Shown: positions 1 through 35,743 of the stretch, piece after piece
Position numbering within the stretch: the first letter of the stretch is position 1
Layout: each line of letters starts with the position of its first letter
From: Agrococcus baldri
GTDB taxonomy: Bacteria > Actinomycetota > Actinomycetes > Actinomycetales > Microbacteriaceae
Assembly (NCBI GenBank): GCA_007988785.1
Contig: BJUU01000030.1
Span: forward strand, 1 to 35,743
DNA length: 35,743 nucleotides
Reading direction: 5' to 3'
Made by a program: the position numbers and the translations under genes
Notes under the pieces: model-generated
What the model was told of the DNA's origin: nothing
Databases searched by the model: none
What the model saw: only the letters and a program-made list of their open reading frames with translations

Positions 1-866
1 GAGCCGATGAACTGGCTCGTCGCGCCGGCCGCGAAGTCGTCGGCGGGCGAGCCGCTCGAGACGTTCGCCCAGCCGTCCTGCACGGCGTCCTGCGCGAACT
101 GCACGGCCTCGACGGTGCCGTCGCTCGTGACCGCGCTCGCGTCCCACTCGTCCGACCAGCCGCCGCCGTAGCCCCAGACGAGGTTGTTCATCATCCAGGC
201 CGGGTAGTCCTCGGCGGGCGGGAAGCTGAAGGCGGTCTCGGTCACGCCGGCGTCGATGAGCGCCTGCGAGTTCTCGCGCACCTCGTCCCACGTGGTGGGC
301 GCCTCGGTGAGGCCGGCCTCGGCGTAGTGGTCCTGGTTGTAGTAGTAGATGGTCGTCGAGCGCGCGTAGGGCACGGCGTAGTGCGCGCCCTCGTAGAGGT
401 AGTCGTCGAAGAGCGTGCTGTTGTAGGTCGAGGTGTCGCCCTCGGCAGCGGCGAAGACGTCGTCGAGCGCGAGCAGCGAGTCGTTGACGTAGTTGGTGAA
501 CCAGGTGGCGTCGGACATCACGACGAGGTCGCCGACGTCGCCGGAGGTCTGCGCGGTCTGGAAGCGCTGCGAGACCTCCTCGTAGTTCGCGCCGGCCGTG
601 ACGATCTCGACCTCGATGCCGGTCTCCTCGGTGAAGGCGTCGACGAGCTGCTGCTCGATCTCCTGCGAGCCGCCCGGGTGGTTCGTCCAGAAGCTGATCG
701 AGTCGGCCGGCGTGATCGAGGCCCAGTCGGTCGCCGCGGCCTCGTCGGCCGAGTCGGTGGCGCCGACGGCCGGGCCGCAGGCGGTGAGTCCGAGGGCCGC
801 GACGCCGAGCACGGCCACCGCGGTGGTGGCGCGCCTGGCGCGCGTCGAGCGGATGCTGTGGGTCAT
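1..866 (-). CDS. ABC transporter extracellular solute-binding lipoprotein (UgpB/sugar type), 3' end outside the window
   Basis: Family 1 binding protein that should capture a sugar or glycerophosphodiester at the outer face of the membrane and deliver it to the two permeases encoded just upstream. The first 288 residues are present; the gene continues past the left edge. A lipoprotein signal is clear: a basic N-terminus, a hydrophobic stretch, and lipobox LTAC with Cys30. The mature part has the usual segments, including FWTNHPGG, QRFQTAQTSGDVGDLVV, VPYARSTTIYYYNQDHYAEAGL-like text (split here at Y and N in reading) and TTWDEV, which resemble UgpB-like proteins. The ATG start has a strong AAGGAG site 6 nt upstream. 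It is the last visible gene of the operon, 39 bp after the second permease. Substrate cannot be fixed from sequence; glycerol-3-phosphate-type or oligosaccharide are both possible. Confidence 0.9.
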   Translation of the reverse strand, partial: MTHSIRSTRARRATTAVAVLGVAALGLTACGPAVGATDSADEAAATDWASITPADSISFWTNHPGGSQEIEQQLVDAFTEETGIEVEIVTAGANYEEVSQRFQTAQTSGDVGDLVVMSDATWFTNYVNDSLLALDDVFAAAEGDTSTYNSTLFDDYLYEGAHYAVPYARSTTIYYYNQDHYAEAGLTEAPTTWDEVRENSQALIDAGVTETAFSFPPAEDYPAWMMNNLVWGYGGGWSDEWDASAVTSDGTVEAVQFAQDAVQDGWANVSSGSPADDFAAGATSQFIG

Positions 867-905
867 GGTTGCTCCTTGGTGGGGTGGGGTGGGTGGTCGG
901 GTGGC
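867..905. other. G-run intergenic segment with a G-quadruplex pattern
   Basis: The 39-bp gap between the second permease and the binding-protein gene carries four G runs on the plus strand (881-884, 886-889, 891-893, 899-901) with loops of 1, 1 and 5 bases, which fits the G3+N1-7 pattern. The G-rich strand is the template strand for this operon, so the transcript is C-rich here. The ribosome binding site of the downstream gene lies immediately beside it. Confidence 0.45.
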
Positions 906-1775
906 TTACTTGACGGCGCCCTGGGTGAGGCCGCTGACGATGAATCGCTGGAGCGCGGCGAACACGATGAGCACGGGCAGGATGACGAGCACGGCGCCGG
1001 CCATCAGGTAGCCGTAGCTGCCGGTCTGGCCCTCGATCGACTGCAGCAGGTTGAGGCCCACCGGCAGGGTCATGGTGTCGACGGAGTCGGTGATGATGAG
1101 CGGCCACATGAAGTTGTTCCACTCGCCGACGATCGTGACGAGCGCGACGGTCGCGATCGTGGGCGCGGAGACGGGCGCGACGATGCGCCAGAGCCGCTTG
1201 AGATGGCCGGCGCCGTCGAGCTTCGCGGCCTCGAGCAGGTCTTTCGGCAGCGTCTTGAACTGCTGGCGCAGCAGGAAGGTGCCGAAGGCGGTGCCGAGCC
1301 CGGGCAGGAAGATGCCCCACAGCGTGTTGCGACCGCCGAGCGCCGAGATGGTCATGTAGTTCGGCAGCAGCGCCGCCTCGGGCGGCACCATGAGCGCGAC
1401 GAGGATGGCGATGAAGACGACGTTCTTGAAGCGGAAGTCGATGAACACGAGCGCGTAGGCCGTGGTGATGGCGAGCACGACCTTGATGGCGGCGCCGACG
1501 ATGGTGACGATCAGGCTGTTGCGCAGCACCGTCAGCAGCGGCACGACGTCGGCGACGTGGCCGTAGTTGTCGAGGGTGGGCTCCTGCGGCCACAGCGTGG
1601 GCTGCATGGTGATGATCTCGGGCGCGGGCTTGAACGACGCGATCACCATCCACGCGAGCGGCAGCACGATGACGGCCATGGCGATGAGGATGGGCAGGTA
1701 GCCGCCGAGCACCGTCGCGGCGAGGTTGCGGCGCGAGAAGGCCTGCCGCCACTGGGAGACGTGGATCGAGCTCAT
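906..1775 (-). CDS. ABC transporter permease, second subunit (UgpE/MalG-like)
   Basis: Inner-membrane permease of a binding-protein-dependent importer, 289 residues, the usual length for MalG/UgpE proteins. About six hydrophobic helices are visible, starting with LGGYLPILIAMAVIVLPLAW. The cytoplasmic EAA loop that docks the ATPase is seen as EAAKLDGAGHLKRLW followed by the Pro-rich APVSAPT stretch. Its ATG overlaps the stop of the first permease as ATGA (4 nt), so the two are translationally coupled. The partner ATPase is not in the window; in actinobacteria a shared ATPase (MsiK/UgpC type) encoded elsewhere often serves such systems, which is inference here. Confidence 0.92.
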   Translation of the reverse strand: MSSIHVSQWRQAFSRRNLAATVLGGYLPILIAMAVIVLPLAWMVIASFKPAPEIITMQPTLWPQEPTLDNYGHVADVVPLLTVLRNSLIVTIVGAAIKVVLAITTAYALVFIDFRFKNVVFIAILVALMVPPEAALLPNYMTISALGGRNTLWGIFLPGLGTAFGTFLLRQQFKTLPKDLLEAAKLDGAGHLKRLWRIVAPVSAPTIATVALVTIVGEWNNFMWPLIITDSVDTMTLPVGLNLLQSIEGQTGSYGYLMAGAVLVILPVLIVFAALQRFIVSGLTQGAVK

Positions 1776-2704
1776 GCGTAGTGCACCCGCTTCTCGACGA
1801 ACCGCATCTGGAAGGCGGTGATGGCGAACAGCACGACGAAGAGCACGACCGAGATCGCGGCGGCGTAGCCGGCGTTCTGGTAGGGCCCGAAGCCCTGCAG
1901 GTAGAGCTCGAAGACGATGGTGTTCGTGCCGTTGCCCGAGGGCGTCATGATCTTGAGGATGTCGAAGGCCTGCATCGAGCTGAGGATGGTCGTGACCGTG
2001 AGGAAGAACACGGTGGGCGACAGCAGCGGCAGGGTGAGCTTGAAGAAGCGGGTGAGGGCGCCGGCGCGGTCGATGCGCGCGGCCTCGATGAGGTCGCTCG
2101 GAATCGACTGCAGGCCGGCGAGGAAGACGACCGCGCAGAAGCCGAGGTTCTTCCAGACGTAGACGATCATCACCATCACGAGGGCGAGGTCGCCGTCGAG
2201 GTACCACTCGGGCGAGCGGGCGCCGACGGCGCGCAGCACGTGGCCGAGCAGGCCCAGCTGCGGGTCGAAGATGAAGTTCCACACCATGCCGACGCCGACG
2301 CCGGAGAGCACGTAGGGCGAGAAGATCGCGGTGCGGCCGGCGGTGATGCCGGGGATGCGGTGGTTGAGCGCGAGCGCCACGAGCAGCCCGAGCACCATCG
2401 AGGCGAGCACGGTGACGACGGTGAAGGTGATCGTCACGCGCCACATCTCGGCGCCCTGCGGCGAGGTGAACAGCCGCACGTAGTTGTCGATGCCGGCGCT
2501 CGTGGCGGTGGTCGAGCCCATGCGCCAGTTGAGCGTCGAGTAGTACATGTTGCTCAGCAGCGGGTAGTAGATGAAGGCCGCGATGAGCAGCACGTTCGGC
2601 CCCGCGAAGGCGAAGAAGACGAGCGCGTCACGGCGCCGCTGACGTCGACGATGCGGGGACGGGACGGGCACCCGCTGAGGCTCCCCGACCGGCCTGAACC
2701 GCAA
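1772..2704 (-). CDS. ABC transporter permease, first subunit (UgpA/MalF-like)
   Basis: Partner permease of the importer, up to 310 residues. After a basic, Pro-rich N-terminus come hydrophobic helices (FFAFAGPNVLLIAAFIYYP is the first), and an EAA loop EAARIDRAGALTRFFKLTLP. The FIYYPLLSNMYYSTLNW segment is typical of UgpA-like permeases. It is the first gene of the visible operon (permease, permease, binding protein). The longest frame begins with TTG at 2704, without a convincing ribosome binding site; an in-frame GTG ten codons downstream is an alternative. Upstream lies the decayed region 2782-3779, so the original promoter may have been altered by that rearrangement. Confidence 0.88.
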   Translation of the reverse strand: MRFRPVGEPQRVPVPSPHRRRQRRRDALVFFAFAGPNVLLIAAFIYYPLLSNMYYSTLNWRMGSTTATSAGIDNYVRLFTSPQGAEMWRVTITFTVVTVLASMVLGLLVALALNHRIPGITAGRTAIFSPYVLSGVGVGMVWNFIFDPQLGLLGHVLRAVGARSPEWYLDGDLALVMVMIVYVWKNLGFCAVVFLAGLQSIPSDLIEAARIDRAGALTRFFKLTLPLLSPTVFFLTVTTILSSMQAFDILKIMTPSGNGTNTIVFELYLQGFGPYQNAGYAAAISVVLFVVLFAITAFQMRFVEKRVHYA

Positions 2705-2781
2705 CTGTCTCGCGGTCGACCTGCCGGGGTGCTTCAGGTGAACTGGGGGTGCCGCGGCCGCGCCGGGCGTGCGGCGTCACC

Positions 2782-3340
2782 TCATGCGGGTTCGGTGACG
2801 GATGCGTCGGTGCAGAGCACGCCCGTGTTGCCATCCGGGTCGGCGACGAGCGTCAGCCAGGGCGCCTTGCTCTCATCGACGACCGTGCCGCCGGCGGCGA
2901 CCGCGGCGGCGATGCGGCCCTCGCGCACCTCCGGCGCGACGTAGACCTCGAGGTGGAACCGCTGCGTGGCCTCGCTGCTGGGTCGGCGTCCCCGAACCAC
3001 AGGTTCGGCACGCAACCCGACGCATCCCGGATCTCGTCGCTGGGCGAGCCGTGCCCTGCGAGGAGGGGTCGCCGGTGAGCAGTGCCGCCCAGGCCGGCGC
3101 GATGATCGCCGAGCGCGCGATGTCGAGGCCGAGCTCGATGACGGCGGCGGCGGCGGGGTCGGCGGCGAGGCCCTGCTCGGCGGCGATCTCGCTGCTGCGG
3201 CGGGCGACATCGAGGTCGAGCTGGGTGACCCACTCCACGACGTGCTCGGTGCCATGGCCGTCGCGGTAGACGGCGTCGGCGCTGACGAGCTTGAGGTCGA
3301 CGTGCCCGGCACCGAGGACCGCGGTCGGGTGGTGACCAGC
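2782..3340 (-). pseudogene. Pterin-dehydratase-like/VOC fusion protein, 5'-truncated and frameshifted
   Basis: Three different minus-strand frames must be joined to recover one familiar actinobacterial protein: an N-terminal pterin carbinolamine dehydratase-like part followed by a glyoxalase/VOC half. The first piece starts abruptly at AGHHPTAVLGAGHVDLKLVS and runs to LLTGDPSSQG; the second contains GSPSDEIRDASGCVPNLWFG; the third starts near EATQRFHLEVYVAPEV and ends TDASVTEPA. Frame changes fall near 3050-3062 and 2975-2980. Roughly the first 50 residues expected before the HHP motif are missing, and the sequence there switches directly into another broken gene on the other strand. It is therefore a dead gene unless the frame changes are sequencing errors, and even then the start is absent. 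Confidence 0.8.
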
Positions 3341-3342
3341 CG

Positions 3343-3779
3343 CAGACCTCCTACGACTACACCCGCGCGTACTGGGACCAGATCGCCGTGACGATCGCCG
3401 GCCGCCGCGTCTTCGACCTGACGGACGGCTGGGACGACCAGCCGCCGCGGTCGACCACGTGGTCGTCGTGACCCATCGCGGCCGACCGGAGGGTTGGGAG
3501 CCCGACGCGACGTTCCGCTTCGTCGACGGCATCGAAGCCGCGGTCGCGGCGGCGCAGCGGCTCGCGGGCGACCGGATCGTCGAGGTCGCCGCCGGCGATG
3601 TCGGCGGCCGAGCGCTCGCCGCCGGCCTGGTGGACGAGGTGCGGATGGACGTGGCGCGCGTCGACTTCGGGTCCGGCCGACGCTTCTTCGGCTCGGTCGA
3701 CGCGCAGCACCTGCTCGAGGATCCCGAGCTGCTGCAAGGAGAACGGGTGCTGCACCTGCGCTACCGCGTGCGGCGCTGA
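3343..3779 (+). pseudogene. Dihydrofolate reductase/RibD C-terminal family protein, 5'-truncated and frameshifted
   Basis: The plus strand holds the C-terminal two thirds of a DHFR-family (RibD_C) reductase. Piece one reads QTSYDYTRAYWDQIAVTIAG and continues to TDGWDDQPP, with the typical GRRVFDLTDGW segment. Piece two, one frame over, reads VDHVVVVTHRGRPEGW, then VDGIEAAVAAAQ, VEVAAGDVGGRALAAGLVDEV and FGSGRRFFGSVDAQHL, ending LHLRYRVRR. The shift lies near 3443-3452. No start codon or N-terminal strand is present; the reading begins at the junction with the opposite-strand VOC pseudogene. Family members act as NADPH-dependent reductases, but this copy cannot make an intact protein. Confidence 0.82.
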
Positions 3780-3849
3780 TCGACTTGATCTCGAGCGTGC
3801 TCGACAACGCAACGGCCGCGATAGCCGGCGGCGCCGCACGCGGGCGTCC

Positions 3850-3870
3850 GCCCGCCGCGGGAGGGCGGGC
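3850..3870. terminator. Hairpin downstream of the reductase pseudogene
   Basis: GCCCGCC at 3850-3856 pairs with GGCGGGC at 3864-3870 around a 7-nt loop. There is no clear T run. It lies 70 bp after the pseudogene stop and just before the accessory island, so it may be the old terminator of the reductase gene. Confidence 0.4.
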
Positions 3871-3892
3871 TGGGCGTGCAAGACGCTCACGT

Positions 3893-3898
3893 TAAGTT
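3893..3898 (+). promoter_or_regulatory. -10 box of the 209-residue membrane protein (leaderless layout)
   Basis: TAAGTT lies 6 nt before the ATG at 3905, so transcription should begin at or next to the start codon. No Shine-Dalgarno sequence and no clear -35 hexamer are visible. The same spacing recurs at several other genes in the window. Confidence 0.4.
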
Positions 3899-3904
3899 CG
3901 AAGC

Positions 3905-4534
3905 ATGACGACAATCTCGCCGGTGGAGCGACTCGAATCAACGGCCGTGTGGATTCGAGGGTTCGCGGTTGGATGGGCAGTTCTGGCGTTGTGTACGTAT
4001 CTGTCGGGTGCCACGGTCGGTGTCACGGACATCCCGTTGCATGAAACTCGACCGATCTGGGTCAGCGCCAGCGCTCTCGGTCTCTTCTTTCTTGTTCTTC
4101 TTGCATGGCCATTCCGCCCGGATGTTAGAAGCAGACTGCCGCGAATCCTTTCAGTGCTGCGTTGGCAGGTCGCGACCGGCGTGCTTATAGCGTTCTCGCT
4201 AGGTGCGACCGTACGCGTCGAACTCAAGATGTCTGTCTGGCTAATCGGTACATATCTAGCCGTTCACGCGATCTTCTTCATGTTGCTCGCGCTCGTCGAC
4301 CTGGCGCTTCGCCGGCTATACCACGAGAACGACGCCAGACGGGAGTACGAGCGTCACGTTAAGCTGATGCAAGAGATCGCCACTTTGACGGCATTGATTC
4401 GTGAACGAGGAGACGCGGAGCAGGTCAAACAAGGTCAGTCGCACAACAGTCGAAAGAAACGTCCGATACACACAGTGTGTCGCACGGTACTTCACCTGAG
4501 AGTCCGTAGACAGGGGCAGGGGTTGGCGGGGTGA
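3905..4534 (+). CDS. Hypothetical membrane protein with four helices and a charged C-terminal helix
   Basis: No family is recognised. The 209-residue product has four likely membrane helices at about 20-39, 51-69, 87-104 and 111-133. A strongly charged, probably coiled helix follows from about 139 to 173 (ENDARREYERHVKLMQEIAT is its core), then a basic tail rich in Arg and Lys. Base composition is visibly less GC-rich than the housekeeping genes on either side and codon use is less biased, which suggests recent acquisition. It stands between the decayed junction at 3340 and the giant ATPase, in the same orientation, separated from the latter by about 200 bp with a hairpin. It may be a cargo gene of the island; a link to the ATPase is only positional. 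Confidence 0.65.
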   Translation: MTTISPVERLESTAVWIRGFAVGWAVLALCTYLSGATVGVTDIPLHETRPIWVSASALGLFFLVLLAWPFRPDVRSRLPRILSVLRWQVATGVLIAFSLGATVRVELKMSVWLIGTYLAVHAIFFMLLALVDLALRRLYHENDARREYERHVKLMQEIATLTALIRERGDAEQVKQGQSHNSRKKRPIHTVCRTVLHLRVRRQGQGLAG

Positions 4535-4544
4535 CTGGGAATCA

Positions 4545-4570
4545 AGCCGCTGCTCGAGCCGGCAGCGGCT
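4545..4570 (+). terminator. Hairpin after the membrane protein gene
   Basis: AGCCGCTGC (4545-4553) pairs perfectly with GCAGCGGCT (4562-4570) around an 8-nt loop, 11 bp after the stop. There is no T tract. The rest of 4571-4733 shows no gene; it is presumed promoter and spacer for the downstream genes. Confidence 0.5.
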
Positions 4571-4733
4571 GATCCGACGTCCGGGACGGCGCCGCGTCGG
4601 AGTTGATCCGAGCGGCGGAGCCGTCCGATAGGCAAGCGAACCAGCGACCAACACCCCAGTTGCACTCCAACTATTATCTCGGCGGCGCAAGTCTTCGCGG
4701 CATGGCTGGCGACCTCTTAACGTCGCCAGGCGA

Positions 4734-4739
4734 TATCCT
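4734..4739 (+). promoter_or_regulatory. Putative -10 box for the leader ORF and STAND ATPase
   Basis: TATCCT lies 6 nt before the ATG at 4746. The spacing equals that of the other leaderless starts here. A -35 element is not evident. Confidence 0.35.
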
Positions 4740-4745
4740 TGCCAC

Positions 4746-4904
4746 ATGGCCGAGCTCGGCGCGAAGAGACGAAGTTGCGCGACGCTCGCGTGTCACAAAT
4801 GGAGAGACGCACCCGCGCGAAGCGAGGCCAGCCATCCGCCCCTGCGCATAGCAATGGTCACCGGCCATTGGTGCCAACGCGCTCTGTTCAGGGAGGAGAG
4901 GTGA
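4746..4904 (+). CDS. Possible 52-residue leader peptide coupled to the STAND ATPase
   Basis: A short frame begins at an ATG placed for leaderless translation behind TATCCT and ends with TGA at 4902-4904. That stop overlaps the proposed GTG start of the giant ATPase (GTG 4901-4903) as GTGA. Its last codons contain the GGAGGAG ribosome binding site of the ATPase, so its translation would bring ribosomes to that start. The product starts MAELGAKRRSCATLACHKWR, is basic, and contains three cysteines; it matches no family I know. A 53-codon open frame can arise by chance in GC-rich DNA, so this is a proposal only. Confidence 0.35.
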   Translation: MAELGAKRRSCATLACHKWRDAPARSEASHPPLRIAMVTGHWCQRALFREER

Positions 4905-7900
4905 GCCCGCCCCGCCCTGGAGGCGAAGCGGACAAAGTCGGCAATCGGTTCGAGCTCGCATGGGCGGCCTGGCACTTATTGCAGCTCGATGCGACCGCTG
5001 GCACTTCGATACGGTTCGAGGATCCCGACCCGAATCTGTCGATTGGTTCAGAGTTGACGATCGTTCGACCGGACGGACAGGAGGTCCAGCAACTCAAACT
5101 GCGTTCGCCGTCAGGGACGAGTTGGCGGGTCCGGAGCCTGCAGCGAGCAGGCGTACTGCGCGCGATGCTGCACCACGCTTCGCACGGCAGAATTTTTGTC
5201 TTTGTCTCTCAGACTCCGGCGGCCAGCTTGAAGGTGCTTGCTGAGCGTGCGCGCCAAGCCGAGAATCTGCGAGAGTTCATCGATCACCTGCAGAGCGACG
5301 AATCGCTATCGCAGTTCGATGAGCTTTCCGCCCCTGACATTTGGGGCGGACCTGAGCGGGCGTGGAAAACGCTCCGGCATCTCCGTTTCCAGGTCGTGGA
5401 TGAGCACATCGTTCGAATGTCCAGTGTGCGCATTGCGGAGGTGACGTTTCAAGGCGCCAGCGGGCAGGCGATCGTCGACAGCCTGGTGGGAATCGTTCTT
5501 CGCAGTCTCGGGCGGGTCTTCACCTCGGCCGTCTTGCTCGAAGAGCTCGAGGCCCATGGCATCCGTTCGGTCGACTCGAGCGAACGATCTGGAAGTAAGG
5601 AGCTGGTGGCCGCAGCGACCCACCGTTGGCTGCGGACCGTGCAAAGGTCGATGGTTCTTCCGACAATCGCCCGCACCGAGACCACCGACGTGCTCGGAGC
5701 GTTGCGGGAGCACCCGCTCGTCGTGCTCCACGGGCCAGCAGGCTCGGGCAAGAGCGGCATTCTTGCCGAAGTTGTGGAGGAGCTCCGTCGCACATACCCC
5801 GTCCTCGCCTTCCGCCTCGATCGGGTCACGTCAGCGTCGTCACCTCACGCCATAGGCGCGTCCATCGGCCTAAAGAGATCTCCCGTCATCGAACTCGAAC
5901 GCGCAGCCGAGGGAGGACGGGCCATCCTCGTGATCGATCAGGTTGACGCCGTCAGCATGGTTTCAGGGCGCGTGCCGGAGTCCGTCGACGCCGTTTGGGA
6001 CCTGATTGAAGACGCCCTGTCCAGTGCGAACGTCAAGGTTGTCGTGGCCTGCAGATCGTTCGATCTCCAGAACGATCCGCGGCTCCGAGGGCTACTCGAA
6101 CCAACCGCTCTCGCGCAACCGTCTTTGACGATAGAAGCGGGTCCGCTCTCACCTGGAACGGTTGCCGGGGCACTGGGTGCGATGCAACTCGACGTCAGTT
6201 CACTCTCCGACGCTCAGACAGAGCTTCTCAGTTCACCCCTGCATCTCTCTCTGCTGAAAGGCTCCGGCCCGAGCAACCTCGCCGATCTGGCGGTATCGAG
6301 ACTCGGGCTCTTCGATGCTTTCTGGCGAGCGAAGCAGTTGACGGCGCGCGAACGAATGCCCACGGTTCGATTCGCACAAGCACTCGGCATCGTGGCGGAG
6401 CGCATCAGCGAGCGTAAGTCACTGTCAGTTCCGTTCGATCTGCTGGACGTAGAGGGCTTGGCTGCCGACGTCGAGGTGCTCATCTCGGAGAACGTGCTCG
6501 ATCGCCAAGGCCGCCAGGTAACGTTCTTCCACGAGTCCTTCTTCGACTACGTGTTTGCCAAGGCCTGGATGGCGCGCGATGAGTCGTTGATGGGCTTCCT
6601 CCGCAGTGACGAGCAAGACCTCTTCCGCCGCGCTCAAGTCCGGCAAATCCTTCTGCACCTTGCTCAAGCAGATCCCCGCCGACTCCGGATCGAAGCCCAG
6701 TCTGCGCTGCTTGCTCCGGACGCCCGGTTCCACATCCGAATCGCAGTGATCGGAGCTGTCTCGCAGCATCCTGCACCTGCTCCCCCGGACCTGGCTATGT
6801 TGCTGAACGTGGCCGAGGCTCGTCCAGAACTAGCCGACCGAATTTGGAGCGCGCTCGCCCAACCCAAGTGGATCGAGCTCCTAATAAGGGCTGGGCAGCT
6901 CGCTCGCTGGTTCGACTCTTCTGACAGCGCTGCGGCGCTGAGAGCCGTTGAGGTATCGCGAGGCGCGAACCTCGAGCAACTGAACGAGATCGCGTCGCTA
7001 CTCGATCAACGATTCGATCGCGCCGACAGCCCGACATGGATTCGGGCGGTCGCTCACACGGCTTTGTATGAGGGCTCTCGCGAGATGTTCCAACTTCTCT
7101 TGAGAGGCGTACGTCGGGGTGACTTCGGGCCGCAGGCATCGGTCTTGTGGTTGTTCGCACGTGACCTCAGCGAGGCAGATCCGGGCTGGGCAATTGACCT
7201 ACTCGAGGCCCATTTCGTCCAGCGTTCGGACTCGCTCGCGCTCGACGAGTCTGGGCAGGTCGCGTCGCTTGCCGTGCGCGACCACTACGCTCCCGAGTTG
7301 ATCGAGGCGACGGCCGCAGCTCTCCCCTTGCGCTTCGCGAAGGTAATGGTGCCCTTCGCGCTGGACGTCATGGCGGTGACGCGGAACACTGGCACCGACC
7401 GTCCCCCTCGTGCCCATGCCCACTTCGATCCAGGCCTTCAGCCGGACGAGCATAGAGAGCAAATCGACGACGCGCTGTTCTACGCGCTTGGCGTTAGCCT
7501 CAACGAGGCCGCGCGGACAGAACCTGATGCGATCGAGCGCGAGCTGCGGTCATTGTCCGAGTCGCCTTTCGGAGGAGCTCAGTTCCTTCTCTTCGGAGCG
7601 CTCGCCGCGGCCGGAGCACGCTTCGCTCGGTGGGCCATCGACATCCTAGTCTCCGAGACCAACTTCGCGCACGGCTACCGAAACGATCCGACCAGCGCAA
7701 CGCGAGAGCTGCTGGCCGCGATCAGCTCCCACGCGACTGCCGACGAGCATCTTCGGCTCGAGCTACGGATGATCAGCACTCGACCGCGCTACGAGAGTCG
7801 ACGCGGATCCGGGTACACCGCCTTCACATTGCTCTCAAGTCTGGATGAGAGTCGCCTCTCCCCTTACGGACGGCAGAAGTTGGAGCAGTTCCGCCGTAAG

Positions 7901-9442
7901 TTCGGAATCAGCCGCCCGGATCCGCCGCCCGGACTCCTATCCGGCTGGGTCACGTCACCGATCGTGCCCGATCGCGCGGCGCGCATGTCGGACGAAAACT
8001 GGATCCGAGCGATGCAGAAGCACGATGGTTCGCGGAGCAGTAGCGGCTTCTTGGTGGGCGGCGCCCACGAGCTCGCGCAGGTGCTCAGGAGCGCGGCCGA
8101 GGAGGACCCGGGTCGCTTTGCCCGTCTCTCGCAGAAGATGGACGCTCGGCTCAACAGCAGCTACTTCGATGCACTGCTCTACGCCTTCGGCGGCAGCGAA
8201 TCCGTCAACGATCACGAGGAGGCTGTGTTCGGTGCGATTCGGCATCTCGCGGAGATCGGTGGTCCCTCGGTCGATCGCTCACTCTCGTCCTCGGTCCAAC
8301 GCATACGCGCACGACTGCCCCTGGACCTGGTCGAGCTATTGTTAAGTCGAGCTCTTCAGTCTGCGCCGGTCGACGACACGAAGCCACCGATGACGCCCCA
8401 GGACTCCGACGGGCTCGACCCGGAGTATCTCCTCAGCAATGGCTTGAACACAGCTCGAGGCGGATTGATCTTAGCGGTGACAGATCTACTCATCTTCGAT
8501 GCTGACGGATCGCGCACAGATCTGGTCACGCCGCACCTTCAGTGGTTCGTCAGTGACGAATCCGTCATCATTCGGTCCTGCGTCGCATGGCTCCTTGCCG
8601 CGTGTTTGCGCCACGACAAGGCTGCAGCGCACGCCGCTTTCGTCGAGCTGGCCGAAGGCGACTTACGAGCCTTGGCGACCAGAGAAGGAAGGCGTCTTCT
8701 GATCTACGTGGGCAACGCTCGTTCGGATCTGGTCCTCCCGGTCGTCGATCGCATGATGAATGGCGACGACTCGGCCGTACGAGCAGCCGGTGGTCAGATG
8801 GCCGCACATGCGGCGTTGCTTTGGGATGAGCGCGGCCGTCTGAACGCTGCGCTGGACGGTTCGGCAGATCTGCGGCAGGGGTTGGCCGAGGCCTGTATCG
8901 CTGCTCTTGACGACGAGGCGCCAGACCAGCGAATCGTGGAGGCGCTGCTCCAGCTCATGCACGACCCGGACGAGCAGGTGCAGGAAACGATCGCTCAGCT
9001 GCCGTACGCGCTCTCGAGCATCGATGGTCCGCGCCGCAGCAATCTACTCAAGGCATACATCGCTTCGCCATGCTTTGTTCGAGCTCCCTCTGCGCTCTTG
9101 CATCTGCTCGACGGCGCAACCGGCGACATCGGCGAACTGGTGCTGCGCGCATCGGAACGTCTCCTCGGCCTCGCTCGCGACCAGATGGGCGATCTGAGAA
9201 CGGAAGCTGCCGGAGATGCGTGGTTGCTAAGCGAACTGCTGGTGAAGGCGCTGCCTCAAGCCGATGAGCCGAGGACTCGCGCCGGACTCCTCGACGCGCT
9301 GGACGACCTTCTGGAGTTGAACGCCTTCGGCGTGGAGGGGACGGTTCAAGATGCCGAACGAGGGATGGGTGGCGACGTCCCCAGAGCCCGCGCGAAGCGC
9401 CGAGGGTCGCGCCGACAACGCGCCCGCAGGCGCCGGCGCTAG
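4901..9442 (+). CDS. Giant STAND-type NTPase with N-terminal PD-(D/E)xK-like nuclease domain and helical-repeat sensor; candidate antiphage protein
   Basis: 1513 residues from the GTG at 4901, chosen for its GGAGGAG site and because it gives the family-like opening SPPRPGGEADKVGNRFE; a longer frame back to 4739 adds a low-quality Arg-rich extension. Residues 7-115 resemble the Cap4/DUF4297 nuclease fold: E18, E51 and the Q64-L-K66 motif are candidate catalytic residues. The ATPase part has Walker A GPAGSGKS (K284), Walker B ILVIDQVD (D346) and an arginine-bearing ACRSFDLQNDPRL segment. A winged-helix-like FFHESFFDYVFAKAW follows. The remaining 900 or so residues are Ala/Leu-rich paired helices like HEAT repeats, the expected ligand-sensing part. 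By analogy with Avs proteins, binding of a phage component would oligomerise the ATPase and activate the nuclease; that function is inferred. The last about 27 residues are a basic, low-complexity tail after a natural-looking end at TVQDAER. Confidence 0.8.
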   Translation: MSPPRPGGEADKVGNRFELAWAAWHLLQLDATAGTSIRFEDPDPNLSIGSELTIVRPDGQEVQQLKLRSPSGTSWRVRSLQRAGVLRAMLHHASHGRIFVFVSQTPAASLKVLAERARQAENLREFIDHLQSDESLSQFDELSAPDIWGGPERAWKTLRHLRFQVVDEHIVRMSSVRIAEVTFQGASGQAIVDSLVGIVLRSLGRVFTSAVLLEELEAHGIRSVDSSERSGSKELVAAATHRWLRTVQRSMVLPTIARTETTDVLGALREHPLVVLHGPAGSGKSGILAEVVEELRRTYPVLAFRLDRVTSASSPHAIGASIGLKRSPVIELERAAEGGRAILVIDQVDAVSMVSGRVPESVDAVWDLIEDALSSANVKVVVACRSFDLQNDPRLRGLLEPTALAQPSLTIEAGPLSPGTVAGALGAMQLDVSSLSDAQTELLSSPLHLSLLKGSGPSNLADLAVSRLGLFDAFWRAKQLTARERMPTVRFAQALGIVAERISERKSLSVPFDLLDVEGLAADVEVLISENVLDRQGRQVTFFHESFFDYVFAKAWMARDESLMGFLRSDEQDLFRRAQVRQILLHLAQADPRRLRIEAQSALLAPDARFHIRIAVIGAVSQHPAPAPPDLAMLLNVAEARPELADRIWSALAQPKWIELLIRAGQLARWFDSSDSAAALRAVEVSRGANLEQLNEIASLLDQRFDRADSPTWIRAVAHTALYEGSREMFQLLLRGVRRGDFGPQASVLWLFARDLSEADPGWAIDLLEAHFVQRSDSLALDESGQVASLAVRDHYAPELIEATAAALPLRFAKVMVPFALDVMAVTRNTGTDRPPRAHAHFDPGLQPDEHREQIDDALFYALGVSLNEAARTEPDAIERELRSLSESPFGGAQFLLFGALAAAGARFARWAIDILVSETNFAHGYRNDPTSATRELLAAISSHATADEHLRLELRMISTRPRYESRRGSGYTAFTLLSSLDESRLSPYGRQKLEQFRRKFGISRPDPPPGLLSGWVTSPIVPDRAARMSDENWIRAMQKHDGSRSSSGFLVGGAHELAQVLRSAAEEDPGRFARLSQKMDARLNSSYFDALLYAFGGSESVNDHEEAVFGAIRHLAEIGGPSVDRSLSSSVQRIRARLPLDLVELLLSRALQSAPVDDTKPPMTPQDSDGLDPEYLLSNGLNTARGGLILAVTDLLIFDADGSRTDLVTPHLQWFVSDESVIIRSCVAWLLAACLRHDKAAAHAAFVELAEGDLRALATREGRRLLIYVGNARSDLVLPVVDRMMNGDDSAVRAAGGQMAAHAALLWDERGRLNAALDGSADLRQGLAEACIAALDDEAPDQRIVEALLQLMHDPDEQVQETIAQLPYALSSIDGPRRSNLLKAYIASPCFVRAPSALLHLLDGATGDIGELVLRASERLLGLARDQMGDLRTEAAGDAWLLSELLVKALPQADEPRTRAGLLDALDDLLELNAFGVEGTVQDAERGMGGDVPRARAKRRGSRRQRARRRRR

Positions 9443-9604
9443 CTTCGGGGATCGGAGGATCGCAGGCGGGGTGCCGATTACAGGTTTTGGCGATTGCCCG
9501 AGTTCGGCGGCGACTACCGCGGCAGACTCACGCGACTGCTCGGCCCGACTCCTTCGAAATATTGAGTCGAAGCGTGCATGACCGACGAGAGGAGCCGGGC
9601 TACT
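9443..9604. other. Intergenic stretch after the STAND gene
   Basis: No gene is seen. A weak inverted repeat, CTTCGA and TCGAAG around a 9-nt loop near 9553-9573, is the only structure, and it could be a poor terminator. Composition is still that of the island. Confidence 0.4.
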
Positions 9605-9858
9605 CGTAATGCCGCACTGTGGCCAGGCCGGCTCGATCACCTCGCCAGCGGCGCCGACCACCGCCGCAGGCCCGCCCTCGCCCTCATCGACGACTCAACC
9701 GTCACCGTCATCGACCTCGCTACCGGCAAGATCATCGCCACCAACGACATCGACCCCGACCGCGGTTCCTGGCGCAATACGCGAAGGCCCCCTGCCGATG
9801 GCCGGGGGCTGAGTGACGCATGTCGCGACTCATCTGAGACATATGACGCGACTCAACC
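9605..9858 (+). pseudogene. IS481-family transposase remnant 1 (C-terminal end, degraded)
   Basis: The plus frame reads GRLDHLASGADHRRRPALAL, then IDDSTVTVIDLATGKIIATN and DIDPDRGSWRN. This aligns residue for residue with the C-terminal beta-strand region of IS481-type transposases and with the second remnant at 9939-10271 (GRMHHLGIGIDHARTPVLIL, TGEVLSTHTVDPTRTYWRN). The final PCRWPGA matches GRWPGLL only after a frame change near 9780. The catalytic DDE core is absent. The remnant ends against a short copy of the tRNA-Ala 3' end, just as the second remnant does. Confidence 0.7.
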
Positions 9859-9861
9859 CAT

Positions 9862-9876
9862 TGGTGGATCTGGGGG
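9862..9876. repeat. 15-bp duplicate of the tRNA-Ala 3' end (att-like direct repeat)
   Basis: TGGTGGATCTGGGGG here is identical to 10294-10308, the last bases of the tRNA-Ala gene including CCA, in the same orientation. The copies are 432 bp apart and enclose the second IS481 remnant. Duplicated tRNA 3' ends are classic integrase footprints, though no integrase gene is present. Confidence 0.7.
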
Positions 9877-9883
9877 TGTGCTG

Positions 9884-10290
9884 GTTCACGACATCGTTCA
9901 CATATGAGTCGGGACATCGTTCACATCCACGATGAGGCGTGTCGAAGCCGCGCGTCATCGTCCTGCCCGTTGTCCGCCGCGACCAGCACGACTGGCGCAT
10001 CCGTCACGACCGCGTCGATCGCTTGGGCAAGCTCGCCCTCCGCCGCGCCGGCCGCATGCACCACCTCGGCATCGGCATCGACCACGCCCGCACCCCGGTC
10101 CTGATCCTCACCGACGACACCAGCGTCACCGTCTCCGACCACACCACCGGCGAGGTCCTCTCCACCCACACCGTCGATCCCACACGCACCTACTGGCGCA
10201 ACAACGACAGAAGCCCCGGCCGATGGCCAGGGCTTCTCCCCGATGTGAACGATGACGCGGAACATCTATGAACGATGTCCCGCGTCATCA
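9884..10290 (+). mobile_element. IS481-family element 2, internally deleted
   Basis: The left end shows the 13-mer ACATCGTTCACAT twice (9891-9903 and 9914-9926, period 23). Its inner copy, as GTCGGGACATCGTTCACA, is inverted relative to TGAACGATGTCCCGCGTCA at 10269-10287 on the right. Between them only the transposase C-terminus remains, so most of the coding region has been deleted. The copy abuts the tRNA-Ala gene on the right and the 15-bp tRNA fragment on the left. Exact element ends cannot be fixed without an intact relative. Confidence 0.6.
9939..10271 (+). pseudogene. IS481-family transposase C-terminal fragment
   Basis: The frame reads KPRVIVLPVVRRDQHDWRIR, HDRVDRLGKLALRRAGRMHH, LGIGIDHARTPVLILTDDTS and on to RSPGRWPGLLPDVND before a TGA at 10269-10271. 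This is the conserved C-terminal tail of IS481 transposases. The zinc/HTH part and the DDE catalytic domain are missing. A short frame ATG AGT CGG at 9904 enters from the element's left end in another phase, so the deletion junction lies near 9930-9945. Confidence 0.8.
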
Positions 10291-10293
10291 CAA

Positions 10294-10369
10294 TGGTGGA
10301 TCTGGGGGGACTCGAACCCCCGACCCCCTGCATGCCATGCAGGTGCGCTACCAGCTGCGCCACAGACCC
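10294..10369 (-). tRNA. tRNA-Ala, anticodon GGC
   Basis: A complete 76-nt cloverleaf is visible on the minus strand with the CCA end encoded. The acceptor stem is GGGTCTG/CAGATCC and includes the G3-U70 pair that identifies alanine tRNAs. The D arm is GCGC-AGCTGGTA-GCGC; the anticodon stem CCTGC/GCAGG closes loop ATGGCAT, giving anticodon GGC; the T arm GGGGG-TTCGAGT-CCCCC is standard. Its 3' end is copied at 9862-9876 and is flanked by IS481 debris. Confidence 0.97.
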
Positions 10370-10405
10370 AGACGCTGCATCCGGGGTTCCCGGAGCAACC
10401 CCACT

Positions 10406-10435
10406 ACTGTACATGACCCCCGCGGCGATTGTCAC
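10406..10435 (-). promoter_or_regulatory. Promoter of tRNA-Ala
   Basis: Reading the minus strand, GTGACA (10430-10435) and TACAGT (10406-10411) are separated by 18 bp, a sound sigma-70-type arrangement. The tRNA 5' end is 36 bp downstream of the -10 box. Confidence 0.55.
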
Positions 10436-10469
10436 ATCGAGGCTGCACGCTGCACCCCGCGTGCAGGCG

Positions 10470-10475
10470 TATGCT
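10470..10475 (+). promoter_or_regulatory. -10 box of ktrB (leaderless layout)
   Basis: TATGCT precedes the GTG start at 10484 by 8 nt, and no Shine-Dalgarno sequence is present. This supports GTG 10484 rather than any upstream extension, which would run through the tRNA gene. Confidence 0.4.
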
Positions 10476-10483
10476 CATCGCTC

Positions 10484-11851
10484 GTGCAGACCACTGCCCG
10501 GTCGCGATCGGGCCTCATCCAGCTGTGGCAGCGACAGCATCCCGCCCGGCGCATCTTCGCCGGCTTCGTCGCGCTCAACCTCGCCGGCTGGGGCCTGCTC
10601 ATGCTGCCGATCTCCCGCCAGGGCGAGGGCGCAGCAACTTGGATCGAAGCGCTCTTCACCGCCGTCTCCGCCGCCTGCGTCACCGGCCTGACGGTCGTCG
10701 ACACGGCCCTCTACTGGACGCCGTTCGGCCAGGTCGTCATCCTGCTGCTCATCCAGCTCGGCGGCCTCGGCGTCATGGTCTTCGCGAGCCTCATCGGCAT
10801 CTTCGTCGTGCGCCGCCTCACCCTCGGCTCCCGCCTCACCACCGCGCAGGAGGCCCACGCCGATGGCCCCGGCAGCGTGCGCCGCATCGTCGTCAGCATC
10901 CTGCGCATCGCCCTCATCGTCGAAGGCACCGTCGCGATCGTCCTCTGGCTGCGCTTCTGGCTCGGCCGCGGCGAAGACCCCCTGCACGCCGCTTGGCTAG
11001 GTGTCTTCCACGCCGTCTCCAGCTACAACAACGCCGGCTTCGCGCTCTTCAGCGACAACCTCATGGGCTTCGTCGACGACCCGCTCATCCTGCTGCCGCT
11101 CGCTGCCGCCACCATCATCGGCGGCCTCGGCTTCCCCGTCATCATGCAGATCCTCAAGCACGCACCGCATCCGCGCCGCTTCTCCATGCACACCTGGCTC
11201 GTGCTCACCGGCACCGGCGCGCTGCTGCTGATCGGCACCGTGTCGATCGCGGTGCTCGAGTGGGGCAACCCCGGCTCGCTCGGCCCGCTCTCCCCCGGCA
11301 CCCGCATCCTCGACGCCTTCTTCCACTCGGTGCAGACGCGCACCGCCGGCTTCAACGCGCTCGACATCGGGCAGTTCGAGCCCGAGACGCTGCTGGTGAT
11401 GGATGTGCTCATGTTCATCGGCGGCGGCCCGGCAGGCACCGCCGGTGGCATCAAGATCACCACCTTCGGCGTGCTGCTGGCGATCATCATCGCCGAGGTG
11501 CGCGGCGACCCCACGGTCACCCTGTTCGGCAAGCGCCTCTCGCGCGCCGTGCACCGCGAGGCCATCACCGTCGCCCTGCTCTCGGTGGCCCTCGTATGGG
11601 CCGCCACCCTCGCCATCATGCAGCTCACGAGCATCGAGCTCGACCGCGTGCTGTTCGAAGCCGTCTCGGCCTTCGGCACCGTCGGCCTCTCCACCGGCAT
11701 CACCGCATCCGTCGGCATGCCGAGCCAGCTCATCCTCGTGATGCTCATGTTCGTCGGCCGCGTCGGCCCCATCACGGTCGCCACCGCCCTCGCCCTCCGC
11801 ACCCGCAGGCTCGCCTACGAGCTGCCCAAGGAAAGGCCCGTCATTGGCTAG
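10484..11851 (+). CDS. ktrB: Potassium uptake protein KtrB/TrkH, ion-conducting subunit
   Basis: Membrane K+ (or Na+-coupled K+) channel-like transporter of 455 residues, normal for KtrB. The start at GTG 10484 gives VQTTARSRSGLIQLWQRQHP before the first helix. Four selectivity-filter loops, one per MPM repeat, are visible: CVTGLTV, NNAGFAL, RTAGFNAL and GTVGLSTG, each with the conserved glycine. Helices such as VVILLLIQLGGLGVMVFASL and the gating-loop region GGGPAGTAGGIK complete the fold. The stop overlaps the start of ktrA by 8 nt, so the channel and its regulatory ring are made together. Confidence 0.95.
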   Translation: MQTTARSRSGLIQLWQRQHPARRIFAGFVALNLAGWGLLMLPISRQGEGAATWIEALFTAVSAACVTGLTVVDTALYWTPFGQVVILLLIQLGGLGVMVFASLIGIFVVRRLTLGSRLTTAQEAHADGPGSVRRIVVSILRIALIVEGTVAIVLWLRFWLGRGEDPLHAAWLGVFHAVSSYNNAGFALFSDNLMGFVDDPLILLPLAAATIIGGLGFPVIMQILKHAPHPRRFSMHTWLVLTGTGALLLIGTVSIAVLEWGNPGSLGPLSPGTRILDAFFHSVQTRTAGFNALDIGQFEPETLLVMDVLMFIGGGPAGTAGGIKITTFGVLLAIIIAEVRGDPTVTLFGKRLSRAVHREAITVALLSVALVWAATLAIMQLTSIELDRVLFEAVSAFGTVGLSTGITASVGMPSQLILVMLMFVGRVGPITVATALALRTRRLAYELPKERPVIG

Positions 11852-12554
11852 ATCGCGCAACCCCTTCGACCCGACGAGCATCGGCTCGGCCACCTCGGTC
11901 GCCGTCATCGGGCTCGGCCGCTTCGGCACCGCGCTCGCGCTCGAGCTCATGGCCCACGGCACCGAGGTGCTCGGCATCGACGACGACGCGGATGCGGTGC
12001 AGGGCCTCAACGGGCAGCTCACGGGCGTCGTGGCCGGCGACGCGACGCGGCCGGAGCTCATCGAGCAGCTGGGGCTCGCCGACTTCGACCGCGTGGTGGT
12101 GGCGATCGGCAGCGACGTCACCGCCTCCATCCTCGTCACCAGCCAGCTGCTGCGCGTGGGCGTGCCGCAGGTGTGGGCGAAGGCCGTCGACGAGCGGCAC
12201 GCGCTCATCCTCGATCAGCTGGGCGTCAGCCACGTCGTGCGGCCCGAGGCCGACATGGGCCGCCGCGTCGCCCACATGGTGCGCGGGGCGCTCGAGGACT
12301 TCATCGAGATCGAGCCCGGCTACGCGGCCGTGCGGCTCGAGGTGCCCGCGGGCCTCAGCGCGGTGCCGCTGCGCGAGCTGGGCCTGCAGGCCAAGCACGG
12401 CGTCGGCATCGGCGCCGTCAAGCGCGACGGCGCGTGGGTGCTCGCGAACCCCGAGACCCGCTTCGAGGCGGGCGACACGGTGCTCGTGCACGGCCTCACG
12501 CCCAAGGTCGAGGCCTTCGCCGTGCTCATGGCGAAGCGACGAGCCTCGGCGTAG
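11844..12554 (+). CDS. ktrA: Potassium uptake regulatory protein KtrA/TrkA (RCK)
   Basis: Cytosolic RCK subunit of 236 residues that forms the nucleotide-gated ring under KtrB. The N-terminal Rossmann domain has VAVIGLGRFGTALALELMAH with the GxGxxG loop and the acidic end of strand two (GIDDDADAV). DRVVVAIGSDVTASILVT and WAKAVDERHALILDQLG are typical RCK_N text; the C-terminal RCK_C domain covers roughly residues 145-225. The start is TTG at 11844, inside the end of ktrB, with an AAGGAAAG ribosome site. Its 3' end overlaps the convergent yibE/F gene by 29 bp. Confidence 0.94.
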   Translation: MARSRNPFDPTSIGSATSVAVIGLGRFGTALALELMAHGTEVLGIDDDADAVQGLNGQLTGVVAGDATRPELIEQLGLADFDRVVVAIGSDVTASILVTSQLLRVGVPQVWAKAVDERHALILDQLGVSHVVRPEADMGRRVAHMVRGALEDFIEIEPGYAAVRLEVPAGLSAVPLRELGLQAKHGVGIGAVKRDGAWVLANPETRFEAGDTVLVHGLTPKVEAFAVLMAKRRASA

Positions 12555-13872
12555 CCGCCGCCTCGACGGGCGCATCGGCGTCGGCTGCCCCGGGCACGAC
12601 GAGCGCCGCGATCGCCGTCGTCACCGGGATCGCCAGCACCAGCCCGATCGAGCCGACGAGCGTGCGCACGATCTCCTCCACCACCTCGCCGGTGGTGAGC
12701 TGCAGGTCGAAGGGGGCGATCGTCAGCCACATCACCAGCAGCAGCGGCAGGGCGGCGCCGACGTAGGCGAAGGCGATCGTGTAGACGGTCGAGGCGATGT
12801 GGTCGCGCCCGATCCGCATCGCCCGGCGGAAGAGCTCGCGCCGGCTCGCGCGCGGCGCGACCTCGCGCAGCTCCCAGACGGCCGAGGCCTGCGTGATGGT
12901 CACGTCGTTGAGCACGCCCATGCCCGCCAGCACGAGACCGCACATGAACACATCCGACAGGTCGAGCCCGAACTGCTGGAACAGCAGCTGCGACTCCTCA
13001 GAGCTCGTGCCCATGATGCGCACGCCAGAGGTCGCCGCCCACGCCACGGCAGCCGTGATCGCGAGGCCGATCAGCGTGCCCAGCAGTGCCGTCGTCGTGC
13101 GCGTCGAGAACCCGTGCGCGACGTAGAGCACGATGCACATCACGACGGATGCGGTCACGAGCGCGACCGGCAGCGCGGGCTGGCCGGAGAGCAGCGCGGG
13201 CAGCGCGAAGCCGACGATCGCGACGAACGCGCCCGCGAGCCCGGCGAGCGCGGCGAGCCCGCGCCAGCGCGCGACCGCCACCACCACGCCCACGAACACG
13301 AGCGCCAGCAGCGCCAGCGGCAGCTCGCGGGCGAAGTCGACGAAGACGTACGAGCTGCCGTAGCCTGCCGCCTCCGGCACGTCGAACACGCGCAGCCGGT
13401 CGCCGTCGCCGATCTGCCCCATCGCCTCCGGCGGCACGACGACCTCGATCGCCGTGCCGTCGTCGAGCCGGGCGGGCACGAGCGCCGTCTCGGCGTCGGG
13501 GGCGGCGGATGCGGTGGCGTGGGTCGAGCCCGCACCCTCGGCGAAGTAGGGCATGCGCTCGGGCAGCTCGGCGGCGTTCGGCCAGAGCAGCACCAGGCCG
13601 ACGACGGTCGCGAGCAGCATGGGGGCGAGGGCGAGCCAGAGCGCCAGGGCCGAGCGCCGATCGACCCGCACGCTCGCGCCGTGCCCGTGCCCGTGCACGT
13701 GCCCGTGCGGATCGGAGTCCCGCGCCTCGCGCGCCGTCGGCCGGGCGATCACGCCCGAGCCGAGCTCGTCGTCGTGGAGCAGCGCCCGGCGGTCACTGAG
13801 CGTCGTGCTGCGTCGCCGATGCCGTTCGCTCTGCGCGCCAGACCGGTGTCGCCCCACTGACTGCTCCCCCAC
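12526..13872 (-). CDS. YibE/F family multipass membrane protein
   Basis: 448 residues in the GTG-start frame. After a long polar N-terminus holding the His-rich DPHGHVHGHGHG, a membrane helix (LWLALAPMLLATVVGLVLLW) leads to an extracytoplasmic region of about 120 residues, then a series of helices. The text FMCGLVLAGMGVLNDVTITQ and TVYTIAFAYVGAALPLLLVM is diagnostic of YibE/F. Function in the family is poorly defined; a transport role is only suspected. It starts 17 bp after citE and could be read from the same operon, but its product has no clear tie to leucine breakdown. Its 3' end is antisense to ktrA over 29 bp. Confidence 0.88.
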   Translation of the reverse strand: MGEQSVGRHRSGAQSERHRRRSTTLSDRRALLHDDELGSGVIARPTAREARDSDPHGHVHGHGHGASVRVDRRSALALWLALAPMLLATVVGLVLLWPNAAELPERMPYFAEGAGSTHATASAAPDAETALVPARLDDGTAIEVVVPPEAMGQIGDGDRLRVFDVPEAAGYGSSYVFVDFARELPLALLALVFVGVVVAVARWRGLAALAGLAGAFVAIVGFALPALLSGQPALPVALVTASVVMCIVLYVAHGFSTRTTTALLGTLIGLAITAAVAWAATSGVRIMGTSSEESQLLFQQFGLDLSDVFMCGLVLAGMGVLNDVTITQASAVWELREVAPRASRRELFRRAMRIGRDHIASTVYTIAFAYVGAALPLLLVMWLTIAPFDLQLTTGEVVEEIVRTLVGSIGLVLAIPVTTAIAALVVPGAADADAPVEAAATPRLVASP

Positions 13873-13889
13873 GCTCGTCCCGAAGCAGG

Positions 13890-14720
13890 CTACGTGGCAG
13901 AACCGGCTCTCGCGACGACGCTGCGGGCGTGCCGCAGGATCGGCTCGTCGACCATGCGGCCCTCGAACGAGAAGACTCCCGACGTGCCCTCAGCGGCGGC
14001 CAGGATGCGCCGCGCCTCGTCGAGCTGCTCGGCCGTCGGAGCGAACGCGCGCCGGTACGGCTCCACGTGGCCGGGGTGGATGCAGGCCTTGGCGCCGAAG
14101 CCCGAGGCCGCGGCGTCGAGCGCCTCGGCGTGCGCGCCCTCGACGTCGGCGATGTCGGTGCGGATCGCGTCGATCGCCGTCTTGCCGAATGCGGTCGCCG
14201 CGAGCAGCACGCGACTGCGCGCGTGCACGGCCACGTCGCGGTAGGCGCCGTCCTCACCGCGGCTCGACGTGCCACCCATCGAGGCCACGAGATCCTCGGC
14301 GCCCCACATGAGCCCCACGACGGCGCCGTGGTCGGCGATCGCCTCGGCCGCGAGCACCCCGCGCGCCGTCTCGAGCAGCGCGATGACGCGCGTGCCCGGC
14401 ACCGCCTCGACGATCGCGTCGATCTCCTCCGGCGCCTCCGCCTTCGCGAGCATCACGGTGCGGAACGGGCTCGCCGCCACCGCGGCCAGGTCGTCGCGGA
14501 AGCCCGCCGCGCCCCGCGCCTGCACCCGCACGACGGTGCGCTGCGGGTCGAGCTCGGCAGCCACGATCGCGGCGCGCGCAGCGTCCTTCGCATCCGGGCC
14601 GACGGCGTCCTCGAGGTCGAGGATCACCGCATCCGCCCGGTCTGCCGCCTTCTGGAACCGGTCGGGCCGGTCGCCGGGGCAGAACAGCAGCGCAGGGCCC
14701 ATCGCCAGGCGCCGGCTCAT
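13890..14720 (-). CDS. citE: CitE-like CoA-ester lyase (HpcH/HpaI family); likely HMG-CoA/citramalyl-CoA lyase
   Basis: 276 residues, TIM-barrel lyase of the CitE group. Seen: LFCPGDRPDRFQKA, ILDLEDAV (Mg2+ and substrate region), LLETARGV, MWGAEDL and KACIHPGHV, all characteristic. The M. tuberculosis CitE Rv2498c, which occupies the matching place beside maoC, accA1/accD1 and bkd genes, cleaves (R)-3-hydroxy-3-methylglutaryl-CoA and (S)-citramalyl-CoA. By synteny this copy would close leucine degradation (to acetyl-CoA and acetoacetate) and help dispose of itaconate. Assignment of substrate is inference. Its ATG overlaps the maoC stop by 4 nt (ATGA). Confidence 0.87.
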   Translation of the reverse strand: MSRRLAMGPALLFCPGDRPDRFQKAADRADAVILDLEDAVGPDAKDAARAAIVAAELDPQRTVVRVQARGAAGFRDDLAAVAASPFRTVMLAKAEAPEEIDAIVEAVPGTRVIALLETARGVLAAEAIADHGAVVGLMWGAEDLVASMGGTSSRGEDGAYRDVAVHARSRVLLAATAFGKTAIDAIRTDIADVEGAHAEALDAAASGFGAKACIHPGHVEPYRRAFAPTAEQLDEARRILAAAEGTSGVFSFEGRMVDEPILRHARSVVARAGSAT

Positions 14721-15195
14721 GCCGCGGCCTCGGGCGTGCCCTGCAGGAGCACCTGCCGCACGGCACGCGCGACGACCTTGCCGTGCTGGTTGCGGGCGGT
14801 GTGCTCGAAGGTCGCGATGCCCTGCCCCGGCCGCGACTTCGACGGGCGCTTGCCGGTCACTCGCGTCTCGCAGTAGATGGTGTCGCCGTGCCGCACGGGC
14901 GCGGGGAAGGCGATGTCGCTGAAGCCCAGGTTCGCGACGATCGTGCCCTGCGTCAGCTGCCCGACCGACAGGCCGACCATGGTCGCGAGCGTGTGCATCG
15001 AGTTCATGAGCGGCTCGCCGAACTCGCTCTGCTCGCTCCAGTGGCGGTCGAGGTGCAGCGGCTGCGGGTTCATCGTCAGCGTCGTGAACAGCACGTTGTC
15101 GGTCTCAGTCATCGTGCGGCCGGGCCGGTGCTCGTAGACGACGCCCTCCTCGAGCTCGTCGAAGTAGAGGCCGCGCTGGGTGATGCGCTGCTCGG

Positions 15196-15199
<4 letters not shown>
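14717..15199 (-). CDS. MaoC-family hot-dog hydratase, likely 3-methylglutaconyl-CoA/itaconyl-CoA hydratase
   Basis: 160 residues, single hot-dog domain. The conserved stretch TETDNVLFTTLTMNPQPLHL carries Asp34 and His49, the usual catalytic pair of MaoC hydratases. The C-terminal VRHGDTIYCETRVTGKRPSK and GIATFEHTARNQHGKVV are standard. Placement between the acyl-CoA carboxylase alpha gene and citE matches Rv2499c in M. tuberculosis, which supplies the hydration step before the CitE lyase. The ATG overlaps the accA1 stop by 4 nt. The substrate is inferred from context; a general enoyl-CoA hydratase is the alternative. Confidence 0.87.
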
Positions 15200-17198
<1,999 letters not shown>

Positions 17199-17199
<1 letters not shown>

Positions 17200-18878
17200 C
17201 ACATCCTGAAGACGCCGAAGCGCGGCTCGGGCAGCGGCACGGCGGTGACGACGTCGAGCGCCATGCCGAGCACGCGGCGGGTGTCCGCCGGGTCGATCAC
17301 GCCGTCGTCCCACAGCCGGGCGGAGGCGTAGTACGGGTTGCCCTGCCGCTCGTACTGCTCGCGCACCGGGCGCTCGAACTCGGCCTGCGCATCCGCCGAC
17401 CACTCCTCGCCGGCGGCCTCCTTCTGCTCGCGCTTGACGGTGGAGAGCACGGATGCGGCCTGCGGCCCGCCCATCACGCTCACGCGGGCGTTGGGCCACA
17501 GCCACAAAAACCGAGGGTCGTAGGCGCGGCCGCACATGGAGTACGTGCCGGCGCCGAAGGAGCCCCCGACGACGACCGTGAGCTTCGGCACGCGCGTGGT
17601 GGCGACGGCGGTGACCATCTTGGCGCCGTGCTTGGCGATGCCGCCGCGCTCTGCCTCGGAGCCCACCATGAAGCCGGTGATGTTCTGCAGGAACACGAGC
17701 GGCACGCCGCGCTGATCGCACAGCTCGATGAAGTGCGCGCCCTTCATGGCCGACTCGCTGAAGAGCACGCCGTTGTTGGCGATGATGCCGACGGTGTGGC
17801 CGTGCAGCTCGGCGAAGCCGGTGACGAGGGTGTCGCCGTAGCCGGCCTTGAACTCGTGGAACTCGCTGCGGTCGACGATGCGGGCGATGATCTCGTGCGC
17901 GTCGTAGGGCGTCTGCAGGTCGGGCGGGATCGCGTCGTAGAGCGTGGCGGGGTCGACGGCGGGCTCGATGCCCTGCTGCCCGCCGAAGGCGGTGCCGCTC
18001 ATCGGCGCGTACGCGGACCAGCCGAAGGAGCCGCGCTTCGTGAGCTGCGGGTCGCGCGGCAGCGCCTCGACCATGTCGCGCACGATCTCGAGGGCGTGCG
18101 CATCGTCGTCGGCGAGGTGGTCGACGACGCCCGAGACCTCGGCGTGCAGCACGCCGCCGCCGAGCGACTCGGCGTCGATCACCTCGCCGGTCGCGGCCTT
18201 CACGAGCGGCGGGCCGCCGAGGAAGATGGTGCCCTGGTCGCGCACGATGACCGTCTCGTCGCTCATCGCCGGCACGTAGGCGCCGCCGGCGGTCGAGGAG
18301 CCCATGACGGCAGCGAGCTGCGGGATGCCGGCCGCGCTCAGCTGCGCTTGGTTGAAGAAGATGCGGCCGAAGTGCTCGCGATCCGGGAACACCTCGTCCT
18401 GCATCGGCAGGAAGGCGCCGCCCGAGTCGACGAGCGCGATGCACGGCAGCCGGTTCTCGCGCGCGATCTGCTGCGCGCGCAGGTGCTTCTTGACCGTCAG
18501 CGGGTAGTAGGTGCCGCCCTTGACGGTCGCGTCGTTCGCGATCACCATCACGGGCCGGCCGTGCACCATGCCGATGCCCGCGACGACGCCCGCCGACGGC
18601 GCATCCCCCGGCTCGCCATCCGCGGGCGAGCCGTAGACGCCCCACGCGGCCAGCGGCGCGACCTCGAGGAAGGGGCTGCCGGCATCGAGCAGCGCGTCGA
18701 TGCGGTCGCGTGCCAGCAGCTTGCCCCGGGCGACGTGGCGCTCACGGCTGGCCGCCGGCCCGCCGAGCGCGGCGGTGCCGAGGCGCGCTCGCAGCTCGGT
18801 CACGAGCGCCTCCATGGCCGCGCGGTTGGCCTTCGCCGCGTCGGAGGCAGTGTCGACGTGGCTCGTCAGTGCGTGCAT
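17199..18878 (-). CDS. accD1: Acyl-CoA carboxylase beta subunit (carboxyltransferase), methylcrotonyl-CoA type
   Basis: 559 residues, two crotonase-like carboxyltransferase halves. MCC-beta-type text is visible: [65 protein letters not shown] and [20 protein letters not shown]. The [10 protein letters not shown] segment in particular is closer to methylcrotonyl- and geranyl-CoA carboxylases than to propionyl-CoA carboxylase. It accepts CO2 from the carboxybiotin of the downstream alpha subunit. The ATG lies 21 bp after the E2 stop with a close AGGAG site. Together they would convert 3-methylcrotonyl-CoA to 3-methylglutaconyl-CoA in the leucine path. Confidence 0.93.
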
Positions 18879-18899
18879 GCTCCTACCGTGCCATGCCGG

Positions 18900-20231
18900 T
18901 CAACGGGCCAGCGCCAGGCTGGGCTGCTCCAGCACCGCTGCGATGTCGGCAAGGAATCCGGCGGCCTCGCGGCCGTCGAGCACCCGGTGGTCGAACGAGA
19001 CGGTCACGGTGCACACGTCGCGCAGCACGATCTCGTCGGCGTGGTTCCACGGCAGCCTCCTGATCGCGCCGAGCGCGATGATCGCCGACTCCCCCGGGTT
19101 GAGGATCGGGATGCCGCCGTCGACGCCGAACACGCCGACGTTCGAGATGGTGATGTTCGACGAGGTGAGCTCCGCCATCGTCAGCGAGCCCTCGCGGGCG
19201 CGCACGGCGCGGTCCTTGATCTGCGCGGTCAGCTCGACCGCGTCCATCGCCTCCGCCGCGTCGACCGAGGCGACCACGAGCCCGCGGTCGGTCGAGACGG
19301 CGATGCCCAGGTTGACGTGCGCGAATCGCTCGAGCTCGTTCGTGTCGGCGTGGAAGGCGGCCGTCACGTCGGGCCAGCGCTTCGTCGCGAGCAGGATCGC
19401 CCGGCTGGCGAGCGCCAGGAACGACGCGTCGCCGCTCTTGGCGAGCGCGAGCGTCTCGGTGACGTCGACCTGGTGGAAGGTCGCCGCGTGCGGCACCGTG
19501 AGCGCCGACTGCGTCATGGCGGCGGCGGTGTGCTTGCGGAGGCCCGTCACCTTGGTGCGGGTCGATGCGGGTGCGGCGACGGGGGCGGATGCGACGCCGT
19601 GGCCTTCGACGTCGGCGCGCGTGACGAGGCCGTCGGCGCCGCTCGGGCGCACCGACTGCAGGTCGACGCCGCGATCCTTCGCGAGCTTGCGCACCGGCGG
19701 CATCGCGCGGTTCGGTCCGCGCACCTCGGCGCGCTCGAACGGCTCGGCATCCCAGGTGCGCTTCGCGCGGGTCGGCTTGCCGCCGTGCACCGTGATGTGC
19801 CCGACGAGCACCGACACCTTCTCGGGCTTGTCGTCGGCCGGCGCGGCCGCCTCGGCCTCGGCGGCGAGGTTCGTCTCCGGCGCCGAGGCCGGCGCGGTCA
19901 CGACGTCGGGCTCGTCGCCGACGGGACCGGGCGCATCCGGGACCTGCTCGTCCGCCGGGGCGGACGCATCCGCCGTCGGGGCAGCGCTGTCGTCGCCGCC
20001 CACGTCGAAGTCGATCAGCGGCGCGCCCACGTCGACGGTCTCGCCCTCGCCGGCGTGGAGCTTCGCGATCGTGCCCTCGTACGGGCTCGGCAGCTCGACG
20101 ACCGCCTTGGCCGTCTCGATGTCGGCGAGCGGCTGGTTGAGCTCGACCGTGTCGCCCTCGGCGACCTTCCAGGCGACGATCTCGCTGTCGGTCAGGCCCT
20201 CGCCCAGGTCGGGCAGCAGGAAGGTCTTCAT
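18900..20231 (-). CDS. bkdC: Branched-chain 2-oxo acid dehydrogenase E2 (dihydrolipoyl acyltransferase)
   Basis: 443 residues with the full E2 layout. The lipoyl domain (1-77) has DIETAKAVVELPSPYEG with lipoyl-Lys42. A long Ala/Pro/Asp linker (about 80-175) leads to a peripheral-subunit-binding domain at about 177-211 (MPPVRKLAKDRGVDLQSVRP). The catalytic core ends with VSFDHRVLDG, giving His415 and Asp419. It moves the branched acyl group from E1 to CoA. The ATG overlaps the E1 beta stop by 4 nt. The E3 gene is not in this window, so a shared lipoamide dehydrogenase from elsewhere is expected. Confidence 0.94.
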   Translation of the reverse strand: MKTFLLPDLGEGLTDSEIVAWKVAEGDTVELNQPLADIETAKAVVELPSPYEGTIAKLHAGEGETVDVGAPLIDFDVGGDDSAAPTADASAPADEQVPDAPGPVGDEPDVVTAPASAPETNLAAEAEAAAPADDKPEKVSVLVGHITVHGGKPTRAKRTWDAEPFERAEVRGPNRAMPPVRKLAKDRGVDLQSVRPSGADGLVTRADVEGHGVASAPVAAPASTRTKVTGLRKHTAAAMTQSALTVPHAATFHQVDVTETLALAKSGDASFLALASRAILLATKRWPDVTAAFHADTNELERFAHVNLGIAVSTDRGLVVASVDAAEAMDAVELTAQIKDRAVRAREGSLTMAELTSSNITISNVGVFGVDGGIPILNPGESAIIALGAIRRLPWNHADEIVLRDVCTVTVSFDHRVLDGREAAGFLADIAAVLEQPSLALAR

Positions 20232-21256
20232 CGGGCGGCTCCCGTCGTGAGGGCGCTGTAGTCGAGGTCGGTGCGCGAGTTGCGGCGGCCGAGCGTGCGG
20301 TCGACGGCGTCGAGCAGCCGGTCGAGGCTCGGCAGGTAGTCGTGCTCGACGGCCGAGGGCGGGTAGGGGGTGTCGTAGCCGGTGACGCGCTCGGGCGCGG
20401 CCTCGAGGTGCGCGAAGGCGCGCTCGGCGACGGATGCGATGAGCTCGCTCGAGACGGACGACTCGGCGGGCGCCTCGTGCGTGACGACCAGCCGGCCGGT
20501 GCGGCGCACCGACTCGACGACCGTGTCGACATCCAGCGGCGAGATCGAGCGCAGGTCGATGACCTCGACCTCGATGCCCTCGTCGGCGGCCGCGACCGCG
20601 GCGCGCAGCGCCGTGTCGACCGTCGGCCCGTAGGCGGCGATCGTCACGTCGCGGCCGCTCGCGACCACGTTGGCGGTCTCGAGGTCGCGCACGATCGACC
20701 GGTCGACCTCGCCCTTCGTGTAGTACTTGCCCTTCGGCTCGAAGAACAGCACGGGGTCGTCGCTCTGGATGGCCGCGCGCAGCGTCGAGTAGGCCTCCTG
20801 CGGGGTGGAGGCGGTCACGACGCGCAGGCCTGCGGTGTGCGCGAAGTACGACTCGGGGCTCTCGGAGTGGTGCTCGACCGAGCCGATCGCGCCGCCGAAG
20901 GGCACGCGGATCGTGAGCGGCATGCTGACGCGGCCCTGGGAGCGGTAGCGCAGCTTCGCCACCTGCGCGACGATCTGGTCGAACGCGGGGTAGATGAAGC
21001 CGTCGAACTGGATCTCGGCGACCACGCGGAAGCCGCGGTAGCTCATGCCGATCGCGGTGCCGATGATGGCCGACTCCGCGAGCGGCGAGTCGATCACCCG
21101 CTGCGGGCCGAAGCGATCCTGCAGGCCGTCGGTGACGCGGAAGACGCCGCCGAGCTTGCCGATGTCCTCGCCCATGAGCAGCACGCGGTCGTCGCCCTCG
21201 AGCGAGTCGGCGAGGGCGCTGTTGACGGCCTTCGCCAGGGTCAGGGTCTCGGTCAC
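20228..21256 (-). CDS. bkdB: Branched-chain 2-oxo acid dehydrogenase E1 beta subunit
   Basis: 342 residues from GTG 21256, which overlaps the E1 alpha stop as GTGA. Typical segments are DDRVLLMGEDIGKLGGVFRV, DSPLAESAIIGTAIGMS, EIQFDGFIYPAFDQIVAQVA and the C-terminal VIDLRSISPLDVDTVVESVR, followed by VVTHEAP. The E-D-I-G region contributes the glutamate that activates thiamine diphosphate. It forms an alpha2beta2 E1 with the preceding gene product and decarboxylates the keto acids of leucine, isoleucine and valine. Confidence 0.94.
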   Translation of the reverse strand: MTETLTLAKAVNSALADSLEGDDRVLLMGEDIGKLGGVFRVTDGLQDRFGPQRVIDSPLAESAIIGTAIGMSYRGFRVVAEIQFDGFIYPAFDQIVAQVAKLRYRSQGRVSMPLTIRVPFGGAIGSVEHHSESPESYFAHTAGLRVVTASTPQEAYSTLRAAIQSDDPVLFFEPKGKYYTKGEVDRSIVRDLETANVVASGRDVTIAAYGPTVDTALRAAVAAADEGIEVEVIDLRSISPLDVDTVVESVRRTGRLVVTHEAPAESSVSSELIASVAERAFAHLEAAPERVTGYDTPYPPSAVEHDYLPSLDRLLDAVDRTLGRRNSRTDLDYSALTTGAAR

Positions 21257-22371
21257 TTCGCGCCCTCGATGCTGCTGACGAACGCGCGGTGCTCGAGGCG
21301 CTGCCGCTCGAGGCGCCTGGTGGGCTGCGCGTAGACGTTGTCGAAGATCTCGTCGGCGACCGGCGGCACGGCGTGCTCGGCGGCGGCGCGGAACTCCTTG
21401 GCGAGCTGGTCGGCGCGGATCTTCGCCTCGGCCCGCACGGCCTCCATGTTGGCGCCCATGCGCTCGAGCGCGCGCTCGACGCGGTCGATCGGGTCCTTCG
21501 CGATCCACGCCTCGACCTCGGCCTCGTCGCGGTAGCGCTTGGGGTCGTCGGTCGTGGTGTGCGGGCCGCGGCGGTAGGTGACGGCCTCGATGAAGGTGGG
21601 CCCGTCGCCCGCGCGAGCCCGGTCGAAGGCGATGCGGGCCGCGGCGTGCATCGCGAGCACGTCGTTGCCGTCGACGCGCATCGAGGGGATGCCGAAGCCG
21701 GTGGGGCGCAGCGCGAGCGGCACGCCCGACTGCACGTGCACGGGCTCGGAGATGGCGTACTGGTTGTTCTGGCAGAGGAAGACGACGGGGGCCTGGAAGG
21801 TCGATGCCCACACGAGCGCCTCGTTGACGTCGCCCTCGCTCGTGGCGCCGTCGCCGAAGGTGGTGAGCGCGACCTCGTCGGCGCCGTCCATCTTCGCGGC
21901 CATGGCGTAGCCGACGCCGTGCAGCGTCTGCGCGCCGATGATGATCTGCGAGGGCGCCATGCGGATCTCCCGGGGGTCCCAGCCGCTGTGCGCGTAGGCC
22001 TTCCAGATGCGCGCGAACTCGCCCATGTCGGCGCCGCGCAGCAGCGCGAAGCCGTGCTCGCGGTAGGAGCCGAAGACCCAGTCCTGCTCGCCCAGCGCGC
22101 GGGCGGGGCCCACCTGCGCGGCCTCCTGGCCCAGCAGCGGCGGCCAGAGCACGAGCTGCCCCTGGCGGGTGAGGGCGAAGGCCTCGGTGTCGAGGCGGCG
22201 CACGCGCACCATGTCGACGTAGAGGTTCGTGAGCGCGTGCTCGTCGATGTCGCGCAGGTGCGGGTCGAGCAGCTCGCTCGGCAGCCGGGTGCCGTCGAGG
22301 TCGAGCACGGTCAGCGGGCCGTCGAGGCCGGCGGCGAGCTCGGGGTCGGGGGCTGGCACGGTGATCGACAC
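21253..22371 (-). CDS. bkdA: Branched-chain 2-oxo acid dehydrogenase E1 alpha subunit
   Basis: 372 residues from GTG 22371, chosen because GAGGAGG sits 7 nt upstream; the frame stays open further but without a ribosome site. The thiamine diphosphate/Mg2+ motif runs from GDG (173-175) to the Asn pair in QNNQ (202-203). GSYREHGFALLRG, RMAPSQIIIGAQTLHGVGYA and the phosphorylation-loop region RRGPHTTTDDPKRYRD are family text; that the loop is phosphorylated in bacteria is not implied. It is the first gene of the seven-gene operon and faces the Lrp-type regulator. Confidence 0.95.
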   Translation of the reverse strand: MSITVPAPDPELAAGLDGPLTVLDLDGTRLPSELLDPHLRDIDEHALTNLYVDMVRVRRLDTEAFALTRQGQLVLWPPLLGQEAAQVGPARALGEQDWVFGSYREHGFALLRGADMGEFARIWKAYAHSGWDPREIRMAPSQIIIGAQTLHGVGYAMAAKMDGADEVALTTFGDGATSEGDVNEALVWASTFQAPVVFLCQNNQYAISEPVHVQSGVPLALRPTGFGIPSMRVDGNDVLAMHAAARIAFDRARAGDGPTFIEAVTYRRGPHTTTDDPKRYRDEAEVEAWIAKDPIDRVERALERMGANMEAVRAEAKIRADQLAKEFRAAAEHAVPPVADEIFDNVYAQPTRRLERQRLEHRAFVSSIEGAK

Positions 22372-22471
22372 GGTCGAACCTCCTCGTTCGAAGCGCCTTG
22401 TGAGCGCCGGTCGGATCGACGGACGGGTTGTCAGAAGATCGTGCTCCGACGCTAGCCGCGGAAGGCACTTC

Positions 22472-22510
22472 GCGCAATCAGCGACACGCTCGCTGAGCGG
22501 CACGCGCATT
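22472..22510. promoter_or_regulatory. Two phased GCGCAWT half-sites, probable Lrp-type regulator binding region
   Basis: GCGCAAT at 22472-22478 and GCGCATT at 22504-22510 are 32 bp apart, and a third copy begins at 22538, 34 bp further. Spacing close to three helical turns suits an Lrp-type octamer wrapping DNA. CAGCGA-N5-TCGCTG at 22479-22495 is an additional inverted repeat. The region lies between bkdA and the regulator gene, so it could control both. Confidence 0.5.
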
Positions 22511-22531
22511 CCGTCCCGATCGACCCTGCGC

Positions 22532-22537
22532 TAGATT
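22532..22537 (+). promoter_or_regulatory. -10 box of the Lrp-type regulator (leaderless layout)
   Basis: TAGATT is 7 nt upstream of ATG 22545 and no ribosome binding site exists, so the transcript probably starts at or beside the start codon. Confidence 0.5.
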
Positions 22538-22551
22538 GCGCATCATGCGCA
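22537..22551. promoter_or_regulatory. 15-bp palindrome over the regulator start codon, probable autoregulatory operator
   Basis: TGCGCAT-C-ATGCGCA is perfectly symmetric around 22544. It covers the end of the -10 box, the predicted transcription start and the ATG. A dimer bound here would block its own transcription, as Lrp/AsnC proteins commonly do. Confidence 0.55.
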
Positions 22552-23018
22552 CCGTCGATGACACCGACCGGAGGATCCTCCTCGAGCTGACGAGGCATCC
22601 GAGGATCACGAACGCCGCGATCGCCGAGCAGCTCGGCCTGGCCCGCAACACCGTGCAGAACCGGGTGGCGGCGCTCGAGGCCTCGGATGCGCTGCAGGGC
22701 TTCGACCGCAGGTTCCACGCGGCGGCGCTCGGGTACCCGCTGACGGTGTTCATGGCGACGCACGTCGACCAGCCGCGCATCGACTCGGTGGTCGAGCAGC
22801 TGCGGCAGATCCCCGAGGTCGTGCAGGCCTTCGGCCTCTCGGGCCAGGCGGATGTGCTGGTGCGCGTCGTGTGCCGCGACGCCGAGGATCTCTACCGGGT
22901 CAACAAGCTCGTGCTCGCGTGCGACGGCGTCGAGCGCACCGAGACCTGGCTGTCGATGGGCGAGCTCATCCCCTTCCGGCTCGCGCCGGTGCTCGAGCGC
23001 GATCTCGGCCGAAAGTAG
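22545..23018 (+). CDS. Lrp/AsnC family transcriptional regulator, probable BkdR
   Basis: 157 residues. The N-terminal winged HTH is seen in DDTDRRILLELTRHPRITNA through LGLARNTVQNRVAALEASDA; the C-terminal RAM (effector and oligomerisation) domain covers about 65-145, with VVQAFGLSGQADVLVRVVCR and LYRVNKLVLACDGVERTETW. It is transcribed away from the bkd operon with a shared control region. By analogy with BkdR proteins it should respond to branched-chain amino acids or their keto acids and control keto acid dehydrogenase genes; the ligand is inferred. The ATG at 22545 is preferred over TTG 22536 because of the promoter position. Confidence 0.9.
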   Translation: MRTVDDTDRRILLELTRHPRITNAAIAEQLGLARNTVQNRVAALEASDALQGFDRRFHAAALGYPLTVFMATHVDQPRIDSVVEQLRQIPEVVQAFGLSGQADVLVRVVCRDAEDLYRVNKLVLACDGVERTETWLSMGELIPFRLAPVLERDLGRK

Positions 23019-23065
23019 TTCGGAATCAAATGACCGCGGGCGCGTTGCATCCATCGGAGGACACG

Positions 23066-23944
23066 ATGAACACGACGATCGATCTGCTGCCCGACGCGAC
23101 CGACATGGGCCCGGTCATGCTGAAGACCGCGAAGCTCTCGCGCCTGGTGCACTGGTACACCGCCGGGGTCGGCCTCGAGCACGTCGCCGAGCGACCCGGC
23201 GCCGTCGAGCTCGGCGTCGACGGCCGCACGATCCTGGTGCTCGAGGAGGCACCCGATCTGCGCGGCCCCAACCCGGCCGACGCCGGCCTGTTCCACACCG
23301 CCATCCTCTACCCGACGCACGCGGCGCTCGCCGCCGCCGTCGTGCGGATGACGCAGATCCCCGGCATCCAGTTCGCGGGCACCGGCGACCACCATGTCTC
23401 CGAGGCGTTCTACTTCGCCGACCCCGACGGCAACGGCGTCGAGCTGTACGTCGACCGGCCGCGCTCCGCCTGGCTGTGGGCGAACGGCCAGGTGCACATG
23501 ACGACCGAGTTCATCGACCCGAACCGCTTCGTGAACGAGCACCTCGACCGCGGCAGCTTCGGCCAGTCCTCCACCGCCCCGGTGGAGGCGAAGATCGGCC
23601 ACGTGCACCTGCAGGTCGGCGACGTGCCGACGGCGCGCGCCTTCTACGTCGACGCGCTCGGCTTCGCCGAGACCACGGCGCTGGGCAACACGGCGCTGTT
23701 CGTCAGCGCCGGCGGCTACCACCACCACATGGCCATGAACGTGTGGAACTCGCGCGGCGCCGGCCGTCGTGCCGACACCCTGGGCCTCGGCCGCGTCGAG
23801 ATCGCGGTGCCCGATGCGGATGCGCTGGGCGCGGCCCGCGAGCGGCTCACGGCTGCGGGCGTCGCGGTGGTCGACGACGGCCGCAGCATCCGCTTCGACG
23901 ACCCCTGGGCGAACCGCATCACCCTCACGCCAGCCGCCTCGTAG
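23066..23944 (+). CDS. VOC-family two-domain extradiol dioxygenase, CatE-like (catechol 2,3-dioxygenase)
   Basis: 292 residues with two glyoxalase-fold modules. Module one includes VMLKTAKLSRLVHWYTAGVG, LFHTAILYPTHAALAAAVVR and AFYFADPDGNGVELYVDRP; module two starts IGHVHLQVGDVPTARAFYVD and has the CatE-type GGYHHHMAMNVWNSRGAG. Metal-binding candidates are the His of IGHVHLQV, the His cluster of YHHHMAMN, and a late Glu in GRVEIAVP. The ATG has GGAGGACACG ahead of it. It lies 47 bp after the regulator and may share its transcript. Ring cleavage is the family role; the actual substrate is unknown. Confidence 0.85.
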   Translation: MNTTIDLLPDATDMGPVMLKTAKLSRLVHWYTAGVGLEHVAERPGAVELGVDGRTILVLEEAPDLRGPNPADAGLFHTAILYPTHAALAAAVVRMTQIPGIQFAGTGDHHVSEAFYFADPDGNGVELYVDRPRSAWLWANGQVHMTTEFIDPNRFVNEHLDRGSFGQSSTAPVEAKIGHVHLQVGDVPTARAFYVDALGFAETTALGNTALFVSAGGYHHHMAMNVWNSRGAGRRADTLGLGRVEIAVPDADALGAARERLTAAGVAVVDDGRSIRFDDPWANRITLTPAAS

Positions 23945-23963
23945 GCCGAGCGGCGCCGCCGTA

Positions 23964-24059
23964 GGTCGAGGAGCGCGCGACGAAGTCGCACGCGTCACGA
24001 GACCGGAGCAGCGGCATCGGTCTCGTGACGCGTCGGCCTGCGGCCGGCGCTCCTCGACC
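23964..24059. repeat. Nested inverted repeat between convergent genes
   Basis: Outer arms GGTCGAGGAGCGC (23964-23976) and GCGCTCCTCGACC (24047-24059) match over 13 bp. Inside, ACGCGTCACGAGACCG (23990-24005) and its exact complement (24018-24033) form a 16-bp stem with a 12-nt loop. The GGTCGAGGAGCG core resembles repetitive palindromes scattered through Microbacteriaceae genomes (recollection, not searched). It may serve as a two-way terminator between the dioxygenase gene and rsfS. Confidence 0.8.
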
Positions 24060-24070
24060 GGCGGTGGCGC

Positions 24071-24460
24071 CTACTCGGCGGCGGGAGCCTCGCCCGGCTG
24101 CTCGGGCAGCTGCAGGTCGATGACCTGCGCATCGCGCCACAGCCGCTCGAGCTGGTAGTAGGTGCGCTCCTCCTCGTGGAAGACGTGCACGACGATGTCG
24201 GAGAAGTCGAGCAGCACCCAGCGGCCGTCGGCGCGGCCCTCGCGGCGCACCGGCTTGGCGCCCTCCGGATGCAGCGCATCCTCGATCTCGCGGGCGATCG
24301 CGCTGACCTGCCGCTCGTTGCGGCCGGTGACGAGCAGGAACACGTCGGTCAGCGGCAGCTGGCCCGAGACGTCGAGCGCCACCTGGTCGATGCCGAGGGC
24401 CTTGTCGGCTGCGCGTGCCGCGACCCGCGCGAGCGCGATCGCCTTCTCGTCCGCGCTCAT
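24071..24460 (-). CDS. rsfS: Ribosomal silencing factor RsfS
   Basis: 129 residues, the usual size. It binds L14 and blocks subunit joining when nutrients run out. Family text: VALDVSGQLPLTDVFLLVTG, NERQVSAIAREIEDALHPEG, EGRADGRWVLLDFSDIVVHV, FHEEERTYYQLERLWRDA. ATG at 24460 has an AGGGGAG site, 16 bp after the stop of the preceding gene. It is the last gene of the obg-proB-proA-nadD group. Confidence 0.96.
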   Translation of the reverse strand: MSADEKAIALARVAARAADKALGIDQVALDVSGQLPLTDVFLLVTGRNERQVSAIAREIEDALHPEGAKPVRREGRADGRWVLLDFSDIVVHVFHEEERTYYQLERLWRDAQVIDLQLPEQPGEAPAAE

Positions 24461-24476
24461 CGCGCTCCCCTGTCGA

Positions 24477-25652
24477 TCAGAGCCAGCCCTGCGTCAGTGC
24501 CAGCGTCAGCACGGTGCCGACCGCGACCACGAAGGCCCCGGCACCGACGCCGATGGCGACCGGCCAGATGTTGGGCCGCTGCTTCTTCGGCGCGATCTGC
24601 ACGCGCGCGTTGGCGTAGGAGGAGACGGCCTTCGATGCGCGCACGGGCGCCGTCTCGGGGCTCGTGACCTCGCCCTCGGCGACATCCGAGTCGACGTCGT
24701 TGCCGTCGATCGAGGCGCGGCCGCGGCCGGATGAGGCGAAGCCCTCCGGCACGTCGATCGAGCCGGTGACGAGCAGGCCGTCGTCGCCCTCGAGCGTGAA
24801 GTCGGGGCTGTCGGTGCCGGCGGGCAGCACGAGCGCGTTCGCCGTGATCGACGAGGTCGAGGTGCCGCCGGTGCCGGCGACGCCCTGCTCGCGAAGGTCG
24901 GCGATGTGGTGCTCGGAGGTGTCGGAGACCACGTTGACGATCACCGGCAGGCGCTGCGACTGGCCGCGGCTCGGCCCCGTGACCGTCGCCTCCTCGTCGT
25001 CGCTCGCGGCGGTGCGGCGATCCTCGAGCTGCGCGGGGGTCACGTCGGCGACGCGGCGCGACGAGACGCGCGGCTGCTCGACCGCGACCTCGTCGATCTC
25101 GAGCACGTCGACCTCGGCGTCGTCGACCGTGTCGAGGCCCTGCACGTCGTCGATCTGCGCGCTCGAGCGGCGCGCCGACGAGGGTGCGGGCACGGATGCG
25201 CTGCCCGCCCCGGGCGTGCCGCCCGCGGCCGGTGCGCTGGCGGCGCCGTCCGTGAGCTCTGCCTCGATCGCGTCGAGGTCACCCCCGGGCTGCTCGCCGG
25301 CGGGCGCTGCCTCTGCGGGCTGCGCGGGGCGCTGCTCGGCCTTGTCCTTCTTGCGGCCGAAGAAGCGCCCGCGCGGCTTGGCGGGCGCCTGCTCCTCGGC
25401 GGGCGCGGCCGGCTCGGCCTCGGCCTGCTCGGCGCTCGCGGCCTGGACGTCGATCGCCTGCGTCTCCTCGGGCGCGACCGGCACGCTCGGCGTGGAGTGG
25501 CGGCCGACGTGCTCGGGCGCCGACTCGGCGGCCTCGCGGTCAGCGGCATCGGGAACCGGCGGCACGCCGCCCGTCTGGGCGAGCTCGGCAGCGCGTTCGC
25601 GCGCGCGAAGCTCGCGCCGCGTGAGCGGCCGGTCTTCGTTCGCGTCGGTCAT
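24477..25652 (-). CDS. Hypothetical protein: long disordered cytoplasmic region and one C-terminal membrane helix
   Basis: 391 residues, no named family recognised, though a protein of this design at this place (between nadD and rsfS) is common in the order Micrococcales (recollection). It starts with the charged [19 protein letters not shown], continues with Ala/Pro/Glu-rich low-complexity sequence including a basic patch [15 protein letters not shown], and ends with a single helix [20 protein letters not shown] close to the C-terminus. The ATG overlaps the nadD stop by 4 nt (ATGA). It is probably anchored by its tail with the N-terminus inside. No function is proposed. Confidence 0.75.
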
Positions 25653-26245
25653 GCTGACAGTCTCCGGTACAGGTCGTGCTTGCTGATGTATTGAACCACC
25701 CCGTCGGGCACGAGATACCAGACGGGATAGCCGGCGCGGACGCGCGCACGGCAATCGGTCGAGGATATCGCAAGTGCGGGGATCTCCAGCAGTGAGACGC
25801 GGTCCGGCGGATATCCCGCGATGTCGACGTGGTGGCCGGGCCGGGTCACCGCGACGAAGTGCGCGAGCCGCCACAGCTCGTCGACGTCCTTCCACTCCAC
25901 GATCGAGGTGAACGCATCCGCCCCCGTGATGAAGAACAGCTCTGCGTCGGGCCGGCGCTCGCGGATGTCGCGCAGCGTGTCGATCGTGTAGGTGGGGCCG
26001 TCGCGGTCGATGTCGACGCGGCTCACCTTGAAGCGCGGGTTCGAGGCGGTCGCGACGACCGTCATCAGGTAGCGATCCTCGCTGGGCGAGACGTCGCGCT
26101 TCTGGTACGGCTCACCGGTGGGGACGAAGACGACCTCGTCGAGGTCGAAGTGCTGCGCGACCTCGCTGGCGGCGACGAGGTGCCCGTGGTGGATCGGGTC
26201 GAACGTGCCGCCCATGATGCCCAGGCGCTGACGGCTCTCGGGCAC
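25649..26245 (-). CDS. nadD: Nicotinate-nucleotide adenylyltransferase
   Basis: 198 residues. It adenylates nicotinate mononucleotide in NAD synthesis. The nucleotidyltransferase motif [20 protein letters not shown] with its HxGH is at the N-terminus; the C-terminal [13 protein letters not shown] corresponds to the ISSTxIR motif with Cys in place of Ile. [10 protein letters not shown] and FFITGADAF are also typical. The start is GTG at 26245; an internal ATG before GGTFDP would remove the first strand. It follows the small membrane protein gene by 11 bp. Confidence 0.96.
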
Positions 26246-26256
26246 GTCGGCGATGC

Positions 26257-26433
26257 TCAGGCGTTGCCGTGCACGTCGTGCCGCGTCGAGCGGTGCGCGA
26301 CGTCGCGGAACGAGCGCAGCACGACCGCCGAGATGATGAAGACTGCGGCGGTGATGCCTGCGGCGATGAAGGGGGCGAAGCCGGCACCGGCCGATTCGGC
26401 CTCGGCGGCGGTCGCGAGCACGAGCGGGTTCAT
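26257..26433 (-). CDS. Small single-helix membrane protein, 58 residues
   Basis: Starts [20 protein letters not shown], has one hydrophobic helix ([20 protein letters not shown]) and a basic tail ending HDVHGNA. It is preceded by a TAGGAT box 6 nt before ATG, identical over 16 nt to the proA start region. Position between proA and nadD is conserved in related actinobacteria as far as I recall. Function unknown. Confidence 0.75.
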
Positions 26434-26439
26434 GCCTCG

Positions 26440-26445
26440 ATCCTA
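26440..26445 (-). promoter_or_regulatory. -10 box of the 58-residue membrane protein gene
   Basis: On the minus strand TAGGAT is followed by CGAGGC and then ATG 26433. The plus-strand 16-mer CATGCCTCGATCCTAG recurs exactly at 27729-27744 in front of proA. Confidence 0.5.
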
Positions 26446-26468
26446 GCGCGATCGCGGGCTGGCACGGC

Positions 26469-27731
26469 TCAGGCGCGCACCTGGCCGCTGCCCCGCACGA
26501 TCCACTTCGTGCTCGTGAGCTCCGGCAGCCCCATGGGGCCGCGCGCGTGCGCCTTCTGGGTCGAGATGCCCACCTCGGCGCCGAAGCCGAACTCGCCGCC
26601 GTCGGTGAAGCGGGTGGATGCGTTGTGCATCACGACCGCGGAGTCCACCTCCGCGAGGAACCTGCCTGCCGCATCCGCGTCGTCCGTCACGATCGTGTCG
26701 GTGTGATGCGTGCCGTAGCGGTTGACGTGCTCGATCGCGGCATCGAGGTCGTCGACGACGCCGATCGCGACGTCCATCGAGAGGTGCTCGGTCGACCAGC
26801 CGGCGGCGCCGAGCGGCTCGGCGCCCTCGACGCCGGGCAGGGCGGCATCCGCGTGCACCGTGACGCCCGCCTCGCGCATGGCCGTCGCGATCGCCGGCAC
26901 CGCGGTCTCGGCCACCTCGCGGTGCACGAGCACGGTCTCGAGCGAGTTGCAGACGCTCGTGCGCTGCGTCTTCGCGTTGAGCAGGATCTCGAGCGCCATC
27001 GGCAGCTGCGCGGCGCGGTCGACGAAGGCGTGCACGACGCCCGCGCCCGTCTCGATGACCGGCACGGTCGACTCGGTGACGACGCGCTCGATGAGGGCGG
27101 CGCTGCCGCGCGGCACGAGCAGGTCGACGAGCCCACGGGCGGTCATCAGGCGGCCGGCGCCGTCGCGGCCGAAGCGGTCGATGGTCTGCACGGATGCGCG
27201 GGGCAGGCCGGCGGTCTCGATCGCGCGCTGCATGGCGTCGACGAGCACCGCGTTCGTGCGCTCTGCCGCGGAGCCGCCGCGCAGCACGACGGCGTTGCCG
27301 GAGCCGAGCGCGATGCAGGCCAGGTCGACCGTGACGTTGGGGCGCGCCTCGTAGATGACGCCGATGACGCCGAAGGGCACGCGCACCTCGGTGAGGTCGA
27401 GCCCGTTGGGCAGCGTGCGCCGGCGCAGCACCTCGCCGACCGGGTCGGGCAGCTCGGCCAGCGCCCGCGCGGCGTCGGCGAGCCCGGCGATGCGCGCTCG
27501 GTCGAGCAGCAGCCGGTCGAGCATGCCCTGGGCGAGGCCGTTCGCGCGGCCGCGCTCGAGGTCGTCGGCGTTGGCGGCCAGGATCGCGCCCGCCGCCTGC
27601 TCGATCGCCTCGGCGATCGCCAGGATGGCCGTGTGGCGCTGCTGCGCCGGTGCGACGCCGAGCGTGCGCGAGGCGCGCTTCGACTCGGTCAGGAGCGCCT
27701 CGAGGTCGTCGGTCGCACGGGTCTCAGCCAT
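26469..27731 (-). CDS. proA: Gamma-glutamyl phosphate reductase
   Basis: 420 residues, full length. It reduces glutamyl 5-phosphate to the semialdehyde in proline synthesis. The aldehyde dehydrogenase-like fold is clear: [40 protein letters not shown], the catalytic [17 protein letters not shown] with Cys261, and the C-terminal [20 protein letters not shown] and [10 protein letters not shown]. It lies 206 bp after proB and has its own leaderless-type promoter, so it need not depend on the obg-proB transcript. Confidence 0.97.
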
Positions 27732-27737
27732 GCCTCG

Positions 27738-27743
27738 ATCCTA
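27738..27743 (-). promoter_or_regulatory. -10 box of proA (leaderless layout)
   Basis: TAGGAT lies 6 nt before ATG 27731 on the minus strand, with CGAGGC between. No separate ribosome site is visible other than the weak GAGG in that spacer. Confidence 0.5.
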
Positions 27744-27793
27744 GGAGGCGGCGGATGCGTCGAGCAGCGTCGCGGTCGCGTCGACTCCGCGGC

Positions 27794-27843
27794 GTCACCG
27801 GATGAGGATGGATTCAGAATCCGTCACGGGATGAGGAGGGATT
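27794..27843. repeat. Two 21-bp near-identical direct repeats, period 29, between proB and proA
   Basis: GTCACCGGATGAGGATGGAT (27794-27813) recurs as GTCACGGGATGAGGAGGGAT (27823-27842) with two differences, and both continue with T. A third, partly matching copy is inverted near 27863-27880 (CCTCTATCCGTGAC). GGATTC-A-GAATCC at 27810-27822 is a short palindrome. No gene is seen in 27744-27937. Confidence 0.6.
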
Positions 27844-27937
27844 GCCGATTTCGCTCCGTGCGTCCTCTATCCGTGACGCGCACCGCGCTCGGCGGTCCGG
27901 CGTCAGCGGTGCCGAGCTCCACGACCGGCAGCACCGC

Positions 27938-28723
27938 TCACCCCACGGGGTCGGGGTCGGGATTCGGCTCGAACTCGGTGCCGAGCCGCTCCCCCGCGAC
28001 CAGCCGCTCGAGCAGCGGCGTCGCGGTGACCGTGACGCGCACGCCGGCGTCGGCGGCGAGACGGGCCGCATCCACCTTCGTCATCGCGCCGCCGGAGCCG
28101 ATGTGCGAGCCGCTCGCGCCCAGGCGCACGCCGTCGAGCGGGTCGCCGTAGGGCACGGTGAGGATCGGCTCGGAGCCGGCCTCGTCCGGCGGCGCGGTGC
28201 GCAGCGCCTCGATGTCGCTCAGCAGGATGAGGCGGTCGGCGCCGACGAGCTTCGCCACCAGTGCCGCGAGCCGGTCGTTGTCGCCGAAGCGGATCTCGTG
28301 CGTCGCGACCGTGTCGTTCTCGTTGACGATCGGCAGCATGCGCAGCTCGAGCAGCCGCTCGAGCGCGTTGCGCGCGTTGACCCGGTGCGAGTCCATGTCC
28401 ATGTCGGATGCCGTGAGCAGGATCTGCGCGGCGATCACCTCGTGGCGCGACAGGCTGCGCTGGTAGCGGTTCATCAGCACGTTCTGGCCGACGGCGGCCG
28501 CCGCCTGCTGCATCGGCAGGTCGGCGGGGCGATCCTCGAGCCCGAGGAACGGCATGCCGGTCGAGATGGCGCCGGAGGAGACGAGGATGACGCGGCCGCT
28601 GCGGTGCAGGCTCGCGAGCCCGTCGACGAGCGGCTCGATCTGCGCGCGGCGCTCGCCCGAGATCGACGAGGAGCCGACCTTGATGACGATCAGCTCGCCG
28701 GCGCCGCGGTCGAGGCTCGTCAC
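27938..28723 (-). CDS. proB: Glutamate 5-kinase without PUA domain
   Basis: 261 residues, only the amino acid kinase domain; many ProB proteins are about 360-370 with a C-terminal PUA domain, which is absent here. The kinase signals are [42 protein letters not shown] and [19 protein letters not shown]. It phosphorylates glutamate for proline synthesis. The GTG start overlaps the obg stop as GTGA, so the two are translated together. The protein ends in an Asp/Pro-rich tail ([12 protein letters not shown]). Confidence 0.94.
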
Positions 28724-30249
28724 GCGTCCTCGTCCCAGCGCTCGACCTCGACGCCCTCGTCCTCCGTCCAGCGCGCGTCGCGCTCCTGCACGAGCCCGTC
28801 GCGGGCCGCCTGCTTGGCGTCCATGCGGCGGTGGTACTCCTCGCGGCGCTCCTGCGTCGTGCGGCGGTCGTTGCGGTCGAGGCGCGGATCGGTGCCGCGG
28901 TTGCCGACCAGCTCGGCGGCGGAGGCGATGGTCGGCTCCCAGTCGAAGACGATGCCGGCGCCCGGACCGATCACGACGGTCGCGCCAGCGATCGCGCCCG
29001 CCTTGAGCAGCGCATCCTCGGTGCCGAGCTTCGCGAGCCGGTCGGCGAGGTAGCCGACGGCCTCGTCGTTGCGGAAGTCGGTCTGCTGCACCCAGCGCTC
29101 GGGCTTCGCGCCCAGGATGCGGTAGATCGGCCCCTCGTGCGAGCCCTCGACCTTGACGGTGAAGCCGGCGTCGTCGATGGCCTTGGGCCGCAGCACGAGC
29201 GACACGGGCTCTGGCTCTGCCGCCTTCGCCTCGCGGTCGGCGTCGACGATCTCGGCGAGCGCGAAGGAGAGCTCGCGCAGGCCCTTGTGGGCGACGGTCG
29301 AGATCTCGAAGACGCGGAAGCCCATCGCCTCGATGTCGTCGCGCACGAAGGCGGCGAGCTCGGCGGCCTCGGGCACGTCGATCTTGTTCAGGGCGACCAG
29401 CTGCTGGCGCTCGAGCAGCGGCGTCTGCCCCTCGGGCACGGGGTAGGCCTCGAGCTCGCGCAGGATGACCTGCAGGTCGCTGACCGGGTCGCGGCCGGGC
29501 TCGAGCGTCGCGCAGTCGAGCACGTGCAGCAGCGCCGAGCAGCGCTCGACGTGGCGCAGGAACTCGAGGCCGAGGCCCTTGCCCTCGCTCGCGCCCTCGA
29601 TGAGGCCCGGCACGTCGGCGATCGTGTACCGCGACTGGCCCGACTCGACGACGCCCAGGTTGGGGTGCAGCGTCGTGAAGGGGTAGTCGGCGATCTTCGG
29701 CCGCGCCGCGCTCATGGCCGCGACGAGGCTCGACTTGCCGGCGCTCGGGTAGCCCACGAGGGCGACGTCGGCGACGGTCTTGAGCTCGAGCGTGACGTCG
29801 GCCTCGACGCCGGGGGTGCCGAGCAGCGCGAAGCCGGGCGCCTTGCGCTTGTTGTTCGCCAGCGCGGCGTTGCCGAGGCCGCCCTGGCCCCCTGCCGCGA
29901 CCACGAGCCGCATGCCCGCCTGCGTGAGATCCGCGAGCTGCTCGCCCGACGCATCCGACACCACCGTGCCGACCGGCACGGGCAGCTCGAGGTCGCCGCC
30001 CGTCGTGCCCGCGCGGTGGTCGCCCATGCCCGGCTGGCCGTTCTCGCTCACGCGGTGGGGTGCGCGGTGGTAGCCGAGCAGCGTCGTCACCTGCGGGTCG
30101 GCGACCAGCACGATGTCGCCGCCGTCGCCGCCGTTGCCGCCGTCGGGGCCGGCGAGCGGCTTGAACTTCTCGCGCTTGACGGAGACGCAGCCGTGGCCGC
30201 CGTTCCCGGCACGCAGGTGCAGCGTGACCTGATCGACGAAGGTCGCCAT
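28720..30249 (-). CDS. obg: GTPase Obg
   Basis: 509 residues: glycine-rich Obg fold (about 1-158, with [20 protein letters not shown]), the G domain with G1 GYPSAGKSS at 166-174, G3 DVPG at 212-215 and G4 NKID at 288-291, and the OCT domain (about 350-430). A charged C-terminal extension rich in Arg, Asp and Glu follows. It acts in late assembly of the large ribosomal subunit and stress control, in keeping with its place behind rplU and rpmA. ATG 30249 has GAGGAGA upstream. Confidence 0.97.
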
Positions 30250-30271
30250 GGTGTGTCTCCTCTAGATGCGA

Positions 30272-30301
30272 GAACGGGGCGAGCCGAAGCCCGCCCCGTT
30301 C
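30272..30301 (-). terminator. Hairpin between rpmA and obg
   Basis: GAACGGGGCG (30272-30281) pairs perfectly with CGCCCCGTTC (30292-30301) around a 10-nt loop. There is no U run in the minus-strand transcript. It may weaken read-through from the highly expressed ribosomal genes into obg. Confidence 0.55.
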
Positions 30302-30330
30302 ATCGGAATGTCAGTGTGCGCGTGCGCAGC

Positions 30331-30588
30331 TCACTCAGCCGCTGCGACGATGTTGACGACCTTGCGGCCGCCCTTCGCGCCGAACTCGACAGCGCCGGCC
30401 TCGAGGGCGAACAGCGTGTCGTCGCCGCCGCGGCCGACGCCCGCGCCGGGGTGGAAGTGGGTGCCGCGCTGGCGGACGATGATCTCGCCGGCCTTCACGA
30501 CCTGGCCGCCGAAGCGCTTCACGCCGAGGCGCTGAGCGTTCGAGTCACGGCCGTTGCGGGTGGACGATGCGCCCTTCTTGTGTGCCAT
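30331..30588 (-). CDS. rpmA: 50S ribosomal protein L27
   Basis: 85 residues, starting [20 protein letters not shown] with no processed N-terminal extension, then [20 protein letters not shown] and [20 protein letters not shown]. The N-terminal tail reaches the peptidyl transferase centre. It follows rplU by 13 bp and ends in VNIVAAAE. Confidence 0.98.
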
Positions 30589-30601
30589 CTCTGCGAGCCC
30601 C

Positions 30602-30910
30602 TTACTTGATGCCGGTGATCTTCAGGCGCGTGAGCTCTGAGCGGTGGCCCATGCGGCGCTTGTAGCCGGTCTTGTTGCGGTAGTGCTGGATGCGGATCTT
30701 CGGGCCGCGCAGGTCGGTCACGACCTCTGCCGTCACCTTGACCTTGGCGAGGTCAGCAACGTCCGACGTCACCTTGTCGCCGTCGACGAGCAGCACGGGG
30801 GCCAGCTCGACGTTGCCGTTGTCGTCACCGGCGATGCGGTCGACGACGAGAACGGTACCGACCTCGACCTTCTCCTGCCGGCCGCCGGCGCGCACGATTG
30901 CGTACACCAC
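30602..30910 (-). CDS. rplU: 50S ribosomal protein L21
   Basis: 102 residues from GTG 30910, beginning [20 protein letters not shown], with [20 protein letters not shown] near the end, all diagnostic of L21. First gene of the rplU-rpmA-obg group, about 80 nt after a well-formed promoter; that leader contains the small hairpin TCCCGG/CCGGGA near 30940-30956. Confidence 0.98.
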
Positions 30911-30997
30911 GTTGGATCCTCACTGTTGGAACGACTCCCGGCCGAACCGGGACGAAGCTTGCGGCGCGCGCGATAGTGCGACTTGCGCCAGCGAACA

Positions 30998-31027
30998 ACG
31001 ATACAGGCAATCGTCGTTCCCGGTCAA
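30998..31027 (-). promoter_or_regulatory. Promoter of rplU-rpmA
   Basis: On the minus strand TTGACC (31022-31027) and TATCGT (30998-31003) are spaced by 18 bp. This is the best-matched sigma-70 promoter in the window, as expected for ribosomal protein genes. Confidence 0.65.
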
Positions 31028-31052
31028 CACGAGCGCGCCGCGCGTCGCGCAC

Positions 31053-31058
31053 TAGATT
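31053..31058 (+). promoter_or_regulatory. -10 box of the DUF4031 gene (leaderless layout)
   Basis: TAGATT is followed by 6 nt and ATG 31065, the same hexamer as at the Lrp-type regulator gene. It is divergent from the rplU promoter, 26 bp away. Confidence 0.5.
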
Positions 31059-31064
31059 GACCGG

Positions 31065-31334
31065 ATGGCGATCCTCGTCGACGACCCGCTCTGGCCGGCC
31101 CATGATCGCATGTGGGCGCACCTGGTGAGCGACGCGAGCCTCGACGAGCTGCACGCCTTCGCCCGTCGGGCGGGGCTGCCGGAGCGCGGCTTCGACCACG
31201 ACCACTACGACGTGCCCGCCGAGCGCATCGGCGCGCTCGTGGCGATGGGCGCAGAGCACGTGAGCCCGAAGGAGCTCGTGCGGCGCCTCATCGCGAGCGG
31301 CCTGCGCGTGAAGGAGCGCGACCGCCGCGACTGA
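31065..31334 (+). CDS. DUF4031 domain protein
   Basis: 89 residues: AILVDDPLWPAHDRMWAHLV, then HAFARRAGLPERGFDHDHYD and VPAERIGALVAMGAEHVSPK. This is the complete DUF4031 pattern with its conserved His, Trp and Asp positions (LVDxPxWPAHxRxWxHLxSD). Function of the family is unknown. The start is predicted to be leaderless. The stop codon sits in the loop of a terminator hairpin shared with the convergent rne gene. Confidence 0.88.
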   Translation: MAILVDDPLWPAHDRMWAHLVSDASLDELHAFARRAGLPERGFDHDHYDVPAERIGALVAMGAEHVSPKELVRRLIASGLRVKERDRRD

Positions 31335-31350
31335 GGCGCGGCGGTCGCGC
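31316..31350. terminator. Bidirectional terminator between DUF4031 gene and rne
   Basis: GCGCGACCGCCGCG (31316-31329) and CGCGGCGGTCGCGC (31337-31350) form a perfect 14-bp stem with a 7-nt loop that contains the TGA stop of the DUF4031 gene (31332-31334). The left arm is coding sequence. No T tract follows. Confidence 0.7.
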
Positions 31351-31385
31351 CAGATCTCGATGCGGCCGCTGCGCGACCTCCTCGA

Positions 31386-34154
31386 TCAGCGCTCGGTGTC
31401 GGGCTTGGCGGTGATGACGCCCGAGGAGGCGCGGCGCGAGCGGCGCGCGGCCTTGCCGGTGCCGGGCGCGGGCGCGGCGAGCGCGTCGAGCGCGCTGCCG
31501 AGCAGCCCGTCGAGGTCGTTCTCGCTCGCCTTCTGGGCCGGCTGCTCGTGCGCCGGCTCGACCGGGATGTCGAGGATCGTCACGACCGGCTCGGCCGCCA
31601 CCTGCTCGACCGCCTGCTTCGAGGGCTCGACGATGCCGGAGACCGGCTGCTGCTCCTGCGAGCGGTCGCGGCCGCGGCGATTCTGGCGCGACGAGCGGTC
31701 GCGGTTCGACGACTGCTCGCGCTCCTGACGCTCGCGGCCGGGCTGCTCACCGGCCTGCTCGGTCTGCGGCTGCTCGCCGGCCTGCTCGCTCTGCGGCTGG
31801 CCGGCCTGCGCCGACTCCCCCGCCGGCTGCTCGCCGTGCTCGCCCTCGGGGTGCTTGCCCTTGGCGGCCTGGGCGACCTGCGACAGGCCCTTGCGCATGT
31901 CGTCGGTGATGGCATGCGTGCCGCCGCCGTTGCCCTGCTGGTGCTGGTGGTGCTGCTGGTGCTGCTGCTGGTCGTTCTGCTTGCCGCCGCGGCCGCGACG
32001 GCGACCGCCGCCGCCGTTGCCGCCGCCCTCGGGCTGGCGCTGCGACTTCGAGACCGGCTCGTGGTGCACGATGATGCCGCGACCGGCGCACACCTCGCAG
32101 GGCTCGGAGTACGACTCCAGCAGCCCCAGTCCGAGCTTCTTGCGGGTCATCTGCACCAGGCCGAGGCTCGTGACCTCTGCCACCTGGTGCTTCGTGCGGT
32201 CGCGCGAGAGGCACTCGATGAGGCGGCGCTGCACGAGGTCGCGGTTCGACTCGAGCACCATGTCGATGAAGTCGATCACGATGATGCCGCCGATGTCGCG
32301 CAGCCGCAGCTGGCGCACGATCTCCTCCGCGGCCTCCAGGTTGTTCTTGGTGACGGTCTCCTCGAGGTTGCCGCCGGCGCCGACGAAACGGCCGGTGTTG
32401 ACGTCGACGACCGTCATCGCCTCGGTGCGGTCGATCACGAGCGAGCCGCCGGAGGGCAGCCACACCTTGCGGTCGAGCGCCTTGTCGATCTGCTCGGAGA
32501 TGCGGAAGTGCGAGAAGGGGTCGTCGGTGCCCTCGTAGGCCTCGACGCGGTCGAGCAGATCGGGCGCGATGGCCTCGAGGTACTCGCGGATCGTCTCGAG
32601 CGCCTCCGAGCCCTGGATGACGAGCTTGCCGAAGTCCTCGTTGAAGACGTCGCGCACGATCTTCACCAGCAGGTCGGGCTCGGCGTGCAGCCGCTGCGGG
32701 GCGCTGCCCGACGTGCGCTGCTGCTGGATGCGCTCCCACTGGCGCGTGAGCCGCTCGACGTCGTTCGTCAGCTGCTCCTCGGTGGCGCCCTCCGCGGCGG
32801 TGCGCACGATGACGCCGACGCCCTCGGGCAGCACCTGCTTGAGGATCTTCTTCAGGCGCGCGCGCTCGGTGTCGGGCAGCTTGCGCGAGATGCCGTTCAT
32901 CGAGCCGCCGGGGACCGAGACCAGGTAGCGGCCGGGCAGCGAGATCTGGCTCGTCAGCCGGGCGCCCTTGTGGCCCACCGGATCCTTCGTCACCTGCACG
33001 AGCACGGTGTCGCCGGGCTTGAGCGCGAGCTCGATCTTGCGCGGCTGGCCCTCGAGCTCCGCGGCGTCCCAGTCGACCTCGCCCGAGTAGAGCACGGCGT
33101 TGCGGCCGCGGCCGATGTCGACGAAGGCGGCCTCCATGCTCGGCAGCACGTTCTGCACGCGGCCGAGGTAGACGTTGCCGATCAGGCTCGACTCGGAGGC
33201 CTTCGCGACGTAGTGCTCGACGAGCACGCCGTCCTCGAGCACGGCGAGCTGCACGCGGTCGTGCTTCGAGCGCACGATCATCTGGCGCTCGACGGCCTCG
33301 CGGCGGGCGAGGAACTCGGTCTCGGTCACGACGGTGCGGCGGCGGCCGGCGTCGCGGCCCTCGCGGCGGCGCTGGCGCTTGGCCTCGAGCCGCGTCGAGC
33401 CCTTGACCTTCTGCGGCTCGGTGATGAGCGGCTTCTCGTCGTCGCCCTCGGAGCGGCGCGAGCGTCGGTTGCGGCGCGAGGAGCGGCGGCCGCGCTGCGG
33501 CTCGTCGTCGAAGTCATCGTCGTCCTCGTCCTCGTCGTCGCGCGCGGCGGGCAGCGCGGGCAGCGCCTCGAGGTCGGGTGCGTGGAACAGCAGCCCGAAC
33601 GGGCCCTCCGGCAGGGCGGGCAGCACCCTGGCCGCGGCCAGCGGGTCGTCGGAGCCGGCATCGCTGCCCTCGGCCGCGCCTGCGGCGTCGGCGGATGCGT
33701 CGCCCGCGGCCGCGTCTGCGGCCGGGGTCGCGGGGTTCCCGAGTCCGGGCTCGTGACCGGGCTCCTGCTCGGCGGGCGCGGCCTGCTCGGCGGGCGCGGC
33801 CTGCTCGGCGGGCTCCTGCTCCGCGGGCACGGCGTGGTCTGCCGCCTCCGCCGCAGTGTCGTCCGTGGCCTCCGCGGTGGGCTCGTCCGCGGCCTCCGCG
33901 GTGGGCTCCACCTGCGGTGCGGCGGCGGCCGCCTCGGCGCCGTCCGCCGACTCGTCTGCGTCGGCCGACGCATCCGCCGCCTCGGTCTCGGGTGCGGCCG
34001 CCTGCTTCTTGCGAGTGGCGACGCGCTTGCGCTTGGGCTTCTCAGCGGGCGCCTGCTCGGCCGCCGCAGCGGTCGTGATCTCGGTCTCGGTCGCCGCGGT
34101 CGGTGCCTGCGGTTCGCTGCCCGTCTCGGGGCTGTTCTCGGTGTAGTCGGCCAT
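31386..34154 (-). CDS. rne: Ribonuclease E/G with long disordered termini
   Basis: 922 residues. Endoribonuclease for mRNA decay and rRNA/tRNA processing. The N-terminal 280 residues are disordered: Ala/Glu/Pro repeats (AEQAAPAEQAAPAEQEP), then an acidic run DDEDEDDDDFDD beside Arg-rich SRRNRRSRR. The catalytic core begins near 288: S1 domain (about 315-400), DVNTGRF with Asp584 and DFIDM with Asp628 (the Mg2+ ligands), and the Zn-link CEVC (Cys686, Cys689). A C-terminal tail has Gly/Arg and Gln/His-rich stretches and EQAGEQP repeats. Core flanked by tails at both ends is the actinobacterial form; acting as membrane or degradosome scaffold is inference. Confidence 0.95.
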   Translation of the reverse strand: MADYTENSPETGSEPQAPTAATETEITTAAAAEQAPAEKPKRKRVATRKKQAAAPETEAADASADADESADGAEAAAAAPQVEPTAEAADEPTAEATDDTAAEAADHAVPAEQEPAEQAAPAEQAAPAEQEPGHEPGLGNPATPAADAAAGDASADAAGAAEGSDAGSDDPLAAARVLPALPEGPFGLLFHAPDLEALPALPAARDDEDEDDDDFDDEPQRGRRSSRRNRRSRRSEGDDEKPLITEPQKVKGSTRLEAKRQRRREGRDAGRRRTVVTETEFLARREAVERQMIVRSKHDRVQLAVLEDGVLVEHYVAKASESSLIGNVYLGRVQNVLPSMEAAFVDIGRGRNAVLYSGEVDWDAAELEGQPRKIELALKPGDTVLVQVTKDPVGHKGARLTSQISLPGRYLVSVPGGSMNGISRKLPDTERARLKKILKQVLPEGVGVIVRTAAEGATEEQLTNDVERLTRQWERIQQQRTSGSAPQRLHAEPDLLVKIVRDVFNEDFGKLVIQGSEALETIREYLEAIAPDLLDRVEAYEGTDDPFSHFRISEQIDKALDRKVWLPSGGSLVIDRTEAMTVVDVNTGRFVGAGGNLEETVTKNNLEAAEEIVRQLRLRDIGGIIVIDFIDMVLESNRDLVQRRLIECLSRDRTKHQVAEVTSLGLVQMTRKKLGLGLLESYSEPCEVCAGRGIIVHHEPVSKSQRQPEGGGNGGGGRRRGRGGKQNDQQQHQQHHQHQQGNGGGTHAITDDMRKGLSQVAQAAKGKHPEGEHGEQPAGESAQAGQPQSEQAGEQPQTEQAGEQPGRERQEREQSSNRDRSSRQNRRGRDRSQEQQPVSGIVEPSKQAVEQVAAEPVVTILDIPVEPAHEQPAQKASENDLDGLLGSALDALAAPAPGTGKAARRSRRASSGVITAKPDTER

Positions 34155-34345
34155 CGCTTGCGTGCTCCTGTCGCGACCGGCGCGCCGGTCGACATCTCGC
34201 TCGCTGCCCGGGGCACGCCCCGGCGCGAATCCTTCACTCTCGCCCCCTTGCGGGGACGGCCCGGGCGGTCAGCCCACCCGGAGAAACTTGTGCGTGCGCC
34301 CGTCGGGCGCGCTGCGGGGAAGTCTACCGCACGCGCGCGATCCGG
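34155..34345 (-). promoter_or_regulatory. Hairpin-rich leader of rne and 3' region of leuE
   Basis: About 190 bp without a gene. It holds the 18-bp palindrome CGACCGGCGCGCCGGTCG (34174-34191), a CCGGGGC/GCCCCGG pair (34208-34223), and GCGCC/GGCGC around CGTCG (34296-34310), the last of which may end leuE transcription. The rest is presumably the 5' leader of rne. No clear promoter hexamers were identified. Confidence 0.4.
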
Positions 34346-35029
34346 CTACGGCAGCACGACCCGCACGGCGAGCGCCACGAAGGCGGCAGCGGCGACGAGC
34401 GTGCCGATGATCGCGAGCCAGCCGTGCGGCTGCACGCTGCGGCCCACGCACGAGCCGACCAGCACGAGCACCGCGAGGTAGGTGGCCGAGACGAGCTCGA
34501 GGATGAGCATCAGCACCACCAGGTCGCCGAGCGGCGTGGGCGAGGCCGGGTCGATGAACTGCACGAAGAACGAGGCGAAGAACAGGATCGCCTTCGGGTT
34601 CAGCAGGCTGGTGACGAGCGCGGTGCGGAAGGGCGCGAGCCGCGGCCTGGCGATGATCGGGTTGGGCGCGGTGAGCGGATGCGTCGGGTTCTCCGCCGGG
34701 GCGGGCTCGGCCGCGCGGGCCCGCTTCGCGCGGATGCGCGCCACGGCGCTGCGCACCAGGCCGAGCGCGAGCCAGCACAGGTAGGCGGCGCCCGCCCAGA
34801 TCAGGATGCGGAAGACGATCGGGTTGGCCGAGAGCGCCTGCGCCGACAGCACCGCGAGCACCATCAGCACCGCGTCGCCGAGGAAGACGCCCAGCATCGC
34901 CCGGAATCCGGCGCCGCGGCCGGCGCGCAGCGCGACGGTGATGACGAACAGGCTGTTGGCTCCCGGCAGCAGCACGATCACGACCACGCCGGCTATGAAT
35001 GTCGCCAGCGTCGCGGGCTCGAGGCTCAT
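34346..35029 (-). CDS. leuE: LysE-family amino acid exporter, LeuE-like
   Basis: 227 residues from ATG 35029. Membrane exporter with about six helices. The text VVVIVLLPGANSLFVITVAL, MLGVFLGDAVLMVLAVLSAQ and SLLNPKAILFFASFFVQFID is very close to what I recall of E. coli LeuE, the leucine exporter, rather than to RhtB or LysE. A charged, Pro-rich cytoplasmic loop (RAKRARAAEPAPAENPTH) splits the two halves. It is divergent from the VKOR gene with only 42 bp between start codons. Leucine as substrate is inferred from similarity. Confidence 0.85.
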   Translation of the reverse strand: MSLEPATLATFIAGVVVIVLLPGANSLFVITVALRAGRGAGFRAMLGVFLGDAVLMVLAVLSAQALSANPIVFRILIWAGAAYLCWLALGLVRSAVARIRAKRARAAEPAPAENPTHPLTAPNPIIARPRLAPFRTALVTSLLNPKAILFFASFFVQFIDPASPTPLGDLVVLMLILELVSATYLAVLVLVGSCVGRSVQPHGWLAIIGTLVAAAAFVALAVRVVLP

Positions 35030-35071
35030 CGGGGTGCCCCCGCACTGATTGAATGATGGGCAGGAGGCCAC

Positions 35072-35692
35072 ATGTCTGACGCTCGTCCCACCCGCTTCGC
35101 CGCGCCCGTCTGGCTGGGCGTGCTGCTCATCGCCACCGGTGCGGCGGGACTGCTGGGCGCGTTCGCGCTGTCGGTCGACAAGATCGAGCTGCTGTCGAAC
35201 CCGCAGGCGGCGCTGGGCTGCGACCTCAACCCGTTCCTGAGCTGCTCGGGCGCGATGGAGTCAGAGCAGGGCTCGGCGTTCGGGTTCCCGAACCCGTTCC
35301 TGGGGCTCATGGCGTTTCCCGCTCCGATCATCATGGGTGCGCTGGCGCTGGGTCGCGTCGCGCTGCCGCGCTGGGTGTGGACGGTCTTCTCGATCGGCGT
35401 GCTCGGCGGCCTGGTGTTCGTGCTGTGGCTCGCGCAGCAGTCGATCTTCTTCCTCGGCTTCGTCTGCCCCTGGTGCTTCCTGGTGTGGATGGCCATGTAC
35501 GCGATGGCCTTCCCGCTCTGGACCTGGGGCTTCGGCTCGGGCGCGCTGCCCGCCGGCGCCGGCTTCCGCCGCTTCGCGGCGCCGCTGCAGTCGTGGGGCT
35601 GGGTGCTCTCGCTCGCGCTCGCCGTCATCGTCGTCGTGACCATCATGGTGGCGCTCCCGGGCATCCCCCGCTACATCTTCAGCGGCTTCTGA
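35072..35692 (+). CDS. Vitamin K epoxide reductase (VKOR) family membrane protein
   Basis: 206 residues, four to five membrane helices. The quinone-linked redox centre CPWC (Cys132, Cys135) and the loop cysteines Cys50 and Cys58 (in GCDLNPFLSCSGAM) are all present, so the electron relay looks intact. In actinobacteria VKOR takes the place of DsbB, reoxidising a DsbA-like thioredoxin-fold protein during secretion. No DsbA-type gene is visible before the window ends. ATG 35072 has an AGGAGG site 5 nt upstream. Confidence 0.93.
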   Translation: MSDARPTRFAAPVWLGVLLIATGAAGLLGAFALSVDKIELLSNPQAALGCDLNPFLSCSGAMESEQGSAFGFPNPFLGLMAFPAPIIMGALALGRVALPRWVWTVFSIGVLGGLVFVLWLAQQSIFFLGFVCPWCFLVWMAMYAMAFPLWTWGFGSGALPAGAGFRRFAAPLQSWGWVLSLALAVIVVVTIMVALPGIPRYIFSGF

Positions 35693-35700
35693 CAGACGAG

Positions 35701-35725
35701 CGCCGCGGCCATCACAGCCGCGGCG
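35701..35725 (+). terminator. Terminator of the VKOR gene
   Basis: CGCCGCGGC (35701-35709) pairs with GCCGCGGCG (35717-35725) around a 7-nt loop, 8 bp after the stop. The T run is missing, as often in GC-rich genomes. Confidence 0.65.
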
Positions 35726-35743
35726 CACGTCGGTCACGGGCGG

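Follow-up and report, generated by a model that had tools for sequence, protein, structure and literature searches.

A candidate single-gene, NLR-like defence receptor with a predicted Cap4-type nuclease domain in Agrococcus baldri, and its widespread family

Introduction

The closest described counterparts of the protein reported here are found among bacterial and animal immune receptors and among nucleases of several bacterial defence systems. Animal NLRs carry leucine-rich repeats, in the place of which the present protein has another helical solenoid; Cap4, LmuA, Hachiman and HerA-DUF4297 nucleases are joined to or partnered with a SAVED domain, an SMC-like protein, a helicase or HerA, and have no STAND switch in the same chain. 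The Avs1-5 proteins combine an effector, a STAND ATPase and a helical sensor in one chain. The effectors of Avs1-4 are reported to be nucleases, whereas Avs5 has a Sir2 domain with nSTAND3 (PMC12931631); Avs sensing and assembly are summarised in a second paper (PMC12724215).

The window analysed here, a 35,743-nucleotide stretch of the Agrococcus baldri genome, encodes a 1513-residue protein that follows the Avs1-5 layout in predicted models and differs from Avs5 in having a nuclease fold and nSTAND1 in place of Sir2 and nSTAND3. Our preferred reading, to which we assign a probability of about 0.78, is a single-gene NLR-like defence receptor that would act as an invader-triggered DNA nuclease. 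Its computed basis comprises the division of the protein into three parts and their respective folds, the retention of residues presumed to be catalytic or to bind nucleotide, a patchy distribution and a variable setting beside a tRNA gene.

Reading frame, domain organisation and conservation

The reading frame 4901-9442 (plus strand), present as a single copy in its own genome, runs uninterrupted and stop-free over 1513 codons. Mechanical ORF calling extends it further 5', to TTG 4739, a start that was dropped as the starts of relatives correspond to 4901. GTG 4901, which the preliminary description had also used, is probably the true start, because relatives open there with M/V-(S)-P-R-P-GGxxDK and because the purine-rich AGGGAGGAG lies immediately 5' of it. 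The features of the gene are as follows.

4890..4900, plus strand: purine-rich stretch AGGGAGGAGAG before GTG 4901, a probable ribosome-binding site (from sequence; the start agrees with relatives)
4901..9442, plus strand: whole gene, nuclease - STAND ATPase - helical solenoid, 1513 aa (ORF, relatives)
4901..5290, plus strand: predicted PD-(D/E)xK core, residues 1-130, with opening GGEADKVGNRFE, E18, E40, E51 and Q64-x-K66 (predicted model, Foldseek, VIA, conservation)
5291..5650, plus strand: remaining helices of the Cap4-like domain, with linker, residues 131-250 (predicted model)
5663..6160, plus strand: nucleotide-binding domain, residues 255-420 (Pfam nSTAND1, conservation)
6161..6862, plus strand: remaining NACHT/NLR-like helical and winged-helix part, residues 421-654, with FFHESFFDY at 542-550 (structural matches)
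6863..9361, plus strand: alpha-solenoid, residues 655-1487, with a HEAT/ARM-like C-terminal half, presumed sensor (predicted model, to residue 1430 only)
9362..9439, plus strand: arginine-rich tail, residues 1488-1513, nearly absent from relatives (alignment occupancy)

Conservation was assessed in an alignment of 66 proteins, namely the window copy and 65 of 80 fetched relatives, these 80 being the best of 309 ordered by similarity to the window protein, which biases the sample towards copies that share its N-terminus. The other 15 (L020, L028, L030, L037, L040, L043, L051, L052, L066, L068, L069, L072, L077, L080 and L087) were excluded beforehand as partial, interrupted by a stop within the matched span or lacking a clean start. 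Every residue and motif listed in the preliminary description (E18, E51, Q64-L-K66, K284, D346, FDLQNDPRL, FFHESFFDY) was found in the protein. E18, E51, K66, K284 and D346 are kept in all 66 sequences and Q64 in 65 of them, and D349, R385, D388, D392 and H544 are likewise invariant (66/66). Given identities between the window copy and the 65 relatives of 28-45% over residues 1-130 and of 32-46% over the STAND part, these motifs are not a matter of chance, and the original observation is confirmed as a whole. Residues 131-250 are the least conserved of six parts compared (mean identity to relatives 0.25).

The N-terminal nuclease domain

The predicted N-terminal model (H9-27, E36-39, E52-56, E59-66, H77-94, E98-103) has the alpha-beta-beta-beta-alpha-beta core of the Cap4 branch, as indicated by the model, Foldseek and VIA. 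Structure prediction and structural matches thereby bear out the earlier guess of a PD-(D/E)xK fold of the Cap4/DUF4297 branch, an effector fold common to Cap4, LmuA, Hachiman and HerA-DUF4297 nucleases (Foldseek, VIA). Within it, E18, E51 and Q64/K66 form the presumed active site, a catalytic assignment based on the positions of these residues in the model and on general knowledge of such nucleases.

Sequence profiles are less responsive to this domain. At E<=0.1, a Cap4_nuclease model is matched by 7 of 55 members and two LmuA models by 5 and 2 of 55, the window copy being in none of these groups. Two of the profile results count against the preferred reading: at E<=0.1 the window N-terminus is without a Pfam or PADLOC match, and 48 of the 55 members miss the Cap4_nuclease model at that threshold. 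A scan against NCBIfam gave nothing meaningful.

The STAND ATPase and the helical solenoid

The nucleotide-binding domain contains a Walker A motif (G278-x-A-G-x-G-K284-S), a Walker B motif (L-V-I-D346-Q-V-D349) and a third conserved motif (C-R385-x-F-D388-x-x-N-D392). Pfam nSTAND1 scores 28.0 bits (cutoff 27.1) and nSTAND3 reaches E 0.28. With both Walker motifs and the STAND/NACHT domain order in place, the STAND ATPase claim of the preliminary description holds. Matches to NLRP9, NLRP3 and NLRC4 span residues 1 to 409-448 of the core model, corresponding to protein residues 245 to 653-692, and structural comparison of this model also finds the NACHT module fold of bNACHT and bacterial NLR-related proteins; the likeness lies in the fold, whereas the Pfam NACHT model gives 15.5 bits, below its cutoff of 26.7. 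Among the matches listed, the modelled ATPase is structurally closest to NLR NACHT modules, which makes "bacterial-NLR-like" at least as apt a term as the "Avs-like" used before, the latter being correct as regards the domain layout.

The core model covers residues 245-1430 with a mean pLDDT of 88.5, and supports the roughly 900 residues of paired helices read earlier from the sequence; its pTM is only 0.57, which counts against the preferred reading. PP2A and importin-alpha structurally match the C-terminal half of the solenoid, where a Pfam HEAT_2 match (1320-1390) is weak and under its cutoff.

Proposed mode of action

By precedent of Avs proteins and NLRs, we infer ligand binding by the solenoid, ATP-driven oligomerisation, DNA cleavage and protection against phages. 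In the resting state, the C-terminal solenoid would keep the STAND switch closed. The switch would open on binding of a signal from the invader, for which a conserved phage protein is the most likely candidate, and ATP binding would then drive assembly into an oligomer. In this oligomer the N-terminal Cap4-type nuclease domains would be clustered and would then cleave double-stranded DNA, halting the infection and probably sacrificing the cell.

Distribution, plasmid-borne relatives and neighbouring genes

Searching contigs of the genome collection with the window protein alone yielded 29 pattern stretches, 0 of which encode a relative, and an alignment of seven sequences (window protein included) was needed as a profile to find relatives in contigs. 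With this profile, 342 pattern matches were obtained in the species-level genome collection, 309 of them encoding a relative. By record title, 55 of the best 80 of these 309 loci are actinobacterial; among the remaining 25 are cyanobacteria, Planctomycetes, Chloroflexi, Armatimonadetes, Nitrospinota, Acidobacteria and Proteobacteria. The family, noted earlier for many actinobacteria, extends beyond them.

Carriage is sporadic. A copy is present in 1 of 24 genomes of the genus (the window's own), in two of 60 relatives' genomes (its own and another from that order, whose copy is 36% identical over residues 2-1487), in 4 of 198 genomes of a phylum sample (own genome included) and in 4 of 146 genomes of a cyanobacterial sample (centre genome included). 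The preliminary description had named an N-terminus outside the PD-(D/E)xK fold and homologues in housekeeping settings as findings contrary to its interpretation of a candidate antiphage sensor; where examined, neither was encountered, the single carrier in the genus speaking against a housekeeping gene, and the interpretation is supported. A Phycisphaerae genome with two family members (L113, L116) also encodes a more distant STAND paralogue (L117).

Relatives were found in 10 plasmid records, 4 of which match from residue 7 (three at about 33% identity over half of the query, one at 26% over 78%) and the other 6 only from residue 200 or later. These plasmid copies, as well as the published CARD-NLR-like system reported to control gene transfer agents (PMC13236601), are consistent with a role of this switch and nuclease in guarding against plasmids, transfer agents or further invaders other than phages, or in responding to a host-damage signal. 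We consider this unlikely, yet the most serious of the alternatives; nothing counts directly against it. Regarding the preferred reading of a receptor for an invader signal, most likely from phage, no relative was found in 50,697 phage records or in viral-contig scans with the protein and with the alignment, so that neither a trigger nor a viral carrier was identified, which counts against that reading.

One Herpetosiphon plasmid relative (L006, 7209-11786) has a different N-terminal opening, GGPTTQSGVFYQ, and adjoins integrase, helicase-like and DUF262 genes. An effector swap considered in a same-class relative (L009) was dropped, the upstream frame showing by eye no nuclease motif and, further up, stops.

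A conserved partner gene was likewise rejected, no neighbour cluster occurring in more than 7 of 80 loci (by crude gene calls, several loci being cut short); small clusters at offset +1 exist in 3 and 4 loci. In randomly sampled neighbours (118 of 216 close and 118 of 248 distant proteins), 158 different PADLOC models were matched at E<=1e-15 by the close vs. 45 by the distant set, with 10 vs. 5 system names among the 25 matches listed for each. This contrast shows a tendency rather than an enrichment, coming from one random sample with crude gene calls and overlapping models, and with far genes matching defence models as well; its modest size counts against the preferred reading. In Sinorhizobium, the relative has multiubiquitin, ThiF and DUF6527 genes in its vicinity, with an integrase gene in between; such genes are known from a ubiquitin-like defence system.

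Comparison with Avs proteins and the 9n00 structure

The PADLOC comparison suggested earlier returned, as the best match for the whole protein, the candidate PDC-M54A (E 1e-9 over 256-575), itself unverified and alike in the STAND part only. The Avs2 model matched weakly (E 0.0022 over 268-346), and neither Avs3 nor Avs4 was among the matches listed, from which filters remove most of those above E 0.1. A much closer counterpart is the solved "AAA family ATPase" of 1523 aa (9n00/9n01/9yix), matched in PDB at E 2.4e-11 by the single protein and at 1.7e-51 by the core profile (two stretches, best over the STAND part), vs. 0.22 for Avs4. It is homologous over STAND and solenoid, the latter through weak colinear pieces; its N-terminus gives a weak profile match (E 0.13) with a QxK-like stretch. 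The entry was not among the matches listed in structural comparisons of the nuclease and core models (library to April 2026), and no paper was found under the codes 9N00 or 9N01.

A 9n00-like protein from the cyanobacterial sample (L120) aligns over 771 columns of the core profile (probability 99.8%, 20% identity), with a probability of 38.6% for the N-terminal part; it opens with RGDNYQ, the window family with GGxxDKxGNRYE. For a Rhodothermus protein annotated as Avs2, the alignment is limited to 252 STAND columns (probability 73%), with none in the N-terminal effector. A caspase-annotated Tolypothrix plasmid protein is similar to 9n00 from residue 301 onwards (E 3.7e-194), and the effector has therefore been exchanged within the superfamily. 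The gene of this caspase-headed member of the 9n00 branch (L007, 4900-10029) is preceded by a trypsin-like peptidase gene and followed by another caspase family gene. A tree of STAND domains, with the Rhodothermus Avs2 as root and sole Avs sequence, shows the window copy as a long single branch (0.914) within a 45-member clade (support 0.979), outside which L120 and the caspase-headed relative form an outer branch.

These comparisons bear on whether the protein instead falls, if divergently, into one of the described Avs classes (Avs3) and senses terminase or portal like Avs1-4. Avs3 (8dgc, AVAST type 3) has the closest nuclease fold among the matches listed, with a chain of 2028 residues vs. 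1513 here; Avs2 and Avs4 (9o4e, 8dgf) resemble the window protein in STAND, and Avs4 also in overall core order. Set against this are the PADLOC result (Avs2 only), the failure of Avs2 to align in the N-terminus, the far better score of 9n00, and an Avs4 structural rmsd of 15.3 with NLR NACHT modules scoring higher; no similarity to Avs2 or Avs4 outside the ATPase was found in the sequence comparisons made. Membership in a described class is thus rather doubtful, and the "possibly separate clade" proposed earlier is favoured, not proven.

A literature search, with most subscription journals outside its reach, found no paper describing the GGxxDKxGNRYE family, which represents a genuine branch of a known kind, apparently little described, and not a new category. 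More tentatively, and at somewhat less than even odds, these proteins, with 9n00 as a distant cousin, could constitute an undescribed class of bacterial NLR-like immune receptors (Cap4-type nuclease, NACHT-like switch, HEAT/ARM-like sensor) in Actinomycetota, Cyanobacteria, Planctomycetota, Chloroflexota and others, within a superfamily in which a related core carries interchangeable effectors (nuclease or caspase); they may recognise invader patterns that Avs1-5 do not use.

What makes the family interesting is its reach and its NLR-like switch. On the preferred reading, it would add a widespread branch to the bacterial NLR/Avs repertoire, with a switch structurally near animal NACHT modules and an effector nuclease fold common to Cap4, Lamassu, Hachiman and Avs3. 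Its helical sensor would be a fresh target for studying what bacteria, especially actinobacteria such as Streptomyces, recognise in phages, and a single gene with no partner found is easily examined experimentally.

Genomic setting and integrity of the window copy

The gene lies in a segment from about 4.0 to 10.5 kb that extends to a tRNA-Ala gene and has a GC content of 0.57-0.67 vs. 0.66-0.75 in the flanks (500-base steps). Two features mark its right side.

9863..9876, plus strand: 14-base copy of the tRNA-Ala 3' end, a possible attachment-site relic (direct repeat D3)
10294..10369, minus strand: tRNA-Ala (ggc) at the right edge of the variable segment, with its 3' end towards the gene (flanks differently spaced in sister genomes)

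The distance from the conserved left flank (to about 2751) to the tRNA is 7.5 kb in the window, about 6.5 kb in sister genome G004, 25 kb in G012 and 41 kb in G008. The G012 stretch encodes type I restriction, specificity and methyltransferase proteins, together with a protein of 980 residues that matches a ThsA model at E 8.4e-10; in G004, two insert ORFs examined gave no PADLOC match at E<=1e-8, which counts against the preferred reading. The ThsA-model protein, presumably a SIR2 protein, is encoded at the same tRNA-Ala site of the sister species (L106, 4714-7656), adjoining the type I restriction-modification set (L106, L107).

One may also ask whether the window copy is no more than a remnant, decaying or inactive, in a graveyard of mobile elements. 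Repeat fragments lie directly downstream, the branch of the copy in the STAND tree is long, it is the sole copy among 24 genomes of the genus, and its basic C-terminal tail is unusual: occupancy of residues 1501-1513 is 0.02 (66 sequences), and the tail may be a read-through into former intergenic sequence. The 1513-codon frame is nevertheless intact and without stops, and the presumed catalytic and nucleotide-binding residues are kept, which makes a remnant quite improbable; the long branch and odd tail leave room for an altered function of this copy, which counts against the preferred reading. Least probable is that the protein serves as a STAND regulator in signalling or transcription and not in defence, its nuclease-like domain being vestigial, given presumed active-site residues kept in 66/66, sporadic carriage across genomes and a Pfam scan without a DNA-binding output domain.

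The repeats downstream (9590-10245), beside the tRNA-Ala gene, comprise a diverged pair, 9626-9777 and 10050-10201 (72% over 152 bases), resembling C-terminal fragments of a transposase, which we take to be IS481-like, and positions 9874-10323 recur at 97% on another contig of the same genome (C3). Just upstream of the gene, a 209-residue ORF (3905-4534) of partly low GC, without a Pfam or PADLOC match, shows by eye several hydrophobic stretches.
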